64,000 nucleotides of DNA from Streptomyces misionensis (GTDB lineage: Bacteria; Actinomycetota; Actinomycetes; Streptomycetales; Streptomycetaceae): positions 5,696,001 to 5,760,000 of the forward strand of contig NZ_FNTD01000004.1 in NCBI RefSeq assembly GCF_900104815.1. Direction: 5' to 3'. Shown piece by piece: positions 1 to 64,000 of this stretch. Position 1 is the stretch's first letter. Each line of letters begins with the position of its first letter. Below the pieces are notes generated by a model. It made no database searches and was not told the DNA's origin. It was given only the letters and a program-made list of their open reading frames with translations. The position numbers and the translations under genes were made by a program.

Positions 1-553
1 TCGCCAGCACGTCCAGCGGCCAGTGGTAGCCGTGGCGGACGAGGCCGTAGCCGACGCCGAGGACGAGGGCCGCGCAGAGCGCGAGCACGGTCCGGCGGGC
101 GGCGCGGGAGCGGAGCCAGGACAGCAGCAGGAGGGTCGCCGAACCGTAGGCGACGGTCGCCGTCGCCGTGTGCCCGGAGGGGTAGTAGCCGACGGCCGGG
201 GGCACCACGGGGGTCCCCGGCCGTGCGGCCCAGTCCTTCAGCGGGACCACCAGCGCGGGGAGCACCGCCATCAAGGCGGCGGCCGCGGCCGGCGGCAGCC
301 ACCAGCGGGGGTGCCCGGCGCCGCGGCCGCGCCACAGGGCGTGTCCGACGGCGACGGCGAGGACCGGCACGGCGACCTGGACGTTGCCGAGGTCGGAGAG
401 GAACGCGGAGAACCCGTCCGGATGGACCAGGGCCCGGCTGAGCCGGGCGTCCGCGCGCAGCAGCGGGCCGTGCGTGACGACCTGCCAGGTGATCAGGGCG
501 AAGAGGACGGCCGGGACACCGAGGAGCAGAGAGCGGCGGACTGGGTTCGACAC
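1..553 (-). CDS. PAP2-family membrane phosphatase, C-terminus cut by the window edge
   Basis: The first 184 residues of an integral membrane phosphatase of the PAP2 (phosphatidic acid phosphatase type 2) superfamily. Hydrophobic segments surround the three phosphatase motifs: KDWAARPG (motif 1, shorter than the usual K-x6-RP), YYPSGHTA (motif 2) and RHGYHWPLD (motif 3, with the Arg closer to the His than usual). Family members dephosphorylate lipid phosphates or undecaprenyl pyrophosphate at the membrane. The GTG start (MSNPVRRSLL) is the most likely start before the hydrophobic N-terminal helix. The 3' end lies outside the window. The superfamily is fairly sure; the substrate is unknown. Confidence 0.75.
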   Translation of the reverse strand, partial: MSNPVRRSLLLGVPAVLFALITWQVVTHGPLLRADARLSRALVHPDGFSAFLSDLGNVQVAVPVLAVAVGHALWRGRGAGHPRWWLPPAAAAALMAVLPALVVPLKDWAARPGTPVVPPAVGYYPSGHTATATVAYGSATLLLLSWLRSRAARRTVLALCAALVLGVGYGLVRHGYHWPLDVLA

Positions 554-961
554 GGGGCCCAGCTTGGCAGGCGGGCGCGGCGCGACAGGGGGCGGGGGCG
601 CACCGGCGGGGAGCGGGGCCGGCCGGGAGGAGGAGGTCGGCCGCCCCGGAACAGGGGGGGGTGGTCACGGGGCGGCCGTCCGGACCGGAACGTCGCGCGC
701 CCCGGGGGGTTTGGGGCGGCGACCGTCCGATCGGTGAGGAGATCCCGGCGTCAGGCGCCGGTTGTGTGCGCGAAGGCACGACCAGGTCGAAGCTGGGGAG
801 GCCCCGGCCTGAAGTCGCCCACGGTCCCCCGTGGACGGGGTGCATCTCTCATCTGGGTAGAACCTACGGCAGGCCGCGGCGCTTGGGCAGACGGATTTCC
901 GTCCCGTCATCCACCTCGCACACCTTCTTCACACGGCCTGCCGCAGCCGGAACTCGCCGCC
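554..961. other. 408-bp gap between the PAP2 gene and gabT; no convincing gene
   Basis: No ORF here has codon usage or similarity that I would defend. An 81-residue minus-strand ORF in it looks random. The right half holds a 10-bp perfect inverted repeat, CGGCAGGCCG at 867-876 and CGGCCTGCCG at 934-943. Inside it are a small hairpin (GACGG-ATTT-CCGTC, about 890-903) and a possible 22-codon minus-strand ORF at 864-932. This could be the gabT 3' region or a small structured RNA. Confidence 0.5.
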
Positions 962-2296
962 TCAGATGCGGGCCAGGGCCTGCTCGACGACGTCGAGGCC
1001 CTCGTTGAGCAGGTCCTCGCCGATGACCAGCGGGGGCAGGAAGCGGACCACGTTGCCGTAGGTGCCGCAGGTGAGCACCAGCACGCCCTCCGCGTGGCAG
1101 GCCTTGGCCAGCGCCGCGGTGGCCTCCGGGTTCGGCTCCTTGGTGGTGCGGTCCTTGACCAGCTCGATGGCGATCATCGCGCCGCGGCCGCGCACGTCGC
1201 CGATGACGTCGAACTTCTCGGCCATGGCGGCGAGGCGACTCTTCATGATCTCCTCGATGCGCTTGGCCTTGCCGTTGAGGTCGAGCTCCTTCATGGTCTC
1301 GATGGCGCCGAGCGCACCGGCGCAGGCCACGGGGTTGCCGCCGTACGTGCCGCCGAGGCCGCCGGCGTGTGCGGCGTCCATGATCTCGGCGCGGCCGGTC
1401 ACGGCGGCGAGCGGCAGACCGCCGGCGATGCCCTTGGCGGTGGTGATCAGGTCCGGGACGATGCCCTCGTCCTCACAGGCGAACCACTGCCCGGTCCGGC
1501 AGAAACCGGACTGGATCTCGTCGGCGACGAACACGATGCCGTTGTCGGCGGCGAACTGGCGGATGGCGGGCAGGAAGCCCTTGGCCGGCTCGATGAAGCC
1601 GCCCTCGCCGAGCACCGGCTCGATGATGATCGCGGCCACGTTGTCCGGGCCGACCTGCTTGGTGATCTGGTCGATGGCCTGCTTGGCGGCCTCGGGGCCG
1701 GCGTTCTCCGCACCGGTCGGCCAGCGGTAGCCGTAGGCGACCGGGACGCGGTACACCTCGGGCGCGAACGGGCCGAAGCCGTGCTTGTACGGCATGTTCT
1801 TCGCCGTCAGCGCCATGGTGAGGTTGGTGCGTCCGTGGTACCCGTGGTCGAACACCACGACGGCCTGCCGCTTGGTGTACGCACGCGCGATCTTGACGGC
1901 GTTCTCGACGGCCTCGGCGCCGGAGTTGAACAGCGCGGACTTCTTGGCGTGGTCACCCGGGGTGAGCTCGGCCAGCGCCTCGGCGACGGCGACGTAGCCC
2001 TCGTAGGGGGTGACCATGAAACAGGTGTGGGTGAAGTCCGCCAGCTGGGCGGAGGCGCGGCGCACGACGGCCTCGGCGGAGGCGCCGACGCTGGTCACGG
2101 CGATACCGGAGCCGAAGTCGATCAGGCTGTTGCCGTCCACGTCCTCGATGACACCGCCGCCGGCGCGCGTGACGAACACCGGCAGCGTGGAGCCCACGCC
2201 CTGGGCGACCACGGCGGTACGGCGGGCCTGCAGCTCCTGCGACTTCGGGCCGGGGATGGCGGTGACGACGCGGCGCTCCTGCGGAAGTGCGGTCAT
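962..2296 (-). CDS. gabT: 4-aminobutyrate aminotransferase
   Basis: A PLP-dependent class III aminotransferase that moves the amino group of GABA to 2-oxoglutarate, giving succinate semialdehyde and glutamate in the cytoplasm. The 444-residue length matches GabT. Visible features are the phosphate-binding SGAEAVENAVK around residue 125, HGYHGRT at 151-157 that stacks on the cofactor, Asp259 in FVADEIQSG that binds the pyridine nitrogen, and the Schiff-base Lys288 in TTAKGIAGGLP. The ATG start has AGGAG just upstream. It is divergent from the ATPase gene that follows. The aldehyde dehydrogenase 4.5 kb away could take the next step, with a PucR-type regulator between. Other omega-amino acids could also be substrates. 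Confidence 0.9.
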   Translation of the reverse strand: MTALPQERRVVTAIPGPKSQELQARRTAVVAQGVGSTLPVFVTRAGGGVIEDVDGNSLIDFGSGIAVTSVGASAEAVVRRASAQLADFTHTCFMVTPYEGYVAVAEALAELTPGDHAKKSALFNSGAEAVENAVKIARAYTKRQAVVVFDHGYHGRTNLTMALTAKNMPYKHGFGPFAPEVYRVPVAYGYRWPTGAENAGPEAAKQAIDQITKQVGPDNVAAIIIEPVLGEGGFIEPAKGFLPAIRQFAADNGIVFVADEIQSGFCRTGQWFACEDEGIVPDLITTAKGIAGGLPLAAVTGRAEIMDAAHAGGLGGTYGGNPVACAGALGAIETMKELDLNGKAKRIEEIMKSRLAAMAEKFDVIGDVRGRGAMIAIELVKDRTTKEPNPEATAALAKACHAEGVLVLTCGTYGNVVRFLPPLVIGEDLLNEGLDVVEQALARI

Positions 2297-2543
2297 GCGG
2301 GGCTCCTGGGGGTATTACGGACGCTTGCCTTCTTTTCGCAGGCTAGGACGGGTACGGGGCCCTGGGCATGCTCCATGTGGGCGTTGTCCCGCCCCGCCCT
2401 TGTCCGCGGTGGACATAGCGAGCGTATGACCCCACGGGACCTGCCGTCCGCGCCGACGGCCGTGTATGCGGTGAACTCCCCTTCCCGGGGCACTACATTG
2501 CTCGCTGACGGTGCACGGAGCGGCTGGTCAGGGGGCAGGGCGG

Positions 2544-4982
2544 ATGCAGAACGAGGGAAAGCGGAACACACGCGAGAGCGGTACGGGGCCGGTACCGCAT
2601 CCGTCACCGCCGATGGAGACGGGCGTGCCGCCGCTGCCGACGCAGGCGCCGGCCGTGCCACCGCCTCCTGCGGCGGCCCCGCGCGTACCGTCCGTCGACC
2701 ACGCCCCGCCGTCCGCGCACCCCCGCTCCCCGGTCGCCGACTGGCTCGACGAGCCGCGGCCGGACGCCGAGCCGGGCATCTGGCGCCAGGGCTACCGCCG
2801 ACCCAAGAGCCCGCGCCAGGAACAGCGCCTGGCCCCCGTCACCATCGTCGGCTTCTTCGTTCCCCTGGCGGCGGGGCTGCTCGTGTGGTCGCTGTGGCGG
2901 CACGGCAGCATCCCCTACCAGTGGGCCGTCCTGAAGCTGCTCACCCCCGACGGCTGGTGGTGGGCAGGAACCACGTCGCCCAAGGGATACCAGGGCGCCG
3001 AGGCCATCACGGTCGCCAACGGCGTGTTCTTCGCGATCCTCGTCTTCGCCATGGCTCGCCTGGGCAGTTGGCGCGACATCGTCCGGCACGTCATCACCCG
3101 TCGCCCACAGCCCATGCGCGCCCTCATCGCGGCCCTGGGCGCGCTCGTCGCGCTCGCCTTCGTGTTCCCGAAGGCATTCGGCCTGGGCTGGGACGCGTTG
3201 CCCGTCCAAGATCCAGCGTTCTCCCTCATCGTCCTCGTCACGGGCAGCTACACCATCTTCGGTTCGGTGGCCTTCACCGACGGTCTCTACGCGCTGATCA
3301 CCCTGCTGGTGCTGTGGCCCTTCGCCCGGATCGGCGGTTGGTGGCCGTACGCGAAGGAGTTGCTCGCCGCACGTGAGCGGGCGAAGACCGCCGGACCCGC
3401 GCTGCCGGCCGTCGAACGGCGGCCCTCGCACTGGCCGGAACTGCGGGAGGCGGGCCAGCACCAAGCGGCCGACCTGCTCACCGCCGAGGTGTACGCCGGC
3501 CGGATGAACGACGTGGACTGCTCCAGGATCGGCCATATGTGGACCGCGGCCCGGGCACGCGCCCGGCTGTCGGCGTTCACCGACACGGTGCTGCGCGAGG
3601 GCGCCGCCGCCTGGATCCATCCCTCCGGCGCCCGCGATCTGCCGGACCGGACCGCCCGGCACGACCTGCTCGCCGGCCAGGTGCGCCTCGGCCGGTGGGT
3701 CGCGGGCGAGCGCACTCCGGTCGCCTATGCCGGTGCCGGCGCCGCGCTCGCACCGGACACCCTGGGCACCTCGCTGCTGGCTGTCGGGCCCTCGGGCTCA
3801 GGCAAGACCCGCCATCTGATCCGGCCCGTCGTCGAGTCGCTCGGCCTCCAGGCACTCGCCGGACAGTGCACCGTCGTCGCCGTCTGCGCGGCCGGCACCT
3901 CGCTCGGCCCCGACTCCGCCTTCGACGTCGTCGTACGCCTCGGCGACCCCGCTTCGCTGTACGACCTCGACCCGTACGCGGAATCCGGCGACCCGGACGA
4001 GGCGGCCGCCTTCCTCGCGGAGGGGCTGGTCGGCGACCTGGAGGCGGTGAGCGGACAGCGGGCCGGCACCGCACTGGCCCAGCTCCTCGGGCCGTACCGA
4101 GCGGTGTACGGACGCTTCCCGACCCTGCCCGAACTGAGGGAACTCCTGGAGGGCGATCCGTCGGCCCTGGGCGCGCTGCGGGCAGGGCTCGCGGGGGACG
4201 AGCACACGGTGATGCGCCGCGAACTCGAGGCACGCGTCCGCCAGACGGGCAGCCCGGGTGACCCCGGCCCGGTCCTGGCCGACCGGCTCGCGGTGCTGGA
4301 CCGGCCGGCGTTCGCCCGGTTCTTCGGCGCGGAAGGAGGGGAGGCCCGGCCGTTCTCGCTGCGCGCCGTCGCCCACCATCCGCTGCGGGTCCGCATCGAC
4401 CTGCCCGATCGGGGACACGAGGAGGTGTCCCGGATCGTCACCAGGCTGCTGCTCGCGCAGTTCGGCGTCGTCGCGACGGCGGGCGAGCGAGCGCACTTCG
4501 CCTGCCTCGTCCTGGACGACGCCACCGGCGCGGTGACGGCCGAGTCCGTGCGGCGCATCCAGCGCCTGCGCTCCCGCAACGCGGGCGTGGTGCTCGCCCT
4601 GCGCACCGTCGGGGACGTCCCCGAGGCGCTGCACGGACCGCTGTACGCCGCCGTCGGCTGCCGCATGGCCTTCGCGGGGGTCACCACGTGGGACGGCAGC
4701 AGGTTCGCGGACGCCTGGGGCACCCAGTGGGTGGAGACCCGGGACGTGGCCCGGCACACCGTGTTCGCGGACCAGCCGATGACCCGCGCGATCCACGCCC
4801 TGCGCAAGCTGATCACGGGTAAGGCGGTGACGACCGAGGCCGTCACCGTCCGCCAAGTCGAACGCGAGCGCTGGTCCGCGTCCGAGTTGGCGCACGGGGT
4901 GCCGGCCGGGCACGCGGTGTTGTCGTTGAGCAGTGTGCGGGGGGAGCACGCGCCGCCGTTGCTGGTGGATCTGCGGGGCTGA
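2544..4982 (+). CDS. Membrane-anchored P-loop ATPase resembling VirD4/TraG coupling proteins
   Basis: An 812-residue protein. A proline-rich cytoplasmic N-terminus (1-90) is followed by about four hydrophobic segments (roughly 105-270) and a long soluble ATPase region. Walker A is GPSGSGKTRHL (about residue 415). A Walker B-like CLVLDDATGAV lies about 240 residues later. It is followed by RIQRLRSRNAGVVLAL, reminiscent of the motif after Walker B in VirD4/TraG DNA-transfer ATPases. The ATG start (MQNEGKRN) has GGGGGCAGGG upstream; an earlier in-frame GTG at 2511 is less likely. No relaxase or other conjugation genes are nearby, so it stands alone. Its function is unknown. The coupling-protein resemblance is my inference from motif order and membrane layout. 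Confidence 0.7.
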   Translation: MQNEGKRNTRESGTGPVPHPSPPMETGVPPLPTQAPAVPPPPAAAPRVPSVDHAPPSAHPRSPVADWLDEPRPDAEPGIWRQGYRRPKSPRQEQRLAPVTIVGFFVPLAAGLLVWSLWRHGSIPYQWAVLKLLTPDGWWWAGTTSPKGYQGAEAITVANGVFFAILVFAMARLGSWRDIVRHVITRRPQPMRALIAALGALVALAFVFPKAFGLGWDALPVQDPAFSLIVLVTGSYTIFGSVAFTDGLYALITLLVLWPFARIGGWWPYAKELLAARERAKTAGPALPAVERRPSHWPELREAGQHQAADLLTAEVYAGRMNDVDCSRIGHMWTAARARARLSAFTDTVLREGAAAWIHPSGARDLPDRTARHDLLAGQVRLGRWVAGERTPVAYAGAGAALAPDTLGTSLLAVGPSGSGKTRHLIRPVVESLGLQALAGQCTVVAVCAAGTSLGPDSAFDVVVRLGDPASLYDLDPYAESGDPDEAAAFLAEGLVGDLEAVSGQRAGTALAQLLGPYRAVYGRFPTLPELRELLEGDPSALGALRAGLAGDEHTVMRRELEARVRQTGSPGDPGPVLADRLAVLDRPAFARFFGAEGGEARPFSLRAVAHHPLRVRIDLPDRGHEEVSRIVTRLLLAQFGVVATAGERAHFACLVLDDATGAVTAESVRRIQRLRSRNAGVVLALRTVGDVPEALHGPLYAAVGCRMAFAGVTTWDGSRFADAWGTQWVETRDVARHTVFADQPMTRAIHALRKLITGKAVTTEAVTVRQVERERWSASELAHGVPAGHAVLSLSSVRGEHAPPLLVDLRG

Positions 4983-5078
4983 GGGCCAGCGGGCGATCGT
5001 ACGGTGAGGCAGAATCGGCGTAGGCCGTTCATACGCGGCGGCCAAGATTCAGCACTCCGCCACCACCGTGAAGGCCCC

Positions 5079-6671
5079 ATGCCCCCGACCCTCGCCTCGC
5101 TCGTCCACCACTCGGCGCTGAAGCTGACCGTGCGCGCCGGCGAGGACCGCCTCGACGTGCCCGTGCGCTGGGCACACGTCAGCGAGCTGGCCGACCCCGT
5201 GCCGTACATGGAGGGCGGCGAGCTGCTGCTGATCACCGCGCTCAAGCTGGACGCGGAGGACCCCGAGGCCATGCGCCGGTACGTGCGGCGGCTGGCCGGC
5301 GCGGGCGTGGTCGGGCTGGGGTTCGCCGTCGGGGTCAACTACGAGGAGATCCCCGAGGCACTCGTCACCGCCTGCGCGCAGGAGCCGCTGCCGCTCCTGG
5401 AGGTGCCCCGCCGCACCCCCTTCCTCGCCATCAGCAAGGCCGTCTCCGCCGCCATCGCCGCCGACCAGTACCGCGCGGTCACCGCGGGCTTCGCCGCCCA
5501 GCGCGAGCTGACCAAGCAGGCCCTGAACGCCGGCCCCGAGGGCCTGCTCGCCGCGCTCGCCGCGCAGGTCGACGGGTGGGCGGCGCTGTACGACGCCTCG
5601 GGCACCGTCGTCGCCGCGGCCCCCGAGTGGGCCGGCCGGCGCGCCGCCCGGCTCACCGGGGAGGTGGAACGGCTCCGCGAGCGGCCCGCCCCCGCCTCCT
5701 CCGTGGTCGGCGGCCCCGAACACGAGGACCGGGTCGAGCTCCACTCCCTGGGCACCGGCCGCCGCCCGCGCGCCGCGCTCGCCGTGGGCACCGCCGCCGC
5801 CCTCGGCACCGCCGAGCGGTACGCCGTGCACTCCGCCATCGCCCTGCTCACCCTCACCACCGAGCGCTCCCGCTCCCTGCACGCCGCCGAACAGCGCGTC
5901 GGCACCGCCGTGCTGCGCATGCTGCTCGCCGGGGAGCCCGACCACGCCCGCGCCGTCGCCGGGGACCTGTACGGCGGGCTGCTGGACGCGCCGTTCCGGA
6001 TGATCGTCGCGGAGTCGGTGCCCGGGCCTCGCGGCACGGCGGGAGGCGGCGACCGGCTCGGCGTCCTCGCGGAGACCGTGGAGGCGGCCGCCGCGCGCTC
6101 CGGCGAGGCGGTCCTGGTCGTGCCCGAGGGGGAGCGGCTGGTGGCGCTGGCCGCCGACGGCGGCGCCGCGGTGGCCGCCTGCACCGACTGGGCGGCGGAA
6201 CTGGAGGCGGCCCGCGCGCTGCCCGAGCACGCCGCCGCCGACGAGGACGACGTCGTCGTCGGACTGTCCGCGCCGGCCGGTCCGATCGCCGCCGCGGCCG
6301 CCTACAAGCAGGCCGAGCAGTCGCTGTCGGTCGCCCGGCGCCGGGGCCGGGTGCTGGTGGAGCACGAACGGCTGGCCGCCGGCTCGGTGCTGCCGCTGCT
6401 CGCGGACGACGCGGTGAAGGCGTTCGCCGACGGACTGCTGCGCGCGCTGCACGAGCACGACGCCACCGGCCGCGGGGACCTGGTCGCCTCGCTGCGGGCG
6501 TGGCTGTCCCGGCACGGGCAGTGGGACGCGGCCGCCGCCGACCTGGGCGTGCACCGGCACACGCTGCGTTACCGGATGCGCCGGGTCGAGGAGATCCTGG
6601 GGCGTTCGCTGGACGACCCCGACGTCCGCATGGAGCTGTGGCTCGCCCTGAAGACCACTTCCGCGGAGTAG
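5079..6671 (+). CDS. PucR-family transcriptional regulator
   Basis: A 530-residue cytoplasmic regulator. The N-terminal PucR sensor domain (about 1-130, with VRWAHVSELADPVPYMEGGELLL) is followed by a GGDEF-like middle region. The C-terminal PucR-type helix-turn-helix (about 470-525) contains QWDAAAADLGVHRHTLRYRM. Family members activate genes for catabolism of purines, GABA or other nitrogen compounds. Lying just upstream of the aldehyde dehydrogenase and near gabT, it probably controls that group. The ATG start (MPPTLASLVHHS) begins at the conserved domain; an upstream GTG at 5004 would add an atypical Arg-rich tail. CAGTAG repeats in the gap after this gene are candidate binding sites. Confidence 0.85.
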   Translation: MPPTLASLVHHSALKLTVRAGEDRLDVPVRWAHVSELADPVPYMEGGELLLITALKLDAEDPEAMRRYVRRLAGAGVVGLGFAVGVNYEEIPEALVTACAQEPLPLLEVPRRTPFLAISKAVSAAIAADQYRAVTAGFAAQRELTKQALNAGPEGLLAALAAQVDGWAALYDASGTVVAAAPEWAGRRAARLTGEVERLRERPAPASSVVGGPEHEDRVELHSLGTGRRPRAALAVGTAAALGTAERYAVHSAIALLTLTTERSRSLHAAEQRVGTAVLRMLLAGEPDHARAVAGDLYGGLLDAPFRMIVAESVPGPRGTAGGGDRLGVLAETVEAAAARSGEAVLVVPEGERLVALAADGGAAVAACTDWAAELEAARALPEHAAADEDDVVVGLSAPAGPIAAAAAYKQAEQSLSVARRRGRVLVEHERLAAGSVLPLLADDAVKAFADGLLRALHEHDATGRGDLVASLRAWLSRHGQWDAAAADLGVHRHTLRYRMRRVEEILGRSLDDPDVRMELWLALKTTSAE

Positions 6672-6688
6672 TGGTCCGCCGGACGGCG

Positions 6689-6728
6689 AGCAGTAGTCCA
6701 TTCAGTAGTACCGGGGCCGCCTACTGCT
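6689..6728. promoter_or_regulatory. Candidate operator with CAGTAG repeats upstream of the aldehyde dehydrogenase gene
   Basis: AGCAGTAG (6689-6696) and its exact inverse CTACTGCT (6721-6728) flank a third direct copy, CAGTAGT (6703-6709). The cluster is the most regular element in the 151-bp gap between the regulator and the dehydrogenase. It is a plausible binding site for the adjacent PucR-type protein; the assignment is inference. Confidence 0.4.
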
Positions 6729-6822
6729 ACGGCACGGACAAGCGACCCCCGGCCCCTGCCGCCCTACCGTGGAGCACGAAAGCCAAGGACGCCCCCAAAC
6801 GCGGAAAGGCCGGGAATCGCAC

Positions 6823-8268
6823 ATGACTTCCACCCACGCCTTCTGGCTCGCCGGCCGCCAGGTCACCGGCGACGACACCTTCGACGTCACCTCGTCGTGG
6901 GACGGCCGGCTCGTCGGCACCGTCAGCGTGCCGACCGACGCCCAGGTCGAGGAGGCCGTGGCCGCCGCGTACGCCGTCCGGGACGAGTTCGCCGCGACCC
7001 CGGCCCACGTGCGCGCCGCCGCCCTCGACCACGTGGCCAAGCGCCTGGTCGAGCGCACCGAGGAGATCGGCCGGCTGATCTCCGCCGAGAACGGCAAGCC
7101 CATCAAGTGGGCCCGCGGCGAGGTCGGCCGCGCCGCGTCCGTGTTCCGCTTCGCCGCGGAGGAGGCCCGCCGGTTCAACGGCGGCGACGCCCAGCGGCTC
7201 GACACCGACGCCGGCGGCCAGGGCCGCCTCGCCCTCACCCGGCGTTTCCCCCGGGGCGTCGTGCTCGGCATCGCGCCGTTCAACTTCCCGCTGAACCTGT
7301 GCGCCCACAAGGTCGCCCCGGCGATCGCGGCCGGCGCCCCGATCATCCTCAAGCCGGCCCCGGCCACCCCGCTGTCCGGCCTGGTCATCGGCGAGCTGCT
7401 GGCCGAGACCGACCTGCCGGCCGGCTCCTGGTCGATCCTCCCCGTCCCGAACGACAAGATGCCCGCCCTCGTCCAGGACGAGCGCCTGCCGGTCATCTCC
7501 TTCACCGGTTCCGAGAAGGTCGGCTACGCGATCATGGACTCGGTGCCGCGCAAGCACTGCACGCTGGAGCTCGGCGGCAACGGCGCGGCCGTGGTCCTCG
7601 GCGACTACGCCTCCGACGCCGACCTGGACTGGGCCGCGAACCGCATCGCGACCTTCTCCAACTACCAGGGCGGCCAGTCCTGCATCTCCGTGCAGCGCGT
7701 GATCGCCGACGCCGCCGTGTACGACCGGCTGCTGCCGCGCGTCGTGGCCGCCGTCGAGGCCCAGGTCACCGGTGACCCCAACGACGACAAGACCGACGTC
7801 GGCCCGCTGGTCAGCGAGGAGGCCGCCAAGCGCGTGGAGTCCTGGGTGACGGAGGCCGTCGAGGCCGGCGCCACGCTGCTCACCGGTGGGGTCCGCGACG
7901 GCGCCTCGTACGCGCCGACCGTGCTCACCGACCTCCCGGCGGACGTCACCCTCGCCCACGAGGAGGTCTTCGGGCCGGTCCTGTCCGTGCAGAAGGTGGA
8001 CGGCGAGGCCGAGGCGTTCGCCGCGGTCAACGACTCCAAGTACGGCCTCCAGGCGGGCGTGTTCACCCACGACCTCGAGGCCGCCTTCCGCGCCCACCGC
8101 GCCCTGGAGGTCGGCGGCGTGGTCATCGGCGACGTCCCCTCCTACCGCGCCGACCAGATGCCGTACGGCGGCGCCAAGCAGTCCGGCGTCGGCCGCGAGG
8201 GCGTCCGCTCCGCGATGGAGGACTACACCTACGAGCGCGTCCTGGTCCTCACCGGCCTCGCGCTCTGA
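6823..8268 (+). CDS. NAD(P)-dependent aldehyde dehydrogenase (probably GABA/amine catabolism)
   Basis: A 481-residue aldehyde dehydrogenase that oxidises an aldehyde to its acid. Catalytic residues are Cys287 in GGQSCISVQR and general base Glu249 in LELGGNG. The cofactor-binding fold includes IAPFNFPLNL and ILKPAPATPLSG. The C-terminal part has AHEEVFGPVLSV, and SGVGREGVRSAMEDYT lies near the end. With gabT and a PucR regulator nearby, succinate semialdehyde or a related omega-aldehyde is the likely substrate, but the family alone does not fix this. The ATG start (MTSTHAFWLAGR) is chosen over an upstream ATG at 6769 because it begins at the conserved fold, although no strong ribosome binding site is visible. 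Confidence 0.85.
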   Translation: MTSTHAFWLAGRQVTGDDTFDVTSSWDGRLVGTVSVPTDAQVEEAVAAAYAVRDEFAATPAHVRAAALDHVAKRLVERTEEIGRLISAENGKPIKWARGEVGRAASVFRFAAEEARRFNGGDAQRLDTDAGGQGRLALTRRFPRGVVLGIAPFNFPLNLCAHKVAPAIAAGAPIILKPAPATPLSGLVIGELLAETDLPAGSWSILPVPNDKMPALVQDERLPVISFTGSEKVGYAIMDSVPRKHCTLELGGNGAAVVLGDYASDADLDWAANRIATFSNYQGGQSCISVQRVIADAAVYDRLLPRVVAAVEAQVTGDPNDDKTDVGPLVSEEAAKRVESWVTEAVEAGATLLTGGVRDGASYAPTVLTDLPADVTLAHEEVFGPVLSVQKVDGEAEAFAAVNDSKYGLQAGVFTHDLEAAFRAHRALEVGGVVIGDVPSYRADQMPYGGAKQSGVGREGVRSAMEDYTYERVLVLTGLAL

Positions 8269-8352
8269 CCCACCGAGACGGACCTGTCCGGCGGAGCCGA
8301 TCGGCGTCGGGCCGGTCCCCTGGGGTCCCGGCCTGCCACGGACAGGTCGGAA

Positions 8353-8395
8353 CGGAACGGCCGCAGCCCACTGTGCGGGGGCTGCGGCCGTTCCG
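8353..8395. terminator. Strong hairpin between the convergent aldehyde dehydrogenase and TetR genes
   Basis: A perfect 17-bp stem (8353-8369 with 8379-8395) around a 9-nt loop lies between the two gene ends and is followed by CTTTC. It can serve as a terminator in both directions. Confidence 0.8.
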
Positions 8396-8435
8396 CTTTC
8401 CGTGGCCCCGGGCCGGCTCGCCCTGGCCCGGCGCC

Positions 8436-9023
8436 TCACGCCTGAAGCGGCCTCGTGAAGCCGCGCAGGACGGCGAGGAGGTGGGCGCGGAGTTCGGCGG
8501 AGGCCGGTGGAGGCGCGCCCGCGCCCGCCAGCCGGTCGAAGACGAGGCCGTCCAGGAAGGCCACGAACACCGGTGCCTGGGAGGGTGGATCGGACGCGCC
8601 CGCCGCGGTGAGCAGTTCCCGGGCCACGGCCCGGTGGGCCTTGCCCGCGGTGGCGAGGACGGTGTGCAGTTCGGGTCGCCGCGTGGACTCCAGGGACAGT
8701 TCGTAGCGCGCCAGCATGCGTTCGCGGCCGGCGGTGACCAGGTGTTCGACCAGGTCGGCGACGGCCGCGGCGATGGAGGCCAGGTCCGCCGGTTCCGTGA
8801 TGGCCGGGCGCTCGGCCACATCGGCGAGATCGATCTCGGCCAGCCGGTCGACCGCCGCCCGCAGCAGCGCCTGCCGGGTGGGGAAGTAGTACGAACACGT
8901 CCCCGCGGGCACCCCCGCCGTCTCTTCGACGGCGCGATGGGTCAGACCGCGCATCCCCGCCCGGGCCAGCGTGCTGATCGCCGCGTCGGCCAGTCGCAGC
9001 CGTCTTGTCGTGGGCTCGGCCAC
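8436..9023 (-). CDS. TetR-family transcriptional repressor
   Basis: A 195-residue regulator. The N-terminal helix-turn-helix has ISTLARAGMRGLTHRAVEE and then AGVPAGTCSYYFPTRQALL, followed by an all-helical ligand-binding and dimerisation region. The GTG start is preceded by GGGAGG at good spacing; a GTG seven codons upstream would hide that site. It is divergent from an FAD monooxygenase gene, and two copies of a palindromic element lie between them. By analogy with similar pairs it probably represses the monooxygenase and itself until a substrate-like ligand binds. The ligand is unknown. Confidence 0.88.
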   Translation of the reverse strand: MAEPTTRRLRLADAAISTLARAGMRGLTHRAVEETAGVPAGTCSYYFPTRQALLRAAVDRLAEIDLADVAERPAITEPADLASIAAAVADLVEHLVTAGRERMLARYELSLESTRRPELHTVLATAGKAHRAVARELLTAAGASDPPSQAPVFVAFLDGLVFDRLAGAGAPPPASAELRAHLLAVLRGFTRPLQA

Positions 9024-9053
9024 CGTGTCCCTCCCTGCCTGCACGCCGACACT

Positions 9054-9092
9054 CTACAGATGTAGCATTCCCGGCGACTACTACAGATGTAG
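9054..9092. promoter_or_regulatory. Twin palindromic operator for the TetR/monooxygenase pair
   Basis: CTACAGATGTAG occurs twice, at 9054-9065 and 9081-9092. Each is an inverted repeat CTACA-N2-TGTAG and the centres are 27 bp apart. The second copy abuts the ribosome binding site (GAGGAGGGG) of the monooxygenase, so a bound repressor would block that transcript. This is a near-textbook TetR operator arrangement. Confidence 0.75.
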
Positions 9093-9104
9093 AGGAGGGG
9101 TGCG

Positions 9105-10280
9105 GTGAGTTCAGGAGCGGCGCGTCCGGGTGGGGTCCCGGGCCGCGCGATCGTGGCCGGGGCGGGGATCGGCGGGCTGGCCGCGGCCGTCGCGCTGGCC
9201 CGGCACGGATGGCGGGTCGAGGTGCTGGAACGGGCCGCCGGATTCGGTGAGGCCGGCTCGGGGCTTTCGGTGTGGCCCAACGGGGTCCGTGCGCTGGAGG
9301 CCCTGGGGCTGGGCGAGCGGGTGCGCGCGCGTGCCCTCGTGGAGACCCGGGCCGGCATCCGGGACGTCTCCGGCCGCTGGCTGTCGCGCACGGACACCGA
9401 GGAACTGGGGCGCCGCCACGGCCCGCTGGTGATGATCCATCGCGCCGACCTGCTCGACATCCTGCGCGCGGCCCTGCCGGAAGGGGCCCTGCGCACCGGC
9501 ACGCGCGTCGACGCCGTCACGGACCACGGCTCGCACGTGGAGGTGCGGCACGGCGGGGGAGTCTCGCGCGCCGATCTGCTCGTGGGGGCCGACGGCATTC
9601 GCAGCACCGTACGGAGCGCGCTCTGGCCGCAGGCCCCCTCGCCCCGCTACGCCGGATACACGGCGTGGCGCACCATCGTCGACCCGGGCCGGCCGCTGCA
9701 GGTGGGCGGAGAGACCTGGGGGCGCGGCGAACGCGTCGGTGTCGCCCCCCTCGCCGACGGCCGCGTCTACCTCTTCGGTGTCGCCGACGCCCCCGAGGGG
9801 CAACGCGGTCCCGACGGCGAACTGGCCGAGATGAGGCGGCGCTTCGGCGGCTGGCACGACCCGGTACCGGAGCTTCTGGCCGCCGCCACCGAGGACGCGG
9901 TGATGCGCCACGACATCTACGAACTGCCCCCGCTGGACAGCTTCGTCCGCGGCCGGTGCGTGCTGCTCGGCGACGCCGCGCACGCCATGACACCCAACCT
10001 CGGGCAGGGCGCCAACCAGGCCCTGGAGGACGCCGTCACCCTGGCCGCGCTGCTGGCCGCCCACCCGGACGCGGACTCCGCCCTGGCCCGCTACGACCGC
10101 GAGCGCCGCGCCCGCACCCGGATGATCGCCCGGCGCTCCCGCCGGATCGGAGCCGTCGCACAGTGCGCCCGGACCCCGGCCTGTCTCGCACGCGACCGGC
10201 TGCTCCGCCTGACCCCCTCGTCGGTCATGCTGGCCGCGCTCGCCCCGGTCCTCGGCTGGCGGCCGCCGTCACCGGAGTGA
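9105..10280 (+). CDS. FAD-dependent monooxygenase (hydroxylase family)
   Basis: A 391-residue flavoprotein of the p-hydroxybenzoate hydroxylase type. The N-terminal dinucleotide-binding motif is VAGAGIGGLAAAVALARHG, with VLERAAGFGEAGSG nearby. The mid-domain LLVGADGIRSTVR matches the family DG motif. The second FAD motif is VLLGDAAHAMTPNLGQGAN (about residue 285). Such enzymes use NAD(P)H and oxygen to hydroxylate aromatic or related substrates. The GTG start has a strong GAGGAGGGG site. The divergent TetR gene and the twin palindromes indicate substrate-induced control. The substrate cannot be read from sequence. Confidence 0.88.
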   Translation: MSSGAARPGGVPGRAIVAGAGIGGLAAAVALARHGWRVEVLERAAGFGEAGSGLSVWPNGVRALEALGLGERVRARALVETRAGIRDVSGRWLSRTDTEELGRRHGPLVMIHRADLLDILRAALPEGALRTGTRVDAVTDHGSHVEVRHGGGVSRADLLVGADGIRSTVRSALWPQAPSPRYAGYTAWRTIVDPGRPLQVGGETWGRGERVGVAPLADGRVYLFGVADAPEGQRGPDGELAEMRRRFGGWHDPVPELLAAATEDAVMRHDIYELPPLDSFVRGRCVLLGDAAHAMTPNLGQGANQALEDAVTLAALLAAHPDADSALARYDRERRARTRMIARRSRRIGAVAQCARTPACLARDRLLRLTPSSVMLAALAPVLGWRPPSPE

Positions 10281-10351
10281 GCCCCGGGAACCCGAGGGGC
10301 GCCCGCCGGAAGCAAACCCGTGCGCGGCAGAACCGACCCGAACGGCCCCGT

Positions 10352-10385
10352 CGTCCCCGCGAGGGGTGGCGGGGGCGTCCCTTTT
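10352..10385 (+). terminator. Terminator after the FAD monooxygenase
   Basis: A 9-bp stem (10352-10360 with 10369-10377, one G-T pair) with an 8-nt loop is followed by TCCCTTTT. It separates the monooxygenase from the acyl-CoA dehydrogenase. Confidence 0.6.
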
Positions 10386-10462
10386 CAGGTACCAACGACC
10401 CAGTAGCACTGGTCGGTAACGAACGGTCCCAGTCGTCCCTCTTCGCGGCGAGGTGAGCCTCC

Positions 10463-12400
10463 ATGTCCGCACCTACCACGCACCGCAGCACCGTCACCGA
10501 GCGCGAGGCCCGTCAGGTCGCGGAGGCCGCGCGGGAGCGGGACTGGCGCAAGCCCAGTTTCGCCAAGGAGCTGTTCCTCGGGCGCTTCCGGCTGGACCTC
10601 GTCCACCCGCACCCGCTGCCCGCCGAGGAGTCCGTACGGCGCGGCGAGGAGTTCCTGGCCAAGCTGCGCGCCTTCTGCGAGACGGAGATCGACTCCGCCC
10701 GCATCGAGCGCGAGGCCCGCATACCCGACGAGGTCGTGGCCGGCCTGAAGGAACTCGGCGCGCTCGGCATGAAGATCGACCCGGAGTACGGCGGTCTCGG
10801 CCTCACCCAGCTCTACTACAACAAGGCGCTCGCCCTGGTCGGCTCCGCGAGCCCGGCGGTGGGCGCGCTGCTCTCCGCGCACCAGTCGATCGGCGTGCCC
10901 CAGCCGGTGAAGATGTTCGGCACGCAGGAGCAGAAGGACGCCTTCCTGCCGCGCTGCGCGCGCACCGACATCTCCGCCTTCCTGCTCACCGAGCCGGACG
11001 TCGGCTCCGACCCGGCACGCCTCGCCACCACGGCGGTCCCGGACGGCGACGAGTACGTCCTGGACGGCGTGAAGCTGTGGACCACCAACGGGGTCGTCGC
11101 CGATCTCCTGGTCGTCATGGCGCGGGTGCCGAAGTCCGAGGGGCATCCGGGCGGCATCACCGCGTTCGTGGTGGAGGCGGCCTCGGAAGGGATCACCGTC
11201 GAGCACCGCAACGCCTTCATGGGGCTGCGCGGCATCGAGAACGGCGTCACCCGCTTCCACCGGGTGCGGGTCCCGGCCGCCCACCGCGTCGGACCCGAGG
11301 GCGCGGGCCTGAAGATCGCGCTCACCACGCTCAACACCGGCCGCCTCTCGCTGCCCGCGCTGTGCGCGGGCGCCGGCAAATGGTGTCTGAAAATCGCCCG
11401 TGAATGGTCGGCGGAGCGGGAGCAGTGGGGCAAGCCGGTCGCGCTCCACGAGGCCGTGGGCGCCAAGATCAGCTTCATCGCGGCCACCACCTTCGCCCTG
11501 GAGGCGGTGCTGGACCTGTCCTCCCAGATGGCCGACGAGAACCGCAACGACATCCGCATCGAGGCCGCCCTCGCCAAGCTCTACGGCTCCGAGATGGCGT
11601 GGCGGATGGCCGACGAACTGGTCCAGATCCGCGGCGGACGCGGCTACGAGACCGCCGCCTCCCTCAAGGCGCGCGGCGAGCGGGCCGTACCCGCCGAGCA
11701 GATGCTGCGCGACCTGCGCATCAACCGCATCTTCGAGGGCTCCACGGAGATCATGCACCTGCTGATCGCACGCGAGGCGGTGGACGCCCACCTCTCGGTC
11801 GCCGGCGACCTCGTCGACCCGTCGAAGTCCCTGCCCGACAAGGCGAGGGCGGGGGCGCACGCGGGCGTGTTCTACGCCAAGTGGCTGCCGAGGCTGGTGG
11901 CCGGGCCGGGGCAGCTGCCGACGTCGTACGGCGAGTTCCGGCACGGCGTCGACCTGTCCTGCCATCTGCGCTACATCGAGCGCGCCGCCCGCAGGCTGGC
12001 CCGCTCCACCTTCTACGGCATGTCCCGCTGGCAGGGCCGGATGGAGACCAAGCAGGGCTTCCTCGGGCGGATCGTGGACATCGGAGCGGAGCTGTTCGCG
12101 ATGAGCGCGGCCTGTGTGCGGGCCGAGCGGCTGCGCACCCGGGACGAACACGGGCGCGAGGCCTACCAGCTGGCCGACGCCTTCTGCCGCCAGGCCCGCG
12201 TCCGCGTCGAGGAGCTGTTCGCCCGGCTGTGGACCAACACCGACGACCTCGACCGGAAGGTGGTCAGGGGCGTCCTCGGCGGCGCCTACACCTGGCTGGA
12301 GGAGGGCATCGTGGACCCGTCCGAGGACGGCCCGTGGATCGCCGACGCGACCCCCGGACCGGCCACCGCCGACAACGCCCGCCGGCCCTACGGCGACTGA
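10463..12400 (+). CDS. Acyl-CoA dehydrogenase family protein (long form)
   Basis: A 645-residue flavoprotein. The acyl-CoA dehydrogenase core occupies about residues 60-470, with LLTEPDVGSDPARLATTA at the FAD/substrate site, KLWTTNGVVADLLVV, and the C-terminal helical bundle including INRIFEGSTEIMHLLIARE. About 170 further residues extend beyond the usual length, as in long bacterial members of the family. It probably performs the first oxidation of beta-oxidation on an unknown acyl-CoA. The ATG start lies after GCGAGGTGAG. A convergent terminator separates it from the next gene. Confidence 0.85.
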   Translation: MSAPTTHRSTVTEREARQVAEAARERDWRKPSFAKELFLGRFRLDLVHPHPLPAEESVRRGEEFLAKLRAFCETEIDSARIEREARIPDEVVAGLKELGALGMKIDPEYGGLGLTQLYYNKALALVGSASPAVGALLSAHQSIGVPQPVKMFGTQEQKDAFLPRCARTDISAFLLTEPDVGSDPARLATTAVPDGDEYVLDGVKLWTTNGVVADLLVVMARVPKSEGHPGGITAFVVEAASEGITVEHRNAFMGLRGIENGVTRFHRVRVPAAHRVGPEGAGLKIALTTLNTGRLSLPALCAGAGKWCLKIAREWSAEREQWGKPVALHEAVGAKISFIAATTFALEAVLDLSSQMADENRNDIRIEAALAKLYGSEMAWRMADELVQIRGGRGYETAASLKARGERAVPAEQMLRDLRINRIFEGSTEIMHLLIAREAVDAHLSVAGDLVDPSKSLPDKARAGAHAGVFYAKWLPRLVAGPGQLPTSYGEFRHGVDLSCHLRYIERAARRLARSTFYGMSRWQGRMETKQGFLGRIVDIGAELFAMSAACVRAERLRTRDEHGREAYQLADAFCRQARVRVEELFARLWTNTDDLDRKVVRGVLGGAYTWLEEGIVDPSEDGPWIADATPGPATADNARRPYGD

Positions 12401-12414
12401 CGCGACGCGCCGGA

Positions 12415-12438
12415 CGGGCCCGGACGGCACCGGGCCCG
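12415..12438. terminator. Short hairpin between convergent genes
   Basis: A 9-bp GC-rich stem (12415-12423 with 12430-12438) and a 6-nt loop lie in the 43-bp gap between the acyl-CoA dehydrogenase and lamin-tail genes. It has no T-run, as is common in Streptomyces. Confidence 0.55.
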
Positions 12439-12443
12439 GGCGA

Positions 12444-12902
12444 TCAGCAGTACTTGTCGCTCGGGTCCCGCGTCGTCCAGGAGCACGAGGAGACCTTGGC
12501 GCCGCTCGCCCTGGTCAGCGTGGCGGTGTCCTTGTCGTTGTTCCAGACGTAGGCGCGGCGGCCCTGGTACTTGTCCGTCGTGGTGTCCTTGCCGCTGCCG
12601 GTGTGGATCTTCATGTACTTCCCGGCGCCGATCTTGACGTTCGGGAAGACGTACTTGTGGTTCGAGGCGTCCTTGAGCACCCAGCCCTTGAGCGAGACGG
12701 CCGAGCCGCCGGTGTTCTTGATCTGCACCCACTCGCCGTTCAGGCTCGTGTTCGAGCGGTTGTCCGAGCCGGGGCTGTCGAACCAGACGTGGTGGATCCT
12801 CACACCCCCCGCGGCCTCGGCCGGGGTGCTGAGCAGGGTGCCGGCGAGCAGGGTCGCACCGGCGAGGGCGGGCAGGGCGGCGCGCAGCCGTATGGTCCGC
12901 AT
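12444..12902 (-). CDS. Secreted lamin-tail-domain (LTD) protein
   Basis: A 152-residue exported protein. A Sec-type signal peptide (about 1-30, ending STPAEAA) precedes a single compact domain with GEWVQIKNTGGSAVSLKGW and YKF/YVFPNV-type strands, as in the immunoglobulin-like lamin tail domain. Two cysteines near the C-terminus, in SSCSWTTRDP and at the last residue, could form a disulphide. Extracellular LTD proteins often accompany nucleases or surface proteins; here the domain is alone, so the role is unknown. The start is ATG with a usable purine-rich region upstream. Confidence 0.8.
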   Translation of the reverse strand: MRTIRLRAALPALAGATLLAGTLLSTPAEAAGGVRIHHVWFDSPGSDNRSNTSLNGEWVQIKNTGGSAVSLKGWVLKDASNHKYVFPNVKIGAGKYMKIHTGSGKDTTTDKYQGRRAYVWNNDKDTATLTRASGAKVSSCSWTTRDPSDKYC

Positions 12903-13057
12903 GGAGATATCCCCCCAGGATGTCGTCCGCGAGAAATGCGAGAGATCGGTGGCGCGAAAGCGCAGACCGAAGTGTTATCACATGACATTCACGTCTACTT
13001 CACATTCGGACACACCACTCCGGGGGACACCCTGTCCTGACCGTCACCGCTTGCGGC

Positions 13058-13069
13058 CACAATGGGGGG
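13058..13069 (+). promoter_or_regulatory. Candidate -10 element placing the dxr transcript start at its ATG
   Basis: CACAAT at 13058-13063 ends six bases before the dxr ATG, so transcription would begin at or next to the start codon. No well-spaced -35 box is obvious. Confidence 0.35.
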
Positions 13070-14341
13070 ATGACCGACAGCCCTGCCCATCCGGCACCCC
13101 TCGCCGACCCCCACCTCGTCTACGACCCCCTCGCGGGCGACGGCCCCAAGGACGTGGTGGTCCTCGGCTCCACCGGATCCATCGGCACCCAGGCCATCGA
13201 CCTCGTGCTGCGCAATCCGGACCGCTTCCGCGTCACCGCGCTGTCCGCCAACGGCGGCCGGATCTCCCTCCTCGCCGAGCAGGCGCGCCGGCTGCGGGTG
13301 CGCACCGTCGCGGTCGCCCGCGAGGACGCCGTACCCGCCCTGCGCGAGGCGCTCGCCGTGGAGTACGGCCCCGGCGAGCCGCTGCCCGAGATCCTCGCGG
13401 GGCCGGAGGCGGCCACCCGGGTCGCCGCCTCCGACTGCCACACCGTGCTGAACGGCATCACCGGCTCCATCGGCCTCGCGCCCACCCTCGCCGCCCTGGA
13501 GGCGGGCCACACCCTGGCGCTCGCCAACAAGGAGTCGCTGATCGTCGGCGGTCCGCTGGTCAAGGCGCTGGCCAAGCCCGGGCAGATCATCCCCGTCGAC
13601 TCCGAGCACGCCGCGCTCTTCCAGGCCCTCGCCTGCGGCACCCGCGCCGATGTGCGCAAGCTGGTCGTCACCGCCTCCGGCGGCCCCTTCCGCGGCCGTA
13701 CCAAGGCGGACCTGGCCGACGTCACCGTGCAGGACGCCCTCGCCCACCCCACCTGGGCGATGGGCCCGGTGATCACCGTCAACTCCGCGACGCTGGTCAA
13801 CAAGGGCCTGGAGGTCATCGAGGCGCACCTGCTGTACGACATCCCCTTCGAGCGCATCGAGGTGGTCGTGCACCCGCAGTCGTACGTCCATTCGATGGTC
13901 GAGTTCACCGACGGCTCCACGCTCGCCCAGGCGACGCCGCCGGACATGCGCGGGCCGATCGCGATCGGGCTCGGCTGGCCCGAACGGGTCCCGGACGCGG
14001 CGCCCGCCTTCGACTGGAGCAAGGCCTCCACCTGGGAGTTCTTCCCGCTGGACAACGAGGCCTTCCCCTCGGTGGATCTCGCCCGTCACGTAGGACGGCT
14101 CGCGGGAACGGCGCCGGCGGTGTTCAATGCGGCCAACGAGGAGTGCGTCGGGGCGTTCCTGAACGGCGCGCTGCCCTTCAACGGGATCATGGAGACCGTC
14201 ACCCGGGTCGTCGAGGAACACGGCACCCCGGCCGCGGGAACTTCGCTCACGGTGTCGGACGTCCTCGAAGCGGAGACCTGGGCGCGTGCCCGGGCCCGTG
14301 AGATCACAGCCACGACGGCGACCGCGGAGGCGCGTGCATGA
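13070..14341 (+). CDS. dxr: 1-deoxy-D-xylulose 5-phosphate reductoisomerase
   Basis: Second enzyme of the MEP isoprenoid pathway, converting DXP to MEP with NADPH. The 423 residues include the NADPH-binding motif [17 protein letters not shown] near residue 25, [24 protein letters not shown] (metal and substrate ligands) and [15 protein letters not shown] Streptomyces-style N-terminal extension of about 20 residues precedes the nucleotide fold. The last codon overlaps the next gene in ATGA, so the site-2 protease gene is translationally coupled. A third pathway gene, ispG, follows, making this a small isoprenoid cluster. Confidence 0.95.
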
Positions 14342-15642
14342 CGACCTTGATGTTCATCCTCGGCATAGTGGTCTTCGCGCTCGGCCTGCTCGTCTCGATC
14401 GCGTGGCACGAGCTGGGGCACCTGTCCACGGCCAAGCTCTTCGGCATCCGCGTCCCGCAGTACATGGTCGGCTTCGGCCCGACCGTCTGGTCGCGCAAGA
14501 AGGGCGACACCGAGTACGGCATCAAGGCCATCCCGCTGGGCGGCTACATCCGCATGATCGGCATGTTCCCGCCGGACAACGCCGGCCGGATCTCCGCCCG
14601 CTCCACCTCGCCGTGGCGCGGGATGATCGAGGACGCCCGCTCGGCCGCCTACGAGGAGCTCCAGCCGGGCGACGAGACCCGCATGTTCTACACCCGCAAG
14701 CCGTGGAAGCGGGTCATCGTCATGTTCGCGGGCCCGTTCATGAACCTGGTCCTCGCGGTGGGCCTGTTCTTCACGGTCCTGATGGGCTTCGGCATCCAGC
14801 AGCAGACCACCACCGTCTCCTCCGTCTCGCCCTGCGTCATCGCGCAGAGCGAGAACCGCGACACCTGCAAGAAGACCGACCCGGCCTCCCCGGCCGCGGC
14901 CGCCGGCATCCAGAAGCGGGACCGGATCGTCTCCTTCGCGGGCACGCCCACCAAGGACTGGAACACCCTCTCCGACCTGATCCGCGACAGCGCCGGCAAG
15001 AACGTGCCGATCGTCGTGGAGCGCGACGGCAGGCAGCTCACGCTGCACGCCAAGATCGCCACCAACCTGGTCGCCCAGAAGGACTCCAGCGGCACCTACG
15101 TGCAGGGCAAGTACGTCAAGGCCGGGTTCCTCGGCTTCAGCTCCGCCACCGGCGTGCAGAAGCTGGGCTTCGGCGACTCCGTGACCTGGATGACCGACCG
15201 CGTCGGTGACGCCGTCGACTCCCTGGCCGCGCTGCCCGGCAAGATCCCGGCCCTGTGGAACGCCGCCTTCGGCGACGGCCCGCGCCAGCCCGACTCCCCG
15301 GTCGGCATCGTCGGCGCGGCCCGCATCACCGGCGACATCGCCACCCTGCACATCCCCGCCTCCCAGCAGGTGGCGATGTTCGTGATGCTGCTCGCCGGCT
15401 TCAACCTCTCGCTGTTCCTGTTCAACATGCTCCCGCTGCTCCCGCTCGACGGCGGCCACATCGCCGGCGCCCTGTGGGAGGCCCTGCGCCGCAACCTGGC
15501 CCGGGTGCTGCGCCGCCCGGACCCCGGCCCGTTCGACGTGGCCAAGCTGATGCCGGTGGCGTACGTGGTGGCCGGGATCTTCGTCTGCTTCACCGTCCTG
15601 GTGCTCATCGCGGACGTCGTCAACCCGGTGAAGATCTCCTAG
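14338..15642 (+). CDS. rseP: Site-2 intramembrane metalloprotease (RseP/RasP type)
   Basis: A 434-residue membrane protease of family M50. The zinc site H24-E-x-x-H28 (AWHELGHLS) sits in the first transmembrane segment. A PDZ domain (about 160-260) binds substrates. The second catalytic motif [15 protein letters not shown] lies near residue 365. A final transmembrane segment ends the protein. The family cleaves membrane-embedded anti-sigma factors or signal peptide remnants; the target here is unknown. The dxr-rseP-ispG order is widely conserved in actinobacteria. Confidence 0.92.
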
Positions 15643-15657
15643 CCACCGGAAGCCGAG

Positions 15658-15689
15658 GCGGCCCGGGACGCGCGGACGTTCCGGGCCGC
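15658..15689 (+). terminator. Hairpin between rseP and ispG
   Basis: A 12-bp stem with one G-T pair (15658-15669 with 15678-15689) around an 8-nt loop lies 16 bp after the rseP stop codon. It implies that ispG has its own promoter in the following 125 bp or is transcribed by read-through. Confidence 0.6.
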
Positions 15690-15814
15690 ATTCCAACGAG
15701 TGGGTTTCGCGGGTGGGATGTGCCGGGGCGTACGCCGGTGCCGTAATCTCGGATCTCGGAGCCCGCCGTATCACGGGACCGGACCTTGATCCACGACTTG
15801 GGGTTGCACAGCAG

Positions 15815-16972
<1,158 letters not shown>

Positions 16973-16982
16973 AACCCGCGGC

Positions 16983-17004
16983 CCGGCCCGCACCCGCGGG
17001 CCGG
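16983..17004 (+). terminator. Short hairpin after ispG
   Basis: A 9-bp CCGGCCCGC/GCGGGCCGG stem with a 4-nt loop starts 10 bp after the ispG stop codon. It has no T-tract. Confidence 0.45.
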
Positions 17005-17095
17005 AAGCAGGCTTCCCGGGCCGGGGGACGCACCGCACAGCCCGCGCGGTTATAGTGCGGAGATCAGCAGAACCCCCAGGGTGAGGCCCCCGCAC

Positions 17096-17944
17096 GTGTT
17101 GACCCAGACCACCTCACGGGTGCTCGATCCGAGCGACCTCGACGCCGCGCTCGCCGTTCTCGACCGCGAGCCGGTCGCGAACGCCTTCGTGACCGCGCGC
17201 GTCCGGGTCGCCGGGCTCGACCCCTGGCGCCTCGGCGGCGAGATGTGGGGCTGGTACGAGGACGGCATGCTGACGTCCCTGTGCTACGCGGGCGCCAACC
17301 TGGTCCCCATCTGCGCCACCCCGCGCGCCGTGCGCGCCTTCGCCGAGCGCGCCCGGCGGTCCGGCCGGCGCTGCTCCTCCATCGTCGGCCCGGCGGACGC
17401 CACCGCCGAACTCTGGCACCTGCTGGAGCCGCACTGGGGCCCGGCCCGCGAGGTCCGGTCCCGCCAGCCGCTGATGGTCACCGACCACATGCCCGACACC
17501 GTCGCCCCGGACCCCTACGTCCGCCGCGTCCGCAAGGACGAGATGGAGACGATCATGCCGGCGTGCGTGGCGATGTTCACCGAGGAGGTCGGCGTCTCCC
17601 CGCTGGCCGGCGACGGCGGACTGCTCTACCAGGCCCGGGTCGCCGAACTCGTCGGCTCCGGGCGCTCCTTCGCCCGCCTGGACAAGGACGGCAAGGTCCT
17701 CTTCAAGGCCGAGATCGGCGCGGCGACCCCCCAGGCCTGCCAGATCCAGGGCGTGTGGGTGGCCCCCGAGCACCGCGGCAAGGGCCTCGCCGCTCCCGCC
17801 ATGGCCGCGGTCCTGCGCTACGCCCTGGCCGACGTGGCCCCCGTGGTCAGCCTCTACGTCAACGACTTCAACACCGCCGCGCGCCGCACCTACCGCAAGG
17901 TGGGATTCCAGGAGATAGGCGCCTTCATGAGTGTGCTCTTCTGA
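17096..17944 (+). CDS. GNAT acetyltransferase with N-terminal DUF4081 domain
   Basis: A 282-residue two-part protein. Residues 1-140 resemble the DUF4081 region that precedes the catalytic domain in actinobacterial acetyltransferases. The C-terminal GNAT fold carries the acetyl-CoA loop as VWVAPEHRGKGLAAPAMAAV, followed by VSLYVNDFNTAARRTYRKVGF. It probably acetylates a small molecule or protein from acetyl-CoA; the substrate is unknown. I chose the GTG giving MLTQTTSRV; an earlier GTG at 17081 would add five residues. The gene follows ispG and is followed closely by another GNAT gene. Confidence 0.82.
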   Translation: MLTQTTSRVLDPSDLDAALAVLDREPVANAFVTARVRVAGLDPWRLGGEMWGWYEDGMLTSLCYAGANLVPICATPRAVRAFAERARRSGRRCSSIVGPADATAELWHLLEPHWGPAREVRSRQPLMVTDHMPDTVAPDPYVRRVRKDEMETIMPACVAMFTEEVGVSPLAGDGGLLYQARVAELVGSGRSFARLDKDGKVLFKAEIGAATPQACQIQGVWVAPEHRGKGLAAPAMAAVLRYALADVAPVVSLYVNDFNTAARRTYRKVGFQEIGAFMSVLF

Positions 17945-17951
17945 ACCCCGG

Positions 17952-17963
17952 TACCCTCCCCGC
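17952..17963 (+). promoter_or_regulatory. Candidate -10 element for a leaderless GNAT transcript
   Basis: TACCCT at 17952-17957 ends six bases before the ATG of the next acetyltransferase gene, which has no recognisable ribosome binding site. This fits leaderless transcription. Confidence 0.35.
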
Positions 17964-18494
17964 ATGGATCTCACGATCGCCCCCCTGGACCTGTCGGCCC
18001 GCGTGGACGAGGCACTGGCGGTCCAAGCGGTGGCGTTCGGCCTCGGCCCGGACGAAGTCGCCGTACGCCGTCAGATCGTCCAGCGCCACATGCAGTTCCC
18101 GGGCGCCCGCGCCCTCGGCGCGACCGCCGGGGGGCGCCTCGTCGGCTTCGTCTACGGCATGCCGAACTCCCGCACCCACTGGTGGTCGACCGTCGTCGAG
18201 CCGTATCTGCGCGCGGCCGGCAACGACTTCTGGCTGGACGACTCCTTCGTGATCACCGAGCTGCACGTCCTGCCCGGCCACCAGAACCGGGGCATCGGCC
18301 GCCGGCTGATCACCACCATCACGGACTCCGCCACCGAACCCCGCTCGATCCTCTCCGCGATCGACACCGACAGCCCCGCCCGCGGCCTCTACCACTCCCT
18401 CGGCTACGTCGACCTCGCCCGCCAGGTGCACTTCCCGAGCGCGCCGCGCCCGTACGCCGTGATGGGCGCCCCCCTGCCGCTCCGCAGGCGATAA
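17964..18494 (+). CDS. GNAT-family N-acetyltransferase
   Basis: A 176-residue single-domain acetyltransferase. The acetyl-CoA-binding motif is LHVLPGHQNRGIGRRLITT (about residue 100), followed by SAIDTDSPARGLYHSLGYV. The substrate cannot be told. It starts 19 bp after the preceding acetyltransferase gene. A TACCCT element lies just before its ATG and no ribosome binding site is visible, so it may have its own leaderless promoter. An in-frame start 11 codons upstream overlaps the previous gene and is less likely. Confidence 0.8.
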   Translation: MDLTIAPLDLSARVDEALAVQAVAFGLGPDEVAVRRQIVQRHMQFPGARALGATAGGRLVGFVYGMPNSRTHWWSTVVEPYLRAAGNDFWLDDSFVITELHVLPGHQNRGIGRRLITTITDSATEPRSILSAIDTDSPARGLYHSLGYVDLARQVHFPSAPRPYAVMGAPLPLRRR

Positions 18495-18568
18495 CCGATT
18501 TCCGCCCTCGTGGCACGCCCGGCTAACCTCCTATGCCATCACCCATATCTGGCAGGAGTACGAGAACC

Positions 18569-20272
18569 ATGGCCAACGCACCGGTCCAGCGCATGTCCCA
18601 GTTGATGGCGAAGACGCTGCGCGACGACCCGGCGGACGCCGAGGTCCTCAGCCACAAGCTCCTCGTCCGCGCCGGTTACGTCCGCCGCACCGCCGCCGGC
18701 GTCTGGTCCTGGCTGCCGCTGGGCAAGAAGGTCCTCGCCAACGTGGAGCGGGTCGTGCGCGAGGAGATGGACGCCATCGGCGCCCAGGAGGTGCTGCTCC
18801 CCGCCCTGCTGCCCCGCGAGCCGTACGACGCCACCGGCCGCTGGGACGAGTACGGCCAGGAGCTGTTCCGGCTCAAGGACCGCAAGGGCGGCGACTACCT
18901 CCTCGGCCCCACCCACGAGGAGATCTTCACCCTCCTGGTGAAGGACCAGTGCACGTCCTACAAGGACCTGCCGGTGATCCTCTACCAGATCCAGACCAAG
19001 TTCCGCGACGAGGCCCGCCCCCGCGCCGGCATCCTGCGCGGCCGCGAGTTCCTGATGAAGGACTCGTACTCCTTCGACCTCGCCGACGAGGGCCTCGACC
19101 AGTCCTACGCCCTGCACCGCCAGGCCTACCAGCGCGTCTTCGCGCGCCTCGGCCTCGACTACCGCATCGTCGCGGCCACCGCCGGCGCCATGGGCGGCTC
19201 CAAGTCGGAGGAGTTCCTGGCCCCCGCCGAGGCCGGCGAGGACACCTTCGCGGACTGCCCGAACTGCGACTTCGCCGCCAACACCGAGGCGATCACCTAC
19301 ACCCTCCAGCCGGTCGACGGCTCGGCCGTGCCCGCACTGGAGGAGATCCCCACCCCCGACACCCCGACCATCGAGACCCTGGCCGCCTCGCTCGGCGTCC
19401 CGGCCTCCGCCACCCTGAAGAACCTGCTGGTCAAGGTGGACGGCGAGATCGTCGCCGTGGGCGTGCCCGGGGACCGCGAGGTCGACATGGACAAGGTCGA
19501 GGCGCACTTCGCCCCGGCCACCGTCGAGATGGTCACCGAGTCGGACTTCGCCGGCCGCCCCGACCTCGTGCGCGGCTACGTCGGCCCGCAGGGCCTCGGC
19601 GAGAAGGTCACCTACATCGCCGACCCGCGGGTGGCCCCCGGCACCGCCTGGATCACCGGCGCCAACAAGGTGAACACGCACGCCAAGAACGTCGTCGCCG
19701 GCCGTGACTTCGAGGTCGACGCCTACGTGGACGTCGTGGTGGTCCAGGAGGGCGACCCCTGCCCGAAGTGCGGCACCGGACTGAAGCTGGACCGCGCCAT
19801 CGAGATCGGCCACATCTTCCAGCTGGGCCGCAAGTACGCCGACGCCCTCAAGCTCGACGTGCTCGGCCAGAACGGCAAGCCGGTCCGCGTCACCATGGGC
19901 TCCTACGGCATCGGTGTCTCCCGCGCCGTCGCCGCGCTCGCCGAGCAGACCGCCGACGAGCAGGGCCTGTGCTGGCCCAAGGAGATCGCCCCGGCCGACG
20001 TCCACGTGGTCGCCGCCGGCAAGGCCCTGCAGACCGAGCTGGCCCTCGACGTCGCCGAGAAGCTGGCTGCCGCGGGCGTGCGCGTCCTGGTGGACGACCG
20101 CGCCGGCGTCTCCCCGGGCGTCAAGTTCACCGACGCCGAGCTGATCGGCGTGCCCCAGATCCTCGTCGCCGGCCGCCGCTCGGCCGAGGGCGTCCTGGAG
20201 CTGAAGGACCGCAAGACCGGCGAGCGCGAGGAGCTGTCGGTCGAGGACGCGATCGCGCGTCTCACGGCGTGA
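18569..20272 (+). CDS. proS: Prolyl-tRNA synthetase
   Basis: A 567-residue class II aminoacyl-tRNA synthetase charging tRNA-Pro. Visible are the bacterial-type N-terminus ([33 protein letters not shown]), motif 2 ([20 protein letters not shown]), an inserted editing domain (about 225-390, YbaK-like, with [17 protein letters not shown]), motif 3 ([14 protein letters not shown]) and the C-terminal anticodon-binding domain. The ATG has GGCAGGAG upstream. A TAACCT -10 element at 18524-18529 suggests its own promoter. Confidence 0.96.
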
Positions 20273-20281
20273 CACCGGACG

Positions 20282-20315
20282 AGGGTCCCCGCCGCCCAAG
20301 GGGCGCGGGGACCCT
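20282..20315 (+). terminator. Terminator after proS
   Basis: An 11-bp stem (AGGGTCCCCGC at 20282-20292 with GCGGGGACCCT at 20305-20315) and a 12-nt loop lie 9 bp past the proS stop codon, between convergent genes. Confidence 0.7.
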
Positions 20316-20352
20316 TCGCGCACCCCGCGGACCGCTCACCGCGCGGTGACGC

Positions 20353-21261
20353 CTACAGCCACCCGGCGAACTCCAGCAGCAGTTCGCCGTCCTGCGGCCG
20401 TCCCACGCGCAGCGCCCGCGCCCCGGACTCCACCGCCCGGAACAGCGTCCAGCCGCGCAGCCGCTCCTGGTCCACCTCCAGCGACTCCGCGAGCCGCTTG
20501 ATCCGCCGCCGGGTGATGGACGCCCCCGAGGGCGAGGCGATCAGGTCCTCCACCCGGTCCCGCACCAGCCGCGCCAGGTCGAAGGCGTGCTCGCCGACCA
20601 CCGGATCGGGTCCCACCGCGAGCCACGGCATCCGGTCCCCGGCGAGCACCTTGCTCTGCCGGAACGTGCCGTGCAGCAACCGCTCCTCGGGCGGATCCGC
20701 CAGCAGCGCCTCGCGCGCCGACAGCGCCGCGTCGACCAGCGGGGCCAGCTCCGGGTCCCGCTCCGCGTCCGCGGACATCGCCGCCGCCTGCCGCCCGGTG
20801 CGCTCCGCCACGGTCTCGAAGGCGTGGCCCGCGGGCGGCGTCACCCACAGCCGGCGCAGCGTGCCCGCGGCCTCCAGCAGGGCCTTCGCCTCCGGCAGCG
20901 ACCGCACCGAGACGTCCGGGTGCAGCCGTTCGAGGAGCAGCGCCCCCTCCGCGGCGTCCTGCGCGTCCGCCGACAGCAGCAGTACGGCGCCCAGCCCGCC
21001 CCAGTGCGCCAGCGCCGCCCGCTCGCTCTCCGGCCGGGCCCGCGGCGGGGCCAGCTTCAGCACGCCCGGTGTGCCGTCCGGCAGCCGTACCAGCAGCACC
21101 AGACTGCTGCGGCCGCCCGGCACCTGCACCCGCTCGACGGTCAACTCCCGCCGCGCCACGGCCCGTTCGGCCGCCTCGGGCAGCCCGGCCAGCCAGTCGT
21201 CCCCGGCCGGCGCCGTCTCCCCGAGCGCCCGCACCAGGCGCCGCGGCGGTTCGAAAGCCAT
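20353..21261 (-). CDS. Aminoglycoside phosphotransferase-like protein lacking catalytic residues
   Basis: A 302-residue protein with the overall order of an APH-family small-molecule kinase. It has an N-lobe with a candidate ATP lysine (Lys69 in GVLKLAPP), LLLERL in the hinge, and a C-lobe. The catalytic loop normally reads HGDLH-x-x-N but here reads HGTFRQSK (His197 onward), so both the catalytic Asp and the metal-binding Asn are missing. The later GPDPVVGEHAFDLARL keeps Asp219 where the second metal ligand lies. It is therefore probably a pseudokinase or binding protein. It lies upstream of no obvious partner; the next minus-strand genes start independently. Confidence 0.75.
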   Translation of the reverse strand: MAFEPPRRLVRALGETAPAGDDWLAGLPEAAERAVARRELTVERVQVPGGRSSLVLLVRLPDGTPGVLKLAPPRARPESERAALAHWGGLGAVLLLSADAQDAAEGALLLERLHPDVSVRSLPEAKALLEAAGTLRRLWVTPPAGHAFETVAERTGRQAAAMSADAERDPELAPLVDAALSAREALLADPPEERLLHGTFRQSKVLAGDRMPWLAVGPDPVVGEHAFDLARLVRDRVEDLIASPSGASITRRRIKRLAESLEVDQERLRGWTLFRAVESGARALRVGRPQDGELLLEFAGWL

Positions 21262-21295
21262 GCGCGAGCCGTTCCCTTCCTCGTGGATCCTGTGG

Positions 21296-21790
21296 TCAGC
21301 GGGTCGCCGTGGCGGACCCCGACGGCGTCGTACCCGCCGCCCCGGTGCCCTCGCCCGCCCGCTCGGCGAGCCCCGGGAAGGCTACGCCGTGCCCGCTCCA
21401 GCCCACCGCCCGCACCGCCGCCTCCCGCAGCGACGCCGCGGCCGAGGCGCGCCGCGTCCCGGTCGCCGCCCGCACCAGGTCGGCGTAGACCCCGGCCACC
21501 CGGTCCTCCAGCCGGGCGGCGAGCCGCACCGCGTCGGCGGAGTCGCGCACCGGGAACGGCAGCGCGTAGGCGGCGCTCGCCGCCACCGGCCTGCCGCCCA
21601 GGTCCCGCACCTCGCGCGCCAGCGCGTCCCGGCGCGCCCGGTGGGCGTCGTACGCGGCCTTCGCCGTGGCGCGGCGCCGGTCGTCGATCCGGCCGCCGAC
21701 CACGCCGTACCCGTACACCGCCGCGTGCTCCGCCGCCAACGCGGCCTGCAACGCGGTCAGTTCGGCCGACCGTCCGGACTCGTCGCTCAC
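21296..21790 (-). CDS. DUF4439 ferritin-like helical protein
   Basis: A 164-residue helical protein with ELTALQAALAAEHAAVYGYG near the N-terminus and an E/H pattern typical of the ferritin-like DUF4439 family. AHRARRDALAREVRDLG follows at about residue 50. Its metal content and function are unknown. The GTG start overlaps the stop codon of the lipoprotein gene before it in GTGA, so the two are translationally coupled and probably act together, with the lipoprotein possibly holding it near the membrane surface. Confidence 0.75.
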   Translation of the reverse strand: MSDESGRSAELTALQAALAAEHAAVYGYGVVGGRIDDRRRATAKAAYDAHRARRDALAREVRDLGGRPVAASAAYALPFPVRDSADAVRLAARLEDRVAGVYADLVRAATGTRRASAAASLREAAVRAVGWSGHGVAFPGLAERAGEGTGAAGTTPSGSATATR

Positions 21791-22302
21791 TTGGTTCCCC
21801 CCGTCGTCAGCAGGTACGCGTGCGCGGCCCCGGCCGCCGCCACCGAGGCCAGCAGCCGGGCCGGCTCGCCCGGTACGTCCAGCAGCTCCCGGGCCCGCCG
21901 GTCGGCGAGCGTCCGCTCGGCCGCGGCGAGCGAGGCCAGAGCGTCCTTCTCGGTCGCCGGCACGGGGGACGGGGAGGCGGAGGGGGAGGCGGAACCCGAC
22001 GGGGTCGCCGTGGGGGTCGTGCCCTGCGTGAACGCGGCGACGTGCGCCGCGACCTCGGTGCGCAGCGGGTGCAGCCGCCCCGTGAGGCCCGGGAAGGCCG
22101 CGAGCACGGCGTCGTAGCGCGCCAGCAGCTCCCTGCTGTCCCCGGCCGCCCGGGCGCGGGCCCGGACGGTGGCCGAGGGGCCGGTGCCGCCGGAGTCCGC
22201 GCCGGCCGTGCAGCCGGCCAGCAGGGCGGCGCTCGCGGCCGAGGCGAGCAGGGTTCTTCGGCGCGGCCCCGAGGGGATGCGCGGTGGCGAGGGATACGGC
22301 AC
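21787..22302 (-). CDS. Putative Tat-exported lipoprotein
   Basis: A 171-residue exported protein. The N-terminus has twin arginines (PSGPRRRTLLASAASAAL) and a lipobox LLAGC, so the mature lipoprotein would be anchored through that cysteine on the outer face of the membrane. The rest is helical with a Ser/Pro/Thr linker (TPTATPSGSASPSASPSP). I do not recognise a family beyond its linkage to the DUF4439 gene, with which it overlaps by GTGA. The GTG start is in the 272-bp gap divergent from rimP. Confidence 0.75.
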   Translation of the reverse strand: MPYPSPPRIPSGPRRRTLLASAASAALLAGCTAGADSGGTGPSATVRARARAAGDSRELLARYDAVLAAFPGLTGRLHPLRTEVAAHVAAFTQGTTPTATPSGSASPSASPSPVPATEKDALASLAAAERTLADRRARELLDVPGEPARLLASVAAAGAAHAYLLTTGGTK

Positions 22303-22574
22303 GGCAGACGTCCTCGGAGAACTCGTACGACAAGAAGAGCTACGACAACACGATGAGCGGCGACGGGCGGCACGCCCGTGATCACCGTACCCGCGCACCA
22401 GTCCGAACCCACTCACCGGCACCGTCCGCCACCACCGGGGCTCACCCGTCCCGCCGCCCGCCGGCCGGACCGGGTCGTCCACAGGTGGACGGCAACACTC
22501 CCCGCGACCGGATACCCTTTGACCAGACACGCGACCCATCCCACAACAGCACACGCGGCCGAGGAGTCACCCGG
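22303..22574. promoter_or_regulatory. Divergent promoter region for the lipoprotein pair and the rimP operon
   Basis: A 272-bp gap between divergent genes with no coding signal of its own. On the plus strand GGATACCC (about 22510-22517), with the hexamer TACCCT, is the best -10 candidate for the rimP-nusA operon. Confidence 0.4.
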
Positions 22575-23084
22575 ATGAGCACCACCCAGAGCGAGAGGCT
22601 GCGAGAGCTGCTGGAACCGCTCGTCACCTCCCAGGGGCTGGATCTCGAAGAGATCGCCGTCGACTCCGTCGGACGCAAGCGGGTGCTGCGCGTGGTCGTC
22701 GACTCCGACTCCGGGGCGGACCTGGACGCGATCGCCGATGTGAGCCGTGCGCTCTCGGCGAAGCTGGACGAGACCGACGCGATGGGCGAGGACGCGTACG
22801 ACCTGGAGGTCGGAACCCCCGGCGCGGAGCGCCCCCTCACCGAGCACCGGCACTTCGTGCGCGCCACCGACCGGCTCGTGAAGTTCCAGCTGACCGAGGG
22901 CGGCGAGCTGGTCGCCCGGATCCTGACCGTGGACGACGAGGGCCTCGATGTCGAGGTGCCCGGCGTCAAGGGCCGCAAGGCCACCCACCGCCGCCTCGCC
23001 TTCCCGGAGATCGAGAAGGCGCGCGTTCAGGTCGAGTTCAACCGCAAGGACAAGAAGGACAAGAAGGAAGAGGAGGAGGCGTAG
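22575..23084 (+). CDS. rimP: Ribosome maturation factor RimP
   Basis: A 169-residue 30S-assembly factor with two domains. The N-terminal part has [18 protein letters not shown] and [23 protein letters not shown], and the C-terminal SH3-like part ends in a Lys/Glu-rich tail. The ATG start follows GAGGAG at ideal spacing; upstream in-frame sequence lies in the promoter region. It is the first gene of the nusA-infB operon; its stop codon is 2 bp from the nusA start. Confidence 0.92.
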
Positions 23085-23086
23085 CC

Positions 23087-24073
23087 GTGGACATCGACAT
23101 GAGCGCCCTGCGGGGCTTGGTCAGGGAGAAGGAGATCTCCTTCGACCTGCTGGTCGAGGCGATCGAGTCGGCCCTCCTCATCGCCTACCACCGCACCGAG
23201 GGAAGCCGCCGACACGCGCGCGTGGAGCTCAACCGGGAGACCGGGCATGTGACCGTGTGGGCGAAGGAGGAGCCCGAGGACCTGGAAGAGGGGCAGGAGC
23301 CGCGCGAGTTCGACGACACCCCCTCGGGCTTCGGCCGGATCGCCGCCACCACCGCCAAGCAGGTGATCCTCCAGCGGCTGCGCGACGCGGAGGACGACGC
23401 GACGCTCGGCGAGTACGCGGGGCGCGAGGGCGACATCGTCACCGGCGTGGTCCAGCAGGGCCGCGACCCGAAGAACGTGCTGGTCGACATCGGCAAGCTG
23501 GAGGCCATCCTGCCGGTGCAGGAGCAGGTGCCCGGCGAGACCTACCCGCACGGCCAGCGGCTGCGCTCGTACGTCGTCCGGGTCGCCAAGGGCGTGCGCG
23601 GACCGTCCGTGACCCTGTCCCGCACCCACCCCAACCTGGTGAAGAAGCTCTTCGCCCTGGAGGTGCCGGAGATCGCCGACGGCTCGGTGGAGATCGCGGC
23701 CATCGCCCGCGAGGCCGGCCACCGCACCAAGATCGCCGTCCGCTCCACCCGCACGGGCCTGAACGCCAAGGGCGCCTGCATCGGCCCCATGGGCGGCCGG
23801 GTGCGCAATGTGATGGGCGAGCTGAACGGCGAGAAGATCGACATCGTCGACTGGTCGGACGACCCGGCCGAGATGGTGGCGAACGCCCTGTCACCCGCTC
23901 GGGTGAGCAAGGTCGAGGTCGTCGACCTGGCCGCCCGCTCCGCCCGGGTGACCGTGCCGGACTACCAGCTCTCGCTGGCGATCGGCAAGGAGGGCCAGAA
24001 CGCCCGCCTCGCCGCCCGGCTCACCGGCTGGCGCATCGACATCCGGCCCGACACCGAGCAGGCGGCGGAGTAG
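23087..24073 (+). CDS. nusA: Transcription termination/antitermination factor NusA
   Basis: A 328-residue RNA polymerase-binding factor. The N-terminal polymerase-binding domain (1-125, [20 protein letters not shown]) is followed by an S1 domain (about 130-200, [20 protein letters not shown]) and two KH domains (about 205-328, including [15 protein letters not shown] and [19 protein letters not shown]). It lacks the acidic C-terminal repeats of enterobacterial NusA, as usual in actinobacteria. The GTG start sits after GAGGAGGAGG. Confidence 0.95.
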
Positions 24074-24088
24074 GACTCCGGAACCGGG

Positions 24089-24109
24089 CGGCGGCCGGAG
24101 CGGCCGCCG
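24089..24109 (+). terminator. Hairpin between nusA and ylxR
   Basis: A perfect 9-bp stem CGGCGGCCG/CGGCCGCCG with a 3-nt loop lies 16 bp after nusA. It may be an attenuating or mRNA-processing structure inside the operon rather than a full terminator. Confidence 0.4.
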
Positions 24110-24197
24110 GGGAATAGATCCAGGCCGCGTGTGGCTTGGATTACGGACAACAGCCGTTCGATCTTTGCCCCGAAGGGGTGAGGTCGGTGCGGGGAGG

Positions 24198-24208
24198 TAG
24201 ACTTAGCC
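24198..24208 (+). promoter_or_regulatory. Candidate -10 element for a leaderless ylxR-infB transcript
   Basis: TAGACT at 24198-24203, a good Streptomyces -10 hexamer, ends five bases before the ylxR GTG. Transcription would start at the start codon. No clear -35 element is seen at standard spacing. Confidence 0.45.
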
Positions 24209-24505
24209 GTGTCTGGCCGGACGCACGCCGGAGCATGCCCTGAACGCACCTGTGTGGGGTGCCGGGAGCGGGCGGCCAAGGACGATCTCCTGCGGATCGT
24301 GCGGAGCGAGGACGCATGCGTCCCCGATCCTCGCGGTACGCTGCCCGGCCGGGGTGCGTATCTGCACCCCGCCCTGGTCTGTCTCGACCAGGCGGTACGC
24401 CGCCGGGCGTTGCCGCGGGCACTGCGCGCCCCGGGAGCGCTCGACACAAAGGCGTTGCGCCGACACGTCGAGCAGGCAACAGTTGCCGAGCAGGCAACGC
24501 CGTAA
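24209..24505 (+). CDS. ylxR: YlxR-family RNA-binding protein
   Basis: A 98-residue protein with the family signature RTCVGCRERAAKDDLLRIV and GRGAYLHPALVCLDQAV. Members are RNA-binding proteins, recently linked to RNase P modulation in Firmicutes, and are encoded between nusA and infB in many bacteria. The GTG has no leader site; the -10 element right before it suggests a leaderless transcript. Its place in the operon supports the call strongly. Confidence 0.88.
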   Translation: MSGRTHAGACPERTCVGCRERAAKDDLLRIVRSEDACVPDPRGTLPGRGAYLHPALVCLDQAVRRRALPRALRAPGALDTKALRRHVEQATVAEQATP

Positions 24506-24568
24506 GACATGCCGTACGGAAAACCGTTCGGTTTGGTACCTCGCGAGTCGAAAGCAGGTCGAGATTGC

Positions 24569-24601
24569 GATGAGCACTCGATGAGTACGCGATGAGTACG
24601 C
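24569..24601 (+). repeat. Three tandem 11-bp direct repeats upstream of infB
   Basis: GATGAGCACTC, GATGAGTACGC and GATGAGTACGC follow one another without gaps, ending 48 bp before the infB start. The last two units are identical. The function is unknown; they lie in the likely infB leader. Confidence 0.7.
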
Positions 24602-24649
24602 CCATGAACTAGCGACGGTCCGGCTTCACCCGGACCTCAAAGGAGCGAA

Positions 24650-27667
<3,018 letters not shown>

Positions 27668-27681
27668 CAGCCACCGGTTGC

Positions 27682-27719
27682 CGCTGGCCGACGGGACCTT
27701 CCGGTCCCGTCGGCCAGCG
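27682..27719 (+). terminator. Strong terminator after infB
   Basis: A 17-bp perfect stem (27682-27698 with 27703-27719) with a TTCC loop lies 14 bp after the infB stop codon. It would end the nusA-infB transcript, or most of it, before the DUF503 gene. Confidence 0.8.
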
Positions 27720-27880
27720 CGCCGTTGCGGGCCGTTTCAGGGCCCGGGGCGGCCCCGGCGCCCGCCCGCGCCGAAACCCTGTCGAGCCACCGGCGGGTAC
27801 GCGGTACCGTTTCTTGATGTCCCCGGCCACCCGGCCCAGGGGCCATCGATCCCGTACCGGCGGGTGAACCGGCAACACAC

Positions 27881-28174
27881 ATGTACGTGGGGACTCTGTC
27901 CTTCGACCTCCTCCTCGGCGACGTCCACTCGCTGAAGGAGAAGCGCTCCGTCGTCCGCCCGATCGTGGCCGAGCTCCAGCGGAAGTACGCGGTGAGCGCG
28001 GCGGAGGTGGATCACATGAACCTCCACCGCCGGGCGGTCATCGGCCTCGCGGTGGTCTCGGGCGACGCGGCCCACCTCACCGACGTACTGGACCGATGCG
28101 AACGGCTGGTCGCCGGCCGCCCCGAGGTGGAGCTGCTGTCCGTACGACGCCGCTTCCACGGCGAAGACGACTGA
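27881..28174 (+). CDS. DUF503 (YlxP-like) protein
   Basis: A 97-residue cytoplasmic protein with LSFDLLLGDVHSLKEKRSVV and VAELQRKYAVSAAEV, the signature of the small YlxP/DUF503 family encoded beside infB and rbfA. Members are thought to be linked to ribosome assembly, but the biochemical function is not established. There is no clear ribosome binding site before the ATG. It follows the infB terminator and leads into rbfA. Confidence 0.85.
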   Translation: MYVGTLSFDLLLGDVHSLKEKRSVVRPIVAELQRKYAVSAAEVDHMNLHRRAVIGLAVVSGDAAHLTDVLDRCERLVAGRPEVELLSVRRRFHGEDD

Positions 28175-28218
28175 CGAAACCACAGAACCAAGATCAGGAA
28201 AGAACGGGAGCTGGACCA

Positions 28219-28671
28219 GTGGCCGACAACGCGCGGGCGAAAAGGCTGGCGGACCTCATCCGAGAGGTGGTGGCCCAGAAGCTGCAGCGCGGGATCAAGG
28301 ACCCGCGGCTCGGCTCGCACGTCACCATCACGGACACCCGGGTCACGGGTGACCTCCGGGAGGCGACCGTCTTCTACACGGTGTACGGGGACGACGAGGA
28401 GCGGAAGGCCGCCGCGGCCGGCCTGGAGAGCGCCAAGGGCATCCTGCGCTCCGAGGTGGGCCGTGCGGCCGGCGTGAAGTTCACGCCGACCCTGACCTTC
28501 GTCGCGGACGCCCTGCCGGACACCGCCCGGACCATCGAGGACCTCCTCGACAAGGCCCGGCAGTCCGACGCCAAGGTGCGCGAGAACTCCGCGGGCGCCA
28601 GCTACGCGGGCGGCGCGGACCCCTACCGCAAGCCGGCGGACGACGAGACGGACGGCGACGCCGCGGAATGA
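28219..28671 (+). CDS. rbfA: 30S ribosome-binding factor RbfA
   Basis: A 150-residue cold-shock-related 30S maturation factor with a KH-like fold: RLADLIREVVAQKLQRGIKD, HVTITDTRVTGDLREATVFY and FVADALPDTARTIEDLL. The C-terminal tail is disordered and acidic. The GTG start (MADNARAKRL) follows GGGAGC; an in-frame upstream start would overlap the DUF503 gene. It overlaps truB in ATGA. Confidence 0.93.
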   Translation: MADNARAKRLADLIREVVAQKLQRGIKDPRLGSHVTITDTRVTGDLREATVFYTVYGDDEERKAAAAGLESAKGILRSEVGRAAGVKFTPTLTFVADALPDTARTIEDLLDKARQSDAKVRENSAGASYAGGADPYRKPADDETDGDAAE

Positions 28672-29573
28672 CCCAGAAGCACACCACGCCCGACGGCCTT
28701 GTCATCGTCGACAAGCCGTCGGGCTTCACTTCGCACGACGTGGTCGCCAAGATGCGTGGGATCGCCCGGACCCGCCGGGTCGGCCACGCCGGCACCCTCG
28801 ACCCCATGGCGACCGGCGTCCTGGTCCTCGGCGTCGAGCGGGCCACCAAGCTCCTCGGGCACCTCGCACTGACCGAGAAGGAGTACCTGGGCACCGTACG
28901 CCTGGGCCAGAACACCCTCACCGACGACGCCGAGGGCGAGATCACCTCGTCCACCGACGCCTCCAAGGTGACCCGGGCGGCCATCGACGCCGGCATCGCC
29001 AAGCTGACCGGCGACATCATGCAGGTGCCGTCCAAGGTCAGCGCCATCAAGATCGACGGCGTCCGGTCCTACAAGCGGGCCCGGGAGGGCGAGGAGTTCG
29101 AGATCCCGGCCCGGCCCGTGACCGTCTCCTCCTTCACGGTGTACGACGTCCGGGACGCGGTCGCCGAGGACGGCACCGCCGTGCTGGACCTGGTCGTCTC
29201 CGTCGTCTGCTCCTCCGGCACCTACATCCGCGCCCTCGCCCGCGACCTGGGCGCCGGTCTGGGCGTCGGCGGCCACCTGACGGCGCTGCGCCGCACCCGC
29301 GTGGGGCCGTACAAGCTGGACGCGGCCAAGACGCTGGACCAGCTCCAGCAGGAGCTGACCGTGATGCCGATCGCGGAGGCCGCCACGGCCGCCTTCCCGC
29401 GCTGGGAGGTGGACACCCGGCGCGCCCGGCTGCTGCTGAACGGGGTCCGCCTGGACATGCCCGACGAGTACGCGGACGCCGGTCCCGTCGCCGTGTTCGA
29501 CCCCGAGGGCCGCTTCCTGGCGCTCGTGGAGCTGCACAAGGGCAAGGCCAAGAGCCTCGCCGTCTTCGGCTGA
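28668..29573 (+). CDS. truB: tRNA pseudouridine-55 synthase
   Basis: A 301-residue enzyme that makes pseudouridine 55 in the T loop of tRNAs. GHAGTLDPMATGVLVLG holds the catalytic aspartate near residue 47. VDKPSGFTSHDVVAKM and CSSGTYIRALARDLG are further family motifs. The ATGA overlap with rbfA shows translational coupling. The C-terminal small domain is intact. The next gene (the trypsin/STAND protein) starts 253 bp away. Confidence 0.95.
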   Translation: MTQKHTTPDGLVIVDKPSGFTSHDVVAKMRGIARTRRVGHAGTLDPMATGVLVLGVERATKLLGHLALTEKEYLGTVRLGQNTLTDDAEGEITSSTDASKVTRAAIDAGIAKLTGDIMQVPSKVSAIKIDGVRSYKRAREGEEFEIPARPVTVSSFTVYDVRDAVAEDGTAVLDLVVSVVCSSGTYIRALARDLGAGLGVGGHLTALRRTRVGPYKLDAAKTLDQLQQELTVMPIAEAATAAFPRWEVDTRRARLLLNGVRLDMPDEYADAGPVAVFDPEGRFLALVELHKGKAKSLAVFG

Positions 29574-29826
29574 GCCGAGGCCCTCGCCCGTGGAGCGGCG
29601 GCCGGGCACGGGGTGCCTGCCCCCTGCCGCCGCCCCACGGTTCCCCCTCCCCCCACCCCTAGGGATATCCAGCGGCCCCCGCGTATTCACCCGAGCGGCC
29701 GGGCGCTCGGAGTGAACCGGGGGAGCGGAAGGGGGCGCGTTCCGCGTCCGCCCCGCCTCGACGATCATCGCGTGCCTACCGTCGGCACAGGCACGGGGCA
29801 CGGGGCACGGGCGGGGAGGCACGACC

Positions 29827-32800
29827 ATGACGACACGAATCCCGCGATCCGACAGCGCCCACGACGAGACGCTGCACGGCACGGGTGGCACGGTGAGCGG
29901 GGCGGAACCGCGGGACGCGGAGCGGACGGCCCGGGACGGGCGCGCCCACGCAACGGACGTGCCGGACGCGGCCCGCACCGGGCGGGCCTTCGCCCGCCAG
30001 GGCGGGGACACGGCCGACGGCACGGACCCGGCACCCGGCTCGCGGGAGCCCGCGTACCGCGCGACCGGCGGGGTGGACCCCGGCTGGGGTCTGCGGACGG
30101 TGCCGCGGGCCGTCGTCCGGTCGCACACCCCCCTCCCGGCCGTTCCCGCCACCGGAGCCGACCCCCTGGTCCGCATCCACGACCCCGCCGGCCGCCCCCG
30201 CGGCCTCGGTTTCCTCGCCGATCACCACGGCACCCTGCTCACCAGCCACGAAGCCGTGGCCGGCCTCGACCGGCTGGTGCTGCGCGCCGGGGACCGCACC
30301 CAGGTGGTCGGCGCCGACGCCGTGACCGAACTCCCCGAGCGCGATCTCGCCCTGGTGCGCACCGAGGGCCTGGGCGCGCCCCCGCTGCCACTGGCCGCAC
30401 GGGAGGAGGCCGAGGCCGGGACGTACGTGCGGCTCGCGGCCGGCTGCTGGCGGGAGGCCCGGGTGCTGGCCGCCGCCGAGGTGTCGTACGGCGGCCATCT
30501 CGTGACCGCGCTGGAACTGGCCATCGGCACGGCGGGCCGGGACGCGCTGCGGAGCGGCGGCGGGGCGGCCGGGGGACCGGTGCTGGACGCCCGTACCGGC
30601 GCCGTCCTCGGCGTGGTCGGCACCGCGTTGCACGCCCCGCACCGCGACGCCGGCTTCGCGGTGCCGCCGCACCCCGCCGACGGCCCCCTCGCCGAGCTGC
30701 TCGCCCGCAACGCGGCCACCGTGCCCGCCTACGGCGCCGACCTCAACCTGGCCGGCGTCCTGGAACTGACCGCCACCTCGGTGGGCCAGGACGGACCGCC
30801 CGAACCCCCCGTGGAGCCCGTCGAACGCGCCGACGTGGCCCGGCGGCTGAGCGACTTCGCCGACGGCGAGCAACCCGTGCTCGGGCTGGTCGGCGCCCCG
30901 GGCAGCGGCCGCACGACGGAACTCGCGGCGTTCGCCGCCCGCCGCGGCCGGGGCGAGCGGCCCGCCCCCACCCTCTGGCTGCGCGGCGCCGACCTGGCGG
31001 AGACCGACGGCTCGGTGGCCGACGCCGCCCGCCGCGCCCTGGAGCGCGCCGCCCGCATCATCGCCGCCGCGCGTCGGCTCGACCTCCCGGACGTCACCCC
31101 CGAGCACGTGGCCCGGCTCGCCGCCCGCGCGGGCCGTCCGCTGCTGCTCCTGCTCGACGGCCCCGAGGAGATGCCCCGCACGCCCGCCCACCGGCTCCGC
31201 GAGTGGACCGACGGCACGACCGCGTGGCTGCGGGCCGTCGGCGCCCGGCTGGTGGTGGCCTGCCGCGAGGAGTACTGGGAGCAGGCCGCCCTCCGGTCGC
31301 TGCCGTGCGTGCGCGTGGGCGACCTCGGCGCCGGGGAGGCCCGCCGGGCGCGCGCCCGCTATGGGATTCCCGAGGGTCTGCCCGCCCGGCGGGACGCCCG
31401 GCATCCGCTCACCCTGCGCCTGCTGTCCGAGGTGTGGGCAGCCCTCCCGGCGGCGCCGCCCGCCGGACCCGTCGACCGGCACCAGGTGTTCGAGGCCCAC
31501 CTCGACCTGGTGTGCCTGCGCGTCGCGGTGCGGCTCGCCGCCGAGCGGGGGCTGCGCGGCACCGCCGTACGACGGCTGGCCGCACGGGTCGCCGGGCAGG
31601 TGCACGAGGCCGCCCGGCGAAGCCTCGGGCCGGGCGAGCTGGACCGGGAGACCTTCGAGGCGGTGTTCCCCTGGGGACCGGCGCCCGCCCGGCTCGGCGG
31701 CGGCACCGGCTGGGCCTCCGCCGTGCTCGCCGAGGGCCTGCTGGTGCCGGCCGGCCGCGGCCACCGCTTCGCGCACGAGGAACTGGCCGACTGGCTCCAG
31801 GGCATGCACCTCGACCTGGACCAGGCCGTGCACGCCCTGGTGCACCGCGCCCGCGACCCGCGGACCGACCCGCGGGACGCGCCACCCGTGCCGCGCCACC
31901 GCATCGGACCCGTGGTACAGGCCCTGCTGCATCTGGGCCGCCGCCAAGGAGAACGCCAACTCTCCTTCAAGCTACGAGAGTTGGTGGACGCCCTGGACCT
32001 GGACACCGACTCCTGGTGGGCCGCCCGGCTGCTCGCCGGGACCCTGCTCCAGGTGCCGGACGCGGCGCCGTACACCGAGGTGCTGCGGCTGCTCGCCGAG
32101 CGGCTGGTGGCCTGGCGAGCCGAACGGCGGCCGGTGCCGGGGGAGTTCGGCCCGGACTTCTGGACCGCCCTGCCGCTGTCCTGCGCCGGGCGCCTGGACC
32201 TGCTGCGCCGGCTCGTCCTCGCCGACCAGGCGCCGCCCGCGCCCGGCGAGCGCTACCTCGACGCCGTGGCCCGGCTGCTCGCCGCCGACCCCCGCGCCGT
32301 ACAGCCGCGGCTGGTCCGCTGGTTCACGGACGAGCGGCCGCTGCCCGCGACCCCGCACGCCACCGTGGCGACCGCCGCGCAGGCCCTGCTGCACACCCAT
32401 CGGCACGGCGCGCTGGACGAGCTGACCGAGGTGCTGGCGGCCGGCGGCCACCCGCGCGCCGAGGAACTGCTCGCCGTGCTCGCCGAGGAGGAGCCGTCCG
32501 CGCTCTGCCGGGCCGTGGACCGCTGGGCGCGCGAGGAGGCACCCGCCCGGCACACGGCCGCGGCGACCCTCGGGCTGCGCGCCGCCCCGCACGCGCGCAC
32601 GGCCGCCGACCGGGAACTGCTCTGCCGCACCGCCCGCGCCCTGCTCGCCCGCCCCGCCGACCCCGCCCTGCACGGCGCCGCCCACGCCCTCCTGGCCGGC
32701 GACCCTGGCTCCCGCGAACGGCATCTGACCGAGACGCTGCGCCACTTCGCCGACGGCGACCCGCTCATCCCGCCGACCGCCCTGCTGCCCGCCCTGACCA

Positions 32801-33432
32801 CGCATCCGGAACCGGTCCTGGAGGCCTTCCGGACCCGGCTGCGCGGCCCGCACCGGGAGGCGGCCCGGTGTCTGTGGCGCCTGCTCACCGACGCCACCAC
32901 CCCGGCCCTCGCCCGCCGCGCCGCCGGCCTGCTGCGCGAGGCGGTGCGGCCGCACCCGGAGACCGCCGGCCGCGTCGCCGCCGCCGTCGACCGCAGGCTG
33001 GCCCGGGTCCCCACCCACCCGGCGCTGTTCCCCCTGGTCACCGGCCTGCTCAAGGACGGCCCCGAGCCACTGCGGGCCGCCCTCGCCACCGTCCTCGCCG
33101 CCCCCGGCTCACCGCGCCGCGAACTTCTGGAGTTCCTGCTCGACCGCGAGCGGGAACCGTCCGTGCTGGACGCCGTCCTGCACGCGGCGGCGGGGGGCGA
33201 AGGCTCCGCGGAGCGCGGCCTGGTCCACCGCACCGGGCTGCTCCTCGGCCGCACCCCGGAGGGCGCCACCCGCTTCGACCGCGCCCTGGTCGACCTGGCC
33301 CGGCACGTCCCCGGCTTCGCCGCCCGGATGACCCGCTGGCTCGCCGACGCCCCGGACGACTGGGCCGCCGTCGTCGGCCCCAGCACCCGCCGCACCCTGG
33401 AGAACCTGGCGGGAACCCGCGTACCGGCCTGA
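29827..33432 (+). CDS. Trypsin-like / STAND NTPase / helical-repeat protein with altered active sites
   Basis: A 1201-residue multidomain protein. After a disordered Asp/Arg-rich N-terminus, residues about 115-300 form a trypsin-like domain with His141 (LLTSHEAV) and Asp173 (ERDLALV). The serine motif reads GAAGGPVLD, so Ala248 replaces the nucleophile. A STAND/NACHT-like NTPase follows: Walker A GAPGSGRTT at 356 with Arg362 instead of Lys, Walker B LLLLLDGPEEMP at 439, VVACREEYWEQ at 476 and HPLTLRLL at 526. Residues about 720-1201 are Arg/Ala/Leu-rich helical repeats, perhaps HEAT-like. Related architectures are proposed for conflict or signalling systems in multicellular bacteria. It lies alone between truB and ribF. 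Its function is unknown. ATG follows GGGGAGG. Confidence 0.7.
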   Translation: MTTRIPRSDSAHDETLHGTGGTVSGAEPRDAERTARDGRAHATDVPDAARTGRAFARQGGDTADGTDPAPGSREPAYRATGGVDPGWGLRTVPRAVVRSHTPLPAVPATGADPLVRIHDPAGRPRGLGFLADHHGTLLTSHEAVAGLDRLVLRAGDRTQVVGADAVTELPERDLALVRTEGLGAPPLPLAAREEAEAGTYVRLAAGCWREARVLAAAEVSYGGHLVTALELAIGTAGRDALRSGGGAAGGPVLDARTGAVLGVVGTALHAPHRDAGFAVPPHPADGPLAELLARNAATVPAYGADLNLAGVLELTATSVGQDGPPEPPVEPVERADVARRLSDFADGEQPVLGLVGAPGSGRTTELAAFAARRGRGERPAPTLWLRGADLAETDGSVADAARRALERAARIIAAARRLDLPDVTPEHVARLAARAGRPLLLLLDGPEEMPRTPAHRLREWTDGTTAWLRAVGARLVVACREEYWEQAALRSLPCVRVGDLGAGEARRARARYGIPEGLPARRDARHPLTLRLLSEVWAALPAAPPAGPVDRHQVFEAHLDLVCLRVAVRLAAERGLRGTAVRRLAARVAGQVHEAARRSLGPGELDRETFEAVFPWGPAPARLGGGTGWASAVLAEGLLVPAGRGHRFAHEELADWLQGMHLDLDQAVHALVHRARDPRTDPRDAPPVPRHRIGPVVQALLHLGRRQGERQLSFKLRELVDALDLDTDSWWAARLLAGTLLQVPDAAPYTEVLRLLAERLVAWRAERRPVPGEFGPDFWTALPLSCAGRLDLLRRLVLADQAPPAPGERYLDAVARLLAADPRAVQPRLVRWFTDERPLPATPHATVATAAQALLHTHRHGALDELTEVLAAGGHPRAEELLAVLAEEEPSALCRAVDRWAREEAPARHTAAATLGLRAAPHARTAADRELLCRTARALLARPADPALHGAAHALLAGDPGSRERHLTETLRHFADGDPLIPPTALLPALTTHPEPVLEAFRTRLRGPHREAARCLWRLLTDATTPALARRAAGLLREAVRPHPETAGRVAAAVDRRLARVPTHPALFPLVTGLLKDGPEPLRAALATVLAAPGSPRRELLEFLLDREREPSVLDAVLHAAAGGEGSAERGLVHRTGLLLGRTPEGATRFDRALVDLARHVPGFAARMTRWLADAPDDWAAVVGPSTRRTLENLAGTRVPA

Positions 33433-33518
33433 GACCGCTCTCACACCGCCGCGGGCGACGTGCGCCAGGTCACAGCGCCCCTACCGATGCGGGCCGCGGG
33501 CACCCGGCATGGCACCCT

Positions 33519-33524
33519 TAGACC
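33519..33524 (+). promoter_or_regulatory. Candidate -10 element upstream of ribF
   Basis: TAGACC at 33519-33524 lies about 48 bp before the ribF GTG and resembles a Streptomyces -10 box. The -35 region is unclear. Confidence 0.3.
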
Positions 33525-33572
33525 TGCACAAGAGTCAAGGTGGACACGGACACGGGTCGAGGAGCGGTCACA

Positions 33573-34520
33573 GTGCAGCGCTGGCGTGGCTTGGAGGACA
33601 TCCCCGAGGACTGGGGGCGCAGCGTCGTCACCATCGGTTCCTACGACGGTGTCCACCGCGGCCACCAGCTGATCATCAAGCACGCCGTCGACCGCGCCCG
33701 GGAGCTGGGCGTCCCGGCCGTCGTCGTCACCTTCGACCCGCACCCCAGCGAGGTCGTGCGCCCCGGCAGCCACCCGCCGCTGCTCGCCGCGCACCACCGC
33801 CGCTGCGAGCTGATGGCCGGGCTGGGCGTCGACGCGGTGCTGATCCTCCCCTTCACCACCGAGTTCTCCAAGCTGTCGCCCGCCGACTTCGTGGTGAAGG
33901 TCCTGGTGGACAAGCTGCACGCCAAGGCGGTCGTGGAGGGCCCGAACTTCCGCTTCGGCCACAAGGCGGCGGGCAACGTCGAGTTCCTCGCCGAGCAGGG
34001 CAAGGTCTACGACTTCGAGGTCGAGGTCGTCGACCTGTACGTGTCCGGCACGGCGGGCGGCGGGCAGCCGTTCTCCTCCACCCTCACCCGGCGCCTGGTC
34101 GCCGAGGGCGACGTCGAGGGCGCCCGGGAGATCCTGGGCCGCCCGCACCGGGTGGAGGGCGTCGTCGTGCGCGGCGCCCAGCGCGGCCGTGAGCTGGGCT
34201 TCCCCACGGCCAACGTGGAGACGCTGCCGCACACCGCCGTCCCCGCCGACGGCGTGTACGCCGGCTATCTGCACGCCCAGGGCGAGGTCATGCCGGCCGC
34301 GATCTCGGTGGGCACCAACCCGCAGTTCGACGGCACCGAGCGCACGGTGGAGGCGTACGCCATCGACCGCGTCGGCCTCGATCTGTACGGCCTGCACGTC
34401 GCCGTCGACTTCCTCGCCTACGTCCGCGGCCAGGCGAAGTTCGAGTCGCTCGAGGCGCTGCTGGAGCAGATGACGGCGGATGTGTCGCGGTGCCGGGAGA
34501 TCGTCGCGGCGGAGGGCTAG
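33573..34520 (+). CDS. ribF: Bifunctional riboflavin kinase/FAD synthetase
   Basis: A 315-residue enzyme making FMN and FAD. The N-terminal FAD synthetase part has a nucleotidyltransferase motif, SVVTIGSYDGVHRGHQLIIK (His-x-Gly-His type). The C-terminal riboflavin kinase domain (about 190-310) has AQRGRELGFPTANV and TNPQFDGTERTVEAY. The GTG start (MQRWRGLEDIPE) follows GAGGAGCGG; an ATG-like start 11 codons up is less likely. It follows the trypsin/STAND gene, which separates it from truB. Confidence 0.94.
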   Translation: MQRWRGLEDIPEDWGRSVVTIGSYDGVHRGHQLIIKHAVDRARELGVPAVVVTFDPHPSEVVRPGSHPPLLAAHHRRCELMAGLGVDAVLILPFTTEFSKLSPADFVVKVLVDKLHAKAVVEGPNFRFGHKAAGNVEFLAEQGKVYDFEVEVVDLYVSGTAGGGQPFSSTLTRRLVAEGDVEGAREILGRPHRVEGVVVRGAQRGRELGFPTANVETLPHTAVPADGVYAGYLHAQGEVMPAAISVGTNPQFDGTERTVEAYAIDRVGLDLYGLHVAVDFLAYVRGQAKFESLEALLEQMTADVSRCREIVAAEG

Positions 34521-34553
34521 GACCTCTCGTCCGGATCATGCCGTGAAGACGGC

Positions 34554-34590
34554 GAAGGGCGGCCGGTGCGAGGAGCACCGGCCGCCCTTC
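34554..34590. terminator. Strong bidirectional terminator between ribF and the EspI-like gene
   Basis: A perfect 16-bp stem (34554-34569 with 34575-34590) and a 5-nt loop lie between the convergent genes. It marks the left edge of the secretion locus. Confidence 0.8.
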
Positions 34591-34608
34591 CGCATGCCGT
34601 GAGCGGCG

Positions 34609-37593
34609 CTACTGCTGCGGCGGCTGTCCCTGGGGGTACGGCTGGGCCGGGTACGGCGGTTGGCCCTGCTGCGGCGGGTAGGGCACCTGCTGCGGCGGGT
34701 AGGGCTGCTGGCCCTGCGGCGGATAGGGCTGGCCGGGCTGGCCCGGCTGACCGGGATACGGCTGGCCGGGGACCTGCGGGTAGGGCTGACCGGGCGCGGG
34801 CTGGCCGGGCACCGGCTGCCCCGGCATCTGCTGGCCGGGCATCGGCGGCGCTGCCACCGGCGGCGGGTTGCCGTCGCTGGTCCACAGCCCGTGCGCCTGC
34901 TGGTGCCGCACGAAGTCCTCGGCGATCATCGCGGCGAGGTTGAAGTACGCCTCGCGGGTGCGCGGCCGCATCATGTCGAGGTCCACCTCGGCACCGGCGG
35001 CCAGATGCTCGTCGAAGGGCACGACCACGACCCCGCGGGTACGGGTCTCGAAGTGCGCCACGATGTCCTCGACCTTGATCATCTTGCCGGTCTCGCGCAC
35101 CCCGGAGATCACGGTCAGGGAGCGGGACACCAGGTCCGAGTACCCGTGCGCGGCCAGCCAGTCCAGCGTCGTACTGGCGCTGGACGCACCGTCCACGGAC
35201 GGCGTCGAGATGATGATGAGCTGGTCGGCGAGGTCGAGCACCCCGCGCATGGCGCTGTACAGCAGACCGGTGCCCGAGTCGGTCAGGATGATCGGGTACT
35301 GGCGGCCGAGCACGTCGATCGCGCGCCGGTAGTCCTCGTCGTTGAACGTGGTCGACACGGCCGGGTCCACGTCGTTGGCGATGATCTCCAGACCGGAGGG
35401 CGCCTGCGAGGTGAACCGGCGGATGTCCATGTACGAGTTGAGATACGGGATCGCCTGGACCAGGTCACGGATGGTGGCCCCGGTCTCCCGGCGCACCCGG
35501 CGGCCGAGCGTGCCGGCGTCCGGGTTGGCGTCGATGGCGAGGATCTTGTCCTGCCGCTCGGTGGCCAGGGTGGAGCCGAGCGCGGTGGTCGTGGTGGTCT
35601 TGCCCACCCCGCCCTTGAGGCTGATGACCGCGATCCGGTAGCAGGACAGCACCGGCGTGCGGATCAGCTCCAGCTTCCGCTGCCGCTCGGCCTCCTCCTT
35701 CTTGCCGCCCAGCTTGAACCGGGAACCGCCCGCCGCGGGCCGGCCGCTCTTCGCCTTCTGCCGCCGGTTGTTCAGCAGCCGGTCCGAGGACAGCTCCACG
35801 GCGGCCGTGTAACCCAGCGGCGCGGCACCGGGGTTGGTGGGCTGCCGCTGGTCGTGCTGGATCGGCTGCGGCCAGGCGGCCCCGGCGCGGGGGTCGACGG
35901 GCGGCTGGGGCTGCGGCTGCTGCTCCGGAGGCTGCGGGAAGCCGTAACCACCGGGCCCGGCGGCCGGGGCGTCCGACGGGGGGAAGCCGTAACCGCCCTG
36001 CTGCGCCGGTCCGCCCGGGCCGTTGGGCTGCGGGAAGCCGTAACCGGCGGCCGGGGAAGGGGCGTTGGGCGCCGGGGGCTGGGGCCCCGCCTGGGGGGCC
36101 GGGGGCTGCGGGAAGCCGTAGGCACCGGCGGGACCGGCCTGCGGGCCGCTCTGCGGGCCCGGCTGGGCGGGGGCCGGGGGAGTGGGCATGCCGGGCTGGT
36201 ACGGCTGAGGGGGCACACCCGGCTGCCCCGGCTGTCCCGGCTGACCAGGCTGTCCCGGCTGGTTCCAGGCGGCGGGCGCGGGCTGCGGCACCTGCGGCTG
36301 GAACGGCGGCTGCTGGCCCTGCACCGGGGCGGGCTGCTGGGGCCCGGCCTGCTGCGGGGCGGGCGGCTGGGGCATGGGCTGCGGTCCGGCCTGCGGCGGC
36401 ATCGGCTGCTGCGCGGGCCACTGGGCCGCGGGCGCCGGGGCGGCGGGCTGGTACGACGGCGGCAGCGGGGGCACACCGCTCCGCGGCGCGGGCGGCGGCG
36501 TCCACGCGGACGGGAAGTCCTGCGGGCCCGGCGCCGGAGCCGGGGCCGGGACGGGGGGAGCGGGCTGGGAGGCGGCGCCCTGAGGTGCGGTGCCGTTCGC
36601 GGGTACGGCGTCCTGGGGGGCGCTGCCGTTCGCCGGCACGGCGTCCTGCGGCGTCGCCTCCTCGCCGGCCCCGGCTTCCGCGGAGACCTCCTCCTGGCCG
36701 GAACCGTCGTCGCCCGCACCCTCCGGCGCGCTGTCCGCGGCGTCGGAGACCTCGGTCCCCGCGGCGCCGTCGCCGTCCGTCTCCGCGCCCTCGCCCGGGG
36801 CGTCCTCCTCCTCGGCGGCGTCCTCCGCGACGACCGCGTCCACGGCCCCTTCCGCGCTGGGCTCGGACTCGGACCCACCACCGGACTGCGAACCGGAACC
36901 GGACCCGAGGCCGGAACCGGAACCGGAATCGGACGAGGAACCCGCATCGGACGGGGAGCCGGACCGGGAACCGGCACCCGACCGGGCCTCGGACTCCGCG
37001 GCGGCCTTCTGCATGGCGGCGGCCTGCTCGGCGAGCTCGGCCATCTCCCGCTTCAGGGCGACCGCGGAGAACCGCATGGTGGCCCCGCTCTCCAGATCCC
37101 CGTTGTCGGTCTCGGGCTCGACGGCCGGGGCCTCGGGCCCGGCCTGCGGCGGCTGGGACGGCTGCTGCGGCTGCTGCAACTCGAACCCGTCGGGCAGCCT
37201 CGGCATCGGAACGGAACCCTCGGCCGGCGGAGCGAACGGCGTCCCCTGCGCGGGCGTACCGACCGGCGGAGTGCCGGGCGGCGGCGGAGTCGCCCCGGCA
37301 CCCGGCGCCGTCGTACCCGGCGACGAGGAGAACGGCGCGGCCGCGCCGCTCCCCGGGCCACCGGCCCCGGCCGCATCCTGCTCGGCGAAGCCCCCGGCGC
37401 CGCCCACGCCGCCCGGGCCCCCGATCGAACCGCCACCGCCGGAACCCGCGGGGCCGGACGCGTTCTGCGTGTACCAGGCGGGGGGAGCGTAGTCGATGGT
37501 GAACTCACCGGTGGTCTCGACGGCCTCCGCGTCGGGCTGGTCATCGCCGGGTGTGGCCCAGCCCCCGCGCATCCCGTCCCGATCGCTGCTCAC
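34609..37593 (-). CDS. EspI-like protein: Pro/Gln-rich tail fused to a MinD/ParA-type ATPase (type VII secretion)
   Basis: A 994-residue protein. An acidic Ser/Gly-rich region and a long Pro/Gln/Gly-rich stretch (to about residue 620) precede a MinD/ParA-like ATPase with Walker [17 protein letters not shown] near 660, [16 protein letters not shown] and [15 protein letters not shown] short C-terminal tail of PGQP/PYPPQ repeats follows. The layout matches mycobacterial EspI, which is linked to ESX secretion and phosphorylation. The GTG start has AGGAGG four bases upstream. A 37-codon small ORF overlaps its start by GTGA. It probably energises or regulates the ESX apparatus here; that role is inferred from the family and the location. 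Confidence 0.8.
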
Positions 37594-37703
37594 AGTTCCT
37601 CCTGGTGTGGTCGAGCACCCTCATGCCGTGCCGGGGCGACCATGTCGTGTCGTTCGAGTCGTCCGTAGTCGTCAGGGGCAGTCCGCTCCACGGGTCCTGC
37701 CAT
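37590..37703 (-). CDS. Possible 37-residue coupled small protein upstream of the EspI-like gene
   Basis: An ATG ([15 protein letters not shown]) preceded by GGGAGCGGGCGTG opens a 37-codon frame rich in charged residues. It ends in GTGA overlapping the EspI-like GTG, so it could couple translation of that gene. The codon use is less regular than in its neighbours. It may be a leader peptide or chance; confidence is low. Confidence 0.35.
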
Positions 37704-37904
37704 CACGCCCGCTCCCAGCCTAATCACCACGAGCCGCCCCTCGGCAGGCCCGCCCACCAGTCGGCTCGCGCACACCGGCCGAGACGGCACGGCGAAGCAC
37801 CGCGCCCGCCAACCGAGTTGTCGCACGAAACCGGGAGCAAACGGAAGAGGAACGGCGAACGGAAGAGAGAGGGAAGACGAACAAACAGGACGGACAAGGG
37901 CAGT
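37704..37904 (-). promoter_or_regulatory. Non-coding gap carrying the probable promoter of the EspI-like gene
   Basis: The remaining 201 bp between the 260-residue gene and the small ORF has no convincing ORF. On the minus strand TAGGCT (37717-37722, AGCCTA on the plus strand) is the best -10 candidate. A purine-rich stretch (37830-37895) is otherwise unexplained. Confidence 0.3.
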
Positions 37905-38687
37905 TCAGTCCATGCGCCGGGGCGTGCCGAGCAAACCGGTCTCGGCGTCGGTGGGCTGGGTCAGCACATACTGCCGATCGCGGTCGGTACACCACAGGGT
38001 GACGCCGTCCGGCAGCGTGGGCAGCGTCTCCACCTCGGTGCGTGTCAGGCCCATGGTGCGCCCGAGTTCGGCGGCCTCGTCCGGGGAGACCCGCTGGATG
38101 CCGGCGAGCCGCGCCTGCCGCAGCAACCGGGGCGCGACCGGACTGAGATACGGCAGCAGGGTCAGCACCGACTGCCACGGACCGGACACCACCCGGCCGC
38201 GCGGGGGCCGCATGCCGCAGTCCCGCACCACCAGGACCGGCGTACCGGCCGAGGCGCCCTGCGGGGGTACCCGCCCGACGTCGTACACGGACAGGCCGTT
38301 CTGCCCGCCGCCCATGGCGTGCACCATCTGCATCCAGGCCTGCGGCCGGCCGGTCTCCACGGCCACCCGCGCGCCGGTGGCCGCCGACCGCAGCGCCAGC
38401 ACCTGCGCCGTCCACAGACCGCCGATCAGCACCACGTCGTACGGCGTGGGCCGGTTGATGCCCAGTACGGCCGGCTGGCCCTCGGCGTCCACCCCGGCCA
38501 CCACGCCGTCGTCACCGATGGGCAGGGCGAGGGTGTCCAGCAGTTCGGCGGACAACGCGTGCCGGCCGTGCCGGGGCCCGAGCAGTCCGAGGCCGTGCCG
38601 CAGCCGCTCGCCCAGCCCCCGCCCCGCGGGTTCGCCCCCCGCCGTCTGCCGGTTCTCCGGCGAGGCCGACTGATTCGTCATCGTCAC
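37905..38687 (-). CDS. Type VII secretion-associated protein of unknown function
   Basis: A 260-residue, apparently soluble protein that I do not recognise outside this locus type. It has GARVAVETGRPQAWMQMV, a glycine-rich AMGGGQNGLSVYDVGR and GVTLWCTDRDRQYVL. No membrane segment is evident. Its start overlaps the eccE stop in GTGA (an ATG two codons downstream is possible), so it is translationally coupled to eccE and likely acts with that membrane component. It is a syntenic partner of Streptomyces ESX loci. Confidence 0.7.
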   Translation of the reverse strand: MTMTNQSASPENRQTAGGEPAGRGLGERLRHGLGLLGPRHGRHALSAELLDTLALPIGDDGVVAGVDAEGQPAVLGINRPTPYDVVLIGGLWTAQVLALRSAATGARVAVETGRPQAWMQMVHAMGGGQNGLSVYDVGRVPPQGASAGTPVLVVRDCGMRPPRGRVVSGPWQSVLTLLPYLSPVAPRLLRQARLAGIQRVSPDEAAELGRTMGLTRTEVETLPTLPDGVTLWCTDRDRQYVLTQPTDAETGLLGTPRRMD

Positions 38688-40024
38688 CGCGCACCTCCGA
38701 GGGGCAGTGTGGCCAGCATGCCGGGCAGCTGCTCACGGTCGAGGCGGGCCAGACCGGCCCCGGCCCCACGGGCCGCCGCCTCCAACGCGCGCCGCGCCGC
38801 GACGAGTTCGTCGTCACTGCGGCCGGTCACCCGCAGGTGCCCGCACAGCGACACCTCCTGCCGGTCGCCGCGCGCGAGGGTGAGGCTGAAGGTGGTGGCG
38901 AGCGCCGGTATCGCCGTGACCTGGGCGACGAACTGCGGCAGCGACTCGCCCCGGCCGCCGCCCAGTTGGGGCCAGCGCCGCACCCAGTAGGTGGTGTGCC
39001 GCCGGTTGTCGCAGCGCCAGCTGCGCCCGGACTCCTCGGTACGCCGCTCCCGCGCCTCGCTGCGCCCCGCTTCCGCCGTGACCAGCGGGTTGGCGCACGC
39101 GGACGTGGCGAGCGCGGCGACCAGCTCCTCCTCGTCGAGCACCCGCGCCCGGAAGCCCGCCCCGGTCAGCCGGCTCGCCAGATGGTCCGCGACCCGTACG
39201 ACGCACTTCTGCGCCCCGAGCAGCCCGCCGCCACGCGCGGCCACGGCCTCCGCGCAGGCCTCCGGGTCCAGCTTCAGCGCGATCCAGGTGATGCGCACGG
39301 CCGGGGCGCCGGTCTGCTCCTGCAAGGGGAGGTAGTTGGCGACGGCCACGGACTGCTGCGGCAGATGCAGCGCAGGCGCCGGCTGCGTGTGCAGCACCGT
39401 CTGCGCCGACTCCAGCCGTATCCCGTCCACCTCCAGCGCGTCCCGCACCAGCCCCAGCGGCAGCGGCTGCCGGCTGCGCTCCGCCCGCAGCGCCGTCGCG
39501 TCCGCCTCCACCTGCAACACGGCGGTGACGAACGTGCCGTCCCCGACGATGCCGACGGGGCGGCGGTCGCGGGGGGCGTAGGAGTAGGTGCGCAGGCTCG
39601 GCTCGCACTCGAGGGCGGGCACCAGCGAGGGTTCGGTGCCCGGCGGTATCGGGGTGGTCGCGGCCCGACGCTGCCGCGCCTTCAACTCCCGCGCGGTGGT
39701 CAGCCATTCGGGCAGCGACCGGCCGCGGCGCCGCACGAACGCGAGCGCCACCAGCAGCACGGCGAGGACCGCGGCGGGCACCAGGGCGACCGGGCCGACG
39801 ACCCAGCCGACGACGAGCACGGCCAGTGCGAGTTCCGGCAGCACGAGCCGTTGCATGCGGAACGAGCCGGACAGCGCCGGACGGACGGCCGGACGTGCAG
39901 TGTTCGGGGGCCGCTGTTCCCGGGGCGGCGCCGGCCGCGACCCGGCCGGTTCCGGACCGGCCGCCGAAGGGGCGGCCGCCCGCCCGTGCCCGCGCGTACG
40001 AGACCGCGTCCCGGAAGCCCTCAA
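38684..40024 (-). CDS. eccE: Type VII secretion membrane protein EccE
   Basis: A 446-residue protein. A Pro/Arg-rich N-terminus is followed by two membrane helices (about 60-105, LALAVLVVGWVVGPVALVPA and AAVLAVLLVALAFV) and a long cytoplasmic region (WITWIALKLDPE, RRWPQLGGGRGESLPQFV). This two-helix plus soluble arrangement is that of EccE, a rim component of the ESX core. The start is uncertain: a TTG after GGGGGGATGAG is used here, and an internal ATG at 39856 would remove the Pro-rich tail. It is divergent from eccB across a shared 194-bp promoter region. Confidence 0.8.
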   Translation of the reverse strand: MRASGTRSRTRGHGRAAAPSAAGPEPAGSRPAPPREQRPPNTARPAVRPALSGSFRMQRLVLPELALAVLVVGWVVGPVALVPAAVLAVLLVALAFVRRRGRSLPEWLTTARELKARQRRAATTPIPPGTEPSLVPALECEPSLRTYSYAPRDRRPVGIVGDGTFVTAVLQVEADATALRAERSRQPLPLGLVRDALEVDGIRLESAQTVLHTQPAPALHLPQQSVAVANYLPLQEQTGAPAVRITWIALKLDPEACAEAVAARGGGLLGAQKCVVRVADHLASRLTGAGFRARVLDEEELVAALATSACANPLVTAEAGRSEARERRTEESGRSWRCDNRRHTTYWVRRWPQLGGGRGESLPQFVAQVTAIPALATTFSLTLARGDRQEVSLCGHLRVTGRSDDELVAARRALEAAARGAGAGLARLDREQLPGMLATLPLGGAR

Positions 40025-40218
40025 CTCATCCCCCCATTTTCCTCACAACTCCCAGCAATTCCGCCCCTGGGCAGAGGCCTTGAGAGCCCCGGTACCCTAC
40101 CTGCTCCACGGAACCGATCAGACACCAGGCATAGTAGGGGCTCGGTCCGACAACGCGGTGCCGGAGACGGTCGTCTCCGACCGGCATCCGGACGGCACAC
40201 GGGGAGAATCAGGGGCAG

Positions 40219-41745
40219 ATGGCATCTCGGCGGGATCAACTCAACGCCTACACCTTTGCGAAGCGGCGCATGCTCGCGGCGTTCGTCCAGCCCTCCTCCG
40301 ACGGCTCGGAAGAAGGAGCCCCCAAGCCCCTGCGCGCGATCCTGCCCGGCACCATCGCCGGCGTGGTCGTCCTGGCCGTCTTCGGCGCCTGGGGCATGTT
40401 CCGGCCGACCGCGCCGCAGGGCTGGGACACCCCCGGCGAGAAGGTGATCATCGCCAGCAAGTCCACCACCCGGTACGTCGTCCTCAAGACGGACGGCAAG
40501 ACCGAGCTGCACCCGGTGCTCAACATGGCCTCGGCGAAACTGCTCCTCGCCGACGGCAAGGGCGACGTGGTCACCGTCGACGAGTCGATCCTCGACAACG
40601 GCAAGATCCCGCACGGCGTCACCATCGGCATCCCCTACGCCCCCGACCGCCTGCCCTCCAGCCAGGAGGCCGGAGCCAAGAAGCGCTGGGCCGTCTGCGA
40701 GCGCCCGAGCGCGGGCGGCGGGGCCATCCAGAAGGCCGCGTTCGTCCTCGCCGCCCGCGACCTGAAGAAGACCGAGAGCCCCAGCGAGAAGCTCGGCGGC
40801 GGGGACATCATGTACGTCGCCGCCCCGGACGGGCAGCGCTACATCGTGGACGCACACGGCACCGCGTACCAGGTGAAGAACGACGAACTGCTGCTGCGCA
40901 CGCTGGTCGGCGCCAACCGGCAGCCCCAGCGCGTCTCCGGCGACTGGCTCGACACCCTGCACAAGGGCGACCCGATCGAGTTCCCCCGGATCGAGGGAAC
41001 CGCGACCGCGCCCGCCGGTGTCCAGGGCAGCCTGCCGGCCACCGCCAACCGGGTCGGCATGGTGCTGCGGGCCCCCGACGGCGACCGCCAGCAGTACTAC
41101 ATCGTCGAACAGGGCAAGGTCCTGCCCGTCTCCGACTTCACCGCGAAGCTGCTCCTCAACAGCAAGGACCTCGTCCACCTCGGCCAGGCGGGCAAGGCCC
41201 TCGACGTCAGCGCGGGCGCGTTCGTGCCCGGCGCGACCCCCTTCGCGGCCGACCGCAAGTGGCCGACCCTCGCCCCGAAGGTCGTCAACGACGCGGGCTC
41301 CGGGAGCGGCAGCCGCGACACCGTCTGCAACGTCCTCGACCACGTCGACCCCGGCCACGGCACCACCACCCTGAGCACCTGGGCGGGCACCGACTTCCCC
41401 GCCACGCTGCCCACCGGGTCGTCGAGCGCCTATGTGACCCCCGGATCCGGCCAGCTCTACCGTCAGTTCCAGGGCACGGACACCAAGGCCGGCGGGGTCT
41501 TCCTGGTCACGGACACCGGCCTGCGCTACGCCATGCAGTCCAACGCCGACAGCGACTCCACCGGCACCGAGTACGGCATGACGGACAAGCAGCGCAAGGA
41601 GATGCGGCAGGAGGCCCAACTGGCCCAGACCCGGCTCGGGTACGCCGGCCTGGACCCCGCCCCCATCCCCGCCGCCTGGTCCCTGTTCCTGCCGACGGGG
41701 CCTCGCCTGTCGACCACCGCGGCGAGCCAGCCGCAGGGTTCGTAG
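40219..41745 (+). CDS. eccB: Type VII secretion membrane protein EccB
   Basis: A 508-residue core component of the ESX apparatus. The typical N-terminus MASRRDQLNAYTFAKRRMLA is followed by a single membrane helix (about 48-70, GTIAGVVVLAVFGAWGMF) and a large extracellular domain made of R-repeats around a central core. A C-terminal cysteine pair (WAVCERP, DTVCNVLDH) could be disulphide-bonded. The ATG follows GGGGAGAATCAGGGG. A mycosin gene follows 10 bp away, as expected. Confidence 0.92.
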   Translation: MASRRDQLNAYTFAKRRMLAAFVQPSSDGSEEGAPKPLRAILPGTIAGVVVLAVFGAWGMFRPTAPQGWDTPGEKVIIASKSTTRYVVLKTDGKTELHPVLNMASAKLLLADGKGDVVTVDESILDNGKIPHGVTIGIPYAPDRLPSSQEAGAKKRWAVCERPSAGGGAIQKAAFVLAARDLKKTESPSEKLGGGDIMYVAAPDGQRYIVDAHGTAYQVKNDELLLRTLVGANRQPQRVSGDWLDTLHKGDPIEFPRIEGTATAPAGVQGSLPATANRVGMVLRAPDGDRQQYYIVEQGKVLPVSDFTAKLLLNSKDLVHLGQAGKALDVSAGAFVPGATPFAADRKWPTLAPKVVNDAGSGSGSRDTVCNVLDHVDPGHGTTTLSTWAGTDFPATLPTGSSSAYVTPGSGQLYRQFQGTDTKAGGVFLVTDTGLRYAMQSNADSDSTGTEYGMTDKQRKEMRQEAQLAQTRLGYAGLDPAPIPAAWSLFLPTGPRLSTTAASQPQGS

Positions 41746-41755
41746 GGGGAGTCAC

Positions 41756-43015
41756 GTGTCCTACGCGCCGTCGTCCTCGCGTCTGCTCCGCACCGCCGCG
41801 ATCGCGGCCGCCACGCTGTGCACCGCCACAGTCGCCCTGGCGCCGCCCGCCGCCGCGGACTCCTTCAGCGACCAGTGCAACTTCCCCAACAAGCTGTATC
41901 CCGGGCGCCCGTGGGCCCTGCAACGCGTGCTGCTGGACGAGTTGTGGAGCCAGTCCAAGGGCAAGAACGTGCGGGTCGCGGTCATCGACACCGGGGTGGA
42001 CACCAAGAACCCCCAGCTGACCCACGCCGTGGACGCGTCGAGCGGGGCGAACCTGCTGCCGGACAAGAACGGCAAGGGAGAGAAGATCGACCGCGGCAAG
42101 GCGGACGGCACGACCGACACCGTCGGGCACGGCACCCGGGTGGCGGGCATCATCGCCGCCCGCCCCCTGCCGGGAACGGGATTCGTCGGCCTCGCACCCG
42201 AGGCGACCATCATCCCGATCAAGCAGAACGACGCGGACGGCGACGGCACCGCGGAGACCCTCGCCGCGGCGATCGAGCACGCGATCCGCGAGAAGGCCCA
42301 GGTCATCAACATCTCCCAGGACACCGCCAACGCCGTGCAGCCGGCCGACGGCCTGAGACGGGCGGTGGACGACGCCCTTCAGCACCAGATCGTGGTGGTC
42401 GCCTCCGCGGGCAACGACGGCCTCGACGGCAACGACAAGCGCACCTACCCCGCGTCCTACCCCGGCGTCCTCGCGGTCGCCGCCTCGGACCGCAACAACG
42501 AGCGCGCGGCCTTCTCCCAGTCCGGCGACTTCGTGGGCGTGGCCGCCCCCGGCGTCGACATGATCTCCACGGTGCCCAAGGGCGGCCACTGCTCCGACAG
42601 CGGTACGAGCTTCTCCGCCCCGTACGTCGCCGGGGTCGCCGCGCTCATCAAGGCCAAGCACCCCGACTGGACGGCCCGCGAGGTCATCGCCCAGATCGAA
42701 CAGACCGCGGAGCGCTCGGTCGCCGGCCACGACCACCTGGTCGGCTGGGGCGTGGTCGATCCCGTCCGCGCCCTGACGGACGACGACCACCCCATCGAGA
42801 AGCCCACCGCCCGGGAGGGCCTCACCCGGGCCAAGGCCCCGACCCCGGCCCGCCTGGTGCTCGGCGAGACGGCGGACGAACGCAACGCCCGCCTCGCGAC
42901 CTACGTCGCCGTGGGCGCGGCCGTGCTGGTGGCCGCCCTGGCGGGGATGGCGGTGGCGGTCCGCGACGCGCGCAGAAGGTCGGTGACCAGGGGAACCGGC
43001 ACGTCCGGGTCGTGA
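41756..43015 (+). CDS. mycP: Mycosin (type VII secretion subtilisin-like protease)
   Basis: A 419-residue membrane-anchored serine protease. A signal peptide (about 1-34, ending PPAAADS) precedes a subtilisin domain with Asp78 (VAVIDTGVD), His125 (GHGTRVAG) and Ser285 (GTSFSAPYVAGV). A linker leads to a C-terminal transmembrane anchor (YVAVGAAVLVAALAGMAV) and a short basic tail. Mycosins stabilise and process ESX components outside the membrane. The GTG start is 10 bp after eccB, in one operon. A second mycosin gene lies 2.3 kb downstream. Confidence 0.92.
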   Translation: MSYAPSSSRLLRTAAIAAATLCTATVALAPPAAADSFSDQCNFPNKLYPGRPWALQRVLLDELWSQSKGKNVRVAVIDTGVDTKNPQLTHAVDASSGANLLPDKNGKGEKIDRGKADGTTDTVGHGTRVAGIIAARPLPGTGFVGLAPEATIIPIKQNDADGDGTAETLAAAIEHAIREKAQVINISQDTANAVQPADGLRRAVDDALQHQIVVVASAGNDGLDGNDKRTYPASYPGVLAVAASDRNNERAAFSQSGDFVGVAAPGVDMISTVPKGGHCSDSGTSFSAPYVAGVAALIKAKHPDWTAREVIAQIEQTAERSVAGHDHLVGWGVVDPVRALTDDDHPIEKPTAREGLTRAKAPTPARLVLGETADERNARLATYVAVGAAVLVAALAGMAVAVRDARRRSVTRGTGTSGS

Positions 43016-43081
43016 ACGACACGTGAAGGTCGCTGACTGCAGCAGTCTTGTCACACAAGTGAGTTGGGACTGTCAGTCGCC

Positions 43082-43110
43082 TTGACTAGAGTGATTGCAT
43101 CGCAGAAACG
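43082..43110 (+). promoter_or_regulatory. Candidate promoter for the helical-partner / WXG-protein genes
   Basis: TTGACT at 43082-43087 matches a -35 box in the 151-bp gap after mycP. The expected -10 region about 17 bp later is not clear. This gap marks the start of the stretch with less biased codon use. Confidence 0.3.
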
Positions 43111-43166
43111 AAAGCTTGAGGAGTGCTGCCGCCTCAAGCAGGGGATGGAAACGGGGGTGGCGCAAC

Positions 43167-43589
43167 GTGCGGCCTGACGACGGCGCGGGCGGACTGAAGG
43201 TTGGTCTGGAGGCACTGAAGACCTTCAAGACACGGGTGGACGCGCTGCTGAAGACATTCGAGGATTCGCCCGGCTCGGCGAAGAAGCTGGCGATGCACAC
43301 GCTCGCCGCCGATTCGTTCTATTCAAAGGGCGTGTTCCCCGAGGCCACGGGCCTGCACAGCCAGTACACGCGCGTCCACGACCGCCTCACGACGCTCTCC
43401 CAGAGGCTGTCGTTGCAGATCGAGGCGATGCAGATCGCCGTGCACGGTGCGGACATCGGTTTCGCCAACCTGGACGACGATCAGCGGCGCCGCTTCCATG
43501 AGATCCGCATGGAGATCAACGAGCAGCACACTGATGCGCCCGAGGGTCAGAAGCGCACCAACGACAAGCAGGTTAGCGGGGGCTTCTAA
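43167..43589 (+). CDS. Small helical ESX-locus protein of unknown function
   Basis: A 140-residue, mostly helical protein (KVGLEALKTFKTRVDALLK and TRVHDRLTTLSQRLSLQIE suggest coiled-coil segments). I do not recognise a family. Its size and helical character fit a partner of a WXG-type protein. It ends in an ATG overlap with the large WXG-containing gene, so the two are co-translated. I chose the GTG (MRPDDGAGGLK) because GGGGGTGG precedes it. The codon use is less GC-biased than in eccB or eccC. Confidence 0.65.
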   Translation: MRPDDGAGGLKVGLEALKTFKTRVDALLKTFEDSPGSAKKLAMHTLAADSFYSKGVFPEATGLHSQYTRVHDRLTTLSQRLSLQIEAMQIAVHGADIGFANLDDDQRRRFHEIRMEINEQHTDAPEGQKRTNDKQVSGGF

Positions 43590-45301
43590 TGGGTGACCAT
43601 CACACTCGACCGGATGTGCACCAGTTTGACCGGTGGGCGGCAGAGCAGCAGGTCAAGCAGGCGAACTCGAACCTGACGAGTGGCCAGTGCGCCGCACCGA
43701 GCCTCAAGACGCAGGGCGGCGGCTGCGGTGTCAGCGACTTCGAGAACCACGAGCTGAACGACATGATCGACATGGTGGCTTCCGCGCGTCCGAAGGACCT
43801 GGAGAACGCCGCCAACGGCTTCTGGGACGCACGAGACGCCATCTGGAGTGCCGCCGATGAGCTGTTGGAGAACATCGGCCGGATCGACTGGCACGGCGAG
43901 GCGGCCACCGCGTTCCACAACTGGGCCAGCGATCTCGTCAACCACTCGTACGAACTCGGCTTCTTCGCGGACACCGTGGCCACCCAGGTCTCCGCGGCCG
44001 GCATCGGCCTCGACTCCGTCCAGCGTTCCATGCCGCCCCGCGACACCCGGCCCAAGAACCTCTCGTTGGCGGAGCAGGTCAAGGCGGACCCGGACGGCCT
44101 GCTGGCCCGGCATGTCGAGAACAACCGCCAAGAGGCCGTCAACCTGATGAACAAGCTGGCGTCCTACTACGCGGTCTCGGAGGAGAACCTGCGGGCCCAG
44201 GACGGGCCCACGTTCGGGAAGATGCCGGACATGGGGGTGCCGGAGGCGGCCATCGGCGCCAAGGGCAAGGCCGGAGAGAGCACCGGGGGCAGCGGGGTTC
44301 ACTCATCGCTGTCACACACGCCCGTGGCCGGAACCGTGCGGGACCACGTTGTCGCCCCGACGGTTCCCGGGGACGGTGCGGCCGTTGGCACCGATCCGAA
44401 ACTGCACCATGTAGTGACGCCGCCGAACCAGCATGTGCGTGTGGATCCCCCGCCCCACGTGGGTACCAACGTCGACAGCGTGAACACGCTCCCCCCGGAC
44501 GTCGCGAAGCCGACGGTCCCGGTCGCGCCGCCGACCGCGCCTGCTCCCGGTGGAGGTGGCGGGGGGCCGGTTCCTCCCTTCCCCGCCGGCCCGGTGGTAC
44601 CGAACATGGGGATGCCCGTCGGGCGTGGCGGAGCGGGTGGGGGCCGGGGCCCGGTGAGCCCGCCCCGGATGTCCGTTCCCGCCGCCGAAGAACGCGAACT
44701 CGGAACCGGCGCACGACGTGGGCCCATAGGGGGTGTGCGGCAGCCTTTCGTACCGGGGCAGGCCGGGACACGTGGACCTGCGTCCCCAGTGGGCAGGACG
44801 CCCATGGGGCAGGCCCCGATGGGCAAGGCTCCGGCAGGCCGGGGCCCGGTCGGTCGCAGCGTCGTCGGCGGAACGCCCAGGCCTGTGGGCACGCCTGCCG
44901 AACCCGTCGGTCGAACGGGACCGACCGGGGCGGCGCGTACCAGCGGTGTCATCGGGGGTCGGCCGGCCACGTCGCCCGCACAGGGCACGAGCGGCTCCAG
45001 GGTGCCCCGCGGCACCGTCATTGGTGGCGAGTCTGGCTCGCGTGACCCACGTGCCGTCGAGCGCCCCGGACAGCGCGGGGTGATCAGGGCATCCGAGCAG
45101 GAGGGCGGCGAGGCGCACGCTTCGCGCAGGCCTGCGTCCACCGGCGGTGTGGTCGGAGCGTCCAACAGCAAGGCGCCGACAGCGAGGAATGGCGCTCGTG
45201 CGTCCGATGAACCCGTCCCGGGCCGTCCGGCGGTCCGAGGCTCCATGCGGGACCGTGACAAGAAGAAGTCGAACCGGCAGCAGGCGCCGGAGCGCGACTA
45301 A
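43589..45301 (+). CDS. Large WXG-domain protein with a Pro/Gly/Arg-rich tail, putative type VII substrate
   Basis: A 570-residue protein. The N-terminal half is helical and carries RIDWHGEAATAFHNWASDLV, a W-x-G turn (Trp101-His-Gly103) between helices as in PPE or WXG-like substrates. From about residue 215 onward the chain is low-complexity, rich in Pro/Gly/Val and then Gly/Arg (APMGKAPAGRGPVG and similar near-repeats). There is no signal peptide or membrane segment. It is probably exported by, or is a structural partner of, the ESX machine, together with the 140-residue protein before it. No catalytic domain can be seen. The family is uncertain. Confidence 0.65.
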   Translation: MGDHHTRPDVHQFDRWAAEQQVKQANSNLTSGQCAAPSLKTQGGGCGVSDFENHELNDMIDMVASARPKDLENAANGFWDARDAIWSAADELLENIGRIDWHGEAATAFHNWASDLVNHSYELGFFADTVATQVSAAGIGLDSVQRSMPPRDTRPKNLSLAEQVKADPDGLLARHVENNRQEAVNLMNKLASYYAVSEENLRAQDGPTFGKMPDMGVPEAAIGAKGKAGESTGGSGVHSSLSHTPVAGTVRDHVVAPTVPGDGAAVGTDPKLHHVVTPPNQHVRVDPPPHVGTNVDSVNTLPPDVAKPTVPVAPPTAPAPGGGGGGPVPPFPAGPVVPNMGMPVGRGGAGGGRGPVSPPRMSVPAAEERELGTGARRGPIGGVRQPFVPGQAGTRGPASPVGRTPMGQAPMGKAPAGRGPVGRSVVGGTPRPVGTPAEPVGRTGPTGAARTSGVIGGRPATSPAQGTSGSRVPRGTVIGGESGSRDPRAVERPGQRGVIRASEQEGGEAHASRRPASTGGVVGASNSKAPTARNGARASDEPVPGRPAVRGSMRDRDKKKSNRQQAPERD

Positions 45302-45305
45302 CGAG

Positions 45306-46538
45306 ATGAAGCGAGGACGTACGAGAGGCATGTTGTCAGCGAGCATGAGACGAGTGACCGCCGCGTGCGCAGCACTCGGCGCACTGATGGCTCTGCCGGC
45401 GGGCCTGGCCCCGAGCGCAGCTGCCGCCGACGTCCAGTCCCAGCAGTGGTACCTGTCGGCCATGAAGGCCGACGAGATGTGGAAGGCGAGCACGGGCAAA
45501 GGGGTCAAAGTCGCCGTCGTCGATTCGGGTGTCAATCCCTCGACCTCGTCCCTCCAGGGCCAGGTGCTGGGCGACGAAGTGCCGAAATCCGTTTCCTACG
45601 GGGCCACGGAGGACTTGATCGGCCATGGCACGACGATGGCCGAAATCATCGCTGGTACCGGGCATGGCGGAGGGATGAAAGGCCTTGCTCCTGGCGCCAA
45701 GATCGTGCCCTATCGGATTGCGATCGAGGGTATGAGCCTGTCCGAGCGGAACAAGGCTCCTCGAGTGGGTGCAGTGATCAAGGCCATCGCAGACAGCGAC
45801 GCCAAGATCATCAATATGTCCATCGGCAGCTTCGCTAGTTATGACGATGAGGAAGCGGCGGTCAAGTACGCCGCTTCAAAGGGCAAGTTGATGTTCGCAG
45901 CCTCAGGTAATGAGGCGCAGACGAAGAACAACCCCGGGTACCCGGTCTCCTATCCCCATGTCGTCGGGGTCGCAGCCGTGGACAAGGCCGGCAAGGTAGG
46001 AAAGTTCTCGAACCACGGATACGCCGTCGACTTGGCGGCCCCTGGGGTGAACCTGCCTTCCTGGTGCGATGCGACTTTCCGCTCGTACTGCTCGCACGGA
46101 TACGGAACCAGTGACGCCACCGCCATCGCCTCCGCCTCCGCCGCCCTCATCTGGTCCGCTCACCCCGACTGGACCGCCAACCAGGTCCTCCGTGCGCTGA
46201 TCGACACCGCCGGCCGGGAGTGGCCCAAGGAGACCCCCAGCAACTACCTCGGCTACGGCATCGTCCGTCCCCGCAAGGTGCTGGAGAACCCCCACTACAA
46301 CCCGGGCCCGGCGAACGTCGATCCTCTCGCCGTGGAGGACGGGGTCGCCAAGCCGAAGACCTCGCCCTCCGCTTCGGCCCCCGCCAAGTCCCCCTCCGGC
46401 GGAGAAACCTCCGCCGCCGACACAAGCTCCAAGTCGTCCGGCAACACCCTGACGTGGGTGGTCGTCGGAGCGGCCGCCGCACTGGTGGTGATCGGTGGCG
46501 CGGCGTTCGCCGTCCTCCGGTCACGACGACGTGCCTGA
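45306..46538 (+). CDS. Second mycosin-like subtilisin protease
   Basis: A 410-residue S8 protease. An N-terminal signal/anchor region (MKRGRTRGMLSASMRRVTAA and on to LAPSAAAAD) precedes the catalytic domain with Asp73 (VAVVDSGV), His107 (GHGTTMAEIIAG) and Ser269 (GYGTSDATAIAS). A Pro/Ser linker and a C-terminal transmembrane helix (WVVVGAAAALVVIGGAAFAV) follow, with a basic tail. The start is uncertain: the ATG at 45330 (MLSASM) is also plausible. Codon use changes abruptly near Ser269, from mixed third positions (AAT, AGT, TAT, TCA) to almost only G/C. Confidence 0.85.
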   Translation: MKRGRTRGMLSASMRRVTAACAALGALMALPAGLAPSAAAADVQSQQWYLSAMKADEMWKASTGKGVKVAVVDSGVNPSTSSLQGQVLGDEVPKSVSYGATEDLIGHGTTMAEIIAGTGHGGGMKGLAPGAKIVPYRIAIEGMSLSERNKAPRVGAVIKAIADSDAKIINMSIGSFASYDDEEAAVKYAASKGKLMFAASGNEAQTKNNPGYPVSYPHVVGVAAVDKAGKVGKFSNHGYAVDLAAPGVNLPSWCDATFRSYCSHGYGTSDATAIASASAALIWSAHPDWTANQVLRALIDTAGREWPKETPSNYLGYGIVRPRKVLENPHYNPGPANVDPLAVEDGVAKPKTSPSASAPAKSPSGGETSAADTSSKSSGNTLTWVVVGAAAALVVIGGAAFAVLRSRRRA

Positions 46539-46615
46539 CGGTTCACACGAAAGGCGTCACCGCTCGGTGATGCGCAGTCACAAGAAGCACAGCTCTCACG
46601 AAGGGGAGTGCCGAC

Positions 46616-46954
46616 ATGGCCGACGGCCGTAAGTTTCATGATGACCACGCACAAAAGCTCCAGACGAACGTCATCGACCGCTACGAGTCGGTCAAGACGA
46701 GCCTCGGCAAGCTCCAGGGCACGATCGACATGATCGAGACCCACTGGACCGGCCACGGCGCCAACGCGTTCAAGACGAAGCAGCATGAGATCAACGAGCA
46801 CATGGCCGCCATCGGCCGCATGCTCGAGGACTTCCTCGAGGGCATCCGTCTCAACAAGGCCGACAAGACGAAGCTCGAGGACGAGCTCCACTCGACGATC
46901 AACAAGATCGAGGTGGACGCCGGCGCGAGCACCTCGGCGCTCAACCTGTACTGA
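46616..46954 (+). CDS. esxB: WXG100 protein, first of the Esx pair
   Basis: A 112-residue two-helix protein of the ESAT-6 family. The helical hairpin has the turn HWTGHGANAF (Trp44-Thr-Gly46). It is slightly longer than typical and ends in ASTSALNLY. WXG100 proteins are secreted as heterodimers by the ESX machine and do not need a signal peptide. The ATG follows GAAGGGGAG. The partner gene follows 27 bp later. Which of the two is EsxA or EsxB is assigned by order from the studied S. coelicolor locus and is uncertain. Confidence 0.85.
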   Translation: MADGRKFHDDHAQKLQTNVIDRYESVKTSLGKLQGTIDMIETHWTGHGANAFKTKQHEINEHMAAIGRMLEDFLEGIRLNKADKTKLEDELHSTINKIEVDAGASTSALNLY

Positions 46955-46981
46955 CCGGATCCGAAGGAAGAGGAAGAAGAC

Positions 46982-47284
46982 ATGACCGATCCGCACTACC
47001 AGGATCTGACCGTCAAGTACGGCGCCCTGGACTCGCTCGCCACCGAGCTCGGCAACGTGGCCAAGAAGCTGGAAGACGACCTCAGCGCTCTGAAGAAGGG
47101 CGTCCTCGACGTGGCCGAGGGCTGGGGCGGCGAGGCGTACGACGCCTTCCAGCGCAAGTCCAAGGCGTGGGACCAGCACGCCACCGGCATCCACCAGGCG
47201 CTGCTCTCCATCACGCAGCGGGTGCACGCCGCCGGCGGTGACTACCGCGGTGGCGACCTGAAGGGCGCCAGCTACTTCGAGTGA
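46982..47284 (+). CDS. esxA: WXG100 protein, second of the Esx pair
   Basis: A 100-residue two-helix ESAT-6-family protein with AEGWGGEAYDAF (Trp48-Gly-Gly50) at the turn. After the second helix comes GGDYRGGDLKG. Here Tyr88-x3-Asp92 (YRGGD) fits the Y-x-x-x-D/E export signal recognised by the EccC ATPase, so this subunit probably carries the secretion signal for the pair. The ATG has GAAGAGGAAGA upstream. The gene is the last plus-strand gene before the convergent eccC. Confidence 0.88.
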   Translation: MTDPHYQDLTVKYGALDSLATELGNVAKKLEDDLSALKKGVLDVAEGWGGEAYDAFQRKSKAWDQHATGIHQALLSITQRVHAAGGDYRGGDLKGASYFE

Positions 47285-47305
47285 GTCGGACGCCTTGAGA
47301 ACGAC

Positions 47306-47340
47306 GAGGGGTGGGTACGCGCGGGAGGTACCCACCCCTC
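47306..47340. terminator. Terminator after the esx pair
   Basis: A perfect 13-bp stem (47306-47318 with 47328-47340) around a 9-nt loop is followed by TTCTGT. It ends the esx transcript. Confidence 0.75.
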
Positions 47341-47424
47341 TTCTGTATGTTCCGTCGGTGACCCGGCGCCGCGCGGTCACATCCGCGGGCGTTTCCGTGG
47401 CTGTGCCTTTCTTCGCACCTTGGC

Positions 47425-47459
47425 CGAGAGGCCCGGCGGAAACACCGCCGGGCCTCTCG
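47425..47459. terminator. Terminator after eccC, back-to-back with the esx terminator
   Basis: A perfect 15-bp stem (47425-47439 with 47445-47459) and a 5-nt AAACA loop lie just beyond the eccC stop codon. Two strong hairpins thus separate the convergent esx and eccC transcripts. Confidence 0.8.
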
Positions 47460-47468
47460 ACCAGGGCG

Positions 47469-50400
47469 TCAGTACTCCACGTCCACCAATCCCGTCTGCA
47501 CCAGCATCTTCCCCCTCCGGCGCGAGACGAAGACACCGCGCCCCGCCGGCATCGGCCGCGGCCGTACCCCGCCCAGGAGGTCGCCCTCGCTCGGGTCGCC
47601 GGACAGGACCACGCCCTGGGCGCCCAGTTCGGTCATCCGCTGCATGAAGGCCTCGAAGGAGGCCCGGCCCGCGCCCGCGGTGGAGCGCGCGATGATGAAC
47701 CGCACGCCGACGTCACGGGCGAACGGCAGCAGTTCGACGAGGCCCCCCAGCGGGTTGCCGCTGGACGTGGACACCAGGTCGTAGTCGTCCACCACCACGT
47801 ACACCGTCGGGCCCCGCCACCAGCTGCGCTCCCGCAGCTGCTGGGCGGTGACATCGGCGGTGGGCGTGCGCCGCTTCATCAGGTCGGCGAGGGCCACCAT
47901 GTGGTGGTCCATGGCGTTGGACATCGGGATGTACTCGGCCAGGTGCGAGGCCGGCGTGACATCCAGCAGGGACCGCCGGTTGTCGACCACGAAGAACTTC
48001 GCCTCGTCGCCCGAGTAGCGCTGCGTCAGCTGCGTGATGAGCAGCCGCAGCAGATTCGACTTGCCCGACTCGCTCTCGCCGAAGACCAGGAAGAACGGGT
48101 CCTGCTCGAAGTCGACGAAGACCGGTTCCAGGTCGTTCTCGTCGATGCCGAAGGCGACACCCTGCCGCGGGAAGCGGTCCCCCGTGGGCAGCTGCTCCGC
48201 CGGAAGCTCCCGGGGCAGCATCCGCACCTGCGGAGCGCCCGGTGCCTGCCAGTGCCGGGAGACCTCGGCCGCCAGGGCCGCCGTCGCGTCGGCCAGGTCC
48301 GTGTCGGAGGTGAGGCCGTCGATCCGCGGCACCGCCGCCATGAAGTGCAGCTTCTGCGGCGACACACCGCGCCCCGGCACGCCCGCCGGCACGTTCGCCG
48401 CCACCTTGCGGTCGATCTCGGAGTCCATGGTGTCGCCGAGCCGCAGTTCGAGGCGGTTCATCAGGTGGTCCTTGAGGTTGGCGCGGACCTCCATCGAACG
48501 CGACGCCGTCAGCACCAGGTGGATGCCGTACCCGAGGCCGCGCGCCGCGATCTCCAGGACGGCCGGCTCCAGACTGTCGTAGTCGGTGCGGAAGTTGCCC
48601 CAGCCGTCGATCACCAAGAACACATCGCCCCACGGCTGGTCGGTGACCGAGATCTCGCCCCGCTCGCGCCGGGCGCGGAAGTCCTGGATCGAGGCGATGC
48701 CCGCCGTGCGGAAGTACTCCTCGCGGCGCCGCAGCACACCGAAGACCTCCGACACCGTGCGCCGCACCCGCTCCGGGTCCAGGCGGGAGGCGATCCCGCC
48801 CACGTGCGGAAGGCCGGCCACCGCCGCCATGCCGCCGCCACCGAAGTCCAGGCCGTAGAACTGCACCTCCTGCGGAGTGTGCGTCAGCGCGAAGGCGCAG
48901 ATCAGCGACCGCATCATGGTGGACTTGCCGGACTGCGGGCCGCCCAGCAGCTGCAGATGGCCCGCGGCGCCGGAGAAGTCCAGCCACAGGGGCTCACGAC
49001 GCTGCTCGTACGGCTTGTCGACCAGGCCCACGGGGACGACGAGGCGCCCCGCACCCTCGTAGCCGGGCTGGGTGAGCCCGCGCCCCGGGACGGCCGTGAG
49101 CTTGGGCAGCAGCCCGTCCAGCGAGGGCGGGCTGTCCAGCGGCGGCAGCCACACCCGGTGCGCCGCGGGCCCCTGCGCCTCCAGCCGGCGCACGATCACA
49201 TCGAGGACGGTGTCCGCGAGGGCGTCGTCGACCTGCGCGGTCGGCTCCGTCCGCTGCTGCGGCACCGGCGCGTACCGCACGGGCACCGCCGCGGCGGTGA
49301 ACAGCACCGGCCGCCGGTCGACGGGCAGCGGCCCCCCGGCCGAAGCGGACTGCCGGCCCCCGGAGCGGTACACACCGGAGACGTACGCCGCCTTGAAGCG
49401 GACCATCTCGTCCGTGCCGAACTTCAGGAAACCGGAGCCGGGCACGTTCGGGAGTTCGTAGGCGTCCGGGACGCCGAGGGCCGCGCGGGACTCGGCCGCG
49501 GAGAAGGTGCGCAGACCGATCCGGTACGACAGGTACGTCTCCAGGCCGCGCAGCCGGCCCTCCTCCAGACGCTGCGAGGCCAGCAGCAGATGCACGCCCA
49601 GCGAACGGCCGATGCGGCCGATCTGCACGAACATCTCGATGAAGTCGGGCTTGGCGGTCAGCAGTTCGCTGAACTCGTCGATCACCAGCACGAGCGAGGG
49701 GATCGGCTGCAGCGGGGCGCCGGCCGCGCGCGCCTTCTCGTAGTCGTGGATGTTGGCGTAGTTGCCCGCGTCGCGCAGCAGCTCCTGGCGGCGGTTCAGC
49801 TCGCCACGGATCGAGTCGCCCATGCGGTCGACCAGGGTGAGGTCGTCGGCCAGGTTGGTGATGACCGCCGCCACGTGCGGCATCTGCGCCATGCCGGCGA
49901 AGGTCGCACCGCCCTTGAAGTCGGCGAGGACGAAGTTCAGGGTCTCCGAGGAGTGGGTGACCGCGAGGCCCAGCACCAGGGTGCGCAGCAGCTCCGACTT
50001 GCCGGAACCGGTGGCGCCCACGCACAGACCGTGCGGGCCCATGCCCTCCTGGGCGGCCTCCTTGAGGTCCAGCATCACCGGGCGGCCGTCCACGCCGACA
50101 CCGATCGGCACCCGCAGCCGCTCGGCGAGCCCGCGCGGCCGCCAGGTGCGCTGCGGATCGACGGACGCCGCGTCGCCCAGGTTCAGCAGTTCGGTGAACT
50201 CCAGGTTGGCGAGCAGCGGTTCGTCGTCGTCACCGCCGGAGGCGAGGCGCAGCGGGGCCAGTTGGCGGGCGAGGGCCTCGGCGGACTCGTACGACAGGGC
50301 GTCCGGCGTGCCCTCGTAGACCTCGCCGCTCGCCGACTCCAGGCGCAGCGCGGTGGGCTGCGCGACGATCCACAGGTCACCGCGGGCGGCGGCGACTTCA

Positions 50401-51434
50401 CCGGGCACGACCTCGATCACCGTCACGCCCTGGAGTCCCTCCAGGTTGGACAGGACGGAGTCGGGCGGCAGGGAGACGCCGTCGAGGACGAGGACGATGT
50501 GGGGCTCCTCCAGCAGCGGCGCGCCGCTCGGGTGGAACCGCGGCCGGCCGGCGAGACGGTCGGCCAGCAGGTCCTCCAGCTCGCGGGCGTCGGGGCCGAT
50601 CAGCCGGCGCGAGCCCGCCCCGTCCACGGCGTCCGCCGCCTGCGCGTGCGGCAGCCACTTGACCCACTCCCACTGCGGGAGCGTGTCCCGGCCGGCCGCC
50701 ACGGCGACGATCAGGTCCTCGGGGGAGTGCAGCGCGGCCAGCGAGCCGGTCAGGGCGCGCACACAGGAGCGCGCGGACTCCGCGTCACCGCTGACGGTGA
50801 CGTGGTAGAAGGCGCGCAGCGAGACCGCCATCGGCAGGTCGCCCAGGGTGCCGTGGACGTCGACGAACCGTTCCATGGCCCCCGCCGTGAGCGGTTCCAG
50901 CCGCCCTGCCGGACCGGCCTCGGGGGCGATGAGCGGCGTGGCCAGTTCCTGGGCACCCAGCCCGATGCGCACCTGCGCGAAGTCCTCGTCGCCGGGCCTG
51001 CGTTCCCACACCCGGCTGCCCTCGGCGACCAGCGCCCACAACTGCTCGGGCGAGGGGTGCAGGTAGTACTGCGCGTCGCGCTGGGCCTTGGCGGTGGCCA
51101 CGGCGGCGCTGCGGGTCTGCGACAGGTAGCGCATGTAATCGCGCCGCACATCGGCGAGTTGGCCCTGCGAGCCACGCCGGAAGCGGATCACCATCGCGAT
51201 GGACATGGCGACGGTGGACGCGATCATCACCATGCCCATGATCTTCATGAACGGCTGTCCGTTCGTGAAGAAGAAGACCACCGAGCCACCCATGCCGAGT
51301 GTCGGCAGCAATTGCATGAGGACGCTTTCCTGCGGCCCCCGGGGCAATTCCGGAGGAGGCTGGAGAACGACCTCCCCTGTGGGCACTTCGGACGGCAGCG
51401 CCCGAGGCGGGCGCTTCACGACGATGTGACTCAC
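47469..51434 (-). CDS. eccC: Type VII secretion ATPase EccC (three FtsK/SpoIIIE domains)
   Basis: A 1321-residue motor protein, the EccCa and EccCb parts fused in one chain. Two membrane helices (about 40-90, including FMKIMGMVMIASTVAMSIAM) are followed by an N-terminal domain and three FtsK/SpoIIIE ATPase domains with Walker A motifs GATGSGKSELL (about 471), GGPQSGKSTMM (about 829) and GESESGKSNLL (about 1118). The last domain of EccC proteins binds the C-terminal export signal of WXG100 substrates. I chose the GTG (MSHIVVKRPPRALP, after GGGGAG) over an upstream start that would add 64 unlikely residues. It drives substrate export across the membrane. Confidence 0.95.
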   Translation of the reverse strand: MSHIVVKRPPRALPSEVPTGEVVLQPPPELPRGPQESVLMQLLPTLGMGGSVVFFFTNGQPFMKIMGMVMIASTVAMSIAMVIRFRRGSQGQLADVRRDYMRYLSQTRSAAVATAKAQRDAQYYLHPSPEQLWALVAEGSRVWERRPGDEDFAQVRIGLGAQELATPLIAPEAGPAGRLEPLTAGAMERFVDVHGTLGDLPMAVSLRAFYHVTVSGDAESARSCVRALTGSLAALHSPEDLIVAVAAGRDTLPQWEWVKWLPHAQAADAVDGAGSRRLIGPDARELEDLLADRLAGRPRFHPSGAPLLEEPHIVLVLDGVSLPPDSVLSNLEGLQGVTVIEVVPGEVAAARGDLWIVAQPTALRLESASGEVYEGTPDALSYESAEALARQLAPLRLASGGDDDEPLLANLEFTELLNLGDAASVDPQRTWRPRGLAERLRVPIGVGVDGRPVMLDLKEAAQEGMGPHGLCVGATGSGKSELLRTLVLGLAVTHSSETLNFVLADFKGGATFAGMAQMPHVAAVITNLADDLTLVDRMGDSIRGELNRRQELLRDAGNYANIHDYEKARAAGAPLQPIPSLVLVIDEFSELLTAKPDFIEMFVQIGRIGRSLGVHLLLASQRLEEGRLRGLETYLSYRIGLRTFSAAESRAALGVPDAYELPNVPGSGFLKFGTDEMVRFKAAYVSGVYRSGGRQSASAGGPLPVDRRPVLFTAAAVPVRYAPVPQQRTEPTAQVDDALADTVLDVIVRRLEAQGPAAHRVWLPPLDSPPSLDGLLPKLTAVPGRGLTQPGYEGAGRLVVPVGLVDKPYEQRREPLWLDFSGAAGHLQLLGGPQSGKSTMMRSLICAFALTHTPQEVQFYGLDFGGGGMAAVAGLPHVGGIASRLDPERVRRTVSEVFGVLRRREEYFRTAGIASIQDFRARRERGEISVTDQPWGDVFLVIDGWGNFRTDYDSLEPAVLEIAARGLGYGIHLVLTASRSMEVRANLKDHLMNRLELRLGDTMDSEIDRKVAANVPAGVPGRGVSPQKLHFMAAVPRIDGLTSDTDLADATAALAAEVSRHWQAPGAPQVRMLPRELPAEQLPTGDRFPRQGVAFGIDENDLEPVFVDFEQDPFFLVFGESESGKSNLLRLLITQLTQRYSGDEAKFFVVDNRRSLLDVTPASHLAEYIPMSNAMDHHMVALADLMKRRTPTADVTAQQLRERSWWRGPTVYVVVDDYDLVSTSSGNPLGGLVELLPFARDVGVRFIIARSTAGAGRASFEAFMQRMTELGAQGVVLSGDPSEGDLLGGVRPRPMPAGRGVFVSRRRGKMLVQTGLVDVEY

Positions 51435-51738
51435 TGCTCCCCAATTCCTTTGCCGGGCCCCAAGAATGAGGTCCGTCCCCCGTTGGCGGACGGACGCAGG
51501 CCGCCGCGTGATCCTACTGACTCCACGAATGACCGGTGCGGGGTAGGGTGCCGGGTGTTCGCTTGAGCACACGCGAACACACCCCGCGAACCGGGGTATT
51601 CCGTGCGAGGCGTCTCCGCACGCCACCCCTGGCGGAGCCGGGCGACGCCCTCTGCGTCGATTCTCGGGTGTCCGCCCCGGGGATCGAGCAGGATTTTCAC
51701 ATCACGGGCGCAGAATCATCACTGAGGGGGAGTACGAG
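51435..51738. promoter_or_regulatory. Divergent promoter region between eccC and eccD
   Basis: The 304-bp gap carries no credible gene. It has an 8-bp perfect inverted repeat GTGTTCGC/GCGAACAC (51555-51562 with 51573-51580, 10-nt spacer) that could bind a regulator of both transcription units. Confidence 0.45.
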
Positions 51739-53232
51739 GTGACCACGACGACCACGGGAACAGCGGTGCCCGGCACGGGGTCCGGGTCGGGGCTCGGTTT
51801 CTGCCGGGTCACGATCGTCGCGCCCGACAGCCGGATCGACGTGGCGCTGCCCGACGACATCCCGGTCGCCGACATCTACCCGGAGATCCTCAGGCTCTCC
51901 CGGCAGGAGCCCGCCGAGGGCGCACCGGTCGGCTACCACCTCGTACGCCGGGACGGCACCGTCCTCGACAGCGCGCGGTCCTTCGCCGCGCAGCGGATTC
52001 TCGACGGCGAACTGCTCACCCTGCGCCCCTTCTCCGAGTCGCTGCCGCCGGCCGTCTTCGACGACGTCTCCGAGGCGGTCGCCTCCTCGGTGACCCGGCA
52101 CCGGACCCTGTGGAGCGACGACCTCACCCGTGCCGCCGGCCTCGTCGGCGCGGGCGTCCTGTCGGCCCTGCTCGCCTTCGTCACCTGGCAGGCGGACCCC
52201 GGGCACGACATGCACAGCCTGCCCGGCGTCCTCGCGGGCGTCGCCGCGGTGCTCCTCGTCGTCTTCGCCGCCGTGCGCGGCCGGATCTACGACGACCGGG
52301 GCGCGGCCATCGCCCTGGGCCTCGGCGCCCTGCCCAACGCCGCCGTGGCCGGTTCCGGACTGCTCCCCCTCGCCCACGGCCAGGGCATCGGGAAACTCCA
52401 GTTCCTGCTCGCCTGCGCGGCCGTGCTGCTCGCCGCCGTCGTCCTGACGCTGTGCACACCGGGCGGGGACGCCCCGTTCGTCGCCTTCGTCCTCGCCTCC
52501 GCGCTCGGCCTGCTCACCGTGTTCACGGCCGTCCTCGCGCACTGGACGCCGAAGGAGATCGCCGCCCTGTGCGCGCCCCTCGCGGTCGGCGGCCTCGCCT
52601 TCCTGCCCGGCCTTTCCATGCGCTTCGCCCGGCTGCCCATCGGCTTCGAACCGCCGAACTCCGCCCAGAGCAGCGTCTACGGCACGGAGACCACCGTGCA
52701 GGAGCCGGTCGACACGAAGCGGATCGAGGCCCAGGCCCGCCGCGGTCACGAGATCCTGGTCGGGCTCGTCGCCGGCTGCGCGCTCACCGCCCTCGCCTCG
52801 GCCGCGGTGCTCGGCTTCTCCGACGACATCTGGGCCCAGCTGCTCGCCCTCGCCACGGCCGTGGCGCTCCTCATGCGCGCCCAGCTCTTCCGCTACACCG
52901 GCCAGGTCGCCCCGCTGCTGGCGGCCGGACTCGGCTCGCTCGTCCTGCTCGGTCTCGGCCTGGCGCTCAACCCGCCGCAGTCCATCCTGCGCGACGCCCT
53001 CACCGGCGACCGCTCCGGCCTCGACATCCGCGCCGTCTGGCTCGCCGCCGCGATCGCGGCCGGCACGGCCCTCGTGGCGGCCCTGGGACTCATCGTCCCG
53101 CGCCAGGGCCTGAGCCCCTTCTGGGGCCGGTTCCTGGAGATCGTCGAGGGCTTTGTCCTCCTCACGCTGGTGCCCCTCGCGCTCGCCGTGTTCGACGTGT
53201 ACGCCGCGGCCCGCGCGATGACCAGCAAGTGA
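51739..53232 (+). CDS. eccD: Type VII secretion membrane channel protein EccD
   Basis: A 497-residue protein. The N-terminal YukD-like ubiquitin-fold domain (about 20-105, RVTIVAPDSRIDVALPDDIP) is followed by about eleven transmembrane helices filling the rest. EccD forms most of the membrane vestibule of the ESX core. The GTG start follows GAGGGGGAG. It is divergent from eccC and followed by the beta-propeller gene 65 bp on. Confidence 0.9.
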   Translation: MTTTTTGTAVPGTGSGSGLGFCRVTIVAPDSRIDVALPDDIPVADIYPEILRLSRQEPAEGAPVGYHLVRRDGTVLDSARSFAAQRILDGELLTLRPFSESLPPAVFDDVSEAVASSVTRHRTLWSDDLTRAAGLVGAGVLSALLAFVTWQADPGHDMHSLPGVLAGVAAVLLVVFAAVRGRIYDDRGAAIALGLGALPNAAVAGSGLLPLAHGQGIGKLQFLLACAAVLLAAVVLTLCTPGGDAPFVAFVLASALGLLTVFTAVLAHWTPKEIAALCAPLAVGGLAFLPGLSMRFARLPIGFEPPNSAQSSVYGTETTVQEPVDTKRIEAQARRGHEILVGLVAGCALTALASAAVLGFSDDIWAQLLALATAVALLMRAQLFRYTGQVAPLLAAGLGSLVLLGLGLALNPPQSILRDALTGDRSGLDIRAVWLAAAIAAGTALVAALGLIVPRQGLSPFWGRFLEIVEGFVLLTLVPLALAVFDVYAAARAMTSK

Positions 53233-53297
53233 CCTGAGGCACCGCCCCGTCGGCCCGCCCGCCCCCGCGGGGGCGGCCAAGAGAAGGATCTCGCAGC

Positions 53298-54794
53298 GTG
53301 AGCTTCGGCCCGCCCCCGTCCATGTACACACAGTCGGCGCTGGCCGCCGACCAGTCGCGCGGCCGGCGCCGCCGACGCCTCCTGGGCGTGCTCGCGGCGG
53401 TCGTCGCGGTCGTGCTGTGCGCCGGCGCGGGGCTGCTCTGGTACCACTCGTCGGGCGACGCGGGGCACGCCGGCGCCAAGGCGGCGAAGCAGGCCCCGGG
53501 CGACGTGCGCGACGGCCGCGAGAGCGTGGAGAAGGCGCCCGTCTCCCCGGAGGGGCAGATCGTCGTCGACCACGAGGAGAACATCCTCGCCAACAAGTTC
53601 CGGTACGCGCCCGGGACCTGGGCCACGGACAAGATCGTCGCCCGGACCGTCGCCAACTGGATCGCGGGCTACAAGATCGGTGGCTCGCTGGACACCGACA
53701 ACCGGGCCTGGAAGCTGGACCTCGACGGCCCCGTCTGCGCCGTCAGCCGCGACGTCACGGTCGACGGCCGGACCCCGGTCGTGATCCAGACCTCGGGAAG
53801 CTCCTGCGACCAGGTGCTCATGGTCGACCTGAACACCGGCAAGAAGCTCTGGCAGCGCAAGATACCGTCGTCCGAGTTCGCCTACGTCACCAACACCAAC
53901 GTCGCCCTGACCCGGGGGGTCGTGGCCATCGCCTGGGGGCAGGGCTCGGCGGCGTACGACACGGACAGCGGCAAGCGGCTGTGGAACACCACCCTCGCCA
54001 CCTCGCAGTGCCACGACGCGGGCTACGCCGGCGGCCCCGCGCTGCTGGCCCTGGTCACCTGCAAGCAGGCCGGCGAGCGCACCTACCGGGTGGAGAAGCT
54101 CGCACCGCGCACCGGCAAGGTCGCGTGGAGCTACTCGGTCAGCAAGGGCGTCCAGGAGGTCTTCCTGCCGTCCTCCGACCCGCCCGTGCTCGCCGTCGCC
54201 GCCGGGGACGTCCTGGTCACCGACCTGATCACCCTGGACCCCGGGAACGGCGAGCGGCTGGCCACCATCTCGCTGAAGAAGTACGAGCCCTACTGCGATC
54301 CGGAGACCTCCGGCTTCTTCGGCGTCGTCGACAAGTGCTCCGGCATCGTGGCCGGCCGCGACCGGGTCTTCGTCAGGAGCAAGGACTCCGACGACCCCTT
54401 CAAGCCGGCGAACCACATCACGGCGTTCGACGTCCGCAAGGGCACCGCCGTGGCCACGTTCAGCGGCCGCACATTCCAGTCGGTCCTCCCCGTCCGCATG
54501 AACGGCGACGACCTGATCGTCTACCGCAGCAGCATGGACGAGGTGCAGCCCGCGGCCATCGTCGACTGGAACCCGCGCACCGGCAAGGAGACCCCGTTCC
54601 TCCTGTTCCGCCTGCCGACGGAGGAGGACAGGACGTTCGACGGGAAGGTGGAGGACGACCCGGAGTTCTCGGTCCTGCTCTACGAGCACGGCCGCGCCTT
54701 CTTCGCCCCCTACCGGCTGGAGCGCGAGGACCCGAGGAAGGCGGGCCCGGTCATCTCGGTGTTCGGCGTCGGCACCGCCGGCCTCAAGCACTGA
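53298..54794 (+). CDS. Membrane-anchored PQQ-like beta-propeller protein of the ESX locus
   Basis: A 498-residue type II membrane protein. A short cytoplasmic basic region (RGRRRRRLLG) and one helix (about 30-50, VLAAVVAVVLCAGAGLLW) precede an outside domain with repeated propeller-like strands: DLNTGKKLWQRKI, DTDSGKRLWNTTL, APRTGKVAWSYSV and DPGNGERLATISL. The G-K-x-x-W pattern is that of PQQ-type repeats, here without visible cofactor residues. Several cysteines could pair. It probably binds or scaffolds on the outer face of the ESX apparatus. It is linked to eccD; the function is unknown. The GTG has GAGAAGGA upstream. Confidence 0.7.
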   Translation: MSFGPPPSMYTQSALAADQSRGRRRRRLLGVLAAVVAVVLCAGAGLLWYHSSGDAGHAGAKAAKQAPGDVRDGRESVEKAPVSPEGQIVVDHEENILANKFRYAPGTWATDKIVARTVANWIAGYKIGGSLDTDNRAWKLDLDGPVCAVSRDVTVDGRTPVVIQTSGSSCDQVLMVDLNTGKKLWQRKIPSSEFAYVTNTNVALTRGVVAIAWGQGSAAYDTDSGKRLWNTTLATSQCHDAGYAGGPALLALVTCKQAGERTYRVEKLAPRTGKVAWSYSVSKGVQEVFLPSSDPPVLAVAAGDVLVTDLITLDPGNGERLATISLKKYEPYCDPETSGFFGVVDKCSGIVAGRDRVFVRSKDSDDPFKPANHITAFDVRKGTAVATFSGRTFQSVLPVRMNGDDLIVYRSSMDEVQPAAIVDWNPRTGKETPFLLFRLPTEEDRTFDGKVEDDPEFSVLLYEHGRAFFAPYRLEREDPRKAGPVISVFGVGTAGLKH

Positions 54795-54810
54795 CCCCCG
54801 GCGCGCGAAA

Positions 54811-54835
54811 GGGGCGGCACAACGCGTGCCGCCCC
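54811..54835. terminator. Terminator between the propeller gene and bldB
   Basis: A 10-bp stem GGGGCGGCAC/GTGCCGCCCC (54811-54820 with 54826-54835) and a 5-nt loop lie between the convergent genes. Confidence 0.7.
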
Positions 54836-54847
54836 CTCCCGGACCAC

Positions 54848-55141
54848 CTACCGCGCCTCGGGTCCCCCGTCGTGCGCCATGGGCTTCAGGTCGAACTCGC
54901 CGTCCCGCGCCCCCAGCACGAACGCCCGCCACTCCGCCTCCGTGTAGCGGAGCACCGTGTCCGGGTCGAGGGAGGAACGCATCGCGACGGCCCCTTCGGG
55001 GAGGTACGCGATCTCCACGCGCTCCTCGTGCTCCTCGGTGCCCGGGGCGCAGTGCCACTCGACGTCCGAGATGTCGAGCGCGTACAGCTCGTCGCGCTCG
55101 CGCTCCTTGCGTGCCTTGATCTCCGCTTCCGTCTCCGCCAT
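54848..55141 (-). CDS. bldB: BldB-like DUF397-type developmental protein
   Basis: A 97-residue acidic, cytoplasmic protein. It has the layout of Streptomyces BldB: a charged helical N-terminus (EIKARKERERDELYALDIS) followed by a small beta-rich part, with AVAMRSSLDPDTVLRYTEAE resembling the DUF397 fold. BldB is required for aerial growth and antibiotic production in S. coelicolor. The 97-98 residue length and the position beside the ESX locus and rpsO-pnp support the call. No helix-turn-helix is visible. The ATG has GGAAGGGG upstream. Confidence 0.78.
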   Translation of the reverse strand: MAETEAEIKARKERERDELYALDISDVEWHCAPGTEEHEERVEIAYLPEGAVAMRSSLDPDTVLRYTEAEWRAFVLGARDGEFDLKPMAHDGGPEAR

Positions 55142-55409
55142 GGTGCGGCGACCCCTTCCCGACGTTTGCGTACGGTCCCGGCGCTCACCCTAGTGGCCGC
55201 GGGCGCTCCCGCGGGGACGCTCGGCGACCGGGGGAAAGAGGCCGGCCGCCGCCTGGTACCCTGAGTGACGGCCGTTCGTGTACGCACCCCCGGAGCCCCG
55301 TGCCCTGGAGGTCGCGCGCAGCGGATCCCCGCCTCCCGAGTAACGGAAGCTCTCCCGAGATGTAGACCGGGGGCACTCGGTGGCTCTCAACAGACTATGA
55401 GGAGTACGC
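55142..55409 (+). promoter_or_regulatory. bldB/rpsO divergent promoter and rpsO leader
   Basis: A 268-bp gap with no gene. TACCCT near 55256-55261, before the long leader, is the best -10 candidate for rpsO. AGGAG lies just before the rpsO start. rpsO mRNAs are often autoregulated by S15 in other bacteria. Confidence 0.4.
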
Positions 55410-55697
55410 GTGTCGCTCGACGCCGCTACGAAGAAGCAGATCATCGCCGAGTTCGGTACCAAGGAGGGTGACACCGGCTCCCCCGAGGTCCAGGTCGCTC
55501 TGCTGTCCCGTCGGATCTCCGACCTGACCGAGCACCTCAAGACCCACAAGCACGACCACCACAGCCGTCGTGGCCTGCTGATCCTGGTCGGTCAGCGCCG
55601 TCGCCTGCTGCAGTACCTGGCGAAGAAGGACATCCAGCGCTTCCGTGCGCTGGTCGACCGCCTCGGCATCCGCCGCGGTGCGGCGGGCGCCAAGTAA
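55410..55697 (+). CDS. rpsO: 30S ribosomal protein S15
   Basis: A 95-residue ribosomal protein with the S15 signature [40 protein letters not shown] and [13 protein letters not shown]. The C-terminus is a few residues longer than E. coli S15. It binds 16S rRNA early in 30S assembly. The GTG follows GAGGAG. It forms the conserved rpsO-pnp pair with the next gene, separated by a processing hairpin. Confidence 0.97.
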
Positions 55698-55709
55698 GGA
55701 CGCCGTGAG

Positions 55710-55748
55710 GGGAGCGGTTCCCGGCAGGACTCGGGGACCGCTCCCTTT
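55710..55748 (+). terminator. rpsO-pnp intergenic hairpin (terminator / RNase III site)
   Basis: A 13-bp stem with one G-T pair (55710-55722 with 55733-55745), a 10-nt loop and a following TTT lie 12 bp after rpsO. In Streptomyces the rpsO-pnp intergenic hairpin is an established site of termination and RNase III cleavage. Confidence 0.75.
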
Positions 55749-55993
55749 GCTGTACGTGCGGAAACGTGCGCGGTGTCACTCACGCTTTGTAGTGTGGTAG
55801 CACAACGCATTACGTACGACACAGAACGAGGAGAAGCGCACCACGCCGCCGCCGGTCCTCGGTAGTGGCCCCCGGGGGGAAGCGAGCCCCGGGTGCTTCG
55901 ATCGAAGACCGGCCCGCACAGCAGGCGCGCTTCTCCACCACCGTCCCCCTGCCACACGGGCAGTCCCGGGACGAAGACGAGGAGAAAACGCTA

Positions 55994-58210
55994 GTGGAGA
56001 ACGAGACCCACTACGCCGAGGCCGTCATCGACAATGGCGCCTTCGGTACCCGCACCATCCGTTTCGAGACGGGCCGCCTGGCCAAGCAGGCCGCCGGCTC
56101 CGCCGTGGCGTACCTGGACGACGACACCATGGTGCTGTCGGCCACCACCGCCTCCAAGAACCCCAAGGACCAGCTCGACTTCTTCCCCCTCACGGTGGAC
56201 GTCGAGGAGCGGATGTACGCCGCCGGCAAGATCCCCGGCAGCTTCTTCCGCCGCGAGGGCCGGCCGAGCGAGGACGCGATCCTCACCTGCCGCCTGATCG
56301 ACCGTCCGCTGCGCCCGTCCTTCAAGAAGGGCCTGCGCAACGAGATCCAGGTCGTCTGCACGGTCATGGCGCTCAACCCCGACCACCTGTACGACGTCGT
56401 CGCGATCAACGCCGCGTCCGCGTCCACCCAGCTGGCCGGCCTGCCCTTCTCCGGCCCGATCGGCGGCGTCCGCGTCGCGCTGATCCGCGGCCAGTGGGTG
56501 GCCTTCCCGACGCACACCGAGCTCGAGGACGCCGTCTTCGACATGGTCGTCGCGGGCCGCGTCCTGGAGGACGGCGACGTCGCGATCATGATGGTCGAGG
56601 CCGAGGCCACCGAGAAGACCATCAAGCTGGTCGAGGACGGCTCCGAGGCGCCGACCGAGGAGGTCGTGGCCGCCGGTCTGGAGGCCGCGAAGCCGTTCAT
56701 CAAGGTCCTGTGCCGCGCCCAGTCCGACCTCGCCGCCAAGGCCGCCAAGCCGACCGGCGAGTTCCCGATCTTCCTGGACTACCAGGACGACGTCCTGGAG
56801 GCGCTGACCGCCGCGGTCAAGCCCGAGCTCGCCCAGGCGCTCACCATCGCCGGCAAGCAGGAGCGCGAGGCCGAGCTGGACCGCGTCAAGGGTCTGGCCG
56901 CCGAGAAGCTGCTGCCCGAGTTCGAGGGCCGCGAGAAGGAGATCTCCGCCGCGTACCGCTCGCTGACCAAGGCCCTGGTCCGCGAGCGCGTCATCAAGGA
57001 GAAGAAGCGCATCGACGGCCGCGGTGTCACCGACATCCGCACCCTGGCCGCCGAGGTCGAGGCCATCCCGCGGGTGCACGGCTCCGCGCTGTTCGAGCGT
57101 GGCGAGACCCAGATCCTGGGCGTCACCACCCTCAACATGCTCCGCATGGAGCAGCAGCTGGACACCCTCTCCCCGGTGACCCGCAAGCGCTACATGCACA
57201 ACTACAACTTCCCGCCGTACTCCACCGGCGAGACCGGCCGCGTCGGCTCCCCGAAGCGCCGCGAGATCGGCCACGGCGCCCTCGCCGAGCGCGCGCTCGT
57301 GCCGGTGCTGCCGACCCGCGAGGAGTTCCCCTACGCGATCCGCCAGGTGTCCGAGGCCCTCGGCTCCAACGGTTCGACGTCCATGGGCTCCGTCTGCGCC
57401 TCCACCATGTCGCTGCTGAACGCCGGTGTGCCGCTGAAGGCCCCGGTCGCCGGTATCGCCATGGGTCTGATCTCCCAGGAGATCGACGGCGAGACGCACT
57501 ACGTCACCCTCACCGACATCCTCGGTGCGGAGGACGCCTTCGGCGACATGGACTTCAAGGTCGCCGGCACCAAGGACTTCGTGACCGCCCTCCAGCTCGA
57601 CACCAAGCTGGACGGCATCCCGGCCTCCGTCCTGGCCGCGGCCCTCAAGCAGGCCCGCGACGCCCGCCTGCACATCCTCGACGTGATGATGGAGGCCATC
57701 GACCGGCCCGACGAGATGAGCCCGCACGCCCCGCGGATCATCACCGTCAAGATCCCGGTCGACAAGATCGGTGAGGTCATCGGCCCCAAGGGCAAGATGA
57801 TCAACCAGATCCAGGAGGACACCGGCGCCGAGATCACCATCGAGGACGATGGCACGATCTACATCGGTGCCGCCGACGGCCCCTCCGCCGAGGCCGCCCG
57901 CGCCACGATCAACGGCATCGCCAACCCGACGATGCCCGAGGTCGGGGAGCGCTACCTCGGTACGGTCGTCAAGACGACCACCTTCGGTGCGTTCGTCTCC
58001 CTGCTGCCCGGCAAGGACGGTCTGCTGCACATCTCGCAGATCCGCAAGCTCGCCGGCGGCAAGCGCGTGGAGAACGTCGAGGACGTCCTCGGCGTGGGCC
58101 AGAAGGTCCAGGTCGAGATCGCCGAGATCGACTCCCGCGGCAAGCTGTCCCTCGTCCCGGTGATCGAGGGCGAGGACGGCGACGAGGCGAAGGACGACGC
58201 CGAGCAGTGA
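55994..58210 (+). CDS. pnp: Polyribonucleotide nucleotidyltransferase (PNPase)
   Basis: A 738-residue phosphorolytic 3'-5' exoribonuclease that also adds 3' tails in Streptomyces. Two RNase PH domains (including [20 protein letters not shown], and about residues 330-540) flank a helical linker. A KH domain follows ([18 protein letters not shown], near 595) and then an S1 domain ([20 protein letters not shown], near 655). It is likely trimeric in the cytoplasm. The GTG ([11 protein letters not shown]) follows GAGGAGA; upstream frames are not conserved. It overlaps the next gene by GTGA. Confidence 0.96.
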
Positions 58211-59586
58211 CGTCCCGTGGCTCGAAGGTGACGGCCCGCTCCTCTTCGGAGGCGCGGGCCGTCGCCCGTACCCAAACCCTGATCAAGGGCACCGGCGGCA
58301 TCGGCACCGTCCGCAAGACCACCCTCCCGGGGGGCCTGCGCGTCGTCACCGAAACCCTGCCGTCGGTCCGCTCCGCCACCTTCGGCATCTGGGCCCACGT
58401 CGGCTCGCGTGACGAGACCCCCGCCCTGAACGGCGCGACGCACTACCTGGAGCACCTGCTCTTCAAGGGCACCGAGCGCCGCTCCGCGCTGGACATCTCC
58501 GCCGCCATCGACGCCGTCGGCGGCGAGATGAACGCGTTCACGGCCAAGGAGTACACGTGCTACTACGCACGGGTGCTCGACACCGACCTGCCGCTCGCCA
58601 TCGACGTCGTCTGCGACATGCTGACCGGCTCGCTCATCGTCGAGGAGGACGTCGACGTCGAACGCGGCGCCATCCTCGAAGAGATCGCGATGACCGAGGA
58701 CGACCCCGGCGACTGCGTGCACGACCTGTTCGCGCACACCATGTTCGGGAACAACGCCCTCGGCCGCCCGGTCCTCGGCACCGTGGACACCGTCAACGCC
58801 CTCACCGCCGACCGCATCCGCCGCTTCTACCGCAAGCACTACGACCCCACCCACCTGGTGGTCGCCTGCGCCGGCAACGTCGACCACAACAAGGTCGTAC
58901 GACAGGTCCGCGCGGCCTTCGAGAAGGCGGGCGCGCTGAAGAACCCGGACGCGCAGCCCATCGCCCCGCGCCACGGCAGCCGTACCATCCGGACCTTCGG
59001 CAAGGTGGAACTGCTCGGCCGCAAGACCGAGCAGGCGCACGTCGTGCTCGGCATGCCGGGCCTCGCCCGCACCGACGACCGCCGCTGGGCCATGGGCGTC
59101 CTCAACACCGCCCTCGGCGGCGGGATGTCCTCGCGGCTCTTCCAGGAGGTCCGGGAGAAGCGCGGCCTCGCCTACAGCGTGTACTCGTACACGTCCGGCT
59201 TCGCCGACTGCGGCCTGTTCGGCGTCTACGCCGGCTGCCGTCCCAGCCAGGTGCACGACGTGCTGCGGATCTGCCGCGACGAACTCGACCACGTGGCCGC
59301 CAACGGGCTGACCGACGACGAGATCACCCGCGCCATCGGCCAGTTGCGGGGCTCCACCGTCCTCGGCCTGGAGGACACCGGCGCGCTGATGAACCGTATC
59401 GGCAAGAGCGAGCTGTGCTGGGGCGAGCAGATGTCGGTGGACGACATGCTGGCGAAGATAGCCGCGGTCACCCCGGACGAGGTGCGCTCGGTCGCCCGCG
59501 ACATCCTGGGCAGGCGTCCGTCGCTGTCGGTCATCGGCCCGCTGAAGGACAAACAGGCCGCGCGACTGCACGACGCCGTCGCCTGA
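58207..59586 (+). CDS. M16-family zinc metallopeptidase
   Basis: A 459-residue peptidase. The inverted zinc motif H79-Y-L-E-H83 ([12 protein letters not shown]) lies near the N-terminus, with downstream Glu residues ([12 protein letters not shown]) as the further metal ligand. The C-terminal half is the inactive-type partner domain ([19 protein letters not shown]). It is translationally coupled to pnp (GTGA). Relatives process peptides or small secreted proteins; the substrate is unknown. The pnp-M16-dapB order is common in actinobacteria. Confidence 0.9.
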
Positions 59587-60390
<804 letters not shown>

Positions 60391-60403
60391 GACGGTCCCT
60401 GCG

Positions 60404-60859
60404 ATGCGCGCGAAGATCAACTACCTCATCACGGCCGCCGTCCTGGTCTTCTACTTCGTCCTGGTCGGCAGCCGCGGTGTGCTGCTCATCGAGACCGGTA
60501 CGGTCCTCACCGTGACCTTCGGGGTCGCGGTGCTGATCCTGCCGGTCATCGGGCTGTGGTTCCTGTGGAAGAACACCCAGTTCGTCCGCCGGGCCAACCA
60601 GCTCGCCGCCGAACTCGACGCCGAGGGTGGCCTGCCCGTGGACGAGCTGCGGCGCACCCCCGGCGGCCGGATCGACCGCGACTCGGCCGACGAGGTCTTC
60701 GCCAAGCGCAAGGCCGAGACCGAGTCCGCCCCGGACGACTGGCGCTGCTGGTTCCGGCTGGCCGTGGCCTACCACGACGCCCGGGACACCCCCCGCGCCC
60801 GCAAGGCCATGCAACGGGCGATCGCCCTGCACGCGGGCCGCACGCCGACGGACGCCTGA
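60404..60859 (+). CDS. Small membrane protein with a TPR-like C-terminal region
   Basis: A 151-residue protein with two N-terminal transmembrane helices (YLITAAVLVFYFVLVGSRG and LTVTFGVAVLILPVIGLWFL). A cytoplasmic part follows with WRCWFRLAVAYHDARDTPRA, which resembles one TPR unit. I do not recognise a family with known function. It follows dapB by 13 bp, so it is probably co-transcribed, as in other Streptomyces. The ATG start lacks a strong ribosome binding site. Confidence 0.75.
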   Translation: MRAKINYLITAAVLVFYFVLVGSRGVLLIETGTVLTVTFGVAVLILPVIGLWFLWKNTQFVRRANQLAAELDAEGGLPVDELRRTPGGRIDRDSADEVFAKRKAETESAPDDWRCWFRLAVAYHDARDTPRARKAMQRAIALHAGRTPTDA

Positions 60860-60971
60860 CGTGCCGTAGCCGGCCAGGCCGCGGACACGCGACGGGCCGG
60901 CCGCGCCGCCACGGTCCGCCGGGCCGCGCGGGCGTACCCGCCCCGCCCGGCCCGCGGTCACGCGCCGGGAC

Positions 60972-61529
60972 TCAGTGGCCCCGGCCCGCCTCCGCCGCCC
61001 ACGCCTCCACCACGTCCGCCGCCCGCTCGAAGGCCGCCGGGCGCCCCACGAAGTCCAGGGTGTGCGTGGTCAGCAGCGCCGGGGTCTCCGCGGCCGGACG
61101 GTCCTTGCGCGACAGCGTCAACGCCTGGCCCTGCACCGTCCTCGGCAGCCCCAGCCACCGCACCGGCTGCTGCACCGTCCGCACGGACACCACCCGCGCC
61201 CACGGCACCGTACGCGTCATCACGAAGCCCACCTGACGCAGCCCGCGCGCGCTCACCCAGACGCCCATGCGCAGCAGGCGCAGCGCACCCGCGATCACCA
61301 GCAGACCCGTGCCGAGGACCACCGCGGCAAAGGAGGCCGAGCCGGTCAGCGCGATCAGCACCGCCGCGAACAACACGAACGAGGCGACCATCAGCACCAG
61401 CGCGGCCAGGCCCACCCGCCAGGGGCCGGGCCGGTAGGGACGCCGCCAGCGGTCCCGGTCGTCGTACGGCAGCGCGCTCTCGGAGGCCGACTCGAAGGTG
61501 CGGTCGGCCGTCAGGAAGGGCAGGGGCAC
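60972..61529 (-). CDS. PH-domain (DUF) membrane protein
   Basis: A 185-residue protein. A basic N-terminus with RPYRPGPWRVG is followed by two transmembrane helices (about 40-90, LAALVLMVASFVLFAAVLIA and VVLGTGLLVIAGALRLL). The rest is a cytoplasmic bacterial PH-like domain (VWVSARGLRQVGFVMTRTVP, WARVVSVRTVQQPVRWLG). Such proteins are common in actinobacteria; the function is unknown. It starts with a GTG and is convergent with the dapB-linked membrane gene. The downstream 79-residue gene on the same strand is upstream of it and could be co-transcribed. Confidence 0.75.
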   Translation of the reverse strand: MPLPFLTADRTFESASESALPYDDRDRWRRPYRPGPWRVGLAALVLMVASFVLFAAVLIALTGSASFAAVVLGTGLLVIAGALRLLRMGVWVSARGLRQVGFVMTRTVPWARVVSVRTVQQPVRWLGLPRTVQGQALTLSRKDRPAAETPALLTTHTLDFVGRPAAFERAADVVEAWAAEAGRGH

Positions 61530-61619
61530 GGCTGGTCCTCACTCGGTCCTCACGGGGGCTGTGCCCGGTGAGGCTATCCGGCCCGCTTCCCGCTCACCAG
61601 CCGTGAGCCGCCGTAAGGG

Positions 61620-61859
61620 TCAGTGGTGCCCCTGGGACGCCTGCGACTGGGGTGCCGGCGGACCGGACGGAGTGGACAGCGCCGGCATGCCGAGGAGCAG
61701 GGAGCCCACCAGTCCGGCCACGACGGTCAGACCCAGCAGCCAGCGCCCGGCTATCTCGCCGAAGGACCCCCGCTGCCGCGGCGGCGGAGTCACATTGCTG
61801 CGGAACGTGTCGGCTTCGGCGAGGAAGGCGAAGGGGACGGGCTCGCTCCGACGGGACAT
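61620..61859 (-). CDS. Small single-pass membrane protein
   Basis: A 79-residue protein. Its N-terminus (MSRRSEPVPFAFLAEADTF) is followed by a short basic region and one transmembrane helix (about 37-57, GRWLLGLTVVAGLVGSLLLG). A Pro/Ser/Gln tail completes it. The ATG has AAAGGAG at good spacing. The function is unknown. It lies 90 bp upstream of the PH-domain gene on the same strand and may share its transcript. Confidence 0.7.
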   Translation of the reverse strand: MSRRSEPVPFAFLAEADTFRSNVTPPPRQRGSFGEIAGRWLLGLTVVAGLVGSLLLGMPALSTPSGPPAPQSQASQGHH

Positions 61860-62008
61860 CGCGGTGCCACTCCTTTCCCGGTTTGGGGTCGAACGTGCAG
61901 GCCTCACCGGTACAGACGATCGAGTACGGCAAAAGGTGCCCATGTCCGAAAAAATCGTCGGCGGGTTTTTTGGGGTGAGGTCCCGCACGGGCCCCGCCGG
62001 GTGCCCCG

Positions 62009-62014
62009 TAAGGT
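62009..62014 (+). promoter_or_regulatory. Candidate -10 element upstream of thyX
   Basis: TAAGGT at 62009-62014 is a good Streptomyces -10 hexamer 42 bp before the thyX GTG; a GGGAAGGA site follows. Confidence 0.35.
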
Positions 62015-62056
62015 GGGCGCGAACCACCCGAAGTGATGGGAAGGACCCCAACCCCC

Positions 62057-62785
62057 GTGACCACCCCCGAGTCGCTCACGTTCCGCAGCGACGTCACCGT
62101 CGAGCTGGTGAAGTCCAGCGCTTCGGACGCCGACGTCCTCTTCGCCGCCCGCGTCTCCACCGCGGGCGAGCAGTCCCTGGACGAGCTGAAGAAGGACCCC
62201 GAGCGCTCCAAGGGCCTGATCAACTACCTGATGCGCGACCGGCACGGCAGCCCGTTCGAGCACAACTCGATGACCTTCTTCATCAGTGCCCCGATCTTCG
62301 TCTTCCGCGAGTTCATGCGGCACCGGGTCGGCTGGTCGTACAACGAGGAGTCCGGCCGCTACCGGGAGCTCCAGCCCGTCTTCTACGTCCCGGACACCGA
62401 CCGCAAGCTCGTGCAGCAGGGCCGCCCCGGCAAGTACGTCTTCGTCGAGGGCACCCCGGAGCAGCACGCCACGGTGAGCGGCACCCTGGAGGAGTCGTAC
62501 CGGCAGGCCTACGCGTCCTACCAGAAGCTGCTCGACGAGGGCGTCGCCCGCGAGGTAGCCCGCGCGGTGCTCCCCGTCGGTCTGTACTCCTCCATGTACG
62601 CCACCTGCAACGCGCGCTCCCTGATGCACTTCCTCGGCCTGCGCACCCAGCACGAGCTGGCCAAGGTGCCGTCCTTCCCGCAGCGGGAGATCGAGATGGT
62701 GGGCGAGAAGATGGAGGCGGAGTGGGCCGAGCTCATGCCGCTGACGTACGCCGCCTACAACGCGAACGGCCGCGTGGCCCCCTGA
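62057..62785 (+). CDS. thyX: Flavin-dependent thymidylate synthase
   Basis: A 242-residue enzyme making dTMP from dUMP with FAD and methylene-tetrahydrofolate. The ThyX motif RHRVGWSYNEESGRYREL starts near residue 90. MHFLGLRTQHELAKVPSFPQ, with several FAD/dUMP contacts, lies near 190. It functions as a tetramer. I chose the GTG (MTTPESLTFR) after GGGAAGGA; an ATG seven codons earlier is possible. Confidence 0.95.
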   Translation: MTTPESLTFRSDVTVELVKSSASDADVLFAARVSTAGEQSLDELKKDPERSKGLINYLMRDRHGSPFEHNSMTFFISAPIFVFREFMRHRVGWSYNEESGRYRELQPVFYVPDTDRKLVQQGRPGKYVFVEGTPEQHATVSGTLEESYRQAYASYQKLLDEGVAREVARAVLPVGLYSSMYATCNARSLMHFLGLRTQHELAKVPSFPQREIEMVGEKMEAEWAELMPLTYAAYNANGRVAP

Positions 62786-62845
62786 CCGGGCGCCGCCGCG
62801 GAGCGCGGAACGGATGTACGGGTCAGCCTCCTGAAGTGTCCGTAT

Positions 62846-62932
62846 TGCGGCATTTGGAGAAGTTCATCTAGCCTGATCAAACGGACCCGGCACTGCTTGA
62901 ACCCCCGAGCAGGCAGTGCCGGGTTCCATATT
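62846..62932 (+). ncRNA. Possible small RNA or structured element between thyX and dapA
   Basis: TTGCGG (62846-62851) and TAGCCT (62870-62875) are 18 bp apart, as in a promoter. They are followed by a strong hairpin: a perfect 12-bp stem, 62885-62896 with 62913-62924, extended by wobble pairs, with a C-rich loop, and then a T-containing tail (CCATATTTG). The element is separate from both genes. It could be a short RNA with its own terminator or simply the thyX terminator. Confidence 0.4.
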
Positions 62933-62983
62933 TGTCCTGACTTACCCGGCCCCCCAAGGGCAGACCGCGCACGGAGCACCGAG

Positions 62984-62996
62984 TAGCGTGTTACCC
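62984..62996 (+). promoter_or_regulatory. Candidate -10 element for a leaderless dapA transcript
   Basis: TAGCGT at 62984-62989 ends seven bases before the dapA ATG, and no ribosome binding site is visible. Transcription would begin at or beside the start codon. Confidence 0.4.
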
Positions 62997-63896
62997 ATGG
63001 CTCCGACCTCGACTCCGCAGACCCCCTTCGGGCGGGTCCTCACCGCCATGGTCACGCCCTTCACGGCGGACGGCGCACTCGACCTCGACGGCGCGCAGCG
63101 GCTCGCCGCCCACCTGGTGGACGCAGGCAACGACGGCCTGATCGTCAACGGCACCACCGGCGAGTCCCCCACCACCAGCGACGCGGAGAAAGCGGACCTC
63201 GTACGAGCCGTAGTGGAGGCGGTCGGCGACCGGGCCCACGTGGTGGCGGGCGTCGGCACCAACGACACCCACCACAGCATCGAGCTGGCCCGCGAGGCCG
63301 AGCGCATCGGCGCCCACGGCCTCCTGGTCGTCACGCCGTACTACAACAAGCCCCCGCAGGAGGGCCTGTACCGGCATTTCACGGCCGTCGCCGACGCCAC
63401 CGGGCTGCCGAACATGCTGTACGACATCCCCGGCCGCAGCGGCGTCCCGATCAACACCGAGACGCTCGTCCGGCTCGCCGAACACCCCCGGATCGTCGCG
63501 AACAAGGACGCCAAGGGCGACCTCGGCCGCGCCAGCTGGGCCATCGCGCAGTCCGGCCTCGCCTGGTACTCCGGCGACGACATGCTGAACCTGCCCCTGC
63601 TCTCCGTGGGCGCGGTCGGCTTCGTCTCGGTCGTCGGCCACCTGGTCACCCCGGACCTGCGCGCCCTGGTCGAGGCGTACACCTCCGGCGACGTGGTCAA
63701 GGCCACCGAGATCCACCAGAAGCTGCTCCCGGTCTACACCGGCATGTTCCGCACCCAGGGCGTCATGACCACCAAGGCCGCGCTCGGCCTGCTCGGACTG
63801 CCCGGCGGGCCCCTGCGCTCGCCCATGGTCGAGTGTTCGCCCGAGGAGATCGAGCAGCTCAAGATCGATCTTGCCGCCGGCGGGGTACAGCTCTAG
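62997..63896 (+). CDS. dapA: 4-hydroxy-tetrahydrodipicolinate synthase
   Basis: A 299-residue TIM-barrel enzyme condensing pyruvate with aspartate semialdehyde, the first committed step of lysine/DAP synthesis. NGTTGESPTTSDAEK, VVTPYYNKPPQEGLYRHF, Tyr142 (LYDIPGRSG, proton relay) and the Schiff-base Lys170 (IVANKDAKGD) are visible. The ATG (MAPTSTPQTPFG) sits right after a -10 element with no ribosome binding site; an earlier in-frame start at 62916 lies in the hairpin region. The remaining 104 bp of the window show no further gene start. Confidence 0.95.
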   Translation: MAPTSTPQTPFGRVLTAMVTPFTADGALDLDGAQRLAAHLVDAGNDGLIVNGTTGESPTTSDAEKADLVRAVVEAVGDRAHVVAGVGTNDTHHSIELAREAERIGAHGLLVVTPYYNKPPQEGLYRHFTAVADATGLPNMLYDIPGRSGVPINTETLVRLAEHPRIVANKDAKGDLGRASWAIAQSGLAWYSGDDMLNLPLLSVGAVGFVSVVGHLVTPDLRALVEAYTSGDVVKATEIHQKLLPVYTGMFRTQGVMTTKAALGLLGLPGGPLRSPMVECSPEEIEQLKIDLAAGGVQL

Positions 63897-64000
63897 CAAC
63901 AGACTTCGCACGACCCGGACCCAGGCGGTCCAGAAGCCCCCGGGCTTCACACCCGAAGAGACAACTGAAGAGACAACCGCACAGACAACCGCATACGCGG

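What the first reader, a model, noticed from the sequence alone, without database searches (positions are those of the whole stretch)
29827..33432. Trypsin-like / STAND NTPase / helical-repeat protein with both active sites altered, set between truB and ribF
A 1201-residue chain combines a trypsin-like domain, a STAND/NACHT-type P-loop domain and a long helical-repeat tail, the layout of sensor-transducer proteins proposed for immunity or programmed responses in filamentous bacteria. Here the protease keeps His141 and Asp173 but has Ala248 where the serine should be (GAAGGPV). The P-loop has Arg362 in place of Lys (GAPGSGRTT). The frame is intact over 3.6 kb, so the protein is maintained. It may act as a binding or scaffold version of an otherwise enzymatic system, or as a dominant regulator of an active homologue elsewhere. 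It sits inside one of the most conserved housekeeping gene strings.
Basis: partly seen in the sequence, partly recalled or inferred. Interest (0 to 1): 0.75.

Follow-up and report, generated by a model that had tools for sequence, protein, structure and literature searches.

The report
Streptomyces NLR-like protein, both motifs altered
A large Streptomyces protein is built like an animal or plant immune switch (protease-like front, ATPase-like middle, helical tail), but its ATP-gripping lysine is an arginine in the relatives compared and its protease site is usually lost, so it may work as a docking or scaffold switch rather than an enzyme.

The parts
29827..33432 (+). whole gene, 1201 aa; relatives are annotated 'trypsin-like peptidase domain-containing protein', 'serine protease' or 'Large Pro/Ala/Gly-rich protein'
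29827..30165 (+). residues 1-113, variable N-tail (mean top-residue frequency 0.14)
30166..30696 (+). residues 114-290, chymotrypsin-fold (HtrA-like) degenerate protease domain
   Evidence: Pfam Trypsin_2; fold matches MucD, HtrA, MamO
30247..30249 (+). His141 codon, His in 327 of 329 members
30343..30345 (+). Asp173 codon, not conserved (D116 G92 A76 N45 of 329)
30568..30570 (+). Ala248 codon at the nucleophile position (A191 C117 S8 T6 R6 I1 of 329)
30817..31986 (+). residues 331-720, NACHT module (NBD, HD1, winged helix, HD2)
30892..30918 (+). residues 356-364, P-loop GAPGSGRTT; Arg362 codon at 30910-30912, Arg in 329 of 329
31156..31170 (+). residues 444-448 DGPEE, Walker-B-like motif; D444 and E447 invariant, E448 98.8% in 329
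31759..31794 (+). residues 645-656 GHRFAHEELADW, winged-helix F-x-H motif
   Evidence: equivalence to the NLR winged-helix His is recalled
31987..33429 (+). residues 721-1201, alpha-helical solenoid
28668..29573 (+). truB, upstream neighbour
33540..34520 (+). ribF, downstream neighbour (ORF limits)

Best explanation
It is a probably cytosolic NLR-like protein of the genus Streptomyces: degenerate trypsin-fold N-domain, complete NACHT switch module, helical-solenoid C-domain (shown by sequence and predicted structure). The NACHT site keeps the Walker-B acids, the sensor-1-like Arg and a winged-helix F-x-H motif but has Arg for the Walker-A Lys in every aligned member (shown). I infer that it still binds nucleotide, hydrolyses it poorly or not at all, and so sits in one nucleotide state or switches by binding and release. 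The solenoid would bind a partner or ligand; the degenerate protease groove, with fixed His and Gly-Gly loop but drifting Asp and nucleophile, would dock a peptide or protein. Output would be complex assembly or recruitment, not cleavage (inferred). It behaves as a vertically inherited accessory gene, not a mobile defence cassette. The process it serves is unknown.
Against: No biochemistry; nucleotide binding is unproven. No Pfam NACHT/STAND hit for this protein. Two of 206 sequences have H, D and S together, so proteolysis could exist in rare members. In the second clade Cys sits at 248 in 114 of 120, compatible with a Cys-His protease. The near-invariant His is not explained by pure docking. 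pTM of the long model is 0.66, so domain placement is uncertain. dN/dS is about twice that of truB and ribF, five unnamed-genome copies show apparent frame changes, and 14 or 15 of 73 same-genus genomes lack the gene, so it is dispensable.
Confidence: 0.5

Rival explanations
1. A phage-sensing bacterial NLR whose output is recruitment of another effector.
For: Domain layout of NLRs and of trypsin-containing conflict systems; inactive STAND and inactive trypsin domains are described in such systems (passages of PMC7159879 and PMC8195603).
Against: Same housekeeping slot in the 76 named loci that show both flanks; the only PADLOC hit is mad8 at E 0.047; no MoxR, vWA or nuclease gene among the neighbours scanned; dN/dS similar in all three domains (0.32, 0.36, 0.39), so no hypervariable sensor stands out.
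Confidence: 0.2
2. The protease is not dead: one clade is a Cys-His protease of the trypsin fold and the family is a fast-evolving protease switch.
For: His141 in 327 of 329; Cys248 in 114 of 120 of the second clade; Gly249 100% and Gly250 99.1%.
Against: Ala at 248 in 191 of 329, including this window's protein; Arg or Ile in 7; the acid position is Asp in only 116 of 329.
Confidence: 0.12
3. It is a component or regulator of the type VII (ESX) secretion locus that starts after ribF.
For: EccE, EccB, a subtilase, two WXG100 proteins, an FtsK/EccC-type ATPase and EccD lie downstream. Two of five gene-less genomes (G010, G028) also show no minD or eccE match in the fetched flank.
Against: The other three gene-less genomes (G008, G031, G036) keep minD, two of them also eccE; 8 of 56 gene-bearing loci of at least 17 kb show neither in the fetched flank.
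Confidence: 0.1
4. Decaying remnant of an active trypsin-STAND protein.
For: Both catalytic motifs altered; faster evolution than truB or ribF (median dN/dS 0.355 against 0.169 and 0.153); apparent frame changes in five unnamed-genome copies.
Against: 78 of 80 named loci hold long open frames; Arg362 and Walker-B acids fixed, 215 of 1201 positions at least 99% conserved in 329 sequences.
Confidence: 0.03

Closest known systems
NACHT NLRs (NLRP3, NLRC4, NOD2)
   Same: Fold of NBD-HD1-WHD-HD2 with an N-terminal domain and a C-terminal solenoid
   Different: Walker-A Lys is Arg in all aligned members; N-domain is a degenerate trypsin fold; solenoid not shown to be leucine-rich
LypA of the CARD-NLR system (Caulobacter, PMC13236601, passages)
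   Same: Trypsin-like domain fused to an ATPase domain with degraded Walker motifs
   Different: LypA needs its catalytic serine, has a CARD-like domain and works with LypB and LypC; here no serine, no such neighbours seen, and Walker B is kept
iSTAND modules of MoxR-vWA ternary systems (PMC7159879, passages)
   Same: Catalytically inactive STAND; trypsin domains in effector position nearly all inactive
   Different: No MoxR or vWA neighbours; fixed housekeeping location
MamO (PMC4794232, passages)
   Different: No NACHT or solenoid; magnetosome protein that binds transition metal
   Same: Homologous protease-to-P-loop segment (hhalign E 1e-7, probability 94%; BLASTP E 0.001)
   Different: Has Ser (GFSGGPV) and Lys (GSGKT), TPR tail, and no truB or ribF match in the 10.5 kb fetched

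Membership tests
NACHT/STAND NTPase | NBD-HD1-WHD-HD2 fold | tested here: met
NACHT/STAND NTPase | Walker A GxxxxGK[ST] | tested here: not met
   Arg in 329 of 329; no GK[ST] P-loop in 240 chains
NACHT/STAND NTPase | Walker B acids | tested here: met
   D444 and E447 invariant, E448 98.8% of 329; that these are the Walker-B acids rests on motif position
NACHT/STAND NTPase | winged-helix His contacting nucleotide | tested here: inconclusive
   F648 100% and H650 97.0%; equivalence to the NLR His is recalled, not mapped residue by residue
NACHT/STAND NTPase | Pfam NACHT score for this protein | tested here: not met
   no hit at E<=1; 3 of 16 members of a divergent set reach E<=0.1, best 1.1e-3
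Trypsin-like serine peptidase | chymotrypsin fold | tested here: met
Trypsin-like serine peptidase | His-Asp-Ser triad | tested here: not met
   Ala248 here; full triad in 2 of 206 and 0 of 120 in clade 2
iSTAND MoxR-vWA ternary system | adjacent MoxR and vWA genes | tested here: not met
   neighbours scanned are infB, rbfA, truB, ribF, then a MinD-type gene and T7SS genes
CARD-NLR (LypABC) | catalytic serine in the trypsin domain | tested here: not met
   Ala248
CARD-NLR (LypABC) | adjacent LypB/LypC-type genes | tested here: not met
CARD-NLR (LypABC) | N-terminal CARD-like bundle | not tested
   residues 1-103 were left out of the model; tail poorly conserved
Known anti-phage systems | PADLOC model match | tested here: not met
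   only mad8 at E 0.047

The most novel reading that the evidence does not exclude
A genus-wide class of bacterial NLRs in which the lysine-to-arginine P-loop change that inactivates other NLRs is the fixed working state, giving a hydrolysis-independent assembly switch with a repurposed protease groove as its docking domain and a vegetative or developmental rather than antiviral job; in one clade the groove carries a Cys-His pair instead.
Probability: 0.3. Interest if true: 0.75.

Novelty: new variant of a known kind. Interest (0 to 1): 0.55.

Why it matters
A lysine-to-arginine P-loop change is used as a loss-of-function control in NLR work (rice Pik-2, passage of PMC8631799). A large natural family in which Arg is strictly conserved would show what an NLR can do without ordinary ATP turnover. 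The gene is present in 58 of 73 same-genus genomes sampled, at a fixed locus, and its relatives are annotated as proteases, so a deletion or an R-to-K swap in a laboratory Streptomyces would test it directly.

Tried and rejected
Rejected: that Ser and Lys lie elsewhere in the chain; that the changes are strain-specific; an active paralogue of the family in the same genome, as far as two searches reach; strict coupling to the T7SS locus; a membrane or exported protein (best 19-residue mean hydropathy 1.33 in this protein). A scan of 29400-33700 for sigma-70-type promoters and intrinsic terminators found 0 of each (expected 0.0 and 0.3; other promoter types not covered).

Led nowhere: the profile search of solved structures matched usefully only the protease part. 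The paper searches for a prior description: 'SCO5710' 0 papers; truB, ribF, trypsin-like with Streptomyces gave two listings, neither on this protein by title and abstract start; a search for natural Arg P-loops listed nothing relevant. These searches cover open-licence PubMed Central only. The name SCO5710 for the S. coelicolor gene is my deduction from SCO5709 = truB (passage of PMC6344877) and SCO5711 = riboflavin kinase (passage of PMC9282665); no S. coelicolor sequence was compared. Passages of PMC10907252, PMC3224560 and PMC9975942 were read and not leaned on. The solenoid was not folded or searched alone. That trypsin-fold Cys-His proteases exist elsewhere (viral 3C type) is recalled.

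Rows dropped and limits: from the 329-sequence set I left out contig-end fragments L108 and L110, and L113, L114, L122 and L125 (fragments or split frames); L001-L030 were also left out; the protein and locus collections were not de-duplicated against each other; the tree used 110 of the 329. The search for homologous proteins listed the best 120 of 2567 and of 2538 hits; the search for related loci kept 80 of 269. dN/dS is from non-independent pairs with dS below 0.6. One listed hit (P0018) bears the label Actinocorallia cavernae, which is outside Streptomyces; not checked, possibly mislabelled. An earlier count said 31 of 36 other same-genus genomes for and 11 of 11; the right figures are 31 of 37 with the own genome, and 12 readable of 15 stretches.

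Full report
What is there. The frame 29827-33432 (+) gives 1201 residues with no stop. It follows truB and precedes ribF, with infB and rbfA further upstream (Pfam). Beyond ribF come a MinD-type gene and a type VII secretion locus (EccE, EccB, subtilase, two WXG100 proteins, FtsK/EccC-type ATPase, EccD), a PQQ-repeat protein and then rpsO. Pfam gives one hit, Trypsin_2, E=3.4e-9; NCBIfam gives only hits far below cut-off, HtrA and MarP types among them; PADLOC only mad8 at E 0.047.

The two altered sites. The P-loop residue is Arg in 120 of 120 close homologues, this protein included, in 206 of 206, in the 12 readable of 15 stretches from divergent genomes, in 120 of 120 of a second clade, and in 329 of 329 in the combined set. 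Its codons vary synonymously (CGT 69, CGC 9, CGG 1 of 79). D444 and E447 are invariant, E448 98.8%, R480 97.6%, P527 99.7%, F648 100%, H650 97.0%. The protease site behaves differently: His141 327 of 329; position 173 D116 G92 A76 N45; position 248 A191 C117 S8 T6 R6 I1; at least 33 and 12 changes on a 110-row FastTree tree built without those columns. Full His-Asp-Ser occurs in 2 of 206 (P0077, L075) and 0 of 120 in clade 2, where 248 is Cys in 114.

Against chance and decay. Among 79 sequences, in pairs with dS below 0.6, the median dN/dS is 0.355, against 0.169 for truB and 0.153 for ribF: constrained, but evolving about twice as fast as its neighbours. 215 positions are at least 99% conserved in 329 sequences. 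The N-tail varies, and many relatives are longer than this protein. Five unnamed-genome copies show apparent frame changes (G013; G027, G065, G066, G070), which may be assembly errors.

Distribution and locus. In one search (120 genomes), 58 of 73 same-genus genomes have a strong match (G017 only as a contig-edge fragment); 14 have none, of which G032 may be a contig break at truB; G068 has only a distant cousin elsewhere. Two other-genus genomes (G059, G114) give weak partial matches. In one search (197 genomes of the class), 15 same-genus genomes match, the own one included, one listed same-genus genome does not, and the only other match is G059, weak and partial; 2 of 90 genera in all. In named genomes truB lies upstream in the 76 of 80 loci that show it and ribF downstream in the 78 of 80 that show it. 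In five gene-less genomes (G008, G010, G028, G031, G036) the truB and ribF matches are 165-617 bp apart with no match to this family between; in four other-genus genomes (G037, G038, G040, G044) the gap is 199-1508 bp, also without a match. This fits an old insertion with vertical descent and loss; direction was not tested.

Relation to active kin. G068 carries a 1013-aa trypsin-STAND-TPR protein whose protease-to-P-loop segment aligns with this family (hhalign E 1e-7) with Ser at 248 and Lys at 362. In the window's genome that protein hits one place at E<=1e-3, in its NTPase part only; that frame has 103 residues before its GK[ST] P-loop, too few for a trypsin domain. So an active-looking relative exists in the genus, but no such partner was found in this genome, within the reach of one search.

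Mechanism. Shown: fold (predicted), substitutions, conservation, synteny, copy number in this genome. Inferred: nucleotide binding without normal turnover, docking by the degenerate protease groove, ligand sensing by the solenoid, output by assembly. Precedents read as passages: MamO (PMC4794232); Pik-2 Lys217Arg, inactive in cell death but still partner-bound (PMC8631799); LypA, whose ATP site lacks Walker residues yet appears needed (PMC13236601); inactive STAND and trypsin modules in conflict systems (PMC7159879 and PMC8195603).

Alternatives. Phage defence is possible from layout, but there is no known partner gene among the neighbours scanned, no known-system match and no mobile setting. 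T7SS coupling is not strict: three of five gene-less genomes keep T7SS-side genes there, though two show none, and 8 of 56 gene-bearing loci of at least 17 kb show neither minD nor eccE in the fetched flank. The Cys-His clade keeps the door open for proteolysis in part of the family.

Verdict. Observation confirmed; interpretation partly right and sharpened. A new variant of the NLR kind, conserved, annotated as a protease and testable; function open.

Noticed in passing
   Followed up: no
window 34609-54800: Type VII secretion locus between ribF and rpsO, with a 994-aa MinD/ParA-type ATPase gene (34609-37593, minus) next to ribF.
   Followed up: partly
P0121-P0240 (many labelled S. virginiae or S. 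lavendulae): Cys at the nucleophile position in 114 of 120 with His kept in 118 and Asp in none: possible Cys-His site in this clade.
   Followed up: partly
L166 (own genome, contig C4, about 7.85 Mb): A STAND-type protein with an intact GEGGQGKT P-loop and a short non-trypsin N-terminal region.
   Followed up: no
   Followed up: partly
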